64,000 nucleotides of DNA, from assembly GCF_000001735.4 (NCBI RefSeq), contig NC_003071.7:7619151-7683150 (forward strand), written 5' to 3'. Below, piece after piece: positions 1 through 64,000 of this stretch (its first letter is position 1; each line of letters begins with the position of its first letter). This DNA is from Arabidopsis thaliana (lineage: Eukaryota; Streptophyta; Magnoliopsida; Brassicales; Brassicaceae). The notes under the pieces were generated by a model, which searched no databases, was not told where the DNA came from, and was given only the letters and a program-made list of their open reading frames with translations. The position numbers and the translations under genes were made by a program.

Positions 1-1779
1 TTCAAAGAGATTCAAAACCTCATTGCATCAGACCAACACACAAACATCATTCGGTGGTATGGTGTGGAGTATGATCAAGATTTTGTATACCTTTCTCTAG
101 AGCGTTGCACCTGCAGTTTAGATGATCTAATCAAATCCTATTTAGAGTTTTCTATGACAAAAGTATTGGAAAACAACGATTCTACTGAAGGAGTGGCTGC
201 TTATAAGATCCAACTTGATTCTTTGGAGGGAGTTATCAAAGGAAACAACTTTTGGAAAGTGGGGGGTCACCCGTCACCTCTCATGCTTAAACTAATGAGG
301 TTAATTTGGACTTCGTACTTTTTTATATATGTCATAATATTCTTTGATTAAGTGATGTTCTATTTGAACATCAAAGGTAGCTATGGTTCTGATAAGTCTA
401 GGCTATGTGATACAATAAACAGTAGAATTAGTTCAAACCTTGTTTACTGATTTACTGTTTAAACTTATATTTTTCAGATTGTTTGTATTGTGATGCAGGG
501 ATATAGTTTGTGGAATCGTCCACTTACACGAATTGGGAATAGTTCATCGGGACTTGAAGCCACAAAATGTGTTAATTAGTAAAGATATGACTTTGAGTGC
601 AAAACTGTCCGATATGGGCATTAGCAAGCGTATGTCCAGAGATATGTCATCATTGGGTCACCTTGCCACAGGTAAGTTGTTTTTTATTATCTTTTTTTAT
701 GCCCAAAATATTGGATTTGTAACACTTTCAAAAATAGGACTGATTGATCTCGCAAAACAAAACTAACACTAGAGAAAAACTACATAATGTCATAAGTTGG
801 TCAATAGAATGCATGTTAGTGTCTGAACGCAATGTATGATCGTTTGTTGAATATGTGTTATGTTTATGAAATGAGTTTCAACCCACATTTTTAAAGTATC
901 TGCTTTAAAAACTACAGGTTCTGGCAGTTCGGGCTGGCAAGCACCAGAGCAGCTTCTACAAGGTCGTCAAACTCGTGCAGTCGATATGTTTAGTTTAGGT
1001 TGTGTCATCTTTTACACTATAACCGGTTGTAAGCATCCCTTTGGTGATGATCTTGAACGAGATGTCAATATTGTGAAGAACAAAGTCGACCTATTTCTAG
1101 TAGAACACGTTCCAGAAGCTTCAGACCTCATATCCCGTTTGTTAAACCCAGACCCTGATTTACGGTAATGTTACTTTCCTCTCTGATGATTAAAATCCAC
1201 TCGAAAAAGCCTAATCTCTTATACACTGTTTGCTCTTTGCAGTCCTAGCGCAACTGAAGTGCTACTCCATCCTATGTTTTGGAACTCAGAGATGAGACTG
1301 TCTTTCCTTCGTGATGCTAGTGACCGAGTTGAGCTTGAAAATAGAGAAGCTGATTCTGAAATCTTGAAAGCAATGGAGAGTACAGCTCCAGTGGCTATAG
1401 GAGGGAAATGGGATGAAAAGCTAGAACCTGTTTTCATCACAAACATCGGGCGCTACAGGCGTTACAAATACGATAGCATCCGTGACTTGTTACGAGTCAT
1501 CAGGAACAAACTGAATCATCATCGAGAACTTCCTCCGGAAATTCAGGTTCATCTTATAATTGAATCCCTCAAACACCGTTACATTACACTCACGGGCTTA
1601 AACTGATTATTTTGAAACTTTTGATGTCTTAGGAACTTGTCGGAACAGTTCCAGAAGGATTCGACGAGTACTTTGCTGTACGGTTTCCGAAATTGTTGAT
1701 TGAAGTCTATAGAGTCATCTCTCTGCATTGTAGGGAAGAAGAAGTATTCAGAAAGTACTTCAAATGCGACATCATCTAA
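1..1779 (+). CDS. IRE1A: IRE1A, ER unfolded-protein sensor kinase/RNase (3' part only)
   Basis: Partial; the gene enters from the left edge. Coding exons are 1-299, 499-671, 918-1164, 1243-1546 and 1633-1779 (stop TAA), all with GT-AG borders and consistent phase. The visible protein is the cytosolic half. The kinase domain shows the catalytic loop GIVHRDLKPQNVL (exon 2), an activation segment starting SDMGISKRM, and SGWQAPEQLLQG (exon 3). It is followed by a KEN/RNase domain running from about HPMFWNSEMRL to the C-terminus KCDII (exons 4-5). In the IRE1 family this RNase cuts bZIP60 mRNA on the ER membrane to start the unfolded protein response. The lumenal sensor and transmembrane segment lie outside the window. 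The DFG position reads DMG. Assignment to IRE1A (IRE1-2, AT2G17520) rather than IRE1B rests on recall of gene order. Family identity is very sure. Confidence 0.95.
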
Positions 1780-2035
1780 AAGACTGTTTCGCTTCCAGCA
1801 CTTTATATGTTAGTTATTGTATGTTTGTCATTGTTATATAACATAACTTAACTGATATCTAAATGTTTAACGTATAACTTAAACTGCAACATATGTAGTA
1901 TTTATATATGTATATATCTCTTCAAGTAACTATGTTTCAAGTGACGTATTCTGCAACCGAATAAGATTTGTAATTTAGAAATGTGTCTCTTTTACTCAGA
2001 ATCTAGTTAGAGTATTTACAAAAAGGTTAAAGATT

Positions 2036-2138
2036 AGATATTAAGAATTGAGTTTAGTAAAAAAAAAAACAATGCATTGAATATACTAACGGAAATTATA
2101 GTTGGAGTCTTCTTATTACGATTTCAGTTATATTGGCC
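2036..2138 (+). repeat. Direct repeat, copy 1 (partner 4389-4503)
   Basis: Begins agatattaagaatt and ends attggcc. Shares an exact central block (tagttggagtcttcttatta) and diverged flanks with 4389-4503. Copies lie about 2.35 kb apart in the same orientation. Nature unknown: old segmental duplication or mobile-element ends. Confidence 0.75.
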
Positions 2139-3785
2139 ACGGTGACGAACAATCTAACGCCATAAGAAAATGTATTGAACAAGAATGATCAAACATATTT
2201 TGAGTTTTTGTTTAACGAAAACTATGCATTAAGACTTTTATATTTTTCATTAAACTAAACATATTTCGTTGTTAAATCGAACGTAAAAAAGTTTACGGGA
2301 AAACATCCATCGTTTCTGGTGCATGCAAATTTCTTTGCTCTCTAGAGGTTAATTCTCATTTTGGAAATCCATTTTGATCCCGTAGACATCTAATTTCTCC
2401 ATCAAGTCATGTTTGGCGTAAACGTGTATGATTTTGTCTTGTTTTCTTCAAAGCTTATCACTTTGGTTGCTTCATATCTAACATTTCTCGTATATGCTAT
2501 AGACTCGCATCCATTTTTGTATAACCTTTTTTATCTTGATTTTAAAAATTTCTTTTCCGACCTCTATAATTTATAACTATAAATAAAAAACTGTCTAAAT
2601 TGGATTATTAATCGACTGACCAACGTTAAAACTTAACCAACTAACTGAGAGGGCATAATGGATATCTTATTTGACAAAATTATGACGCCTCAATTACCCC
2701 CTTATAGTGGCGTCATGATGGGAACCAAACGATTAACCCCCTCAACATTTGTGTTTCTCATATTACAACGATGCAAAAGTTGATCGCGAAATTATGGCTG
2801 CATTTAAATTTTTAAATATTGTTTAGTGTTTTCTAGGAAGAGTAATAATAGTAAATATAAGAATTTTAGAATTTCTTCTAAAGTGAGGATCGAGTGGACT
2901 TGAACTCTTATTCACGATACTCCTCCAAAAAAAACTGTTGTTGTAAATGTAACTCAATATGCAGTTTATACAACAAATTTTTTACTTCGAGTCATGCCAA
3001 ATTTAGAACATCACATACATTCAACCAAACTAACATTAAATTTATGTGTTGATGTTTTAGTGCCACTAATATGATTTGTTCAATAGTTGGTACAAGAACA
3101 TTAAATGTTTGTAAGAGAGATAAAAAAATGGACATTTTTATAGTATTTTTGCAGCAAATTTTCGGCGGGTTGGTAAAAGTGATTTTGTATATAATAGGTA
3201 TCAGACCCGTTTAGAATTTTTGGTCATTCAAAAATCATTGGATCGGATTATATATAATCCAACTTTTCCACCGGATATATATTTAAAAGTCACATACAAA
3301 TATTACTAAAATTGGATTGTATCTACTAATTACATTTATATATTTAATAAAACAAAAATTAGAAAATTTGGTTTTGATTTAAATTTATGATTCTCCTTTC
3401 ATCTTTTTTAAACTGTTTTAAATCATCATATAATACATAAAGTGAAAAAAATCTCAATTTTTTCTTATGCATATATTGTGATTTCGAAATTTTTTAAAAC
3501 GGACATGTATTACTTAATTAATGAAAAGTGTGTTTTCAACGTCCCACATCTGCTATAAAGTTTAGACAATGATTTAGATTCATATTATACATAAAATTAA
3601 AATGAATCCAACTTCGAATGAGTATAAACCTTAACATAACAAGCATCCAAATTTAAAAATTGATGTACGAATTAAATCATTGGTAAATATGCTTCACATT
3701 ATATTTATATGATCTGCTGAACTTATGTTGGACTTTTGAATTGAGTAGAGTAAAGGGAATCATGACCTCTTATTTTTCGTCATTC

Positions 3786-4076
3786 AAGAAAAAAGTCAGA
3801 AAGAACTAGAGAAGGGCTGCTAAAGAAGAGGAAAGAAGAAGAGTTGAGGAAGAGAAACTCATCCCTAGTCTGACAGAAGAACAATTTGCAAAGAACATGG
3901 ACTTGATGAGGAAAAAAGTTGACCGCTTTCACTGACTACATGGTGGTAAAGAAGGTGGAAAAAAAGAAGCGAAAGATGCTAGGGGCATTCAGAAAGATAA
4001 AGCTTGATATTGGCAACTAAGAAATAAGTATAAGAATGTTCAGAGATTCGAGAAATTTGACGAAGAGGAAGAGTAA
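3786..4076 (+). pseudogene. Decayed lysine/glutamate-rich coding fragment
   Basis: One frame runs 97 codons to a TAA but is broken by three in-frame stops (TAG near 3807, and two TGAs further on). Between stops it reads like a charged protein, for example RRAAKEEERRRVEEE, then LTEEQFAKNMDLMRKK, and near the end an acidic tail (FEKFDEEEE). No start codon or intact product. I do not recognise the family. Coding origin is inferred from frame consistency over 291 bp in otherwise AT-rich DNA. Confidence 0.45.
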
Positions 4077-4388
4077 TTCTGAAATTCTATCTGATTACTT
4101 TCTATTTAGTCTCTTGTACACTTGTAGGACGAATCTTATTTTGTGTTCTAAAACCATTATGACCAATGGTAGTGTGATACCATTTAAATAGTGAGGAAGA
4201 AAGGCTGGAAAAACAATTAAGTAACAATAAATAGATTTTGCGACTATTGAAATAAACTGGTTTGCAGGTGATCGAGGTTTGATTGGAATTCAATAGATCA
4301 ATATCCGATGAAATAAGATTGATTTGCTTTCTCTCTCTAAAAGATTTAAGAGAGAAGATAGAAAAAATCATCGCCCATTAAAAAAAAT

Positions 4389-4503
4389 AGATATTAAGAA
4401 TTTGAGTTTTATAAAAAAATAAAAATTCAATGCATTGGATATTACTAAAAGGAAACTATAGTTGGAGTCTTCTTATTACGATTTTAATTATATATAGTTG
4501 GCC
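4389..4503 (+). repeat. Direct repeat, copy 2 (partner 2036-2138)
   Basis: Same order of blocks as 2036-2138, with small insertions in the A-rich part and before the final ttggcc. Lies just upstream of the probable promoter of the PPR gene at 5028. Confidence 0.75.
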
Positions 4504-4660
4504 ATTTTTCTTCGAATCTAAATTACGGACCCATGAGGAAAATGACCGTTGTCTCCGAACGGGCTTCGTGGGCTTATTGTTTGTAAACTCACGGCCCATT
4601 GACGTCTTCTTATTTGATTCAAGACCAGAAACCACGTTTTGTACTGTAGTCTTGAATTGC

Positions 4661-4714
4661 TCTGTTCTGCTGATAGAATAGCAAAGTTCTGTTCTGCTGA
4701 TAAATTAGCAAAGT
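4661..4714 (+). repeat. 27-bp tandem duplication
   Basis: Two adjacent copies (4661-4687 and 4688-4714), each beginning tctgttctgctgata and ending tagcaaagt, differing by only a few bases. Located about 315 bp before the PPR start codon, in probable promoter or leader sequence. Confidence 0.85.
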
Positions 4715-5027
4715 AAATCTTGAATGCTAGTTTGTCTTTTTCTCTCATGTTATGTGTAAGAAGATGATGATGACTCTGTTAGGTAAGAAAGTCCAACTTT
4801 GTAATCTAATCAGATTTAGTCTCTAATTGTTTACTTGTGTCTACATATAAAAGTTGCAAGTTGCAGATGTTAAGAACTAAGAAGTGGTATCTGCAGATTT
4901 TGGGTATTAAGGAAAGTTTCCCCCTTTGAATAAATAAGGACATATACTAATGTAAAGGTTCCTCCTTTTTCACAAATCAAAATGTGTTTCTTTGTGTTCT
5001 AGTGAAATCCAATCCATTGTGTCTCTG

Positions 5028-6908
5028 ATGCTGAGAATCTTGAAGCTTTCGACATCTTCTCGATCTGTGCCATTGACAAGATTATGGCTTCTTCAACTGC
5101 CTTGTTTCTGCTCATCTTCTTCATCATCGTCTTCTTTGCTTTCTGTGCCCAGCGATGATCATATCGTCCGTCTCATTCTAGACCAGAAATCAGCTTCTGG
5201 AGCTTTGGAAACTTTTCGATGGGCTTCGACTTTTCCTGGGTTTATCCATTCTCGTTCCACTTACCGTGCTCTGTTTCATAAACTTTGTGTTTTCCGACGT
5301 TTTGATACTGTCTACCAACTGCTCGACGAAATGCCTGACTCAATTGGTTTGCCTCCGGATGATGCTATTTTTGTAACTATCATTAGAGGGTTTGGGCGTG
5401 CTCGGTTGATCAAACGTGTGATTAGTGTTGTTGATCTAGTTTCGAAATTTGGGATCAAACCATCTCTGAAAGTTTTCAATTCGATTCTGGATGTTTTGGT
5501 TAAAGAAGACATTGACATAGCTAGAGAGTTTTTTACAAGGAAGATGATGGCTAGTGGGATTCATGGTGATGTGTATACATATGGGATTTTGATGAAAGGG
5601 CTTTCTTTAACGAATAGGATTGGTGATGGTTTTAAGCTTCTTCAGATCATGAAGACAAGTGGTGTGGCTCCAAACGCTGTGGTTTATAACACTTTGCTTC
5701 ATGCTCTTTGTAAGAATGGGAAAGTCGGGAGAGCTAGGAGTTTAATGAGTGAAATGAAGGAACCAAATGATGTAACTTTCAACATTTTGATTTCTGCGTA
5801 CTGCAATGAGCAGAAGTTGATTCAGTCAATGGTGTTGTTGGAGAAATGTTTTAGTTTGGGTTTTGTTCCGGATGTTGTGACGGTAACTAAGGTGATGGAG
5901 GTTCTCTGCAATGAAGGCCGTGTGTCTGAGGCACTCGAGGTTTTGGAGAGAGTGGAAAGCAAAGGAGGTAAAGTCGATGTTGTAGCTTGTAACACTTTGG
6001 TTAAAGGGTATTGTGCGCTAGGGAAAATGAGAGTTGCTCAACGGTTCTTTATAGAGATGGAGAGAAAAGGTTACTTGCCTAATGTGGAAACATACAACTT
6101 GTTGATAGCTGGGTATTGTGATGTTGGAATGTTGGATTCAGCTCTTGACACTTTCAATGATATGAAAACAGATGCGATTAGATGGAACTTTGCTACATTT
6201 AACACGTTGATCAGAGGGCTTTCAATAGGGGGGAGGACAGACGATGGTTTAAAGATATTAGAAATGATGCAGGACAGCGATACCGTTCATGGGGCCAGAA
6301 TCGACCCTTACAATTGTGTTATTTATGGCTTTTACAAGGAAAACCGTTGGGAGGACGCCCTGGAATTCCTCTTAAAGATGGAGAAACTTTTTCCGAGGGC
6401 AGTTGACAGGAGCTTCAAGTTGATAAGTTTATGCGAGAAAGGCGGTATGGATGATTTAAAGACGGCCTATGATCAGATGATTGGAGAAGGAGGAGTTCCT
6501 AGCATTATAGTATCCCATTGCTTGATTCATAGATACAGCCAACATGGCAAAATAGAAGAATCACTTGAGCTTATTAACGACATGGTGACCAGAGGCTATT
6601 TGCCTCGATCATCAACATTCAATGCTGTGATTATCGGGTTCTGTAAGCAAGACAAAGTCATGAATGGTATTAAGTTCGTGGAAGACATGGCTGAAAGAGG
6701 TTGCGTTCCTGATACAGAGAGCTACAATCCATTGCTCGAAGAGTTGTGCGTGAAGGGTGATATTCAGAAGGCTTGGTTGCTTTTCTCACGAATGGTGGAG
6801 AAGAGTATTGTCCCTGATCCTTCTATGTGGAGTTCACTGATGTTTTGTCTCAGCCAGAAAACCGCAATCCACGTAAACTCCTCATTGCAGGACATAATCC
6901 AAAGTTAA
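5028..6908 (+). CDS. P-class pentatricopeptide repeat protein
   Basis: Intronless, 626 aa from the first ATG at 5028; the open frame extends upstream to a TTG at 4992 without another ATG. The N-terminus ([19 protein letters not shown], then a Ser run) is basic and Ser-rich with no acids, like a mitochondrial or plastid targeting peptide. From about residue 60 the protein is a near-continuous array of 35-residue PPR helix pairs. Typical repeats include [40 protein letters not shown] and [20 protein letters not shown]. No E, DYW or SMR domain is seen, so it is P-class. Such proteins bind organellar RNA and affect its stability, splicing or translation; the target cannot be read from sequence. 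Matches AT2G17525 by recalled order. Confidence 0.93.
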
Positions 6909-7367
6909 AAGCTAGAGGCAGTGACATAAATGATCATTGAGCTCGAACTTGAGGCCTTTAATAATGCATCTGCAACAAATACGAAGATGGCTCCAAACTA
7001 GCAAGCAGAGAGATCAAGATGGTACGTTTGCTTCTTTTGAAAATCTGTTAAAAGCTTTGGGAGAAAAGGAGAATGCCTAAAATCAGAAGAGGCAGATTTT
7101 AAACAAGACCATGAGAGAAGGGCAAAATGGAGAATTGGACATCGTCAAAATGGGAAAATGTTTGAAGCACACCCATCAATAAAAAAAGGACAAGAGGAGC
7201 AAAAAGAGGAGAGAGTCTTACGTTTCGTGCTATTCCTCTCTCTCTCTTTTATCTCTCTTTCTCGAGAAAACTAAAGAAAAGGGGGCTCTTTTATTCAAAG
7301 ATCCAAACTTTGACAATTCAAAATCCAACATAGAACACGGATCAAGCTTTCAAATTCAGACAGAGAT
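6909..7367. other. Intergenic: PPR 3' end and SRPK leader
   Basis: 459 bp. The right half has a pyrimidine-rich CTCTCT tract (about 7230-7265) typical of Arabidopsis core promoters and 5' UTRs, followed by an A-rich leader to the ATG at 7368. No further gene. Confidence 0.6.
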
Positions 7368-9474
7368 ATGTCGTGTTCATCCTCATCTGGATCAGAGGAA
7401 GACGATGAGGGTTTCGATGCTTACCGTAAAGGTGGATATCACGCCGTTAGAATCGGAGACCAGTTTGCCGGTGGCCGTTACATTGCTCAGAGAAAGCTTG
7501 GTTGGGGCCAATTCTCCACCGTTTGGCTTGCCTATGATACTCGCACTTCTGTACGCATCTCTCTCCTTATATCTTGCTTTACTATGCCAACAAGATCTTA
7601 AATGCAGAATTTGATTTCGTAAATTTGTTTTAAGCATGTTCCCGTTAGTCTTCTCTAATTCCTTTCATCTGGGCTTTGATCTGTTTTGGTACAAGATCTT
7701 GGCTTCGTGTGAATTAATCTTTTAGATAAGCAAAGTTCTGAATTTTGTGGTTCTGATTTGGCACTGCACTCTGTAGTTGACCAACCATTGCAGTTTGTTT
7801 AAATAGCTTAGTAAGGGAAATGAATGTTCTATTAAATGGCGCTGTTCCTTAAATGCCAACGTTACTCTATGGGTGTCTCATTAACTATAGGCTTAATTTA
7901 ATGTTTTGTTCTCTTTTGAGCTCTATCTGTGGAGTCCTTTTACCTTGTCTGAAGCAGGGAAACACTTCTACGCTCTTAGATTCTGATGTTTGCTCTTAGA
8001 ATGTAAGATGCCCATGACTTTATATTAAGGAATTCCGCTGAAGTTTTTCTAAAAGTTACGAATTGAAATTAAATTCTACAAGCTCCTTGTCACATGTAAC
8101 CTCCTCTTTGGCTTTATTCTCATTAGTTATAATAAACCATGTGTTTTTATCTGTTGTAGAATTATGTTGCTTTGAAGATTCAGAAGAGCGCCTTACAATT
8201 TGCTCAAGCTGCACTTCATGAAATCGAACTTCTTCAAGCTGCTGCTGATGGGGATCCTGAAAATACCAAGTGTGTTATTCGTCTTATTGATGACTTCAAG
8301 CACGCAGGTCCCAACGGGCAGCATTTATGCATGGTGCTCGAGTTTCTTGGCGATAGCTTGCTGCGTTTGATTAAATATAACCGTTATAAAGGGATGGAGT
8401 TAAGTAAAGTGCGGGAGATATGCAAATGTATACTGACTGGTCTAGATTATTTGCACCGTGAACTCGGTATGATTCACTCCGACTTAAAACCCGAAAACAT
8501 TCTTCTTTGTTCCACCATTGACCCTGCCAAGGATCCTATCAGATCCGGACTAACACCGATACTAGAAAAGCCCGAGGGGAACCAAAACGGTACATCAACA
8601 ATGAATCTGATTGAGAAGAAGTTGAAGAGGAGAGCAAAAAAAGCGGCTGCTAAAATATCAGGAAGAAGAGTTTCGATAGTAGGTTTAAGTGAAACACCGA
8701 AAAAGAACAAGAGAAACTTGGATGGGATTGATATGAGATGCAAAGTTGTCGACTTCGGGAACGGGTGTTGGGCTGATAACAAATTTGCAGAAGAAATACA
8801 AACAAGACAGTACAGAGCTCCTGAAGTAATACTTCAGTCAGGTTACTCTTACTCTGTTGATATGTGGTCTTTCGCTTGTACTGCTTTTGAGCTTGCTACA
8901 GGCGATATGCTTTTCGCTCCAAAAGAGGGAAATGGTTACGGAGAAGACGAGGTAAAGATGGTTTTTAAGAAACCTCATATCGTTTTGTACCAAAGAGTTA
9001 TTTTCTCTTTATCAGCTGTTTAACACATTCTTCTTTACTGTCTTCAGGACCACCTTGCTCTTATGATGGAACTCTTAGGAAAAATGCCTCGAAAGGTACC
9101 CGGAAAAATACTTGGTTTCTGTCTATCTCTTGATTGATCGGTTATAGTCTCGTTGATACTTGTGATTTAACTAGATTGCCATTGGAGGTGCGAGATCAAA
9201 GGATTACTTTGACAGACACGGCGACTTGAAGAGGATCCGGAGATTAAAATACTGGCCACTCGACCGTTTACTGATTGATAAATACAAGCTTCCAGAAGCA
9301 GAAGCACGAGAATTTGCGGATTTTCTCTGCCCGATAATGGATTTTGCACCTGAGAAACGACCAACTGCACAACAATGTCTGCAACATCCATGGTTGAATC
9401 TAAGGACACAGAACAATGAAGATGATATAGAAGGTCAGATGAGTAACATGCAGATCAAAGGTTCATGTTCTTGA
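7368..9474 (+). CDS. SR-protein kinase (SRPK family)
   Basis: Coding exons are 7368-7550, 8160-8951, 9048-9095 and 9175-9474, giving 440 aa. The split kinase domain is clear: glycine loop LGWGQFSTVWL (about 44-54), VALK lysine K67, catalytic loop HSDLKPEN (167-174), then DFGNGCW (from 259) and RQYRAPEVIL. HSD instead of HRD, a basic spacer of about 75 residues (about 178-255, rich in K/R) between catalytic loop and DFG, and QTRQYRAPE are hallmarks of SRPKs. These phosphorylate Arg-Ser repeats of splicing factors and control their nuclear localisation. The spacer is shorter than in animal SRPKs, as usual for plant group II. Recalled locus AT2G17530. The first intron is long (609 bp). Confidence 0.93.
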
Positions 9475-11511
9475 TTTTTTTTTGCTTACAAATGATATAG
9501 AACTGCTCTCTCTCTCTTTTTGGTTAATTCTTTGGTTCGTTTCCATTTGAATATTGTTAAAAGAATATTTGTTTTGTTCTTTTTTCTTTCTTTTTTTTTG
9601 TCTTGGAAGATATGATCAATGACTAACAATGGGTTTCATATAAACATATAATGTAGTTCACTGCTCTCTTTTAGTGGTAGTGACTAGTGAGTGATATCAA
9701 ACCAAATTTTAATTCCGATTATTCTTATTAGTTTGTCTTTTTTTGTTTTTTTTTTAACTCTAATTACAAGAAAGTTTCCACATTGATAATGTAAGAATAC
9801 GTGTAAGATGGAAAAATGACACATCAAAAAATAAATTTCAGTAGATAGATGAAGGAGGTGAGGCCAACTGGCCAAGGCTTGATTTCTCAGTTGTGATTGT
9901 TACTCAACATATGGTTAAGCCAGAGAGATGGAAGTATTACCAAATCAAGAACACAGAATGGGAGTTCCTAGATGTGGTCGAAGCCAAATTTGTGTTTCAA
10001 CAACACCAGCCTTCGTAGGAAAATAATAATAATATCAAACTCATAAAAAGCAAAAAAAAACAAAAAAAAATAATAATAATATCAAATTCATGATAATTTG
10101 TTTATTCTTTAGAACATAAACTAATACAAAAATAGAAATCAAAATGGGATAATCAGTCCAGTAGCAAAATTATCCCAAAATAAAGTGTATATATCCATAT
10201 AATAATCATATTTTTGACATACTTAAATAAAAATTTCTATTTCACGTGGATTTGGAATATTTTGTTCCATTTGTCACGTTCTAGGCTACTAGGGCCAGTC
10301 TTTGTAGCAAAGAAACATATTACAAAGCAGTTCAACAATTGGAAAGATGAAAAAAAAACCTCCAAATTATTTTCTCCAATTTATGTCTCCAGTTATATTT
10401 CACTTTAAATTTCCATTAAAACCAATCAACACAAACTCCAAAGGCCCATAACAACTACAAAACCTAAAATACACTAAAACAAACCAGCTCATGCGGCAAA
10501 AGAATGTTGCATCTTGCAGTCAAACACACAGAAACAAGGATGCTAAAACTATAGCAAAAAGTTACCCCTGAATTGAAACAAGGCAAACCAAGACGTTAGA
10601 AAAGAGACCGAAGTAAGAATAGTTCGTTGAGTTCAGGATAAAAGATCAAGATGAGCTCTAATGGCTACATGTGATAGTGAGAGTCGAAGACCTCAAAGAA
10701 CCTGAATGAATACGAAAATTCTGTTTCTTTTAAATCACATAAACGGCTGTTTAATTTGGAAGATTTCTTCACTTTCAATAACAAGTCTACCAATAACCAA
10801 TAGATATAAGATTTATGAATCACTACAAAACAAAATCATGAACCAATAGATATCATCATCTTATTGACACCCAAGGATTAACACTAACAAAAATGTAATT
10901 ATCTAAACAATCTAAATGGCAAGATGGGTTTCACTTCACATGTGAACGTGACGGTGACGGATCATTTTTGTTGTGGGTTGCTTTGTCTTTAGACATTTGC
11001 AAAAGGAAAAAAATTGTGACGTTATATCTCCTCCAACTACGAATATTCACGTGAATCTGCACGTGACCCAGTTGTAGCCACACAATCAAAAATCAAAAAA
11101 AAAACTTTTTGTTATTGTAATTAGTGAAAATTCTCTTCTTGAAATTAATATAGATCTTATTGAAATTATTATTTTTATTTAAACAACACAAAGAAAGAAC
11201 ACAAGTATTTTCGAAGATAAATTAGTCTTAGCACTGGGAGAAAAATGACTTAAAACAAAAGAAACATAAAGGCAAACAACAAAAAGTCATCACTTTAATA
11301 ACAACACTTACACTGATTAAACAACCAACATACATATACAAAATCTATGTATCTAGATATTATTCCCAAAATATACAACATAAAATCAAACACATTACCC
11401 AAAAAAGCAAAACAAGATAAAAATAAACAACATTAAGATTGTACTGAAAATGACAATGCTGTTGAATCTGCACCTTCTTACCTCTTTTAGGTGTAAATAC
11501 ATATAAGAAGA
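9475..11511. other. Intergenic between convergent SRPK and unknown gene
   Basis: About 2 kb of AT-rich DNA holding the 3' ends of both converging genes. It contains a short A-rich insertion flanked by near-identical 20-bp sequences (10025-10091) and two perfect G-box cores (CACGTG) near 11048 and 11061. No supported gene. Confidence 0.6.
10025..10091 (+). repeat. A-rich insertion between 20-bp direct repeats (possible retro-footprint)
   Basis: Copies 10025-10044 and 10072-10091 match at 19 of 20 positions (aataataatatcaaa core). They flank about 26 bp made of A runs with single G/C interruptions. Could be a tiny target-primed insertion or replication slippage; low complexity makes this ambiguous. 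Confidence 0.4.
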
Positions 11512-12339
11512 CTATGAACGTACAACTTTGTTCTGCTTCACACATTCCGGTGACTTTAAGTCCTGACACTTCCATGATGGTCGTTCTATAACCTGAGCCA
11601 CACCACCATTATAACCTTCCGACTTACTTACACTTAGATTGTTTTCCTCTAATGTGATACCGTTTTCTTGATCCTTGTAGGCACACATGCTCAAAGGGAG
11701 CTTCACTCTTCCTCTTCTTTTCCCTAATGAGCTACTCTCTTCCTCTGTTTTCTCCTTTAGCGTGTTATCGCATAAGAGCAGCTTCCCGTTTACTCTGGTT
11801 CCGTCATCTGAATCCACAACACCAGCAACATCATTCCCATCGTTCATAGTACTAGTCAGAGTCTTTTGCTTCTTGTTTCTGTGACCAGAACAATCCGTCA
11901 AGACTCTAGGAGAATTGTTTATAGCTCGAATCAACCTAGGCTCTTTACAAGAAACCGTCTCAGCTGCGGGAAAAGAAGCAAACAATTCCAACGCATTCTT
12001 GGCTGCAGCCACTGCTTTAGAAGCAATGATGGCCTTCTCATTAGCAGTAGCTCTCGCCGCCTTTGCAACCTTAACCGCTAAAGCAGCGGTTGCTTTCGAC
12101 GCCTGAGCAAGCTCTTCCGGGGACCGAGTCTGGTCATTGAGTAGATGGTCGAGATGATGAGTGTGCACAACTGCTGAAGCAGAGGAACCATTTGAAGTTG
12201 TAGTAGACGAGGACGAAGAAGCGAAAGGAGGACTCGGAGATTCATTGCTGATTCTCGAGTTCTGGTTCTTGAATCCGGCGAGTAAACGCTTCCGTGGAGG
12301 TAGAAGCGAATCGGACTCAAGGCACGCATTTGTCGCCAT
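11512..12339 (-). CDS. Unknown plant nuclear-type protein, 275 aa
   Basis: Single coding exon. I do not recognise a named domain. The N-terminus has a basic patch LLPPRKRLLAGFKNQ and a Ser/Thr-rich linker. Residues about 75-120 form an Ala/Lys-rich helix (EELAQASKATAALAVKVAKA), likely amphipathic or coiled. Two basic clusters (HRNKKQKT and GKRRGRVKLP) look like nuclear localisation signals. The rest is hydrophilic and probably disordered. On the minus strand a 5' UTR intron is likely, with donor GTACTC at 12593 and acceptor TTTAG ending at 12358, just before the ATG at 12339. Recalled locus AT2G17540. Function not inferable. Confidence 0.8.
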   Translation of the reverse strand: MATNACLESDSLLPPRKRLLAGFKNQNSRISNESPSPPFASSSSSTTTSNGSSASAVVHTHHLDHLLNDQTRSPEELAQASKATAALAVKVAKAARATANEKAIIASKAVAAAKNALELFASFPAAETVSCKEPRLIRAINNSPRVLTDCSGHRNKKQKTLTSTMNDGNDVAGVVDSDDGTRVNGKLLLCDNTLKEKTEEESSSLGKRRGRVKLPLSMCAYKDQENGITLEENNLSVSKSEGYNGGVAQVIERPSWKCQDLKSPECVKQNKVVRS

Positions 12340-12357
12340 TTATCTCGAATTAAAATC

Positions 12358-12593
12358 CTAAATCAGGATCACATTATAGAATCTGTAACAATCAATACTT
12401 CAAACAAAGACCAAATCCTCAAAAACATCACAGATCAAAATATTTAATCCTTAAAACCAAATTATCAACACTTGATCAAACAAATTCTCATAAAAATCAT
12501 AAAGGAGAGAATTTATCAATTATAAGGTGGTGATTGATCAAAGACAATTGCTCAGAGTTTAAGAATCAAGCTAGAGAGTTCCTTATAGAGTAC
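12358..12593 (-). other. Probable 5' UTR intron of the unknown gene
   Basis: On the minus strand, CAG|GTACTC at 12593 and GATTTAG|GATTTT at 12358 bound 236 bp of AT-rich sequence 18 bp upstream of the start codon. Leader introns near the ATG are common in Arabidopsis. Inferred from splice signals only. Confidence 0.55.
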
Positions 12594-15344
12594 CTGAAAT
12601 TACAAGATGAATTCACGAGGATGCTTTGAAGTTACCTTATCATCTCTCAAACAGAGATGAGAGATACAAACACAGAGAGATTGAGAGATGGAGAAATTAG
12701 GGTTTTCAGAGAAATGGGGAAGAAGATAGAGAAGAGAGGAGATTTGTTTTGTATTGTTGCCATCGCTCTCTCTGATCCGTTTTTCGTTTTTATATGTAAA
12801 CCCTACGAATATCAGTTTTAATTATCTCTTAATTGTTATTTTTTTACTTCTATCTAAATTAACTTACGTTTCTTTCTTTTACATTTACCTTTTCCATGGA
12901 AAAGTAAACCAGAAAATTAACTTGACAACTACTATTTGCTTTTCGTTTTATTACTAAACTGTAATAACGGCCGTCAATAACTCTTTGTTTTTTTGTTGTT
13001 TTTTTATTTCTTAACGGAGCTAATTAATAAGTTAACAGTAGTATTACAGATGTAGACTTTCTATTTGTAGAAATTAAAAAAATGACTTCATAGATGTACT
13101 GGAGGCCTTTTTGGCAAGTTCATGGCACATTTGGTAGCAAAAGTGTTTCAAGAGGAAGCACAAACTATCATAAACTCAACCATTTTTCTTTATCAAAAAA
13201 AACAAAAAGGAGTCTGCTTACCACAAGAAAGGATCGATGGTTCGAAAACTTGACGTCAACAATCCTGCAAGAGAATTTTTCTGATGAAGTAAACCACCAT
13301 AATTTATTGGAAGAAGTCTGATTTGTGTTGGCCGACTCAAGAAATGCTCTCTATCTATAGTAAGCTCCATGAGCGTATAATGAATGAACTCCCACTCTTC
13401 CACTTGCCTCTGAGTTTTACAATTCATTTTCATACGCTTCATTAGTCTCTAATTGTTTTAGGCCCATCAGCAAAAATATATACAAACAAGCCTGCAACTT
13501 CTTCTTTTTCTTGGCAACTATAAGCCGGATCATTTATGGGATTAGCATATTAAAGTCTGTGCTTTTGTAGATATAGGAACATCTCATGTTTCTTACAAAT
13601 TTAGGTACTTTTATATTATATGGATGACTGTTTTATCCTTCAATCTAATTGAGTTTCTTCTCCTTGTACCTTCAATCTAATTGAGGAGAATTCATCAATA
13701 TCAATCGATCTCAGAAATGTGCGATTATTTCTCTCTCTTTCTCTTTCTCTAATGGCATGGAATCTATTGCCTCTAAACTCACCATTGATGTCCATTGCTT
13801 CTCCATCACCTTACAAAATTCAGATCTATGCTTGGCCAATCTTCTTCCTCGACGATGCAGGTGGTAATCTTCCATAGCTTTTTTGAATTTGAATTGTTTG
13901 ATCTGAATTAATTTCATCCTCTCTTGCTTCAATTTCAAAGAGGGATAAGAAACAATTGAAAATTTTAATCGACTCCAATTATTTAAGATTAGTATATTTG
14001 GGTTCCCTATATAATATCTTCTTAGGGTTTAGCTTTCTTCCATCAAAAAGCTTTTAACTGATTTTATTGGGGTTTATCTGAATTGTATGGTGATGAAACG
14101 TTGTTAACAGATTTTCTAATTTTTGTCTCTATCGATTTTGTTTCCGTAAATACATCTTTTGTGTATATATTGTCTTGTACAAAGAAACATTGATTAAGTA
14201 GAGAAATAGGATAATCAATCTCTGTACTTAATACATCATCCATTGAAGCAGGTTAGGAATCGATCCAATATGAGGCTCTGCAAAAACAATTCAGAGAAGA
14301 TTCTGCAAAAACAATTTAGGAGAAGAAGGAGTGAAATCGCAGGGGCAATTTGGTCAATTCATTTCCCAAAAACTGCCTATCTTCATAAGCCCAATCATAA
14401 TGTGCTCTTTCTCTAATTTATGGCCCAAAATGTACCCAATATTATAAAAGCCCCAGTATAAGCCCCCAATTTCTGAAAGTTTTTAAATTTGCTTTTATTT
14501 CCTAAAACTTGTCTATAAAAAAAATTTCCTGTAAAACTTTTTTAGTTTGGGACCCTAAATTTTAAAACCGGCCCTATACAAAACCTTGAGATATCTATCT
14601 CGTTGGATTATACTGTATCTTTAAGAATGTTGAGTGACATTTCATGTTCATACATACGTTTGAAGGTTTTCATCGAAGTGGCTCTCACTTAGGATCGAAA
14701 CCTTGTTTACCCTCAGGCCTCAGTATTATGTTGCATATAAATCTTTTTATAACGAACTAATACGCATATTGAAAGTTTGTAAGGAAAATATTTTGTAGTA
14801 AAATCTAGACCTTGTTATATTGGTTCAGTGACATAGTGAATGTTAGTACAAAATAGCTATTTGTTACAAAATCCACATAAGATGGTTGTATTTATAGAGC
14901 TAAGTAAAGTCTTCATACAATCATGTATGCACACATGTGTTGGAAGAAAAACTACTCTTAAAACATAATGATAATGGCCAAAATAATTGATGCTAAGAAA
15001 ATTATCACAATAGTCAATAGTGGTCTGTCTGATTCATCAATGCAAAGCAGACAACTCAAACCCACCCCTAAACAAGTGACGACTATACAAATGTTTAAAT
15101 TTGTTATGAATGTGCAGTCTCCATTAAAGTTTAGAAACTCTTTTTAGTATTAGTAAAATATCAGAAGAATCTAGCTTCCTTATACTGTAAGAAAACATAT
15201 ACAGTTACCATGAAAACTCCCTTCTTCAAGAAAAACACCCCATAAAAAAAAACCTATTTACAGAAACACACTAAAAACCATTCATATTCACCAAACCAAA
15301 ACCAATCAGATCTGCTTCAACATCTTAACTCTTATCTTAAGTTC
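12594..15344. other. Intergenic with repeat-like fragments
   Basis: The left 150 bp is the GA-rich promoter/leader of the minus-strand gene. 13637-13687 has a small duplication (ccttcaatctaattgag twice). 13990-14045 matches sequence near 43800-43865 in the opposite orientation. 14280-14325 contains tgcaaaaacaatt twice. 14555-14580 reads accctaaattttaaaaccgg, the kind of motif seen at old DNA-transposon edges. No intact gene; the remainder is AT-rich. Confidence 0.5.
13990..14045 (-). repeat. Dispersed repeat, partner at 43800-43865
   Basis: Shares tttgggttccctatata and cttagggttta, with small gaps, with the reverse complement of about 43805-43860. Two copies 30 kb apart in opposite orientation suggest an unclassified mobile-element fragment. 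Confidence 0.5.
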
Positions 15345-18062
15345 TTAACATATTTGTCTTCTTAGATCCTTAACAAGTTCCTCAACAAGATCTGCCATGA
15401 TCATACCTTCAACTTCTTTCCCCAACACATTAACTTCTTCACCAATCAAAGCACTCCATGGAAACCTATCCATGTCCCAACCAATGATCCCATCCAATGA
15501 ACAAAAAGGTCTCTCTGGCTGAGAATATAAATACTCCGACATGATCTTCCATGTTGATTCTAACAGATATTTACCTCGTATAGTCGTTGATTCAGACACA
15601 GATGAACTCAAAAGTTTGTTCTTGAAACCTGACTTTGTCAATGGTCCAAGCACCACCGTAAGTACTTCATTCAGAAGATCAAACAGTATGTTGTGATTTT
15701 CTTCACTTATAGTAGTCTCTCCTGTGTCGTCGTCTTCTTGATTCTGATTGCTTCTTTTCTTGAGATTCTCTTTTGTTTCTTCAAGAACAGACTTTTTTAT
15801 AAGCTTTGCTAATGGATCCCATCTAGACAATGATATATCTGATGTGCCTTCATACAAACCAGAAGCCACAAGAAGATCTCTCACAAATACTTTGTCTGGA
15901 TTTCCTAAATCAACTATGGTCTCAATCTCTTGAATCGGTTCTTCTTCCACAGGTGTTCGCACTTGTACCTCGGATTCAAGCTCATTTATCTGTCTTCTTA
16001 GTTCTGAATAGCAGAAACAGAGAATGAGAAACAATGTGACACATTTCAAGAAAAAAGAGAAAACATCGTTTAGTTTTCTTACCACTTAGATTGGAACTAA
16101 TGTCTCTGAAAACTTGAGGCATACCATTCTCATCCGATACAGTCACGTCAGGTGTTGAAACCTGGCTGAGATAATCGACATTTCTCCAGAACTCTTCTGG
16201 TGTACTACTGCAGACTGATGCAGGGCTTGGAGGCACTTCTGTTGAATTCTCCTGAGAAAGACAGAACTTGTTTTAGTTTAGACTATAAGTACCAAGTCAT
16301 TGATAAAAGAGAGAGTTAAGAAGTTCTTACATTTCGATCGTAAAAGTTGTTAAACTTCGATCCGGTCACGAAGTCTTTGATTGATTCATCCTCGAAACTG
16401 TTTGATTCGATCATTGAACGTATCTTCTTACCAAAGATTCTTCCTCTAAGAGTTGATCTAAAGCTGGACACTTTCTTCCTAAGATTGAATCTTTCTTTCC
16501 TCCTGATTGGATCAACAACAACAGGTTCTGTTTCTGATTCTGTTTCTTCTCGCTCTGTTATTGTAGCCTCGTGCTTCCTCATGATCTGTGCGCCTGTCAA
16601 AACATGCCGGTCCTCTAACAAAAGCTTACCAAACGATGTCCCTGAGACAGGAGCAGATAGTGATCTTTTGAGATTTCTTGGTGATAAAGACTCTTTCTTA
16701 GAAACATCTTCTTGATTGATTTCCTCAGCTTGTTTCGCTGCATCCGACACAGTAGGTCGCAAACGGCTACTAGATTTGGTCACAGAATCATGTGAAGGAG
16801 TCATCTCTTTTCTCAAAACATTCTTCAATCTCTCTGCCAAAAGTTTTCTAGTATCTCTACTTATAAACTCAGTAGGAGAGTCTGGTGCATTGCACTGAAC
16901 CTCACTCACTGCATATGATCTCATCGATTCAGACCTCGGAGAAGGTCTTTCGCTGAAAGGAGTCTCGATCCCGCTTCCTCTAACTGATGAACTTCTCTTG
17001 AGAGCTGCTTTTCCTTGAAGCTCACCTTTTAACCTCTCTTTAACTTCCTCAAGAAACTCTTCTATACTACTTCCTCTGCTTCCTTCCATTGTCGTCCCTG
17101 AAGAAGTAGTCAACGAATCTTCGTAATCATAAGCTCTCTGAAGACCAGGTCTCAGTACAACAATCCTAGTTGGAGCAGTTCTATCAGATTTCAAGGTAAA
17201 ATCTCTACCAAAGCTCCTAGTTCTCGTGAAAAGCCTCTCTTTATTCTCATCCCGAGCCACCACGCAGCCCGAATCAACGATTCTTGAACAATCTTTAAAC
17301 CTTTTATCAGCTTGCCAAGCTTCAAACTCTCTTCTGAATCTTTGTAGCTCCTCTTCTTGAGGATGTTCTCTACGCATTGGTGTCTCCATTACATCCAATG
17401 CGGTCACTGCTGAAGATAACCTCCCTTTTCTACTTCTTCTTCCTCCTTTCTCATCATCAAATCTATTCACTTTACTCTGACGAGGATAGATCCAAGCCGA
17501 CGATGACTTAACAGACTCTAAAGGAAGTGCATCCATTCCCATTAACTTAGCTACAAGACTCGGCGTGTTCTGCTTATCGTTGGAACGTTTCGAAAGCTCC
17601 TCGATTATCTTCTTCTTCATTGATTCCTCTATTGGATAACAACTTCTCTCGTACCATTCCTCTTCCTCAAATCCATTACTCTGTTTTTGTTATAATAAAA
17701 AAAAAGATTCATTTACAAGTTTTTTTTTGTTCTTTTCAGTTTTAGATATAAAAACAAAAGTATGTTCGTTATTATTTATTTACCGGTTTATCTTTCCCGT
17801 TATGGTATGTATGAAAGTTGTCGACTTGAAGCTCGAAACTATTTCTTGGAGCTTCCAGATCTGCAGAAAATATTCAAAGACAACTAAAAATGAGTGATTG
17901 AATAATCTTCAAAAAAACCCAGAAACAAGATTTGATCTTTCTCAGTTAATATCATTTAATTCAGTGAAATTGTTTACCTTCGTCGCGGTTTTTGTGATGA
18001 GAGAAAACTTTACGGGAGAAACTGTTGTTGTGGAAATCGAAGAGATGCAATAATCCTCCCAT
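15345..18062 (-). CDS. TRM26: TON1-recruiting-motif (TRM) family protein
   Basis: Exons in transcription order: 18062-17978, 17860-17784, 17680-16331, 16251-16083 and 16003-15345, 779 aa, all phases consistent. Near residues 95-106 lies SLVAKLMGMDALP, the conserved VARLMGL-type motif (DUF3741) of TRM/LONGIFOLIA-like proteins. The middle is Ser/Arg-rich and low complexity. The C-terminal third (PDKVFVRDLLVASGLY, LLFDLLNEVL-like helices, FPWSALIGEEVNVLGKEVEG) fits the DUF4378 domain. TRM proteins bind microtubules and recruit TON1 and PP2A to centrosome-like complexes that set division-plane and cell-shape patterning. The number 26 (AT2G17550) is from memory; family membership is firmer. A GA-rich leader lies upstream (18390-18500). 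Confidence 0.85.
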
Positions 18063-21000
18063 TTCTCCGGCGATTGGAGATCTCCGGTGAAGTGAAATTA
18101 AAAAAGAAAATAAGAGAGGATGAGAAATTGGATAGTTCAAACAGAGATCTGATGACTCATCAGAGAATCCGACAAGAGAGAGTGAAGTTCGGAAACTGGA
18201 ACTATGAATTTGTCTTTAAAGAGAGAAAGAAACTTTATTAAGACAGACAAAACAGAACAGAGTAATAAGAGAGACAGATTCTGAAACAGAACAGAAACAG
18301 GTTTTTACGCAAAGAATCGATCGAGAAAGGAAACAAATAATATCAGAAATGGAATTGTCTTCTCGTGAATCAATGAAGCATCGAAAAATGGAGATTGGGA
18401 AAGGATGAGAGAAGAAGAAGAAGAATTGGGGGAGAGAAGAACAGAGGAAAGTCGTTTTCAGACAGAGAGAGAGAGAGAGAAGAAGAAGAAGAAGACTAAT
18501 GGTGATTAGTAGTAAGGAAACTGACGAAACACATCTCATCCAAAGTACGGAACTCCGGTCGCTTTCTCACTTTTGATATGAGAGAGAGAAAATGATAAAA
18601 CGGAATTTTGCAGAAGAGAGAAGAAACGTGGAGATTCAATGATAAAACAGAGTATTCTTCTCCGGGTACGTACGTGGTTCCTGTGAGCCGCTCCAAAATT
18701 TTTAGTAGTTATTATTATTATGTTCCAAAGTTAATAATTGTTGATTTTCATTATTGGTTGAGTTTTTTCCTGTTAACCGTTATCATTAATCTCATTATTT
18801 TTTAAGAAAAAGAAATAACTTATCATTATTGTCATTATTGTGAATAAGTAACAAAGAAAATGATCATCAAGAATTATTGAAATTAATTTTCTGTTTTTTT
18901 TGTTTGTTTGGTAGCATAAATGTTTTGAGTATTAATTAGTTTGGCAGGACCTTTTTCATGTATATATATATCATGAATAAAAGTGTACATGGAAGGTAGT
19001 TTTTAAAAAATATCTAATTTGAGTAAACTTAGAAAATCGAAAATTCGTCAGAGAAGTTGAAAGATTCCTTTGTTTCTATACTATTTTTTGGTGAGGAGAA
19101 AAGAACAAAAAAAAAAAAAAGAGTAATAAAGTGAGAGACATGAAATAAATAAATGAGAGAATGAATGAGAATTCTCATTCTCTTTTGTAAGTTGGAACGT
19201 GAACAGAAGGGTAGTTGGATTGTGAAATCAGTCTCTTCGGTACTAACTTTCAATTTAATAATTTAAGAAATTTAGTGCAATCAAGATTAACGTAAAAGTT
19301 GACCACATACACAAAAAAAAAGTAGATAACTTGAACAACATACTATGTAACGAACAGCTCATGGTTGGAGACATCGGACCGTCATTTTTCTTATGATCAT
19401 CAAAATTATACCTTGCTTCTTTTTTTCAATTGTTCATAATAACTCTGGTTTTGCAGAAGAAATAAAACTTTTAATTTGGCGTTTAACTGATTTAAATGTG
19501 TTAGAAAAAACGTGGATGTGAAAATTTGGGAACAGATGACGAGATTACCGTTTTTAACGTTATTGAACGATTTATATGATATAGCGGTTAGGAACATCTA
19601 TTATATATATAATTGCATAACATTTTTAATTGATTGATAAATAATATCATAACTGATAGTCATAAAATTACTAAAATAAATACAATATTTCTTTTATAAA
19701 AATAGAAACCAAAACATATATTATGAAAGGCTGAAATTTTATGCTAAATACATAGTAGTATAAATTATTAAAATATATTTTAAATAAGCGTGAAACATTT
19801 TTTATGTATAGATCTCTTCTCTTATTACATATATCAAATATACAAGATTTTGATATCATAATATTATATAGAAAATATTAAATTTTCGTTACAAAAAGTA
19901 TATTTTGATATTTTTATAAATTTTGTTAATTACTAACACACAAATGCTTGAAAGAATGAGCATAAAATTTAAAACGAATTAAAATGTTATAAAATGCTAA
20001 AACGGTTTGTATTCTCGTATCACACATGTATAAAACTATAGCGTTTAGAAATGGTTGCAGGTTTGCAAACGATTTGGAAACAACCAATCATCCCTAGCTT
20101 TTCATCTATTTAATAACTAAAAAAATTGCATCCTCATGGCAGCGAGAGAATCGAACATAGAGAAAAGGACATGTTGTGGTTCTTAGTTACATGTCATACA
20201 TATGTAACGGTGATTTGTTTTTTCCCAACAAATGGACACACAAAAAAAGTTCTAACATGTTTTCTAACACAAGAATTCTAAAATCTTAGGTCCGAAAAAT
20301 TTACACAATAGGGACCGTAACATTAAACAATCTATTCTGTAAATAGAAATTCGAATCCCAAAATATATTTTTGTTAAAAAATGTTTGAATAATCATCCAT
20401 GTTCATAAAAGTGGACACTTTTTGTTTGTTTGTTAATGTGGCGACTTGCATTTTAACAACACTACAAATTATACTAAACTATTTCTCGCTATAAGAATAT
20501 CATTTAGTAACGAAATATTATTACCAAATAGCTCATATGAATTAAAACTAATTACGCACCCTATAATCTATAGACGTTGCTGCATACATGCAAAACACTA
20601 ATCCCCCATTACAAGCTTTAGTTATGTATATTAGGCCTAATTTATATTCCAATTCTATATATAATATATGCATGGATCGTTCCTCAAAGCAGTTGCAAGA
20701 AAAAATCTAACTAAAAAATTATTGTAATAACCTAGTGGCTCTTACGATTGATTAATAAGTCATCTACGTACCCGGTCAATAACCCTCAAATTAGTGTCTA
20801 ATTAATAGAGTATGTTATACGTTTTAAAAAATAATTTTGATACCACCCAACTACCTATTTTATACTAATTAATTAACTTAGATTTATTATCCCATAATTT
20901 ATTTATCTATCTTTTTCTATAATTTCATGCATGCAAATTACTAGATTTGAATATATAGATAAAATTAGGAAAAGTCAGTAGGCTAAGAGTTCCGATCATT

Positions 21001-23335
21001 ATCAAGAAATTCAAACACAAAATATAAGTTGTTTCTTTGTTTTTTTTAAGAAAACATAAAGAGCATCAACTCAATTTCCACACAAAAAATCTAATTCACA
21101 AAGTAAACACCTAACACAACATTATTATAGCCCATGAAAGCTAAACTAAATAAGTAATTCATATACTACAAAGAAATAAAAAGGTGGGAATCGATAAGAA
21201 TACAATACAATACAACTCATGGTGATGGTGATAGCATTGTGGGGGCTTTTAGTTGTAAAGTTATGACTCAAAACACGCTTTGTGATTTTTATATCTATTT
21301 ATTTTATGTATTAATGATGGATCGTCATGTGCTTCGTATCCTCCTTCGACTCTCCTCCATTATTACATCTTTTATTTCATCTCATCTTTTTTTAATTATT
21401 TTGAGAGTATTATGTTAAACTTCTCACAACATTCATTTATCGCCTACACCTGTATATATATTCACGAATCCTAACTGTACATTATAGATTTTAAGAAAAT
21501 AAACTAAGTGAAGCCGTAGTTTTTAGACATTTTGAAACCCTAGAGCCATTAAGAATTTAAGACTGTGCCACGACTCACGAGGCCCACGACTACCATATAT
21601 TGCATATCTAGAAAACCTCATTTGTTTTTACGTGCCTAACTACTATTGTGAAACTCATACGTTGAATGAATGAATATATCAGAATTAATATGGTTTAGTT
21701 CCTATACGGCTATACACCTAGATATTCGGGATTTATTTAATCTGCTGTGTTGACAAAAAAGAAAATTTTTGTTGTGTACAAGAGATTTATAACTTGTTTT
21801 TTTTTTTGAGTTATATTTTAGAGTTTAACGCTACTTTGATTTGAATGAATATGTTCAGACTTGCCCTTTTTAATGTATCATTCTTTTGTTTGAACAACTG
21901 ATGCCAAATAATGTAGTTGATTTCGAAAACGATTCGAAATGCACACTTGTAAAATCTCTATTACTGTATATAATATTCTTTATAAGGTTTACAAAAAAAT
22001 AAAAATAAAAATAATAATATTTCTAACAACATAAAGAAAGGCACTAAACCCAAACTTACACATCTAAACATCATCTATATGGGACCGACCATAATCATTT
22101 TTGTCTTTGATCACATCAGTTTCTAAAAGTCGCATCAGACTCACATGCAATCGAATTCTACCTCTCCTCGCGGCTTCTTTAATCATATCACAAAAGATGG
22201 AATAGTACTTTACTTTCTATCATTTGTTCCTTTCTAGGTTGGTCCCAAATAGACTTATCTACTAGGCCTATAGATATATTAAGTGGCAGCAAAGTTTAGG
22301 AGAAAGCCTGATAACCATAATCTCGGGCTTTTAAAATCTTAGCCCAAGATTTACGACAATGTGAAGGGAAGAAAGCTACAACGAGAAACAGGAGGAGAGT
22401 CTTTTGTCAAGAATCCTCAAGACAACTAGGTCTTAGTACGAATGTAAGCTTCTGACTTCAATAGGGTGAACAAATAACCATAACATACGACACCAAACAA
22501 ATTTTTTTATGAACCAATTGATTTTACTAGTTTCAAACATAAAATCAGATGTAAATAATACATTGCTGTCCACATATTTTGGTGTATCCAAAACAAACCG
22601 AAATTTTCATCAAAGCCAAGAAAATCAAACGGTATTACCATAACCAAAAAAAAAACCTTAAAAAAGTAAAAAACAAACAAAATCTTAAACCATTTTACAC
22701 CTAGTGTCCCATAAGTAGGCTCCAAAACCATTTTATTAGAATTTTCCTTAAAAATATGCGAGACCTGACCGGAAAATTCATCAAATATAAGATACTCATC
22801 CAACAAGTTCTGATTTAACACACACGAGTAACCAAGAATAGACTCCAACGTAACGCCAAAAGAACAATAGCAAGCAAACAGATAAATGGTATATATGACC
22901 CAATCCAGTAGGAAGATTCTATTCCAATTCGTTGTTAGAGATCAAATATTCCCTCAGAAAAAGCCAGAAAAGTAGAACTTTTGTCAGTCACACAAGCGTC
23001 AAATATCACAAGATGCCAAAATTCAGAGACAACTAACTCAAAAGTAGAAACAGAAGTCAACAAATAAGCATAAGTAGAAATAAAACTGATACTAAAACTC
23101 ATACAAAGTTGAAGAACATATGAATACTAGTAAAACATAAGGAAATAGGGGAAATATAGCAGTCAAGTGATATTATCCCTACAGACTGACCTAAAACAAC
23201 ATTGATGTAGCAAATGAGGTTCAAATATCACAAACACAAAGCATAAATAAGAGTTTTTTAAAAGTTTTTGGTCATAAACCTAAGCAAGTTTACATTCTCA
23301 AATCTGAGTCAAGTCAATAGCAAGACCTAGATGCT
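18063..23335. other. 5-kb AT-rich gene-free stretch
   Basis: The first 450 bp is the purine-rich promoter/5' UTR of the TRM gene (GA and GAA runs at 18410-18500). From about 18700 to 22400 the sequence is very AT-rich with stop codons in all frames and no conserved coding. Nearest HMGB4 (22500-23330) is its probable 3' flank. I found no tRNA, hairpin precursor or clear transposon end here. Confidence 0.55.
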
Positions 23336-24318
23336 TCAATCGTCGTCTTCTGCCTCCTGCAAAGCAAAAATCCAAAGAAGACCAATGTCAAACATCAAAA
23401 TAGATGTAAAACATACCAAAAACAATAGAGTTCAAGTCTCAGTCAAAACCTCTTCGCTTACTGCTTCATCAACTTCAGACTTGGATTTGTCAGAGTCATC
23501 CTCTTCTCTATTGGTTCCACTAGCCTAAACAACATTCACACAATAATAAGTCTGTTTAGCAACAGCATAAGAAGAAGACCCAAAAGAACAATCTCTCTAT
23601 ACAGTGTGAGAGTTTATACCAGTTTCAAGTTGTACTGTTGCACATTCTTAATATATTCAGTCTTTCTGCTCTCAGCCTTAGCGACGTAAGGAGCTTTATC
23701 CTGTAATTACAGATTCAAACAAGCACAAAGTTTTAAATACAGATCTACAAAAACCTTATTCCCCAAATCAAGCATTTCAATGGCTACTATTATTATGACT
23801 TACTTCATCAGTCATTGCCTTCCATCTAGCTCCAGCAGCCTTACCAACCTGATTAGACAAACCAATCCGATAATTAAACCAACCTAAACCAGTTTTCAGA
23901 TTACAGATCTGAGAAATTTTTCCAGAAATTTCGGAGAAATATATACTCACAGTAGCGACGGATTTGTTATTAGGATTCGCTAGGTTAAACTCTTTTCGGA
24001 AATCCTCACTAAGATCCAACAACAATCAGTTTAAAATTTGATTAGAATCGAAAAATCAATTCGAAAATTTGAAAATCGGAGGAAGATTCGTGAAATTACA
24101 GGAAGACGAAGAAAGCACTTGGAGGTCTCTTAGGTTGATTTGGATCCTTCTTCGTCTTCTTCCCAGCCTTTCTACCTCTGGTTTTGAGTCTAATAAATCG
24201 AAAAACGAAGAAATCAGATTTTGAAGATGCGAAAACAAATCTGGATCTCAGAGTCGGAGAAGAAACCAAACCTCTGATCAGTGCTCGTTGCTTCAGCTTT
24301 GGATTCGCCGCCTTTCAT
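23336..24318 (-). CDS. HMGB4: HMGB4, HMG-box chromatin protein
   Basis: Seven coding exons in order 24318-24272, 24189-24100, 24008-23951, 23848-23804, 23700-23620, 23524-23450 and 23356-23336, giving 138 aa. A basic N-terminus ([18 protein letters not shown], about 21-38) leads into one HMG box (about 34-105) with [16 protein letters not shown], the [15 protein letters not shown] core and [12 protein letters not shown]. The tail is short and acidic ([11 protein letters not shown]...EEEAEDDD). This layout is the plant HMGB type: abundant nuclear proteins that bind and bend DNA without sequence specificity and act as chromatin architectural factors. The length matches AtHMGB4 (AT2G17560) as remembered. 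It is divergent from the cis-prenyltransferase gene. Confidence 0.95.
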
Positions 24319-25935
24319 GTCGAAGTTTCTGCAATTGAAGAATGACAAAGAAACGAAGAAGAAGAAGAAGATCGTTAGAGAATTGTTTGACTCGGACTGA
24401 GTTTGGGGAAAACGGTAGGAGCGAGTTTTTACCTTTAGGTTTTTTTTTTTTGTTTGACGAGAGAGCGTATGAGTGAGTAATAGGATTTTTTTTTTGGGGG
24501 GGCTTTAGATGCGATATTATAATAATAAAATAATATCTATTTTTAAAATAAAGGCGACTTGAAATTTTGCACTGTGGCGGGATTTTTTCGTGAAGGAGCG
24601 AAATAATTTGACACGTATGGGAAAGAAGAGCAACGGACGGAATAATGGATTGTGCTCTTCAAATCCTGACCGTCCATTTGACACGTGTACCTGAGCTTGC
24701 AGATCTCGCCCTTAATTACATTCATAAAGTTCTTCACCAATTGACGCATTTGCTTTCTAATAAACCCCAAATATTGTTTGACCAGAAGAGAGAAAGATAG
24801 GAAAACTCGAACCGGGTTTGACCAGATCAATTAGATTTAACCGGTACCGGTTATTTACATTTTTTTTCCCCTGTAAAATATTCCCCTCCCCTCTTTTCTC
24901 TCATCGCTCGCTGCCTTTCTCTTTCACAGTCAGCGCTCTTGAACGGAGAATCTCAGTCGCGCCGTCAACTTTTTGTTGAGAAGAGATATCATCTGTTTTC
25001 GATCCAAAGAATAGAAAGCTTGGATTCCGAAATCTCCCTTTTTGCTTCCCCAATTCGTTTTCCTTTACAAGCTCGGCGCTTGATCTCGCTATCTCTCAGG
25101 TAGGATCGAGCTATATACAACAGTTTCTCAATTTTACTAGATATAATTGCTTTAGATTTTCAAGTGCTCTTGCGTTTCTGGGGTTTTGTTAAGATTGGAG
25201 TTTTTGTTTCTTATTCTCGAAATCTGTTGATTGATTCGTTTGATCCATCAATGTTTGTTTAGAAATTCAAAAAGCATGCAAATTTGCAGATTCTTTGTTT
25301 GCCTTGTGCGAATTCTATTTCCGTATTCCGTATCGAAACTAAAACCCTGACTAGGTTATGTTTCAAGTGTGTTTTTTAGTTTTCTATTTGAGGGATATTT
25401 TAACTAACTCCATAAGTTTGGGGTTTTGTGAACAGCCAAAAGTCTTTTCTTTCGTGACATCAGTTTCTTGGTAAAGGAATTCGATTTCTTCACCTAATAG
25501 AGAATTTATTTTAGAACTTTGGACTGATATGTTGAACATTGATGCTGATTTGGCAGAAATGGATCGTTTGATATGATACGTATCTACATTTGTAGAACTG
25601 ATTTTTTCACCTAGAATTTGCAGCAAGTAAGACTAGAATGAATAAAGGGGAAGCTTGTATTATTTGTTGTTAAATGAGTTGTTCAAAGAGCTTTGTTTGA
25701 TATCATTGTTGCTTCTTTGTTACATGTGGATAGTTTAGGATGCTACTTGTTAAGTAGTAAGTACTGTTAAGGTGTGTAGAACTTATATTTCACTGTGAAA
25801 CGTTGGAGTAGGTTGCCGTTTGTGCCGTTAGTATATCTTGTTTTCGCCTTTTACTGACAAGACTTATGAATGTTTTGCTTTCCCGTAGAGAGCTGAGAGC
25901 TGAGGATATTGGAAATTTGGAAGGTGGAATCTCAA
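24319..25935. other. Shared bidirectional promoter region and CPT leader intron
   Basis: 1.6 kb between divergent genes. HMGB4's GA/pyrimidine-rich leader is near 24320-24480. CACGTG/ACACGT cores occur near 24612 and 24682. A palindromic aaccggtaccggtt lies at about 24838-24853. The right part (24890-25099) is the pyrimidine-rich 5' UTR of the + strand gene, followed by a probable leader intron. Confidence 0.6.
25100..25888 (+). other. Probable 5' UTR intron of the cis-prenyltransferase gene
   Basis: Donor CTCTCAG|GTAGGATC at 25100 and acceptor TTTCCCGTAG ending at 25888 enclose 789 bp of T-rich sequence, 47 bp before the ATG at 25936. Long first introns after a CT-rich leader are typical of constitutively expressed Arabidopsis genes. 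Predicted from signals only. Confidence 0.65.
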
Positions 25936-26823
25936 ATGGCTGAACTTCCTGGTCAAATAAGACATATAGGCGGTCGAATGAGTCAACTGCTAGAGCAGAT
26001 ATATGGGTTTTCGAGAAGATCTTTGTTTCGGGTCATATCTATGGGTCCTATACCTTGTCATATTGCCTTTATCATGGATGGAAATCGGAGATATGCAAAG
26101 AAGTGTGGTCTTTTAGATGGGTCTGGTCACAAAGCGGGGTTTTCTGCGCTTATGTCGATGCTGCAATACTGCTACGAGCTGGGTATCAAGTATGTAACGA
26201 TATACGCATTTAGCATAGATAATTTTAGAAGAAAACCTGAGGAGGTTGAGTCTGTAATGGATTTGATGCTGGAAAAGATAAAGTCTTTGCTTGAAAAAGA
26301 GAGTATTGTGCATCAGTATGGGATTCGGGTCTATTTTATCGGTAACTTAGCGCTTCTAAATGACCAAGTGAGAGCTGCTGCAGAAAAAGTCATGAAAGCC
26401 ACAGCTAAGAATAGTCGGGTAGTGCTTCTCATTTGCATTGCCTATAACTCGACAGATGAGATCGTACAAGCTGTCAAGAAATCTTGTATTAACAAGTCAG
26501 ACAATATTGAAGCATCTAATTATAAACACGAGGATAGCGATAGTGATATAGAAGGAACAGATATGGAGAACCAAGAGAAGAAGATACAGTTGGTGGATAT
26601 TGAGGAGAATATGCAGATGAGCGTGGCGCCGAATCCTGATATACTCATCAGGAGTTCAGGAGAGACGAGGCTGAGCAATTTTCTCTTATGGCAAACAGGT
26701 AATACCCAGCTCTGCTCTCCGGCTGCTCTGTGGCCTGAGATTGGTTTGAGGCATCTGCTCTGGGCTATATTGAACTTCCAAAGAAATCATTCATACTTGG
26801 AAAAGAGGAAGAAACAATTATGA
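25936..26823 (+). CDS. CPT3: cis-prenyltransferase (dehydrodolichyl diphosphate synthase type)
   Basis: Single coding exon, 295 aa, starting at the first in-frame ATG (25936) after a probable leader intron. Conserved region I is HIAFIMDGNRRYAKK (about 42-56) with catalytic Asp48. Region II/III motifs are GHKAGFSALM and YVTIYAFSIDNFRRKPEEVE. The C-terminal signature is ILIRSSGETRLSNFLLWQ (from about 236) followed by LWPEIGLRHLLWAIL. An acidic insert (about 195-215) is typical of eukaryotic enzymes. The family adds isopentenyl diphosphate in cis to make long polyprenyl diphosphates for dolichol, used in ER protein glycosylation. Plant members of this type work with an NgBR-like partner (LEW1). 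Recalled as AT2G17570; numbering of plant CPTs varies between papers, so the symbol is less certain than the function. Confidence 0.9.
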   Translation: MAELPGQIRHIGGRMSQLLEQIYGFSRRSLFRVISMGPIPCHIAFIMDGNRRYAKKCGLLDGSGHKAGFSALMSMLQYCYELGIKYVTIYAFSIDNFRRKPEEVESVMDLMLEKIKSLLEKESIVHQYGIRVYFIGNLALLNDQVRAAAEKVMKATAKNSRVVLLICIAYNSTDEIVQAVKKSCINKSDNIEASNYKHEDSDSDIEGTDMENQEKKIQLVDIEENMQMSVAPNPDILIRSSGETRLSNFLLWQTGNTQLCSPAALWPEIGLRHLLWAILNFQRNHSYLEKRKKQL

Positions 26824-27356
26824 TTGTCTTGAAAGGAGACTAGTGAAGGATATACAAAAGCTCTCTTCTCTATTTGGCTTTGTAATGTGATGTGATGCTC
26901 TTGTGGTATACTATCAAAAGGAAACTTGGGATTACATAGAACAAGCAATGTATTTTACACACGAACTCATTTGAGTTTTTCTTTATGAATCCTTAACCAA
27001 AACTCCAAAAGTCCTCTCTAAAGACATCTTACTTCCTGTTCTGTCTTGTAAGATCCAGAATCTTAACATTTGTGTTTCACGAGTGTTTTTTTCTCAAACC
27101 AAAATTAAACCAATAAATTTAGTTCGTTAATGGTTCAGATTGATTGCATATATCATGGAATTTCGGTTTAGCGATATTAAAACAAGGAAAACCGGGATTG
27201 GTATCCAAAACCGTACCGGGCGTCAAGTCTGGTTCGGTAGGTTAGAGTACACGCTTGTGGCGAACTTGCAATTGGAAACCTAAAAAGTCGCGACTATGCT
27301 CTCTGCAAAGATGGTTCTACTTTTGGCTTAAAGAGCAATGTTTTCGAGTCTTTGCC
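26824..27356. other. Intergenic: CPT 3' end and AGS1 promoter
   Basis: 533 bp. The CPT 3' UTR likely ends within the first 150 bp. The stretch before 27357 has short out-of-frame ATGs (27298, 27313 and 27339) ahead of the AGS1 start. No other gene. Confidence 0.55.
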
Positions 27357-30300
27357 ATGGCGGGTTTCATTAAACGCAAAGGCAACGTATTTTTTCATTC
27401 TCAAGCCTTAGCTGCTGTCTACTCCAAGGTGGGTCATTCCTCCTCTTTGGATTCTTTCGTTTAGTAGATTCATTTCTCTGGGGCAATTGATCGAACACTT
27501 AATCTGCTGGTTTCTTCTTGTCTCTAGTTGCAGAGAAGTAATTGCACGCTTGCTGAGGGATTCATGGAGAAGTGTTCTAGCATTCGTCAAGTTATTGATG
27601 AAGATATAAATTCAGGTGCTTTTTTCTTTTTGTGATACTTCCTAAGCTGGTTTGGATGTAATTACATGTTCTAAGTTAAAGGTTGTTCCTTTTTTTTTCT
27701 GGTATTGATTGATTTTATCAGTTGATACATCTAAGTGGAAGAAGGTACGAGCAAGTGATGCTGGAATTAAAAATTCAATGATCCCTGAATCCTCTATGAA
27801 TGTCTTGAGACTCCTTAGACGTCAAGGTTTGTGTTTTTGTATGTTTTAGGTTTACTGTTAGCATTGATGTAGAAGTATTAGAGGAAGCTGAACTATTTGT
27901 TTTTCTGGTCTTAGGTTTCGATGCATACCTTGTTGGTGGATGTGTAAGGGATTTAATACTGAATAGAGTGCCAAAAGACTATGATGTGATCACTACAGCT
28001 GATCTTAAGCAGGTTTAGTGGATTGATTTTCTGATTATGTTACCTTGTTCAAGACCTTATGTTTTGATTATTGCTTCACGCATCTAGTTTGTTTTTATAG
28101 ATCCGGCGGCTGTTTCATCGTGCTCAGGTTATTGGGAAACGGTTTCCTATTTGTCATGTTTGGATGGGAGGTTCGATAATTGAGGTCAGTTTTCTTCCTA
28201 ATGTTAGAGTTGTGTTATTTGTCTTCTGTTTTAGGCTTGTATATGGTTTGGGTATTTCTTGACACTCCTCTTATAGGTGTCCAGTTTTGATACCGTGGCA
28301 CACAGTGACAGTGATTTGGAGAAGTCTAAAGAGAAATCTGGTGTCTCACTGGATACCAAGGCAAACAAGAATAACAGCCTCTTCAAAATGTATTCTGGTT
28401 GGGACATTAAAGACTGCAAACGCTGGAGGAATAGCTTGCAGCGGGATTTCACTATTAACAGGTGGAGTTTCTGGAAACATTTACTTGTACCAAAAGGGAC
28501 TATTGTATGTTTTGACTGCATCAATCACACCCACTTACTTGTGGTATTAAATCTTGGTGCAGCTTGTTCTATAATCCCTTTGATTTTACAATTTATGACT
28601 ACGCCAATGGAATGGAAGACTTGACGGATCTTAAGGTGACTAACTGAGCTTACTTTTTCTGGTTACATCTATAGTATTTCTTATGTTATTAACCATTCTT
28701 CGCTAATTCAAATGCAGCTTCGTACACTTGTCCCTGCACATTTATCATTCAAGGAAGATTGTGGTATGCTTATTAATTGTCCTCACGGCATTGTATCTAG
28801 ACACAGTACTTTATGTAGTTTAAAGTTCTAACTATTTTGTCATGGTTTTCTCCAAATACAGCTAGAATTCTTAGGGGGTTAAGAATTGCAGCACGATTGG
28901 GTCTATCATTGTCAAAGGATGTTAAGACTGCAATACCTGAATTTGTATCTTCCGTTGCAAATCTGGACCAGGTACATTGACTGCTTGAACTTGGATACTT
29001 GGAATCACTTCCTTTATGTTAAATGTCCATGGTCTCAGCTATTAAAATCATGCTCTGTCTTTGCTCAGTTTAGATTAATCATGGAAATGAATTATATGCT
29101 TGCGTATGGAGCTGCTGCGCCGTCCATCCTTCTTCTCATGAAGTTCAAACTACTTCATGTGTTACTTCCTTTTCAGGTATACCCATTTGCTTAATCTTCA
29201 ACTCTCTCTCTCTCTCTCTCTTTCTTTTTAACACTTTAAACTTGGATGAATTTGAATTTCAGGCAGCTTACCTGGATCAAGCTAGTAAAACATCTCTATC
29301 AAGTTCCTTGATGCTAGTGGTACGTGATATCTTCTTGCAAGGAGCATTTTCAGTGAACCCATTTTGACATTTCTGCGTTTGGTTTATGGTTTATTTTAGA
29401 GGTTATTCTCCAATATGGATAAATTGGTTTCCTGCGATCAACCTGCTGACCCCAAACTATGGTGCGTTATTTCTTTATATCAATAGGAATATGGATCTTC
29501 TCTTCAATGAGTTCTGGTTAATGTCCTGATTTGTTTTACACAGGATTGCAGTGTTGGCTTTTCACATTGCACTAGTGCGTAACCCCCAAGAGGCTATTGT
29601 GGTGCGCGCTTTTGCTGCTTTGCTCTACCATGGAAACTGGAGCAAAGCTGTCGAATTTGCTAGAGAACATGAAACTTCAGTGATCGGATACGCTCCTGAG
29701 GTATCTAAATCTTCGAGAAAGAGATCTGATGAAGATCTTGCAGAAGCAGTTTCAGAATTCACATGTCTATTAAAAGATACTCAATACGTTCTGACTGATA
29801 AAGAGGCTCTCCGGGAAGCCCTATACCTATACCCGGATTTCAAATTCTCTGGTTTGGTAAGTACAAACAATGTGCATATTACTATTCAGTGTACAAAGAT
29901 TTATTGTTTTAAGACATATATACGCAGTTTAAGTTTGCTAATCTATGTTTGGTCTTGTGCTCAAATCAAACTAGCCCAGATATCTGCTTCACCTTTTCTT
30001 AATCTAGCAGTTAACGCTATAATTGATTGATGTGGTTTCTCAGGTGTTTATACCGAAGAAAAAGGGGAGAGATGTAGCAGAAGGGTTTATGAGATTGAGT
30101 GATGTGGAATCATATGAAAGCCAAAAAGAGGGATTCTCTATCGACTATGTCTTGCTTGGGAAGGGAAATCCATGCGAAGTAAGATTTGTTCTTGGCAAAA
30201 TCATTCTGGACACCATCACAGAAGGTACCGTCATCGAACCTCTAAACTCTGTCAAGAAGAAGCAGAGCACCAGAAATCATATTGTTCCAGCGGCTTGCTT

Positions 30301-30916
30301 GGAGAAGAAGGATGAGTTGTTCGTTTCTAAATCGTCAAAAGAGGATAACAACAATCAAACTCCAGTCCATGACTCAAATGCATCATCTGTTCTAAAGATT
30401 TTGAAGAGGACGAGAGAAGACAGTGAGCAGAACAATGACCAAGAGACCGAGGTATGTCCAAGAACCCCCTCTGGTCCAGCAAAGAATCAAGATCAGTCTG
30501 TAGTTCAAATGCTTAAAAGACGGCGTAGCAAAGAAGCACCAGTCTCTGAGCCGCCTAAGCAAAAGACTTCAAAGAGGTCGAGATCAGATGACCAAGAGGC
30601 GGTTGGAAGTCTCTCTGTTCCAGCAAAGATTCAGCATCAGAGTAACAAGCATGACACAAATGCACCGATCTGTGAGCTACCTAAGCAAAAGACTTCAAAG
30701 AACCATTCGAAGGAGTCACGAAAAGTGAAACACAACGACTTGCCTGTGAAGGAGATTAAAGAAGCAAAACAAGGCTTTGTTTCTGACAAATCTATGAGTG
30801 ATCTTCTACAAGTTCTTGAGAAATCAAGTCAGCAAGTGTCTAGCAAAGAGGAGAACAACTCTTTATCATCAGAGAAGACGAATAGACCGAGAAAACTCTC
30901 AAGTCTCTTCAGGTGA
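27357..30916 (+). CDS. AGS1: Bacterial-type poly(A) polymerase / tRNA nucleotidyltransferase family
   Basis: Fourteen coding exons: 27357-27428, 27528-27615, 27722-27826, 27915-28012, 28101-28184, 28277-28461, 28563-28635, 28718-28763, 28862-28971, 29069-29176, 29263-29319, 29400-29461, 29544-29856 and 30044-30916; 757 aa, frame kept throughout. Class II nucleotidyltransferase motifs: [12 protein letters not shown] (93-104) and the metal-binding pair D110-Y-D112, then [25 protein letters not shown] (usually RRDFTIN) and [13 protein letters not shown]. The C-terminal 250 residues are a Lys/Ser/Gln-rich extension with internal similarity (PKQKTSK occurs twice, PAK..QxQS twice) and basic NLS-like clusters, unlike compact bacterial enzymes. 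The family adds poly(A) or CCA to RNA. Naming as AGS1 (AT2G17580) is from memory; which activity and compartment cannot be decided from sequence. Confidence 0.9.
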
Positions 30917-32106
30917 AATGGTTACCTTATTGGTGTTTAGGGGCCTTAAGTCAAGGTGGAGACCTTCGTGACAAAGCATAAGGTCTCCCTTCAGTCACGG
31001 TCTCACTTCACAATTTTTAGGTACGACATGTAGTAGTAACTTGAACCAATTTGTTTCATTTTGTTTTTTATTTGGTCACTGGTAGAGAGAAATTTTGGCC
31101 CTGAGTAAATGATATATTTATTTGTATGTTTTTTTCATTTAGATTCAAATAGTTTTCTTCGTTTTTCTGCAGATGACATTAGTTTGTTTCTTTATCAGAA
31201 GCCGAAACTATTCCCTTATTACTAAAAGGAAAGTACAAATTGAAAAATAGACAAATTTGGCTTCAATTTCAATTTTGGATTTTGTACGTCAACATTAAGG
31301 ATAATTTGGTTAACTTAATCTATTAAAGCTTATAGGATCTGCATTTTTAATTTTGGGTGGGTTTGGAGTAATGGTCTCTTAATCACGGATTCAAGTACCT
31401 AATCGGATTTAGCATCCAAAGTAGACAATCTTAACCGTTCAACAATAATTAGTATCTCTACTTCATTTTGGTATCTAAATATGAGCATATTTCATCCCAA
31501 AGAGAATTATAATCACAAAAAAATATTTCAAAAAAACACTTATAATCACAAAAAGAATTACATCACTTTTACTATTTTACATTTTTGTTACTACTTTACT
31601 TATATTTATATTACATACACATTTACTAATTAATACACATATTTAAACACAATAAAACACATTATTCTAAATACTAAATAACAACCAACTAATAAAAAGT
31701 CTCAATCATTATTTATAAAAAGTTTTTTAAAAATGTATTTTATAAATTTACAATATAAAATATAACCAAATACTTAATTAAAAACCCATATAAAACCGAG
31801 GCCCGCTGTAAATCGCGGGTTAAAACCTAGTTATTACAAAAGTCCTTGACATATAACAAATATCGTTTGAACTGACAGGAAATAAACACAAACACAGAGA
31901 TGATCCAGGATATCGAAGTCTTTCGATCTCAATAAATCCGTTTCCTGACCATAGACATGTCTCCAGACTGTCCATATATGAAATAACAGTGACAACTTTA
32001 TATGACAGCAATTCACAACAGTTTATTAGTCTTTTATTAAAAAAACAAAAACAGTCTATTAATAAAATGTAAAAATTAGATTAAGACCAAAGAGATTCAT
32101 GCTGCT
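30917..32106. other. Intergenic carrying a small Helitron
   Basis: 1.2 kb between AGS1 and the first DC1 gene (tail to tail). It holds the AGS1 3' UTR, a 376-bp Helitron-like element (31455-31830) and the DC1 gene's 3' flank, part of which (31955-32014) resembles the 3' flank of the neighbouring DC1 gene. Confidence 0.7.
31455..31830 (+). mobile_element. Non-autonomous Helitron
   Basis: Begins TCTCTACTTCATTTTGG at 31455, directly after an A. Ends CTAG at 31827-31830, directly before a T, so the target is A|T as for Helitrons. A stem-loop (cccgc 31802-31806, gcggg 31815-31819, 8-nt loop) lies 11 nt from the 3' end, followed by ttaaaacctag. These are the family hallmarks: 5' TC, subterminal GC hairpin, 3' CTRR, no terminal inverted repeats, no target duplication. 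At 376 bp and without Rep/helicase coding it is a passive ATREP-like copy. The interior is AT-rich with no gene fragment seen. Confidence 0.85.
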
Positions 32107-34005
32107 TCAATCTGCTAATGCAGCTAAGTACCAGTTTACTAGTTCAACATTATATCGCGCTCTGGGGCTACGATCGAGTTTAGAATTAAAATCTCGAAGA
32201 CACTGATAAGAACAAATAGCTATCCCATTAGACAACTTTAAATATACAGTACTCGAGCAGCGGTTGTCACAGTTGTGGCACATCAGTCGAGTGTTACTAC
32301 TGTTGCAAATAACTTTTATACTCAAGTTTCCGAAAAGCAACGTGTAGCCTGGCATCATATAAGCGGACCACCCAAATACACAACTGCGGTGGATAGTGAT
32401 GTAAGGTTTGCTGCATGTGTAGAACCATTCCCTTGGATCTAGTATCCCCTCGCAGACTTCACACCAGTATGTTTGATCTGAGACTTCTCCGTAACAAAGG
32501 GAGAAAGGAACTGCATCATATTTGTTGTGTAGCTTATCTGGAATGGTGGCACACTCATAACATAGAAAAACTTTGCATAGAGTACACTGTAGATAGTATG
32601 ACGAGGTTGAGCCTGTGTGATTGCAACCATTACATAGTCTCGTATCATAGTTATGGATAGGGAGGAATAAGGGATGTTCATGACTTTTGTGGGTGAAACA
32701 ATCAGGAACTAAGATGCATCTAACATCTACCTGGAACCTTTTTTGCTGGTAAATACGCGTACATCTCTTTTTGGAGCACTTGTACACAAAACCAACGGTC
32801 ACTCGCTCGCAAACTGAACAATTTGAGGAATCCCATGCGTTTAGTGGAACCGGGTCTAGGAAAAGAGGGTGATTATGCAATCCATGATCTAGTTTCCGAG
32901 GAAGATTGGCACATACCTCATGGAGAACATAATCACATTGAAAGCAGTTGTAGAAATGGCGAGAGTCGACATGAAGGACACACGCTTGACATTGCTTATC
33001 CATGTCTCGAACACGGTCATACTTCTCAAGCTTCAGATGATGATCATGACAAAAGTACTTAATCAAATCATCACCAACTTTTTTGAATGGTGCAACATCT
33101 TCGGTTTCGTCAAACTCTTCAGGTTCCCATTCGAGTTCTCTCCCATCCCATACATTTTTATGTGTTGCACACTTGGAATGGACTACAAAAGAGCAATCAT
33201 CATGATTGCACGTATACTGGCCATAGTTGATATCAACTGTCTCGTAGCAAAGACGACACAACGATGAAGTTGAGGGTGAAAGAAAAGGAGTGTAAAAAAG
33301 ACGATGAGGGTGACGGGTGATTTTTATGACGCGTGGTAAGTCTATACAATCCTTGTGGACCACGTAATTACATTGAAAACAAGCATAACTTGGTCTCCAT
33401 TGCTCTACCAACCCACAAGCATCACATGGAAACAAAAGAGGTCGAGGAAGGAAAATTAGTGAATGGTGATGGCTTTTTGGATTTGAGATGGTAGGAAGTG
33501 GAAAGCTTTGGGAACAACTAGAATCCAAAGAAAAGTTACAGATAGAACATCGATAGAAAAAGTCAAAACTTCTTAAATCATTTCCACACCAATTGCAGTT
33601 ACCAAGAATAGAACTATCCTCAGGTATTATTGATGATACGTCGTAGGAATGTATATCGGAATCATGTATGATGCCGGTTTGACGGTCTTGAACACTGAAA
33701 ATGAGAGGATGTTGTGGGTGATAAGGGTGTGTCATCTTCCTTGGCCGCAAGTAGCAATACTGATCGAACTCTAGATCACATGTGGTACAGAAAAAATAGA
33801 AATAAAGAGAATGCCTTATGAATGTGGAGTCTGAGCTTGCAAAACAACCAGACGGAGGGTGTTCACCATATCGACGGGAGAGGGTGTGAGGATGAGATGG
33901 ATGAGACAAACGACATATTTCTTCTTCTTGACCAGATACTTTGCTAGATATTAATAGCTCTTCCTCTCCGCCATAAGATATCGTCTCTTCTTGGCCATAA
34001 GACAT
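32107..34005 (-). CDS. Cysteine/histidine-rich DC1-domain protein (copy 1)
   Basis: Single exon, 632 aa, ATG at 34005. Built from repeated DC1 (C1-like zinc-binding) modules of the form HPL...C..C...Y.C..C.F..H..C. Examples are SCSQSFPLPTISNPKSHHHS, YACFQCNYVVHKDCIDLPRV, YNCFQCDYVLHEVCANLPRK and LQCTLCKVFLCYECATIP. About six to seven modules tile the whole protein with no kinase or membrane segment. The DC1 family is greatly expanded in plants; members are linked to stress, hormone and defence responses, probably through zinc or lipid/protein binding, and no enzyme activity is known. A clear tandem paralogue of the gene at 35327-37069, with one extra N-terminal stretch of about 30 residues. 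Recalled locus AT2G17590. The core promoter is replaced by a long TA microsatellite about 80 bp upstream. Confidence 0.9.
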   Translation of the reverse strand: MSYGQEETISYGGEEELLISSKVSGQEEEICRLSHPSHPHTLSRRYGEHPPSGCFASSDSTFIRHSLYFYFFCTTCDLEFDQYCYLRPRKMTHPYHPQHPLIFSVQDRQTGIIHDSDIHSYDVSSIIPEDSSILGNCNWCGNDLRSFDFFYRCSICNFSLDSSCSQSFPLPTISNPKSHHHSLIFLPRPLLFPCDACGLVEQWRPSYACFQCNYVVHKDCIDLPRVIKITRHPHRLFYTPFLSPSTSSLCRLCYETVDINYGQYTCNHDDCSFVVHSKCATHKNVWDGRELEWEPEEFDETEDVAPFKKVGDDLIKYFCHDHHLKLEKYDRVRDMDKQCQACVLHVDSRHFYNCFQCDYVLHEVCANLPRKLDHGLHNHPLFLDPVPLNAWDSSNCSVCERVTVGFVYKCSKKRCTRIYQQKRFQVDVRCILVPDCFTHKSHEHPLFLPIHNYDTRLCNGCNHTGSTSSYYLQCTLCKVFLCYECATIPDKLHNKYDAVPFSLCYGEVSDQTYWCEVCEGILDPREWFYTCSKPYITIHRSCVFGWSAYMMPGYTLLFGNLSIKVICNSSNTRLMCHNCDNRCSSTVYLKLSNGIAICSYQCLRDFNSKLDRSPRARYNVELVNWYLAALAD

Positions 34006-34080
34006 TTTTTACTCTTTAGATCTCTTTTTCTTTCTCTAGTATTGTCTTCTTTTTATTGTTATGATCAAGATCAAATACGA

Positions 34081-34085
<5 letters not shown>

Positions 34086-34126
<41 letters not shown>
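34086..34126. repeat. (TA)n microsatellite
   Basis: An uninterrupted run of about 20 TA units 80-120 bp upstream of the ATG of the DC1 gene at 32107-34005. Likely polymorphic between accessions and inside its core promoter or leader. Confidence 0.95.
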
Positions 34127-34130
<4 letters not shown>

Positions 34131-34968
34131 CAACAAAAATTAACTAGCACATAATTTCATACGAACAATGATCCACAATACAATACAACAGTACATTAAG
34201 ACGAAATGGCTACAGGCTGTTTCGATCTACTTTAAAATAAAATATGTCTTTGCTTATTTTGGAATTGTAGAGGGGAGCTACTATCAATTATATATAATAA
34301 GTTTCGATTTACTCATTGACTTTTATAGTTTTGTAATATTGTGCTGGCCTTCTTACTTTAAATAAATAATTTTACTGGTATTATGTTTAAAGTATAAATA
34401 TATTTTATAATTGTTTATGTATTAAATTATTGTAATAATGAATTTAAATGTAGAAGTTATGTAAATTCTACCAACTTTTATGTTTTTTTTATAAATATTT
34501 TAAAGATTATAGTTTAATATGTAGTAATTTGTAAAGTTTAAATGACTATTTTTCTAAATATACGATATATATATTGATAATTAATTTAAGTAGAATTATA
34601 ATCAATGATAAGTACACGTGTCATTAATATAGAGTGTTAGATGATTAATTTTATAAGCAATTTGTGACAAAGAAAAATAGAACGGATTTTTCCTCGTGAC
34701 ATGTCTCCGGTCTGTCCATATAGTTATATTATTAATTTAAAATTGGATCCGAAATGTAATCGTGAATTTATAAAAGTTGTGGCTGTCTTTCCCAAACATG
34801 TCTTGAGAGACTATGATAACCTATATGACAGCAATTAACCTGAGTTTATTATTAGTGTTTTTTGATTATTTAGTTTCAATACGTAAATAATCCAACGCAT
34901 CATATGTCACCCAATAATTTTATACCATTCGGCTCTATGTAGACTTTGGGCTTTGTTTCTTGTTTATG

Positions 34969-35017
34969 TTTCGGCTAGGCTATCTTTTTTTTTTTGTCAA
35001 GATTTCGGCTAGGCTAT
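34969..35017 (-). mobile_element. Micro LINE-type insertion with 15-bp target duplication
   Basis: tttcggctaggctat is present exactly at 34969-34983 and 35003-35017. Between them are 19 bp that read on the minus strand TCTTGAC, then 11 A, then G. An exact target duplication around a GAC-poly(A) tail is the expected product of target-primed reverse transcription truncated almost at once. Confidence 0.65.
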
Positions 35018-35326
35018 TTTAGTTTATGTAATTGTGCATGAATTGATTTTTTTCTGCTGGACCGTACATATGGAGCGGACCATGTCTGAAAAGTCGAAGC
35101 CATCCAAAAGGAAAAATAATAATATATTTGAGATGAAAGACACGAAGTAATATTCCTACTTACAGTATTAAGTTTGTAATATTCATGGTCCATTTAACAC
35201 TAACCAAAATTTTCGGCTTTATTAACTTAGGTTACATTGTTGCCTTATGTAAACTCAAACACTTAGATAATAAATGTTGAATCTATTACAAAAGAACTCT
35301 TCACGGTCCCAAAAACTATATAAGGC

Positions 35327-37069
35327 TTATTCCTTTTCGACATTGTCAAAACTTTCAATGTCAGATGTCCAAACACAAAGCCAGGAACAAAAAACCTTCT
35401 CAAACAACTTGTAGTACACCGAATCCGGGCAACGATGATCACACTTATAACAAATCGGTCGAGTATGACTATTGTTCCCAAGAATTTTCATCGATGCAGA
35501 GCCGAAATAGAATGTGTAACCTGACTTAATATAAACGGAAGATCCGAATATACACTCAAGGTGGATAGTGATACAACATTTGTTGCATGAGTAGAACCAT
35601 TCTCTTGGATTCAATTCTTTCTCGCATACTTCACACCAATATGCTTTCTCTGCATCTTCTCCATAGCAAAGCGACAGAAGATGTGCATCATATTTGTAGT
35701 ATAACTCATATGGAATGGTCGCACATCGATAACACATAGCAAATGAGCAAATAGTACATTGCAGATAATACTCATCACGAACACTATCTTTGCAACCATC
35801 ACAAGAAATGTTTCCTTTTCTAGAATATGATGTGGAGATGAATAAAGGATGTTCATGACTTTTGTGGGTGAAACAATCAGGAACTAAAATGCATCGAAAA
35901 TCTATCTGAATTGTTATCTCATCATCGCAATCAGTTTTTGAACATTTGTACCTGAAACCAGTGGACTCACGGGCGCAAGTTGAACAACTTGTGGAACTGT
36001 AATCGAGTATAGGAGAAGGGTCTAGAACAAGAGGATGCTTATGCAATGCATGAGCCAATTTTCGAGGAAGACCAGCACATACCTCGTGAAGAAAGAAGTC
36101 ACATTGCACACAGTTGTAGAAATCATAAGAGTCGATACGAAGGATGCACGCTTGACATTGTTTCTTTGCGTCTCGGACACTATCATACTTCTCAAGCTTA
36201 AGGTGATGTTCATGACAAAAATACTTGATCATATTATCACCCACTTTCTTAAATGGCACAATATCTTCAGTTTCATCGAGTTCTTCTGGTTCCCATTCGA
36301 GTTCTCTTCCGTCCCAAACGTGCATATGTGTTGCACATTTGGAATGGGCAACATAAGAGCAACCTTCATGATCGCAAGAATACTGGCCATATTTGATGTC
36401 GACTGTCTTGTAGCAAACTCGACAAGATGGAGTTGTAGGTGGAAGGAAAGGAGTGTGAGAGAGACGATGTGGGTGACGCGTTATTTTTATGACACGCGGT
36501 AAGTTGATACAACTCTCATGAACCAAATAGTTGCATTGGAAACAAGTATAACTTGGTTCCAACAAACTAACCAGCTCACAAGCTTCACATGGAATTAAGA
36601 GGGGCCAAGGAAATAAAAAGAGGGAATGATGGTGGCTTTTTGGATTTGTAATTGTAAGAGTTGGAAAGTTTTGGGAGCAAGAGAGATCTAAACAAAAGTT
36701 ACAAATAGAACAATGATAGAATTGAGATCCATCTCTCAAATCATCTCCACACCAATTACAATTTTTGAATATGTAACCATATTCGGGGTTTTTAGATATG
36801 ATCTCTATTTCAGTGTTTTGAGTGGTGAGGGTGAGAGGATGTTGAAGGTGATAAGGGTGTGTGAGCTTCCTCGGATACACGTGACAAATATCGTGGAACT
36901 CCACATCACAAGTGGTGCAGGAGTAATGGAAGGTAGAACATGGTGAGGGTTCTTCTTTGTCGCATGCGAAGCAACCCGATGGAGGGATTCTTCCGGCTCT
37001 ACGGGAGAGGGTGTGAGAGTGAGTTGGATGAGACAAACGACATATTGGCTCTTCTTCATTAGCAGCCAT
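35327..37069 (-). CDS. Cysteine/histidine-rich DC1-domain protein (copy 2)
   Basis: Single exon, 580 aa from the first ATG at 37069; the frame opens slightly upstream only at a TTG. Same module order as the neighbouring paralogue, with near-identical blocks such as ICRLSHPTHSHTLSRRAG, HPHRLSHTPFLPPTTPSC, WDGRELEWEPEELDETED and YNCVQCDFFLHEVCAGLPRK. Six to seven DC1 modules with regularly spaced Cys/His pairs should bind zinc. No signal peptide or membrane segment. Function of DC1-only proteins is poorly known; stress or defence links exist for some members. Divergence from copy 1 is moderate, so the duplication is not recent. Recalled locus AT2G17600. Confidence 0.9.
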   Translation of the reverse strand: MAANEEEPICRLSHPTHSHTLSRRAGRIPPSGCFACDKEEPSPCSTFHYSCTTCDVEFHDICHVYPRKLTHPYHLQHPLTLTTQNTEIEIISKNPEYGYIFKNCNWCGDDLRDGSQFYHCSICNFCLDLSCSQNFPTLTITNPKSHHHSLFLFPWPLLIPCEACELVSLLEPSYTCFQCNYLVHESCINLPRVIKITRHPHRLSHTPFLPPTTPSCRVCYKTVDIKYGQYSCDHEGCSYVAHSKCATHMHVWDGRELEWEPEELDETEDIVPFKKVGDNMIKYFCHEHHLKLEKYDSVRDAKKQCQACILRIDSYDFYNCVQCDFFLHEVCAGLPRKLAHALHKHPLVLDPSPILDYSSTSCSTCARESTGFRYKCSKTDCDDEITIQIDFRCILVPDCFTHKSHEHPLFISTSYSRKGNISCDGCKDSVRDEYYLQCTICSFAMCYRCATIPYELYYKYDAHLLSLCYGEDAEKAYWCEVCEKELNPREWFYSCNKCCITIHLECIFGSSVYIKSGYTFYFGSASMKILGNNSHTRPICYKCDHRCPDSVYYKLFEKVFCSWLCVWTSDIESFDNVEKE

Positions 37070-38328
37070 TTTCTTTTTCAAAGTTTTGGTTAGGATCCAA
37101 TCTGTTTATCTAAAATATGATTACTTCCATCGTGTGGAGATGACTTGACTAATGTGGACACAACTTATATGATTACGACTAAATAATGTAGACCCAATAT
37201 ACAAATTATGTGAAGTGCAAATTATACTATTAAAAATGACACGAGATTAAATTTAATACAACTTCATTACATGATCTGTCTCTCCAGACTGATATCATCT
37301 GTGACAACGAATTAACAAGAATTTCTTTTGGCCAACAAAATTAATTAATTCCACTGTTTATTAATTAAAAGAAGAATACGTAGATACGTAAGAGTTACAG
37401 GGTGTGAGCAAGGCCAGGGTAGGGTGGTTTGGCCCCCTTCACTTACCATTGACTTTTAATAGAGTGGGCTGGGCTTACAAAATTTATGTTTGTTATGTAT
37501 TAGTTGATCATATATTATTTCATAGAAATTTCAACAAAGAATTCATATTTGTTTCATCCTAGCTGATTTGGTGAAAAGTCGTTAATATAAATATATCACT
37601 TCACAAACAACAACAAAATAAATACTCCCTTTGTTTTAATTATTTGTAGTTTAACCAAAAAACCTTTGTTGCAAAAAACAACAACAAATTATCTTCTATG
37701 CAAAAATTAAATGTATTTAATAATTTTTGACCAATTTTATTTTACAATATGGTTTTTTAATTGGTTGAATTAGTTGTAATTAATGATGTTTTATGTAAAC
37801 AAATAAACTAAATGAGATTTTGATGATTTAATCTGTGCTCAAAACCTTTAGAGTACAAATAAATTACAACAGGAGAAGCATTACTTTTAATTATTAAAGC
37901 TCGTCATTAGTAACACAGAAACAAACAATAAAATGTGATGGCCGTTGTTATCGCTCATCCTTGTCGTCCATATTACTTTGCCTAGCTGATGGACTATATC
38001 TGAACGAGGAACGGCCAATTTAGCTAGTTTAGTCCATTTCTTTTGAACAAAGCAAACAATAAAATTTATTTGAATCAATTATGAGAAAGCCATTTTTTTT
38101 TAATAATCTTTGTAGAATTGCCATTTTGATTTTGGTATTTTAAATTTGCCACTTTTGCTGAGACAAAAAAAAACAAACAATTTTGCCCTCTCCATTAATC
38201 ACACATTCACCATTTCGGTTAGTTTCTTCACAAATTCATATGTTTTGTCTAATATATGTAATATGTCATGTATCTATAAAATAGATAATATTTATCAATT
38301 AATTATATAATTACTGAATTTCATAAAG
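37070..38328. other. Intergenic between DC1 copy 2 and the LINE
   Basis: AT-rich. 37278-37365 faintly resembles the DC1 3' flanks. 37385-37450 has a GC-richer patch (gccagggtagggtggtttgg). At about 37623 ctccctttgttttaattatt resembles one end of plant elements that start CTCCCTCCGTTT, but no partner end was found. No gene. Confidence 0.5.
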
Positions 38329-38346
38329 TGAAAAGAAATAAATAAT
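38329..38346. repeat. LINE target-site duplication, left copy
   Basis: tgaaaagaaataaataat, identical over 18 bp to 40975-40992, directly next to the element's poly(A) end (poly(T) on the + strand). Confidence 0.93.
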
Positions 38347-40974
38347 ATTTTTTTTTTTTTGTCGTCAACTTTTCATTATATTATGAAAAGAGATACATCA
38401 AACAGCGTTCCAAGATATTACAAAGACAGAGTTTTGTACTCTAGCTGTTTTTGCTAATCGATCAGCTTTAAAATTAAGGACACGTGGGATTTTTGAAAAA
38501 CCAATCGATTTGTATCTGCGGCAATATTTTCGATGTCCCGGAGAAATGTTGCTATCGGTGAATACTCACACGAATGTGTGGTTCTGGTTATTGGCTGAAA
38601 CAGAGCTGCAACATCACCATGAAAGATAATGTCTTCATAACCAAGCCTCTGTAGATGAATCATTGCTAGTTTAAGGGCTTCAGCTTCTGCTTCAAGCGGT
38701 GTGCTGGTTGGGGGTATAGACGACATTCCTCGCAGAACAAATTGAGCTTTCCTATCATAGAGGATCCATCCAATGCCTGCACAATCAGTAGGAGATATCC
38801 ATGATGCATCCACAAAACAGCAATATTTATTTGCTTTTACGATAGTGTTCTTAAAGTCTTCAGATGGCCGCCGTAACACTTATTATTGTGACTATCATGG
38901 AGTTGAGGTTTCCTCTGTTGTTGCTCATTGCAGTTTAAACTCTCTTTCCATTGTTGTTGATCAATAAGAGCCTTCTGTATACTGTCCGGGATAGACCACC
39001 TCTTGTTATTGAAAATTAAATCATTCCTCATTTTCCAGATTCGCCATCCAATGAAAGGGAATAAACTTACATCCTTTCTTGCGGATTGGTTTAATTTCTG
39101 GATAGATTCCAAATTTTGATTAAAAGAGTTCGACATGAGGGAGTCACCTGGACAGAGTTTTATATGTGCTTGCTCCCAAATTTCCTTGCTGACTCTACAT
39201 TGGAAGAGAAGGTGGTTCACGTCCTCCGAGGCTTCACCACACCGTTGGCATGTATCATCAGTAATCAGTCTTCTCCTCTTTAAGTTTCCTGCAGTGGGTA
39301 AGGCGTTATGAGCCGATCGCCACCAAAAATGCTTTATTTTTGGTGGGGCATTTTGTTTCCATATATTTGTAAATACAGTCTGAGCTGAAACCTCATTTGG
39401 AGAGGGCAAGGAAGCATGTTGTTGCTGGGAGAGCTTACGTAGTAGATGGTAGCCTGACTTGACAGAGTAGTTTCCATCATGCGTATATATCCATGTAATT
39501 GCATCATTTGCTCCTGTTATAGAAGGTCGAATAGCACGGATATGAGGTATATCATTTTGGTGTATGAGTTTGCAGAGAAGATCTTCATTCCATCTGCCTT
39601 CAATGAGCAAATCACTTACTTTCAACTGAGAATAGATGGAGTCACATGTACCAACAGGAGGACGGGGAGGATTTAATGGTAGCCAATTATCTTTCCACAA
39701 CTGAATATTATTACCATTCCCTGCAATATATTTTAGGCCACGAGAGATCAGCTTTGTACCATGGAGGATGCTTTTCCACGCATAGCTGGATTGACTTGTA
39801 GCTTTTGCATCCAGAAGTCTCTCCTTTGGGAAATACTTTGCTTTAAAAACTCTTGCCATGAGTGAGAATGGTTGTTGCAGTATTCTCCAACTCTGTTTGG
39901 CTAACAAAGCAATGTTAAAATCTTTTAGATCTCGAATTGCTAACCCTCCCATCTTTTTTGGGTCATTGAGTTTCGACCAGGCTACCCACGGAATCTTATG
40001 TTTGACTTTTGTATTGGACCACCAGAACCATCGCATAGCACTTGTGATCTGATGAATAAGCCTCATGGGAAGCAAGAAACATGACATACTGTATGTGGGA
40101 ATGGCTGTGACAATTGATTTAATAAGCACTTCCTTCCCTGCAGGTGAAAGAAGCTTATTATACCAATTATCCATTTTTTGGTCCATTGTTTGGGCTATAA
40201 ACGAGAAAGCATTTGTTTTATTCCTTCCCACAAACTCAGGCAAACCTAAATATCTGCCAAAACCTTCTGTTTTATAGATTCCCAGAAGTTGACTAAGTTG
40301 TTCACTAGTCCTGAAATCTAAACCTTTACCAAACAGAATTGCAGATTTTTGGAAATTAACTGCCTGACCTGATGCTTTCTCGTAAAGCTTAAGCACATTA
40401 ACCAAGGTCATACACTCTTCCAGAGTAGCTTTGCAGAACACCAGAGAATCGTGTGCAAAAAGTAAATGAGAGATTGCTGGTCCATTTCTACTAGCTTTAA
40501 AACCATGTAGTTGTTTTGCTTTAATAGATGCTTGAATTAAAGCTGATAGACCCTCTGTGCATAATAAATATAAATAAGGCGAAATAGGATCACCTTGTCT
40601 AATGCCTCGCTTTGGAATAATTCGTCTCACTGGTTGCCCATTGATGAGAATAGAGTACGTGGTAGTTGTGATGCATGTCATAATCCAATTACACCACTTC
40701 TCTGAAAACCCCATTTGTTTCATTATCGCTTCAATAAAACCCCATTCGATCTTGTCAAAAGCCTTTGTGATATCCAGTTTTGTAGCTACAAAAGGTTGAA
40801 CAAGCTTCTTAGTGTGAAGCGAGTGAATAAGTTCATGTGCAATAAGGATATTGTCTGTGATCATTCTTTCAGGAATAAAAGCTGATTGGTTGTCAGAGAT
40901 TAGAGAATTCAACCAAGGCTTAATCCTTTCAGATAAAGCTTTTGACACAATTTTGTACGCCACATTTGCAAGGC
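38347..40974 (-). mobile_element. 5'-truncated non-LTR retrotransposon (LINE)
   Basis: A 2,628-bp insertion bounded by an exact 18-bp target duplication. The 3' end (left side) has a 13-nt poly(A) on the minus strand (38348-38360) preceded by GTTGACGAC. The 5' end breaks inside the reverse transcriptase, at the conserved ...LANVAYKIVSK motif, so the endonuclease and ORF1 are missing. Carries RT and an RNase H-like region. 5' truncation, poly(A) and a variable-length target duplication are the signature of target-primed reverse transcription. Plant L1/Ta11-type by its zinc-knuckle-like RT C-terminus and RNase H. Corresponds to the retroelement annotation I recall as AT2G17610. Confidence 0.95.
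38420..40974 (-). pseudogene. LINE reverse transcriptase / RNase H remnant
   Basis: One frame is open from the truncation point to 38837, about 700 residues. RT motifs include SAFIPERMITDNILIAHELI, LDITKAFDKIEWGFIEAIMK and IRQGDPISPYLYLLC. The C-terminal zf-RVT-like part has APPKIKHFWWRSAHNALPT and CQRCGEASEDVNHLLFQC. The catalytic FADD box reads FAHDSLVF, so a metal-binding Asp is lost. The RNase H part (FVDASWISPTDCAGIGWIL, then EAEALKLAM) lies in another frame from about 38880. A second frameshift precedes the terminal FKADRLAKTAR block (about 38420-38470). With no start region, a mutated active site and two frameshifts, it is not functional. Confidence 0.9.
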
Positions 40975-40992
40975 TGAAAAGAAATAAATAAT
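40975..40992. repeat. LINE target-site duplication, right copy
   Basis: tgaaaagaaataaataat, exact partner of 38329-38346, next to the truncated 5' end of the LINE. Confidence 0.93.
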
Positions 40993-41254
40993 TTAAAGTG
41001 AATAATAGAAATCCAAATTATTCTTAATTAACTATGTAATAATAATATTTTGTATCCGGTATACTTTGATTCCTTTGGTTCCATGTTTCCTTAGGGTATA
41101 GAGTTAACTATTAAGTTTATGTTTTATAAGTATTTTATTTTTAGTATTGCTCGCATTTATTTCTATTAGAGTTGTTGTACCCAAGTTTATTACAATACAA
41201 ATAAAATTTATATATAGAAAAAATATAGAGTGACACAGTTATTTGTTATGTAGT

Positions 41255-41303
41255 AAACTATCAAAAATGAGCCGACAAAAAAAAAAAAAACTATCAAAAA
41301 TGA
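41255..41303 (+). mobile_element. Micro LINE-type insertion with about 16-bp target duplication
   Basis: aaactatcaaaaatga occurs at 41255-41270 and 41288-41303. Between them are about 17 bp: GCCGAC followed by a pure A run that merges with the second repeat. The GAC-poly(A) junction matches the 3' end of the full LINE nearby (GACGAC-poly(A)). Best explained as a retrotransposition event truncated to six bases plus the tail. Confidence 0.65.
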
Positions 41304-42720
41304 TAAAAATATTGTTTAGAAAACAAAAATTCATAAATGTGTAGGTTTACAAGGATAAAGAAAAGTCATTTTCAGTGGCCAAAAAAGGCAAATTTCTTAA
41401 ATTCATTAACAAAATGACAAATTTCTAAAAAAATATAGACGACAAAATAGCATTTTCTACAATAATCCCTAGTTTAGCCACGAATAACAATAACAAGACA
41501 TGATCCCTCTTTATCTTAACTAAGACGCGTTTGGTTTACGAAAGTAACTTTTTAATACTAGTACTTAATTGAAAATCTAGATAAGGAGGCTCCCCCATGT
41601 TCACGGCTTCATTCCCTAGCATTGCCTGTTCTGCCTAGATTTTCGTAAACATTGACTATTCCTATTTTTGTGCTTATGATGGTAGATGACTAACTTCTTT
41701 GGTGCTGAAATGTCGTATAAAACAATTTTTTTTTACGTTTTTTTTTTTGGGTACAAACAAGTTTTTGTAGTACGTTGCAATCGGTTGTCTAAGATCTTAT
41801 GACTAGCGCGGTCTGACCCTACTACTCAAATCTGTTATCAAAACTTGGATCACATATTCACTCTATAAAATATACCAATTTTTTTTTTGAGCTTATATTC
41901 AAAATGGACATCTTAAAAAAGTTTCTTTCAAAAGAGGTATTTTCTACCGTAGGATTCAACAATATTCAACAATAACAATTTATTGACTCGATTCTGACGA
42001 TTTTAAACTTGGTATGAAAGCGGGAAATAGATATTGTATCTAGAACTTCTCAATTATAAGTATGGAAATGGTACACAGTCTAAACATTAGTAAAAACTAT
42101 ACCCTAGTTTGGGATTTAGGAACCCAAAAATTCAATTTACAGTATGTAAATGTTAGGCATGCTGATAAAGTATTCCAAAACCTTTTGAGACCCATAGTTG
42201 CGTTCTTAGTAGAGAAGGGAGTGTCAAAAATCGTTGAAGATTATAATATTTTACATTACATGAAGATGAAAATACAAATTACCGATGATAAACAATGGAC
42301 TAAAGACGACAGATGTTACATAGTGTGAAACAATAATGTTGCAGATGAGAAGATTTGTGAACTAAGAGAATTGCAGTTTCAGTGGAGAAGATGACGCCAG
42401 CGAATAAGAAGAAAGATGACTTTTCACGTAGTGATAGTACCTGTTTTCGAATGTCGGGTCAAAAGTGCCTAAAAGCAAATACATCTGTAAGACAAATGCC
42501 TTATTTGAAATTAACTCTTGTTTTTTTTGGTAGAAAAATAGACCATATTTGTTTCTAGTAAAAGGGAATAGAAAGACACACAAACCAAATAAACAAGGGC
42601 AACAAAATTTGAAAAACCTCAACCATATTTACTTCCCACAAATTGGATGTTGTAGCCTAATGTCAGAAGTTTCGCATCTTTTCTGTTTATCATTTACCTA
42701 AACTTTTGATTGATATCCAG

Positions 42721-42906
42721 TTTGTTCAGCCGTATTCTTTTTTTTTTTGAAATAATGTTAAATTATATTCAAAGAAACCAAACGTTTTTACATCAAAATG
42801 CAACGAGAAATTTAGAGTTTAAGCCAAAAAAATAATTGAGAAAACTTTAGAAACACTGTAAGTGATTAACTTCTAGAATTGAACCAAGCTTTGTTCAACC
42901 GTATTC
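42721..42906 (-). mobile_element. 152-bp 5'-truncated LINE/SINE-type tail insertion
   Basis: tttgttcagccgtattc (42721-42737) is repeated as tttgttcaaccgtattc (42890-42906), 16 of 17 identical. The 152-bp insert starts with 11 T (a poly(A) tail on the minus strand), then gaaataatgttaaattatat, AT-rich. A target duplication next to a tail on one side only fits target-primed insertion. The one mismatch implies some age. Confidence 0.6.
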
Positions 42907-43799
42907 GCCAATCAAAAATATTTGATCCCCCCGGGAATGAATACTTCCGTTCACTAAACCCCTTTTTTAAGCTCACACATTCACATATTGAGCAAAAAAA
43001 GAAAGTCTTATTGATATGGCCCAAAACTCAACCTTGTCTTTCAATGGTATGCCCTCTGGCGATCAAGCCTGCCTACCCGTACCTAGCAAAACCCCAAAGA
43101 AAAATCTTCCAAGAAAAGTCTTCCAAGTGAATTCCCATAATTTGTCTTGAACAAAGAAAAATAGCACTAAGCCATAACTTAATTTTCTCAATTAGCCTCA
43201 TATTAGTTTACATATTTTAATGAAAATACTCTTGAGTCGACATAATTCTACTGTTTATGTGCGAAAAGAATTTGTCGATGGACAGTGTTCTCGTGCTCAT
43301 GGTGATGGACAAAAAACTTGTAAAAGTATTTTTTCAATTTTTTTCCTCTTTTTGCAAACTTTCACAAGTTTTCCAATAGATTTCACAAGTTTTTCCAAAA
43401 CAAAAGAAACGAAGGAAACTTGTTGTTGATACCATACATTGTTTTAAAAAAAAAAAATCAAGCATAGCCGAATTTGTTAACGTAGTAATATAACAATTTA
43501 TTTAGCAAGTTTTTTAAAAAAATTTATAAGGTTTTTAAATCTCACGATCTGTAAATTAAATGAGCTTTTATAGATATGAACATATTTCAGCCCAAATATT
43601 AGAGAAAGATGACATTTCATTTGAGCTTATGAAAATGAGCATATTTTGGTCTGTAAAATTACAGTGTTACTCTTATTCTTCCTTTCTTCTTCCTTCTGTG
43701 ACGTCGATTTTGGATTTTTTTTCTGTTTCTTCCAAAACCTTCATTGATCTTCTTCCTTCTTCTATACCTTTTGAACCCAATAAATCCAATTATATGCAT

Positions 43800-43865
43800 G
43801 TTGCTAAAAGAAATATAAACCCTAAGAGGATGATATATATAGGGAACCCAAATGTTTCAATCTTA
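43800..43865 (+). repeat. Dispersed repeat, partner at 13990-14045
   Basis: Contains taaaccctaag and tatatagggaacccaaa, the reverse complement of blocks near 14000. Likely end or fragment of an uncatalogued mobile element. Confidence 0.5.
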
Positions 43866-44767
43866 TACACATATTAAATCAGTTACATATTTGAGAATTC
43901 AATTGAATCAACCTTTTCAATTACATGTTTAACAAGGAAGACAAACAAAGAGAATCAAAGATTTAATAAAATCTACACACATGTTGATGGGTAATTTAAT
44001 TGTTTCTTTGATTGAATTATGGGAAAGGTTGTGTAGAAGAAGAAGAGGACAACATAGACGAGAAAAACAAATTAATTGCTAATAATACGAAGAGTAAAAT
44101 CGTCAATACAAGAGAGAGAAGTACATAATTGCATAGACACATGATTTTGTGCATGTATCAACAACGACATATACTTTTAAGTGCTTTATTCATAATTGAT
44201 CCGTAAATTAATTGTTACATAATCTTTCGAAAACTTCCATAACTTTTTTAGAACATTTTTTTTATCTGTCAAAGCTAGAAACATTAATGTGTTCAAACCA
44301 TTATTGATATTCTTCATTGCCAATAGCCAATTTATGTTTATATTTAAATTCTAAATCCTGAAATGTAAGCTCTAATTCTAAATTCCAAATAAACACTCTG
44401 ACAGGCCAGCAAAATTCCAAATACTTTAGTAAATATCCACCTACAAAATAAATTTCAAATCGGAAACAATAACTCCCACGGGCCAGCATAATTCTCAGTA
44501 CAGAATCTTGTCTGTCTCATATTGAAACTTTCTCTTAAGAATAAGATAGACTAAAAAGCATGACTAGCTCTGTAAATGTGATTAATTAATAACCTAAGAT
44601 TGTTGATTAAGATAAAACATAAAGTTTTAATCAAAAAGTTTGTTAGAGGCGCGCCTATGGAGCGTACAATTGTGTCTTAAAAAAAAAGGTTAAGCCACCA
44701 AAATAACAAAAAAGAATAATAATTTTTTTGAAATACGACGAAAGCCACATGCCTTGAACCAAAGTTA

Positions 44768-44853
44768 CCGTTGTCTGAATATGAACCAAACTTAGAAGTA
44801 AATCGTTCCCTCATGATCCAACGGTTATATTCTAAATTCTAATCCTAGCCGTT
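44768..44853. promoter_or_regulatory. Cluster of mitosis-specific activator (MSA) cores upstream of CYCB2;1
   Basis: TCCAACGGTT at 44817-44826 matches the MSA consensus YCYAACGGYY in full. Two more AACGG cores lie in reverse orientation at 44768-44772 and 44849-44853. MSA elements bind three-repeat MYB (MYB3R) factors that drive or repress G2/M genes such as B-type cyclins. Position, about 160-245 bp before the ATG, fits a working promoter. Confidence 0.75.
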
Positions 44854-45013
44854 CCTTTTTTAAAATTAAAAACTCAACACTTTTTTTTATTTTGTTTGTA
44901 TCTTCCTCTTTTGCTTATTTCATCCCCTTCTTCAGATTCTCTTCGTTTAATGCTCTTCTTCTTCTACTCTCTTTGTGGGTTTCTCTTGTAATAATCACAA
45001 ACCAAAAAAAAAA

Positions 45014-47111
45014 ATGGTTAACTCATGCGAGAACAAAATCTTCGTTAAACCCACTTCAACGACGATTCTTCAAGGTAGTAGATGAATTTGTCGAGTAATA
45101 TACGAGAATTTCGAGGTGTTTTACAGTTTGCGTAGGAGAATTCTGACAGAATGTGTTGTGTTCTTTTCTGGTTTTGTTTAGATGAAACAAGAAGTAGAAA
45201 ATTCGGACAAGAGATGAAGAGGGAGAAGAGAAGAGTGTTGCGTGTGATTAACCAGAATCTCGCTGGTGCAAGAGTTTATCCTTGTGTTGTCAACAAGAGA
45301 GGAAGCTTATTGTCTAAGTAAATTTAACAAAATCTCTAATCTCTCACAAGTTAGTGTTTTTTTTCAATCTGATTGTGCTTATGGGTTTTGATTGATTTGA
45401 ATCAGTAAGCAAGAAGAAGAAGAAGGATGTCAAAAGAAGAAGTTTGATTCTTTGCGTCCTTCAGTTACAAGGTACATAAAGCTTGAATCTTTCATTTCGT
45501 TTTTTGACTTTAAAGAAAGAAAGATCTGAGTTTGTTTTTGAATCTGCAGATCTGGAGTTGAGGAAGAGACTAACAAGAAGCTGAAGCCCTCAGTTCCAAG
45601 TGCTAACGACTTCGGTGATTGTATATTTATTGATGAGGAGGAAGCTACATTGGACCTTCCAATGCCAATGTCGCTTGAGAAACCATACATTGAAGCTGAT
45701 CCAATGGTAACAACAACAAAACAGAATTCAGAATTTTGTTGATGGATTTAATTCATAAATCAATGATTTACAAGAAAATTTTGATTGGATAGGAAGAAGT
45801 TGAGATGGAGGATGTAACAGTGGAAGAACCGATCGTGGATATCGATGTCTTAGACTCGAAGAACTCGCTTGCGGCTGTTGAATATGTTCAAGATCTTTAC
45901 GCATTTTACAGAACAATGGAGGTAAATTATGGTTTAGTTTTATCTGTTTTTGAAGTAATAAGTGGCTTGAGAGCTTCTTTAAGACAGTTCTTGATTTGAA
46001 TTTGCAGAGATTTAGTTGTGTTCCAGTAGACTATATGATGCAACAAATCGACTTAAACGAGAAGATGAGAGCAATACTAATCGACTGGTTAATCGAGGTA
46101 TATTATCAACAACATTCCACATTGTACTGTGTAGTTTGATAGAGGCTAAAGATGCTTGAGTACGTTTTCAGGTACATGACAAGTTTGATCTGATAAACGA
46201 GACACTGTTTCTGACAGTGAATCTGATAGATAGATTCTTGTCCAAGCAAAATGTTATGAGAAAGAAGCTTCAGCTTGTAGGGTTAGTAGCTTTGCTGTTA
46301 GCTTGTAAGTATGAGGAGGTTTCGGTTCCTGTTGTCGAAGATTTAGTACTCATTTCGGACAAAGCGTATACGAGGAACGATGTTCTAGAGATGGTAAAGG
46401 CCTGGCTTCTTTACTTAATAGAAAAAGTAATCTTGTCTCATATATGTTAAAGACATTCTTTGATTAAATGATTTCTTTCTTCTTTACAGGAGAAAACAAT
46501 GTTGAGTACTTTGCAATTCAATATCTCGTTACCGACACAATACCCGTTCTTGAAAAGATTCCTCAAGGCAGCTCAAGCAGACAAGAAGGTTAGTTAAAAA
46601 TAATGGACTTATGAATCAGTTTAACTAGAAGTTTGAATTTTAGAAAGGAACTAACTGTGAAACTGAAAACAAAACAGTGTGAGGTCTTGGCGTCGTTCTT
46701 GATCGAGCTTGCCCTTGTGGAGTACGAGATGCTTCGGTTTCCACCATCATTACTAGCTGCCACATCTGTGTACACTGCTCAATGTACACTTGATGGTTCC
46801 AGGAAATGGAACAGTACATGTGAATTCCATTGTCATTACTCTGAAGACCAGCTCATGTAAGTCTCTCTCTTTTTACCAAGAATGGTCCTTTAAGTCCATA
46901 AACAAAACTATTTGCAGGAAAAAAGACTGATCTTTTTAATTGTAATCGCGGGTTTCGCAGGGAATGTTCACGGAAGCTGGTGAGTCTGCATCAGAGGGCG
47001 GCGACAGGAAACTTAACAGGAGTATATAGGAAGTACAGCACAAGCAAATTTGGTTACATAGCAAAATGTGAAGCTGCACACTTTCTAGTGTCTGAGTCTC
47101 ATCATTCTTAA
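45014..47111 (+). CDS. CYCB2;1: Mitotic B-type cyclin CYCB2;1
   Basis: Ten coding exons: 45014-45074, 45182-45317, 45406-45471, 45550-45706, 45793-45921, 46008-46097, 46172-46393, 46490-46588, 46678-46856 and 46961-47111, 429 aa. N-terminal destruction box [10 protein letters not shown] (R37, L40, N44) for APC/C-mediated proteolysis. The cyclin N box starts around [16 protein letters not shown] (from about 203) and includes [20 protein letters not shown]. The cyclin C box follows with [20 protein letters not shown]. The family activates CDKs at G2/M. Exon structure and length agree with Arabidopsis CYCB2;1 (AT2G17620) as recalled. MSA elements upstream support cell-cycle-regulated transcription. 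Confidence 0.96.
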
Positions 47112-47486
47112 TCCAAAAGGACAGTAGTAAGTAGTTTGTACAGCTTCCTGACATAGTTCCCTCATTCACTCTGTAGCACAAATAAGAAGAAACAAAAAAA
47201 AAAGCCAATTAAATTTGTCTTATGATTGATTCTGTTTTTTTGTTGTTACTCTTTGTTCACTTCACTTGTCAGTATTAAACTCTACAATGAATGATAAATG
47301 ATTGAATCATTTCATTCTTTGTTCAGAATGAAATGTATTTTGTATCTTATTTGAGCTAAATACAAAAACAACGTCGTTTTCGTTGTTTTCACTTTGACTT
47401 CTCTTTAGATCTCTCTCCCACCAACTCCTTCTTCACACTTCACTAAACTTCAGATACTTTTTGTTTTTTCCTCAAGATCAACGATA
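47112..47486. other. Intergenic CYCB2;1 / PSAT2
   Basis: 375 bp. It contains the cyclin 3' UTR and the PSAT2 promoter; the final 90 bp are pyrimidine-rich (tctctttagatctctctccc), as in Arabidopsis leaders. Nothing else seen. Confidence 0.6.
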
Positions 47487-48755
47487 ATGGCGGCGTCAAC
47501 GAACTCATTCCTCATCGGAAACCAAACCCAAATCCCTTCTTTGAAACCCAAATCAATATCCCAATCCTTTATCCACTTCACTAAACCCAACACCATCAAC
47601 CTCACCACCCGAACCAAATCCGTTTCAATCCGATGCGCTTCCGCTTCAACCACCGTCGGATCCGAGCAGCGAGTCATCAATTTCGCCGCAGGTCCAGCCG
47701 CATTACCGGAAAACGTCCTCCTCAAAGCTCAATCAGATCTCTATAACTGGCGTGGATCTGGTATGAGTGTTATGGAGATGAGTCATCGCGGTAAAGAGTT
47801 TCTCTCAATCATTCAAAAAGCTGAATCTGATCTCCGTCAGCTTCTCGAGATTCCATCGGAATATTCCGTTTTGTTCTTACAAGGTGGTGCCACTACTCAA
47901 TTCGCTGCTTTACCTCTCAATCTCTGTAAATCTGATGATTCCGTTGATTACATTGTTACTGGATCTTGGGGAGATAAAGCTTTTAAGGAAGCTAAGAAAT
48001 ATTGTAACCCTAAAGTGATTTGGTCTGGTAAATCTGAGAAATATACTAAAGTTCCAACCTTTGATGGATTGGAGCAGAGTTCGGACGCCAAGTATTTGCA
48101 TATATGCGCCAATGAGACTATTCATGGTGTTGAATTTAAAGATTATCCTCTTGTTGAAAACCCTGATGGTGTTCTTATTGCTGATATGTCTTCGAATTTC
48201 TGTTCTAAGCCGGTGGATGTATCGAAGTTCGGTGTGATTTACGCTGGTGCTCAGAAGAATGTTGGTCCTTCTGGTGTCACCATTGTGATCATTCGAAAGG
48301 ATTTGATTGGGAATGCTAGAGATATAACTCCGGTGATGCTTGATTACAAGATTCATGATGAGAACAGCTCGTTGTATAACACGCCACCGTGTTTCGGGAT
48401 TTATATGTGTGGTCTTGTGTTTGATGATTTGTTGGAGCAAGGTGGTTTGAAGGAAGTGGAGAAGAAGAACCAGAGGAAAGCTGAGTTGTTGTACAATGCG
48501 ATTGATGAGAGTAGAGGGTTTTTCAGGTGTCCTGTTGAGAAGTCTGTGAGGTCTTTGATGAATGTTCCTTTTACGTTGGAGAAATCGGAGTTGGAAGCTG
48601 AGTTTATTAAAGAAGCTGCTAAGGAGAAGATGGTGCAGCTTAAGGGACATAGATCAGTGGGAGGTATGAGAGCTTCTATTTACAATGCGATGCCATTGGC
48701 TGGTGTCGAAAAGCTTGTTGCTTTCATGAAAGATTTTCAGGCAAGGCATGCTTGA
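47487..48755 (+). CDS. PSAT2: Phosphoserine aminotransferase, plastidic
   Basis: Intronless, 422 aa. Residues 1 to about 60 are Ser/Thr/Lys-rich and acid-poor ([18 protein letters not shown]...), a plastid transit peptide. The mature enzyme starts near [16 protein letters not shown]. It has [32 protein letters not shown], the PLP-binding [11 protein letters not shown] with Schiff-base Lys257, and [13 protein letters not shown] near the C-terminus. It is a class V aminotransferase (SerC) that converts 3-phosphohydroxypyruvate plus glutamate to 3-phosphoserine, step two of the phosphorylated serine pathway in plastids. Lack of introns suits a retro-copied or duplicated isoform. Recalled as PSAT2 (AT2G17630), the paralogue of PSAT1. 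It lies tail to tail with SERAT3;1, 332 bp away. Confidence 0.96.
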
Positions 48756-49087
48756 TTCTTTTTTGTTTTCTAGTCATCTTGTTGTTTATTATGTAAGCTT
48801 TGATGCTTATGATTTTGAGTTTTCGTTCCTTCTTCCGGTACTTGAATTGCGATTGTCTGCGGAATTTTTTCAGTAATAATAATTTGAGATAATAGATTTC
48901 ATTTTCAAGCAAGAATCATTTACACTTTTATGTTTGTCTGAGACTTTTGAGTTGAGACTGAAAACTTCCAGTGAACAAAATCTTTTATTAGACAACTTAT
49001 TGAGGAAATGCTGAGATTAGCTTATGATGATAAGCAAGAGCATACAAGAATTAGCTTATGATGGTAAGAAATTTGCATACAAAGATC
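48756..49087. other. Convergent 3' region PSAT2 / SERAT3;1
   Basis: 332 bp shared by two converging genes; their 3' UTRs may meet or overlap. Short repeat ttagcttatgat(g/a) occurs twice near 49018-49063. No gene. Confidence 0.6.
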
Positions 49088-51076
49088 TCATGATGTGCTG
49101 TTAGTGTGTCCTTTCTCTGTATCTCCTGCTGAAAGTGATGGTCCTGTTTTCAAGACACGTAAATAGGTAATTCAGATTCAGATCTTTCAGTAAAACTGTA
49201 ATTTCAGATTCTTCATAGCAGAGTTCATTGTGAGTGTGCAAGTTACCGTTAGATTGTGCCCCTTTGTAACCATCAGCTACATGTCGAAAGAACTCTTTAG
49301 TAGCATCTGCATATTCGTTCAAGAACAGTCACTACTAAATCCCGAGCGAGACATATACACAGAGCCAGAAGTATATAAGAATCTGCAAACTCACCGTGTT
49401 TCATTGCTAGAGACGGGTCTTGCTCTTCCATGACCCTGATCAGTTTTGCAGGATTTCCAGCCACCACACTTCGAAAATACAAAGAGGGTTTGTTAACTAA
49501 ACAAAACAGTGCCAGGTCATGAAGATTTGTCAGATGAATTTTCTCTTTTATACCTATGCGAAGGAACGTCTTTTAACACAAGTGAACCTGCAGCTACCAT
49601 TGCTCCAGCACCTATGCTTATGTTACCAAGTATAGTCACACAAGCTCCAAGCAATGCACCTTCACCTATCTTTGGGTGGCGATCGCCAGTTTCCTTTCCG
49701 GTTCCTCCTAAAGTCACACCCTGTGACAGTGAAAACTCAAGTAGCCTTGAAAAACTGAAAGGAAAATCATGATCTCGGTATTGAATTTACAGGCAATGGT
49801 TTGGAGAAGAGACGCTTACATGTAAGATCGAGACACCGTTGCCTATCACAGCGGTCTCACCAATGACCACTCCAGTTCCATGATCCAACAATATTCCCTC
49901 CCCAATTCTTGCCGCTATGCAGAAAGAGAATTCAAGTAATATGTATAACCAGCAATCAATTCACCGGTAAACCTGATCAACTATTACAACAGAGAAGGGA
50001 AACTGAGAATGTTCAAACAGATGAGAGCAGAGATATGAAGCTCAAAACTCTACCTGGATGTATGTCAATGCCAAAAACCTGAGAGAAACCACAGCATAGA
50101 TCAGACATTGAGCTCAAAAATGCAGCTCCAGCAAGACTCAACCAAAAGACAATGATCACCAACTACCTCGCTTATTCGGCTTTGCAATGCAAGAGCTAAT
50201 AGTTTCCTCCCTTCATTCCACAGTTTATGCGCAACCCTATATGCTTGTAACGCATGATAACCCTGAAATGCAAGTGGGAAAACTCTTCATAAGTCACTCA
50301 TTCCATGTGAGAAATGTTCTGTCTCTCAACTTCGAGTAAAGAATTACCTTCAGATGTAAAATAGCAGAACTATACGACAGACAAGCAGGATCACGATCTT
50401 TAAATGCCTGCAAATCATTGAGATACATAAGAAAACAACAAAGATCATGTCTTTTTACAGTATTAGGTGGAATGTTTTACCTGGAGATCATGGCGAATCG
50501 AACTCTGAATACCTTTGTCATGCATCATAACACCATAAAATATATCCAAGAGTTGTGTTGCCAACAAGGTTGGGTTTTGGAGACGGTTGGCTAGAACAAA
50601 CCCTAAAGCTTGCTCTAAACAATCATGTGCTAAGATACCAGCATACAAGAAGCTACTCAAAATAGGCTCTTTCTCTGCCTGAAACGCACAACAAGATTCA
50701 CCATTATAAGATTCAACATTTCACAAACTGTACTCAAACTTTCTTGTCCTATGTTTGGTTGGATTAAATATCAAGGCTTTCAAAGAGAGAAACAAGACTG
50801 ACTAATTCTAAACCCTAATGGATACTACTATAACAACTGTGGATTAACATGGAGACGCAAAACCATGACATTTACTTTATCTGAACAAGAATAAGAATCG
50901 ATGAAGCAGAGAAAGTGTTAGAATTTGAGGGAAACCTCAAGTTTAGCTTCTTCTCTTATAGCATCCCAAATAGGATCAGAACGAGGATCAAGCAAATTCG
51001 AGTCAAACTCTGACTTATGAGTTCCCTTAGCGTAAACCTCGAAACCACTCTCGAAAGGAAGCTCATCGCCATTCAT
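49088..51076 (-). CDS. SERAT3;1: Serine O-acetyltransferase SERAT3;1
   Basis: Ten exons in order 51076-50936, 50678-50481, 50407-50348, 50262-50167, 50078-50054, 49914-49820, 49720-49554, 49468-49395, 49306-49247 and 49143-49088, 323 aa. N-terminal helical SATase domain ([16 protein letters not shown]...). Left-handed beta-helix with hexapeptide repeats: [44 protein letters not shown] and [20 protein letters not shown], then [10 protein letters not shown]. It makes O-acetylserine from serine and acetyl-CoA, the carbon skeleton for cysteine. No transit peptide is seen, so cytosolic. The tail after NPAKLI is long (about 48 residues) and differs from the usual C-terminal peptide that docks into O-acetylserine (thiol) lyase. 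Recalled as SERAT3;1 (AT2G17640), a low-activity isoform. Confidence 0.95.
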
Positions 51077-51890
51077 ATCTCTCCAAGGAGACGATAAAGA
51101 AGAATCACAAACTCTTTTTGATTGGACAAAAGAGAGAGAGACGGAGAAAGCAAAAAGGAGGCTACTTTAATGGATATGATGAGAAACTTTGAGAAACCCC
51201 TTTTTAATCTATTTTGTTTTCTTAGTGGATTCTCTCGATGGTCGCTGTTGTTGTTTGGTTTCTCGTTGATCTTGTGTTTGTGTTGTGTTCCAGTGTCCAC
51301 CGCTTTGAATGGTTCTACTTCTACTAATTTCATATCATTTCATTTGTATATATTTTTGTTGGCTTTGGCCTTATCTGGTCGCGACCGTAATTGAGTCCAA
51401 GTTCGTAATTGTGATTAGGGTCTCTTTAATCAGATAATTGTTTTTTAATCAAAGAGGGATCGAATAATATTTTTTATAAGATTACTATAGTTCTTAATCG
51501 TATACCTCGAGAGGGGGAATATGAATATTGTACAAGGAAGATAGATCCACCATAAATTATGCCAACTTGTCTTATGTTTATAGCATATTTCTCTATAGTA
51601 TTTATATTAATGTCTCTTGTGACTTGTCGCGTACTAAAACTCCTATATGAAATTGCAAGCATTCAATTTAAAAGTATATATATATCCGTTAAATTGAATT
51701 TGAAACTTGTAATGTTTTCCATTCAGTAAATCACACACCGTTCGTTAATCACGAGGCAGCACGACTGTCATTATCTGATGAGTTCCCACAACAGAGAATC
51801 ATCAAACTCGTCTTGATAAACTTCAACAGATACAATAAAGTTTCAATTTTTTTTGAGAAGTCGAACAACAGCCAAATCAAAGTGTTAACC
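51077..51890. other. Divergent promoter region SERAT3;1 / AAE
   Basis: 814 bp between two divergent starts. The left 100 bp is the GA/CT-rich leader of SERAT3;1; the middle is AT-rich; the right 150 bp leads into the AAE ATG at 51891. Open frames here (for example 51122-51394) lack any conserved feature. Confidence 0.6.
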
Positions 51891-53786
51891 ATGAGATTCT
51901 TGTTAACCAAAAGAGCATTCAGAATCTTCAACCCACGTTTCCAGAGACTGTGGTTAACTTCTTCTCCCTTCTCCTCAACCTCAAATTCCGGCGGATTTCC
52001 CGACGATTCCGAGCCGGAATCATGGAGAACTATAGAGGGTCTTCTCCGTTCCCCTGCAAATTTCTCTCCTTTATCTCCAATCACGTTCTTGGAGCGATCC
52101 GCTAAGGTTTACAGAGACAGAACCTCTCTTGTGTTTGGTTCCGTTAAACACACTTGGTTCCAAACTTATCAACGTTGTCTCCGTCTTGCCTCTGCTCTTA
52201 CCAATCTCGGAATCTCTCGTGGCGATGTGGTTAGTCTCTTTAAATTGTTCAATTTTCTGCTCTGATTAGGGTTCTCGATTTAGGTTTAGTGATAAAAGAG
52301 GAAACTTTTATAGGTTGCAGCTTTAGCTCCGAATGTTCCAGCTATGCATGAGCTTCATTTCGCTGTTCCTATGGCTGGTTTGATTCTTTGTCCGCTTAAT
52401 ACTCGACTTGATCCTTCCACATTGTCGGTTTTGTTAGCACACTCCGAGGCCAAAATCCTCTTTGTTGATCATCAGTTACTTGAGATTGCTCATGGAGCTC
52501 TTGATCTTCTTGCTAAATCAGATAAAACTAGAAAAAGTCTGAAGCTTGTGTTGATCTCTCAGTCTAATGATGATGATGATAGTGATGAAGATAGCTCATC
52601 TACCTTTGCTTCAAAGTACTCTTTTGATTACGAATATGAAACTCTGCTTAAATCCGGAGATAGCGAGTTTGAGATAATCAAACCGAGATGCGAATGGGAT
52701 CCTATTAGTATAAACTACACTTCAGGGACGACTTCGAGACCTAAGGGTGTAGTGTATAGCCATAGAGGAGCTTATCTCAATTCTCTTGCTACAGTCTTTC
52801 TTCACCAGATGTCTGTTTATCCGGTGTATTTATGGACAGTGCCGATGTTTCACTGTAACGGATGGTGTCTTGTTTGGGGAGTAGCAGCTCAAGGTGGTAC
52901 TAATATCTGTCTCAGGAAAGTCTCTCCTAAGATGATCTTTAAGAACATTGCTATGCATAAAGTGACTCACATGGGAGGAGCCCCAACTGTGTTGAATATG
53001 ATTGTGAACTATACTGTGACTGAACATAAACCGCTTCCTCACAGGGTTGAGATCATGACAGGTGGGTCACCGCCTCTACCGCAGATCCTGGCTAAGATGG
53101 AAGAATTAGGTTTCAATGTGTCTCATCTTTATGGTTTGACAGAGACATACGGTCCAGGGACACATTGCGTGTGGAAACCTGAATGGGATTCACTTTCGTT
53201 GGAGGAGAGAACTAAGTTGAAGGCTAGACAAGGAGTGCAGCATTTGGGTCTAGAAGGGCTCGATGTGAAAGATCCGCTGACAATGGAGACTGTCCCTGAT
53301 GATGGTTTAACCATGGGTGAGGTTATGTTCAGAGGAAACACTGTGATGAGTGGATATTTCAAGGACATAGAGGCAACACGAAAAGCTTTCGAGGGAGATT
53401 GGTTCCACAGTGGTGATCTCGCTGTTAAGTATCCAGACGGGTACATAGAGATAAAAGACCGGTTAAAAGATGTGATCATCTCAGGAGGAGAAAACATAAG
53501 CTCAGTGGAGGTTGAGAGAGTTTTGTGCAGCCATCAAGCGGTTCTTGAAGCTGCTGTTGTAGCACGTCCAGATCATCACTGGGGACAGACTCCTTGCGGT
53601 TTTGTAAAGCTGAAAGAAGGATTTGATACCATCAAACCCGAGGAGATTATCGGGTTCTGTCGAGATCATTTGCCGCATTACATGGCTCCAAAGACTATAG
53701 TTTTCGGGGACATACCTAAAACCTCGACGGGGAAAGTACAAAAGTATCTTCTGAGGAAGAAAGCTGATGAAATGGGTAGCTTGTAA
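51891..53786 (+). CDS. AAE2: Acyl-activating enzyme (AMP-dependent synthetase/ligase)
   Basis: Two exons, 51891-52229 and 52314-53786, 603 aa. The first ATG of the open frame is used; upstream only a TTG is in frame. Adenylate-forming motifs: [16 protein letters not shown] (about 248-263), [48 protein letters not shown] and the catalytic-lysine tail [12 protein letters not shown]. These enzymes activate a carboxylic acid with ATP to acyl-AMP and then acyl-CoA. The N-terminus ([20 protein letters not shown]) is basic and acid-free, like a mitochondrial presequence. The last residues (GSL) are not a good peroxisomal signal. Substrate unknown. Recalled as AAE2 (AT2G17650). Confidence 0.92.
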
Positions 53787-54208
53787 TCGCCATGTAAGAA
53801 ACAAAAAAGCTTAGTCTCTGGTTCATGTGTGTATGTAAGGAAACAAAGATCAGAGAATCATAAAACCACCGCGTGAAAATGAAGAAACAGATCAGCCATG
53901 GATATGATTTGGCTATAATTAGATTTGTTACGCGGAAGGCCAACGATTTTGTTATTTTTGTGCCTCAGAAAGATTTTAAGACATTAAAAAAAGAAAGAAG
54001 TAGCCAAAAGAATATTCCGCCGTGTCTGAAACGAGTCCATTTCGTAGGAAGATTTCAAAGCACAATCTTACTTATCTGTTTTCTCTCTTCTCTCCATTAT
54101 AAATAAATCTGCATCCTGTGTTAGAATCTTTAAACAAAACCATCTGACTTATCAACAACAACAAGAGGACGAAGAAGAAGAAGAAGATTGTTACTTTCTT
54201 GATCGATA
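53787..54208. other. Intergenic AAE / NOI
   Basis: 422 bp. A TATA box (tataaata, 54098-54105) lies about 105 bp before the NOI start codon, followed by a GAA-rich leader (54160-54187). No gene. Confidence 0.65.
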
Positions 54209-54418
54209 ATGGCGTCGAATGAAGCTGGAAGGGCATTGCCGAAATTCGGGGAATGGGATGTGAATGATCCAGCGACGGCGGATGGATTCACGGTGATATT
54301 CAGCAAAGCCGGTGAAGATAAAAAGACGGGACGGAGTTCGACGAAGACGAATTCACAGAGGAAACAAGATGGTGATAAACCAGCGGTCAAGAAATGGCTC
54401 TGTTTCACTTTTGCTTAA
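54209..54418 (+). CDS. Small NOI-domain (RIN4-like) protein
   Basis: 69 aa, one exon, with a good TATA box and an in-frame ATG in aatggcg context. The NOI motif begins LPKFGEWDVNDPATADGFTV (residues 10-29), followed by IFSKAGEDKKTG. The C-terminus is basic then hydrophobic (KKWLCFTFA) with Cys65 as a probable palmitoylation site, so plasma-membrane attachment is likely. LPKFGEW fits the (L/V/I)PxFGxW site cut in RIN4 and other NOI proteins by the bacterial protease AvrRpt2. RIN4 itself has two NOI domains and is about 210 aa; this is a minimal one-NOI version. Recalled locus AT2G17660. Role in immunity is inferred from the family. Confidence 0.9.
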   Translation: MASNEAGRALPKFGEWDVNDPATADGFTVIFSKAGEDKKTGRSSTKTNSQRKQDGDKPAVKKWLCFTFA

Positions 54419-55269
54419 TCTTTTTTTTTTGTTTGTTGAGTAAGTTTTAATCCTAAGAGAATGTAGCTTTGAGCCTTATGAGCCCTTTGACAACTTTTGT
54501 GTTAGAACATTTCATTTCGTTTTTAGTTATCTAATAAAACAAATTCTGAGGTTTTGTTTCTTAATGATAAATCTCTGCATTTGGTCATTTGGAAATCAAC
54601 AAAATTGTAGTTGTTGATTAAAGAATTGCAAAAGTCATACAAAAAAGGTCTCTTAGATATTGAGGTGAACACAAACTCTTGAACATGTTCAAAATTCATA
54701 CAAAATGTGTTCTTCCTTACAAAACCTTTCTTTAATCTCTATTGATTTGGTCTGTAGAACAATGTTCTTGTATGGGGTTTATTGAGAAAACACAGAAGAT
54801 CTTTCGGTTCTTTAGAGAACATTTTGCGGAAAGATTGTTGTTTTTAGGGCTTTGCCCACAAACTTGTACAGAAAGCAAAGAAAATACTGTGTTGAGGCCT
54901 TGAGGGAGAGAGGCTATCGCACAAACTGACTTTGGGCTACCATTCAAAAGCCCAATAGGCCCAATGTATTTCTACGGTTTTTCCTATTCGCTAACGTAAG
55001 CAACAGACTACCATGCGCCGTCCTCTGTCCATTTTCAACACAACAGACAAAATGCATCTTCACCCACACTTTGGGCCGATATTAACAAGCCCAATAGGCC
55101 CAATGTCTTGCCACGGTTTCTCTCATTTGCTAACGTAAGCAACTAGAGTACACGAGTGTAACTACTATACGCCGTCCTCTGTCCATTTTCAACACAACAG
55201 AGTCACAAAAACCTCTGCAAGAACCCTAAAGCTAAAACCTTTTTGCGATCAATCGAAAGAAAACAAAAA
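54419..55269. other. Intergenic NOI / PPR with duplicated promoter segment
   Basis: 851 bp. The first 150 bp is probably the NOI 3' UTR. The right part is a tandem duplication (54929-55047 and 55068-55201) rich in GGGCC/GGGCT motifs, ending about 70 bp before the PPR ATG. Confidence 0.7.
54929..55201 (+). repeat. Tandem duplication in the PPR promoter
   Basis: Two copies of about 119 and 134 bp share, in order, actttgggc, aagcccaataggcccaatgt, gctaacgtaagcaac and gccgtcctctgtccattttc plus aacacaacaga. Each copy carries telomere/TCP site II-like GGGCC motifs. The second copy ends about 70 bp before the start codon, so the gene may have two equivalent core promoters. Confidence 0.9.
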
Positions 55270-56661
55270 ATGGGGAAAGTTCCGTCGTCGTTTCGTAGTA
55301 TGCCGGCGAACTTATTGGTCAGAAAAACAACACCATCTCCTCCAGCGCCGCCGCGAGATTTTCGCAACAGAACCGCCGTGGGAGGAGATTCAGCCAAACT
55401 TCCCCAGAATACTCAAGCCCCTCGCGAGCCCTCCTTGAGGAATCCATTCAAGTCACCAAATCTCTCAGACGCTAAAAGCCTCTTCAATTCAATCGCCGCC
55501 ACTTCACGAATCCCACTCGATCTCAAGTTCCACAACTCTGTTCTTCAATCATACGGTTCAATCGCCGTCGTCAACGATACGGTGAAACTCTTTCAGCATA
55601 TTTTGAAATCGCAGCCTAATTTCAGGCCGGGACGTTCAACGTTCCTTATCTTGCTTTCACATGCTTGTAGAGCTCCTGATTCGTCGATTTCGAATGTTCA
55701 TAGAGTTCTTAATCTCATGGTTAATAATGGTTTAGAGCCTGATCAAGTAACTACCGATATCGCGGTGAGGTCTCTTTGCGAAACGGGTCGGGTTGATGAA
55801 GCTAAGGATTTGATGAAGGAGCTCACTGAGAAACACTCTCCTCCGGATACATATACTTATAACTTTCTACTGAAGCATTTGTGCAAATGCAAAGATCTTC
55901 ATGTTGTTTATGAGTTTGTTGATGAGATGAGAGATGATTTCGATGTTAAGCCGGATCTTGTTAGCTTCACTATCTTGATTGATAATGTTTGTAACTCTAA
56001 GAACTTGAGGGAGGCAATGTATCTAGTTAGTAAGTTAGGTAATGCTGGGTTTAAGCCGGATTGTTTCCTCTATAACACGATTATGAAAGGTTTTTGCACA
56101 CTGAGTAAAGGGAGTGAGGCGGTTGGTGTGTATAAGAAAATGAAGGAAGAAGGTGTTGAGCCAGATCAGATTACCTACAATACTTTGATATTTGGACTGT
56201 CGAAAGCTGGTAGAGTTGAGGAAGCTAGGATGTATTTGAAAACTATGGTTGATGCGGGGTATGAGCCGGATACTGCTACTTACACATCACTGATGAATGG
56301 AATGTGTAGAAAAGGTGAGTCTTTAGGTGCGTTGAGTTTGTTAGAAGAAATGGAAGCAAGAGGGTGTGCTCCAAATGATTGTACTTATAATACTTTGCTT
56401 CATGGATTGTGTAAAGCAAGGTTGATGGATAAAGGGATGGAGTTATATGAAATGATGAAATCAAGTGGTGTAAAGCTTGAGAGTAATGGTTATGCTACAC
56501 TTGTGAGGTCTCTGGTTAAAAGTGGCAAGGTCGCAGAGGCTTATGAAGTGTTTGATTATGCAGTTGATAGCAAGAGTTTGTCAGATGCTTCTGCGTACTC
56601 TACACTTGAAACTACCTTGAAATGGTTGAAAAAAGCTAAAGAACAAGGCTTGGTTCCATAA
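55270..56661 (+). CDS. P-class pentatricopeptide repeat protein
   Basis: Intronless, 463 aa from the first ATG at 55270 (upstream in-frame start is only a TTG). The N-terminal 60 residues are basic and Ser/Pro-rich (GKVPSSFRSMPANLLVRKTT), a probable organelle targeting peptide. From about residue 115 come around nine PPR units, such as PDTYTYNFLLKHLCKCKDLH, PDQITYNTLIFGLSKAGRVE, PDTATYTSLMNGMCRKGESL and PNDCTYNTLLHGLCKARLMD. No E or DYW domain. Likely acts on mitochondrial or plastid RNA; the target is unknown. Recalled locus AT2G17670. Confidence 0.93.
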   Translation: MGKVPSSFRSMPANLLVRKTTPSPPAPPRDFRNRTAVGGDSAKLPQNTQAPREPSLRNPFKSPNLSDAKSLFNSIAATSRIPLDLKFHNSVLQSYGSIAVVNDTVKLFQHILKSQPNFRPGRSTFLILLSHACRAPDSSISNVHRVLNLMVNNGLEPDQVTTDIAVRSLCETGRVDEAKDLMKELTEKHSPPDTYTYNFLLKHLCKCKDLHVVYEFVDEMRDDFDVKPDLVSFTILIDNVCNSKNLREAMYLVSKLGNAGFKPDCFLYNTIMKGFCTLSKGSEAVGVYKKMKEEGVEPDQITYNTLIFGLSKAGRVEEARMYLKTMVDAGYEPDTATYTSLMNGMCRKGESLGALSLLEEMEARGCAPNDCTYNTLLHGLCKARLMDKGMELYEMMKSSGVKLESNGYATLVRSLVKSGKVAEAYEVFDYAVDSKSLSDASAYSTLETTLKWLKKAKEQGLVP

Positions 56662-56994
56662 ATGGTATCCTCTAGCTGAGCTTTACCGACTTTCTTCTTT
56701 ATGCAAGTCCATATTTCATTTTTGAAGTAGTGTTACTCCAAAAGCAATGAATTTGTTTCGAAATATGCTGTTCGATTCTTAAGGGACCAGCAGTGATTTA
56801 TAATAGTAACTTTGTTGGTAATATTATTGTCACTTGAGATTTCTAAAGGTTTCCTTAACACTCGAGTTATTGATTGGGTGAAAGTTGTTGCTGTGTTTCT
56901 ATATGAACAGTCATATTCTATTATTCTGTTTGTATCAGCTTCTTGCCTTCAGTGTCATGTACTCTGTTCTTATGAGCTATTGTGAATACCATAA

Positions 56995-57255
56995 TTGGTT
57001 ATTGATCTTGCCTTGGGTTGTTGCTTGAGAGATCAAGCAAATAATATTTGCTTTGACAATTGCAATATCTGTTTGGGGTAAATGAGGCAGAGTATCTGAG
57101 TAAAGATTGTTTCTTGTGAACAATTTTGGTTATTGATCTTGCCTGGGATTGTTGCTTGAGAGATCAAGCAAATCATATTTGCTTTGACAATTACGCTATA
57201 TGTTTGGGGTATTAAATCAGGCAGAGTATCTGAATAAAGAGATCGTTTCTCTTGT
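56995..57255 (+). repeat. Tandem duplication with internal hairpin
   Basis: Copies at about 56995-57117 and 57126-57255 share ttggttattgatcttgcct, gttgcttgagagatcaagca, atatttgctttgacaatt and gcagagtatctga in the same order. Each copy contains the perfect palindrome GCTTGA-gaga-TCAAGC. About 85-90 percent alike by eye. No open frame; lies 330 bp beyond the PPR stop. Confidence 0.85.
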
Positions 57256-58336
57256 TTGGCTGCAAGAAGAGACTATTATCTTCTTGAACAATCTTTTCTT
57301 ATATGCTCTGTTTTAACACTAAGCAGCCCAAGTGCAGAGTATTTGTGAATTATCAGTTGAATTACAAAGTACAAACCAAATCATTGAGGGGGACAAGAAA
57401 ACAGAGGACAACGTTAATGGAATCATGAAGAAGATTTATAAGTGGTCAACATTCTGGTATTAGTCTATTTCATTGTTTATGACCAAATTCTAATCATTTG
57501 GTGAATAAACTCTTTTGTTTATTTTGATTTCTCTTCTGTCATGTTTCATTATCTAGTGTATTTTGCTGCAACATCTGTTTCTTTGTCTCCCCCATTAAAC
57601 AATAGAACGCTACGGAAATAGATACATATTAGGAAGAAATGTACGTACCGCGAGGTCCACGAATACATGATTCGCCTACCATCATTGTGTAATCTATCGA
57701 TTATCATAGCCTCCAGCTTTTTCTTTTAGTATAAGTTACTCCTAGCTGTCATGTTCTTATATATATCTTGCATATCTATGACTATGTACTCTAGAGAATA
57801 TGAAGGAAGCAATAATAGACAATTATGGAGACAAGATGATAAGAATAATCTGAGAGCTTGCCGTGTTCGTGGTCACAGAGAGATAATTAAACAATGACAA
57901 TGGTGCAAAGATCCTCATTTTTTTAAGACTTTTAATATTTAAGACAGACACAATTGCTCAAGAGCTTAATATAACTCTTGGAGTTTCCATTATGAGCTAG
58001 GTTGCTTATGAAGAAGACTAGTCATTCAACGTAGAGACTCTGTTGAGCAGTATAATTCCGTGAGTGCTAAAAAAGATGTAGCTTTTGTAAAGAAGACATG
58101 ATTTTATAGTTTCAATCCAATCATATATCTTCTAATATCGATTTATAATTTTATAAATGTAGCGTATAATTAATATTTATAACTAAAGAAGTAAAGAGCA
58201 TAGCCAAGAAAATACTAAACTCAAACTATATATCACGCCACAATTATAAATCACTTTTGTTTTTTTGCTAATCCCCTATGTGCAAATTAAGTGATGTATA
58301 AGGTTATTATACACACATCTTAAATAACTACGTGAA

Positions 58337-58520
58337 TTAAATATTTATCCTGTTTGTGTTATAAATTATAAATTATTGTTTAAGAAAGTATTTGATCAAT
58401 AACAAAAAATATATGATTTATAACACAAACAAGATAAATATTTAAAAATATATTTCTTAGATAAAAAGAATGAGAACATCACTTAAACAAGATAAATATT
58501 TAAAAATATATTTCTTAGAT
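58337..58520. repeat. Inverted repeat plus 36-bp direct repeat
   Basis: 58337-58366 and 58416-58445 are reverse complements at 29 of 30 positions around a 49-bp loop, able to form a long AT hairpin. A 36-bp stretch at 58427-58462 (begins aaacaagataaatattt) is repeated exactly at 58485-58520. MITE-like or foldback origin is possible but no target duplication was identified. Confidence 0.8.
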
Positions 58521-58753
58521 TAAAATAATTTATAGTCATCAAATAAATTACGTAATAACTAAAAATTGTTTTCTTTCTTTCTTTTTTTTGGCTCGACAAA
58601 CAAATAATATCCGCTAAACTATCATATGTAAACCAAATTTTGGGTAATATCAGAATTTTATCGAAAGAGGATTATGTACAGGATATGAAATCATATATGT
58701 TATCAAAATTAAACTAAAAAAAGTTTTAAACTTTAAATGTTCCGTTGTGGTCT

Positions 58754-58800
58754 AGGCTACTACCTAGTTTTTTTTTTTTTTTTACAGGCTACTGTCTAGT
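58754..58800 (-). repeat. Poly(T) insertion between imperfect 15-bp repeats
   Basis: aggctactacctagt (58754-58768) and aggctactgtctagt (58786-58800) match at 13 of 15 positions and flank 17 bp made almost wholly of T. Same form as the micro-insertions at 34969 and 41255 but with two mismatches and no GAC junction. Confidence 0.4.
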
Positions 58801-60032
58801 TCATATCTTAGAAACTCGCGTGTCATTAATATCTTAGGAGCATCTCTATTACAAAAGATACCACGTAAAAGCTTTTATGTTGAACATTGAAATTGTAACC
58901 AAAGATAGAGGATCAATGCAAATCATCATGAACTTAAGGATATACTCTGGATCGGATGCCAACCTACACCAAAAAATTATTATTATTTTCTTTTGTCAAA
59001 TATTTAACGTACAAAATAAATTTGTCACAACAAGAGTCGCAGATTTAACATAGTCGAGCAAAAAGACGGAGTGACAATATTATAAATAAATAAAAATCGT
59101 AAATAAATTGATTTTTTAGCTATATTGGAATTAAACAATAATGCATTTCTATAATATTATTTTTCTTTACAAAACAATAAAAACATTTTACAGCAAAATA
59201 TTACTCATATAATTTATATTTTTAAATGTAATTCGAGTAATTAAATTCAAAATATGGGTCATTCTAATAAATTTTCTTTTGTTTATTTGCATAACAAAGT
59301 ATTATTACGACAAACTTTTCTATCATTTCTTATATAGTATAAGTGAAAAATGCACCTCCCATATAATTTATTTATTTTTCACAAAGCACATGCTCTTTAA
59401 TTTGTAGCTACATAAATATAGATCCCATAAACTTTTACAATTGAAAATTTGATTCCGTAACTTCTACATTTAACATTATGCATTAGTCTTATTCATAATA
59501 TGTAAATCTAATTTTTATTTTACTAGTAACAATATTTAATGATTTCTTAATTTTGAATTCTTTTCAATATTGTTAGTGACTCTTCTGCCAGACCCAATAC
59601 ATAGAAAAATCAAATGTTGCAGCAATCAATAAAATGCCGATACAATCAACGAAAGATTCGACTATTTTCCACGTGTCATAACACAAGATGTTGAGGCTAA
59701 TCAGACAATATAGGTATGATAGGACGAGGCATAATATGGTTGAGGAAGATCTGCATTTCTTTACCTACCGAGACAATTCATAGACCGTTGACATTATTTT
59801 AATTTTAGAGTAATCGACTATCTATTAATTATGTGGCGAAACCGGAAGCATAACAGTCGATGACTCATCAACTATGTGGCCAAATTATTACGCAGAATGT
59901 GACAATCGACTTTAAAAATTATCATGACAACTCAGAATCACACATTTTGCCCATAACAATCGGACAAAAGTAAAATAATATATATCTTATATTTGTTGAA
60001 GTTTTGTTGGTTGATGTTACAAACTTTTATGT

Positions 60033-60040
60033 TATAAATA
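60033..60040 (+). promoter_or_regulatory. TATA box of the DUF241 gene
   Basis: tataaata, 51 bp before the ATG at 60091, implying a leader of about 25 nt rich in CAA. Confidence 0.75.
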
Positions 60041-60090
60041 GAGCTCGTTGAATAAAATCAGTATAGAGAAACAACAAAACTCAAACCAAT

Positions 60091-60969
60091 ATGGTGATGA
60101 TGATGATCAAGAACCATGTAAGATCTATAAGCTTACAATCAAGATCTCATCCTAGCACAGCAGCGATCGAGGAGTCGCTCGACAAATTTCTTATCACTAT
60201 GAACACGTCGACAATGGCGTCGTCTGAGTCGGTTCACTCCGGTTTATCGGGGTTGGAGGATCTGTACGACTGTTCGGAAGATCTTCTGAAGATGGGTTCG
60301 ACGCAAAGGGTGTTGTCGTTTAGTGATGAGAAGAAGAAGAAGAAGAGGAAAGTGAAGGGAGAGTTTATGGAGGAAATGCTTGATGGTTCGTTGAGGCTAA
60401 TGGATATATGCAACGTCTCGAGGGATCTCATGGTTGAGACTCATGAGCATGTTCTTGGTCTTCAGTCTTGTGTTAGGAGAAGGAAAGATGTCGACGTCTC
60501 GGGATATGTCGGGTTTAGGAAAAACATGAGGAAAGAAGTGAAGAAGCTTCTTGGATCTTTAAAGAACATTAATGTAGGGTTAGTGATGAGAGATCATGGT
60601 TATGATCAAGACGGTGATATTCATTTCTTGGCCGTGATTCATGCAATGAGACGTGTCGTTTATATGACAGTTTCGGTCTTAAAGTCTTTCTTTGAGTTCT
60701 TGTCGGGACGACAAAACGGGAACGACGTAAGGAGCAAGTTGGCTTTAGTTCTCATGAACAAGAAGTTTCATGATCACGATAAGATGGTCAAAAACGAGTT
60801 GGAGAATGTAGATTCCGCGATTTGTGGAGATTCTATCTCTCATGATGATCTTCATGAGAAGCTTGAGGAAGTTGAGGTATGGATTGGAAAATTCGAGAAG
60901 AGTCTTGAAGGATTGTTTCGAGGGTTGATTAAAACACGAGCCTCGCTTCTCAACATAATCTCTCAATAG
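60091..60969 (+). CDS. DUF241-family plant protein
   Basis: Intronless, 292 aa. Begins with the family hallmark HVRSISLQSRSHPSTAAIEE (about residues 9-28), then LSGLEDLYDCSEDLLKM, a Lys-rich stretch, LDGSLRLMDICNVSRDL and helical segments to IKTRASLLNIISQ. The DUF241 family (BPS1-related helical proteins) is common and tandemly expanded in plants. Biochemical role unknown; some members affect root or boundary development. No signal peptide; helical throughout, with a coiled-coil-like end (DDLHEKLEEVEVWIGKFEKS). Recalled locus AT2G17680. Confidence 0.9.
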   Translation: MVMMMIKNHVRSISLQSRSHPSTAAIEESLDKFLITMNTSTMASSESVHSGLSGLEDLYDCSEDLLKMGSTQRVLSFSDEKKKKKRKVKGEFMEEMLDGSLRLMDICNVSRDLMVETHEHVLGLQSCVRRRKDVDVSGYVGFRKNMRKEVKKLLGSLKNINVGLVMRDHGYDQDGDIHFLAVIHAMRRVVYMTVSVLKSFFEFLSGRQNGNDVRSKLALVLMNKKFHDHDKMVKNELENVDSAICGDSISHDDLHEKLEEVEVWIGKFEKSLEGLFRGLIKTRASLLNIISQ

Positions 60970-62709
60970 GTGTTTATGTAATATTGTCATCTTTGTGGGC
61001 ATTCAGTTTTAGAGGATTTGCCGGAGGGATACATATTATACAACCATAAACATAAGATTTTGTAATCACTAGTTAATTCATTTTATAAAAATATGTATTC
61101 TTTTATAAAAACAAAACAATTTTTTCGTGTACACGTTTTTGTATAATTTGGTATTGATGTTACACATTTGAATCTCGGTTTTTTTCTTTTCTTTCTTTTA
61201 CGTCAAAAACAAAAAAACTGTACACGATGAAAATGAGGAAAGTGTTGTGCCAAATCACGAATTAGTACCCATGTCTGTTGATGCTCTAACAATTCTTTCC
61301 ACAAGACCACAACTCCACAAGTAACCCGCGCTATGTTTTCACGGGTATCGACAATGTTCTCAGGTTCCACTATAAACTCATTATCCATTGAGAATTTAGT
61401 GCGCAGAGGAGTTGCTTCAAGTTGATTGACCAATACTTTTTTCAATTGTTAGACATAAACACTGAATACAAATCTTTGAACAACCTGACTTAGATCATCC
61501 TCATTGCACAATAAAACACAGTTTTTTTTTTTTTTTTTTTTAAATGAAAAATAAAATAAAATGTTATTTAGTGCTTTTAGGAGGAAGACTCACTGTCTTT
61601 CATGTCTCTGCAAAGACATTTTCTTACTTTTAAAGACATCACACTTGACTAATAAATGACTCAAATTAAAATAATGTTAATTTTTATAATAAACTATAAT
61701 AAAGACATCTCTAAAAAAGTCACCAATGAGAATGCTCTTAGGAACCAAATTTTGCATGAGGAAAACTGTTAGCTAAGTTAGGGTCTGGTTTAGAACTCAA
61801 GTCCAACTTTCAAAATTTAAAAGAACTAACTTAGTCAGGTTACGGGTTCTTGGGAATACGTTTGTAGTCGAAAGAACTGTTTTCTCGATCGAAATTTTTG
61901 GTAAAACATGAATGAAAGAAAGGTGATCTCCGACGAAAAATTAATAACCTAATTTATCATGAGGTTTTGTAGACTAATTTTCTTTTTACTAAAGTAGTGT
62001 ATTTAAGACTCGGTAATCAATTAACTATGTTCAGAATTTTTGGTTGTTTGGATTGACTTTTGGGTAAAAGAATTTAGAATTGCAAAGAATTGCAAACAAT
62101 CGGTTTGTTCGGATTAGGTAAAAGCATTCCGAATTGAAAACCTAAGTTTGTCTTGGACCCCTAAAATTTAAGCTTAATTTATCAATTTCGGTACATTTGC
62201 AAAGTTCAGTCCAATTCAAATATTCGGTTTAGACCAAAAGTTCGAATAATGAAAAAAAAACATCTGAAAGTTGTGGAATTTTTTTTTAAAGCAAATTGGT
62301 AAACCATAAGAACTTCTTTAAAAGTCCACCACATCATTTATCCTTCAAAATCTCCCCAAATACGAAATCAAGCAAGTCTTCCAAAATTTAGAATCTCCAA
62401 TACACCATGTTGGGAAACAAACCAACTTTTTACATCCGAAGATTATAGATATATTGTCTAATATATCAATCAAGTCCAACTCCAATTAGAAGAAAGTTTT
62501 TTTGGAAAAAAGCCCTAAACAAATTTGTGCAAGTTTTACCACTTGGACCCAAAGCGGACAATATCATCCTAATCGAAAAAGTTGGAATGGGCTTGGAGAG
62601 CCCAACAACCCTATTTTTTAGAAAACAATAAATTTATTTGCAAAACGACATGAAAATCATCGTACAAAACATTCAAGATATATGATGAATTATTTGATTA
62701 TTACCACGT

Positions 62710-62935
62710 CAGTAGTTATGAAGATAAGATTTTACAGTACACGTTGATATAAAGATGAGATTTCGCTGTACACGTCAGTTATTTAGATAAAATTTCACAG
62801 TACACGTCAGTTATAAAGATAAGATTTCACAGTACACATCAGTTATAAAGATAAGATTTCACAGTACACGTCAGTTATAAAGATAAGATTTCATTGTACA
62901 CGTTAGTTATAAAGATAAGATTTCACAATACACGT
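62710..62935 (+). repeat. Seven tandem 32-bp-type repeats in the SDC promoter
   Basis: Copies: 62710-62744 (35 bp, diverged), 62745-62775 (31 bp, diverged), then 62776-62807, 62808-62839, 62840-62871, 62872-62903 and 62904-62935 (32 bp each). The last five differ by only a few bases. Each unit has ataaagataagatttcac followed by gtacacgt. In A. thaliana this array is the known RNA-directed DNA methylation target that keeps SDC silent through DRM2 and CMT3 in vegetative tissue. The repeat units are CG-poor (mainly the one CG in cacgt), so methylation must be largely non-CG. Confidence 0.95.
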
Positions 62936-62974
62936 CAGCCCTAACACAAAACATACTAGGGTTTGATGTGTACC

Positions 62975-62984
62975 TATAAGTATA
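62975..62984 (+). promoter_or_regulatory. TATA-like box of SDC
   Basis: tataagtatag, 40 bp downstream of the last tandem repeat; transcription would start near 63005, about 660 bp before the ATG. Confidence 0.55.
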
Positions 62985-63667
62985 GAGGTTTAAAGCAGAA
63001 TGAGCAAAACAAAAAAATCTTAGAGACTCACGCCGCTTGGAAGAATTCCAAACATTTCAAGAGATCTCTAAGATTTGGCAATCCAAACACCATTAAAACC
63101 TAAACAACACAAAATAGTTTTTTTTACCAATCTGTAAAACTGTCTCGATCAGAAACATTTAAAATTTACTCAAACACCATCAAATCCCAATTATTTTCTT
63201 TCAACATCATAAACTGCGGTTCCAGACATATCCTCCGACTAAAATCTACCGATATAAATGTAAATCTAGCATAAAATAAATTTCTCTCTGTTAGTTACTT
63301 ATTTTTATATCATAATTAACATTTCACCGGTTTTCAATGATATTCAATTAGTTCACCTTACAATTTATTCATTTTCATTATATATTTTTTAGTCAGCAAA
63401 CTGATTGAGCTTTTTCTCAACTCTTTAAGGTTTGAAAGGAAGTAAAGTTGAACTCTCGTGCTCAAAGATCTGCACAGGTAAAAGTTTCTCGACTTGAGCT
63501 AGTGAATCCGACCATTTATTCATTTTCATTTTTTATAAGGAAATGAGTGAATTTTGTTTCCCTATAGACTAAAAATGCACTATCCATATTTTATTCTTTA
63601 ATAGGCCAAAGCATACAAACTATTTGGAGCGTTAAAACAACAATAGTAGCAAAAACAGGGGAGAGAA

Positions 63668-64000
63668 ATGGGTGATTGGTCAAAGCTACCAGAGGAGCTT
63701 CTTGGTTTAATTGCTCTCAGACTTTACTCCGTCATCGAACTCATCCGTTTCCGGAGCATATGCAAGTCATGGCGCTCCTCTGCTTCCGGCGTCAACAAGA
63801 ACCATTCCCTGAGCTCCCCTCTCATCTACTTCAAGCCGCTCCAAATCATTCTCGCTCGCGCACAAGCAAACGGACAAATTTTGAGCAAGTATCATGGCAC
63901 GGTCCTCTCACGTGCCACATTCTTTCGCGTCACACTCGCCTCCTCTCCGGACCAAGGGTGGTTGATCAAATCAGACACCGATCTCAAATACCGGAATTTC
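63668..64000 (+). CDS. SDC: SDC F-box protein (5' part only)
   Basis: Partial; runs off the right edge with the frame open (111 codons). Starts at ATG 63668: MGDWSKLPEELLGLIALRLY, then IELIRFRSICKSWRS, a clear F-box (about residues 4-45) for SKP1 binding in an SCF ubiquitin ligase. The following part (PLIYFKPLQIILAR..., VTLASSPDQGWLIKSD) resembles the start of a DUF295/kelch-like region found in this plant F-box group. SDC (SUPPRESSOR OF drm1 drm2 cmt3) is normally silenced; loss of non-CG methylation releases it and gives curled leaves and dwarfing. Identity rests on the F-box plus the seven repeats upstream, a combination I know only at AT2G17690. Confidence 0.93.
   Translation, partial: MGDWSKLPEELLGLIALRLYSVIELIRFRSICKSWRSSASGVNKNHSLSSPLIYFKPLQIILARAQANGQILSKYHGTVLSRATFFRVTLASSPDQGWLIKSDTDLKYRNF

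Follow-up and report, generated by a model that had tools for sequence, protein, structure and literature searches.

SDC (SUPPRESSOR OF drm1 drm2 cmt3) of Arabidopsis thaliana serves widely as a reporter locus, both for silencing by RdDM and CMT3 and for release under heat, so that a correct map of its repeat array is useful rather than a discovery. The gene is silenced through non-CG methylation of the tandem repeats in its promoter, siRNAs hybridise to these repeats, and activation needs the loss of both the DRM2 and the CMT3 pathways, the transcript being ~10,000-fold up in suvh9 suvh2 kyp, similar to drm1 drm2 cmt3; the repeats are CG-methylated too, the counts being 5 methylated CG against 9 methylated non-CG (PMC2582956). 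Non-CG methylation and siRNAs at the array are also reported in PMC3431836, and derepression of SDC results in a strong leaf-curling phenotype (PMC2582956, PMC4238952). In nrpe1, CHH methylation at SDC goes down, CG and CHG methylation does not, and the transcript goes up; BRAT1 acts on SDC without a methylation change, the transcript being lower in brat1 nrpe1 (PMC4899616), and morc1 shows a weak upregulation of SDC while the promoter is still methylated (PMC7271234). The behaviour of morc1 and brat1 nrpe1 indicates that methylation is not the sole control of SDC. In met1 and ddm1, SDC gains an active CAGE TSS that has its TATA box downstream of the repeats (PMC7319988); SDC is also among the 15 non-TE genes in the 'universal' differentially expressed set of met1 mutants in the accession set of PMC9768921.

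The FWA promoter is like that of SDC in being imprinted and vegetatively silenced and in having methylated promoter repeats, with a TE remnant and tandem repeats at both (PMC3431836, PMC7319988). At FWA, the repeats lie inside a SINE and the TSS lies within that SINE (PMC3431836, PMC7319988), whereas the SDC units had no match elsewhere in the genome at the search sensitivity applied here, and the SDC TATA box is downstream of the units.

We analysed a window of 64,000 nucleotides (C2:7619151-7683150), the whole stretch to which the positions below refer. Its 62711-62936 interval (C2:7681861-7682086) is a seven-unit tandem array that includes five units of 32 bp; Tandem Repeats Finder (TRF) placed the array at 62714-62938 with a period of 32, 7.1 copies and a score of 338, against a top score of 47 in 100 dinucleotide shuffles of 62401-63200. 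Unit limits were set by cutting the array at the CACGTC boundary, which gave the following map of the array, the promoter and the start of the gene.

62705 to 62712, forward strand: CACGTCAG, a partial unit edge at the distal end; an identical 8 bp closes the array at 62931 to 62938
62711 to 62936, forward strand: SDC promoter repeat array, seven units of 35, 31 and 5 x 32 bp
62711 to 62745: array unit 1, 35 bp, 29 of 32 consensus positions matched
62746 to 62776: array unit 2, 31 bp, 27 of 32 consensus positions matched
62777 to 62808: array unit 3, 32 bp, 29 of 32 consensus positions matched
62809 to 62840: array unit 4, 32 bp, 31 of 32 consensus positions matched
62841 to 62872, forward strand: array unit 5, 32 bp, 32 of 32, equal to the array consensus and with the smallest mean distance to the other units
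62873 to 62904: array unit 6, 32 bp, 29 of 32 consensus positions matched
62905 to 62936: array unit 7, 32 bp, 31 of 32 consensus positions matched
62975 to 62980, forward strand: TATA box TATAAG, 38 bp past the last unit
63668 to 64000, forward strand: start of an F-box / KIB1-4 beta-propeller ORF of 421 aa, which runs past the window to C2:7684083

An initial annotation of this DNA, made from the sequence alone, had described a seven-unit array in front of an F-box gene, about 40 bp from a TATA-like box; the TRF comparison, the F-box domain score above its cutoff and the 38-bp distance to TATAAG show that this description was right. It had divided the array into five near-perfect 32-bp units and two diverged ones of 35 and 31 bp. 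The lengths are correct, and the division is roughly right: unit 1 does not exceed units 3 and 6 in substitutions and is set apart by a 3-bp insertion. No additional units were recognisable in either array flank, the best local alignments being equalled or beaten by 872 and 777 of 1,000 shuffles, respectively.

The array DNA occupies one place in its own genome (119,662,809 bases, 7 contigs) in a search that passes over simple repeats and highly frequent words. With up to 3 mismatches allowed, a 30-base pattern of the unit had six matches genome-wide, all of them inside the array (units 2 to 7), and its reversed control had none; unit 1 differs more and falls outside the 3-mismatch limit. A dispersed origin of the unit was dropped, because the array DNA is found at a single place and the unit pattern (up to 3 mismatches) is confined to the array.

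The chromosome position of the array is, we assume, that of SDC, whose repeat unit length we take to be about 32 bp. The seven repeats of ~32 bp, the F-box gene downstream and the TATA box downstream of the repeats agree with the SDC promoter repeats in repeat number, in position before the TATA box and in the F-box gene, and we found no difference in kind. The label AT2G17690 is based on position, gene type and literature. We therefore consider the array to be the promoter-proximal repeats of SDC (AT2G17690), acting as a silencing template and possibly as an activator in one joint explanation, with a probability of roughly 0.95. Nothing was found against the SDC identity or the silencing role, and the identity that had been proposed from the sequence is in agreement with the repeat number, the TATA position, the F-box gene and published work. 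The array, its identity as SDC and the silencing mechanism are correct and already known; what is added to the locus here is the exact unit boundaries, the unit-by-unit divergence, a flanking solo LTR and MITE-like element, and the motif content.

The ORF has 421 codons in a single frame, and its ATG at 63668 is 731 bp past the array. Its predicted F-box domain is weak yet over the cutoff (F-box-like 24.4 bits, cutoff 24.3; F-box 21.8 bits, cutoff 20.5), and the predicted KIB1-4 beta-propeller is strong (106.1 bits, cutoff 27.4). The closest relatives of the ORF in the genome are three C1 genes near 24.45 Mb, with 48-50% identity over about residues 1-275 of 421; these nearest F-box/KIB1-4 relatives form a cluster at C1:24452099-24461738 (loci L031-L033), in which one copy has a TAG in the matched frame. 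At six of the 11 fetched paralog loci (L031-L035 and L041), no unit remnant was found, the best alignments lying inside the range of 60 shuffles each, and there was no comparable array; weak repeats (TRF scores of 50-70) occurred at three of the six, two of them sharing one repeat. For L034, L035 and L041, the locus reaches much less than 1500 bp upstream of the gene, so that these promoters are only partly covered.

On both strands of 62711-62936 there are 14 CG, 20 CHG and 33 CHH cytosines, and this excess of non-CG sites of almost four to one over CG fits control by DRM2 and CMT3. In the published mechanism, siRNAs match the repeats, where DRM2 (RdDM) together with CMT3/KYP maintains non-CG methylation, and this methylation shuts the promoter just downstream; the transcription start is released by the loss of both pathways, by the loss of MET1 or DDM1, or by prolonged heat, and in the endosperm it is the maternal allele that is active. 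RNA-directed non-CG silencing, as claimed in the initial annotation, matches the published RdDM plus CMT3/KYP methylation and the siRNAs at the repeats (PMC2582956, PMC4899616, PMC3431836). The emphasis on non-CG sites is justified for the key silencing step and incomplete beyond it, given that the repeats are also CG-methylated (PMC2582956) and that SDC is also activated in met1 (PMC7319988, PMC9768921). What has been published is methylation and siRNAs at the array and a changed SDC transcript in drm1 drm2 cmt3, rather than an absence of the former or an unchanged transcript, the siRNA size not being given in the available portion of PMC2582956.

SDC is expressed maternally in the endosperm and reactivated by heat without canonical heat-shock signalling and without a major methylation change (PMC4238952); both behaviours had been attributed to the array in the initial annotation, and both were already in print. 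The repeat count in other accessions, which had been suggested as a check, has been published as 'typically seven or eight' for a subset, with differences in heat regulation that are not attributable to repeat number (PMC4238952). A transgene with 1198 bp upstream of the ORF is silent in the wild type but active in drm2 cmt3, and it responds to heat; its signal in drm2 cmt3 is described as 'throughout entire seedlings' and, on closer look, as strongest in young true leaves and 'absent from roots' (PMC4238952). This reporter starts at about window position 62470 (63668 minus 1198), and its behaviour indicates that 62470-63667 is sufficient for silencing, for activity in drm2 cmt3 and for the heat response. 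No heat-shock element pattern (GAAnnTTC or TTCnnGAA) was found in 61801-63100, which agrees with heat acting on chromatin; heat would probably weaken chromatin silencing and not work via heat-shock factors bound at the SDC promoter. Since heat releases SDC without a major methylation change, demethylation of motif sites cannot be the heat step.

The initial annotation had further held that divergence rises away from the gene and that the array expanded by unequal exchange at its gene-proximal end. From the distal to the proximal unit, the distances from the consensus were 3, 5, 3, 1, 0, 3 and 1 of 32, with one gap counted in unit 2 and the 3-bp insertion of unit 1 omitted. Over the seven units, the Spearman correlation of position with consensus distance was -0.58 (one-sided exact P = 0.088) and that with mean pairwise distance was -0.67 (P = 0.058); within the last five units, the corresponding P values were 0.37 and 0.32. 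A weak overall trend therefore stands, but a rise in divergence away from the gene was not established. That the array grew gene-proximally by unequal exchange, leaving older units upstream, is a possibility that we regard as doubtful: the only length changes are in the distal units 1 and 2 and the trend runs in the expected direction, whereas the P values remain at 0.058-0.088 for all seven units and at 0.32-0.37 for the last five, divergence is lowest in unit 5, units 3 and 6 are equally distant from the consensus, and neighbouring units were no more alike than under a random order of units (P = 0.88), leaving this part of the initial annotation not established. An interior expansion that left the end units behind fits equally well. 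Of the 15 substitutions from the consensus (C+G 10 of 32), 7 are C:G to T:A, a share that, in such small numbers and with the consensus taken as ancestral, hints at methylation-driven mutation.

The flank at 61600-62700 matched at least 33 genome places including itself, 7 of them belonging to one dispersed family and 25 to a second, and two elements were delimited upstream of the array.

61490 to 61741 (approximate limits), no strand assigned: MITE-like element with inverted ends, CATCCTCATTG at 61496 and CAATGAG at 61724
62408 to 62607, forward strand: old solo LTR of a TRIM-type retroelement (TGTTGGG...CCCAACA), 200 bp, ending 97 bp before the first CACGTCAG

In the MITE-like element, the bases that follow CAATGAG depart from the inverted copy at one position, and seven other genome loci aligned to the element with 80-95% identity over the stretch from 61600. 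The 1198-bp reporter is without this element and without 62 of the 200 bp of the LTR, retaining 138 bp (62470-62607); because the reporter works without the MITE-like element, that element is not needed.

The solo LTR (C2:7,681,558-7,681,757) is about 69-73% identical to its relatives over most of its length. The term 'solo LTR' in SDC-related papers presumably refers to a separate RdDM marker locus. We compared the LTR with 12 loci, two of which (L019 and L023) overlap, 13 of the 25 places having no separate locus. Six loci contain two LTRs of ~200 bp, which enclose 139-498 bp, the largest (L022, 498 bp) being compound with a third LTR-like stretch. The primer-binding site TGGTATCAGAGC after the first LTR is exact in three of these six (L019, L028 and L022) and altered in the other three (L017, L021 and L027), and the purine tract GAAGGGGAG before the second LTR is exact in four of the six. 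Five of the six two-LTR copies (all but L021) had an exact 5-bp match between their flanks when both ends could be moved by up to 6 bases, a freedom under which, by our estimate, chance gives such a match in about one copy in six; L019 has the clearest 5-bp target duplication, TACTA, at zero shift. With its short LTR, its TG...CA ends and copies that have a primer-binding site, a purine tract and two LTRs, 62408-62607 is classed on sequence grounds as a TRIM remnant. The copies elsewhere in the genome thus follow the plan of two LTRs, primer-binding site, purine tract and 5-bp target duplications that is described for TRIM retroelements, including the Katydid-At families (PMC4717578). SDC differs in holding a solo LTR only, without a clear target duplication: its flanks, ACCAT/ACCCT, match at 4 of 5 bases with a one-base offset, one of seven such near matches in a grid of 6 bases either way. 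No remnant of a TRIM interior was found beside the solo LTR, 152 and 225 of 300 shuffles scoring equal or higher.

As to a possible activating role of the SDC array, a GATAAG-type site is exact in five of the seven units and an ACGT core is present in six, unit 4 reading CACATC; such sites are used by GATA-type and bZIP/bHLH factors. The 32-bp period is close to three helical turns (10.5 bp per turn), which would place the GATAAG and ACGT sites on one helix face. When methylation is lost, the units would expose this putative GATAAG-type site and ACGT core on the same face, and the array DNA may serve as both silencing template and activator. The unit as an enhancer or activator module would be a testable and as yet unproved proposal, for which the two motifs were picked after inspecting the unit and the seven related copies amount to about one observation. 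Outside the array, 124 of 63,689 stretches of 37 bp contain both motifs; taken by itself, this post hoc count proves nothing. Leaf-specific light motifs are not clearly indicated, because the published reporter tissue signal is mixed, and literature searches on SDC with '32-bp' or with 'transcription factor binding' returned nothing. We think it unlikely, although not far-fetched, that a composite GATAAG and ACGT unit multiplied in helical phase gave both a strong enhancer and its own silencing small-RNA template, and that the old TRIM LTR 97 bp upstream seeded methylation or helps to hold it, as the SINE does at FWA. The motif content and the nearby solo LTR make two points testable, namely an activating as well as a silencing role of the array and a possible contribution of the neighbouring remnant.

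A further candidate, a REM/CLSY motif origin of the array (Pol IV recruitment by two or three units), was dropped, as the whole window had no REM/CLSY3-CLSY4 double site (TTTTGCTTAT or AAGCGGAT, one-base spacing, one mismatch per unit); single one-mismatch matches in 61401-63700 were two only, at 63000 and 62552.

It is very improbable, in our assessment, that the TRIM solo LTR at 62408-62607, and not the array, nucleates RdDM, with methylation spreading into the array as from the SINE at FWA. Going by its title, Henderson and Jacobsen 2008 reportedly credits the repeats with recruiting methylation and initiating siRNA spreading; the LTR copy is old, as its divergence from its relatives indicates, and the siRNA probes and bisulfite amplicons in print are directed at the repeats (PMC2582956). 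The proximity of a TE remnant, 97 bp upstream of the array, speaks for such nucleation, as does the finding that, in a species that lacks the tandem repeats, a SINE is able to carry FWA silencing by itself (PMC3431836), and the 1198-bp reporter, which keeps 138 of the 200 bp of the LTR, does not separate LTR from array. That the array is a neutral satellite-like sequence, its methylation a by-product and the promoter unchanged without it, is scarcely credible: the heat-response differences not attributable to repeat number (PMC4238952), the weak rise of SDC in morc1 despite methylation (PMC7271234) and the lower transcript in brat1 nrpe1 at unchanged methylation (PMC4899616) would suit it, but the step from seven to eight units is a small one, and strong SDC derepression, with its strong leaf-curling phenotype, accompanies the loss of repeat methylation (PMC2582956, PMC4238952).

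Several minor features were noted in and beyond the window. Between the array and the TATA box, TAGGGTTT lies at 62957-62964 on the reverse strand, a motif that we take to be a telobox. A possible 5' leader intron, recognised by eye, is located between the TATA box and the ATG at 63478-63604 (CAG/GTAAAAG ... TTTAATAG/GCC). Beyond the F-box ORF are a DUF1990 ORF and a kinase-like ORF, the latter judged from its translation. A 131-bp unit is tandemly duplicated at 56995-57240 (1.9 copies, 89% matches).
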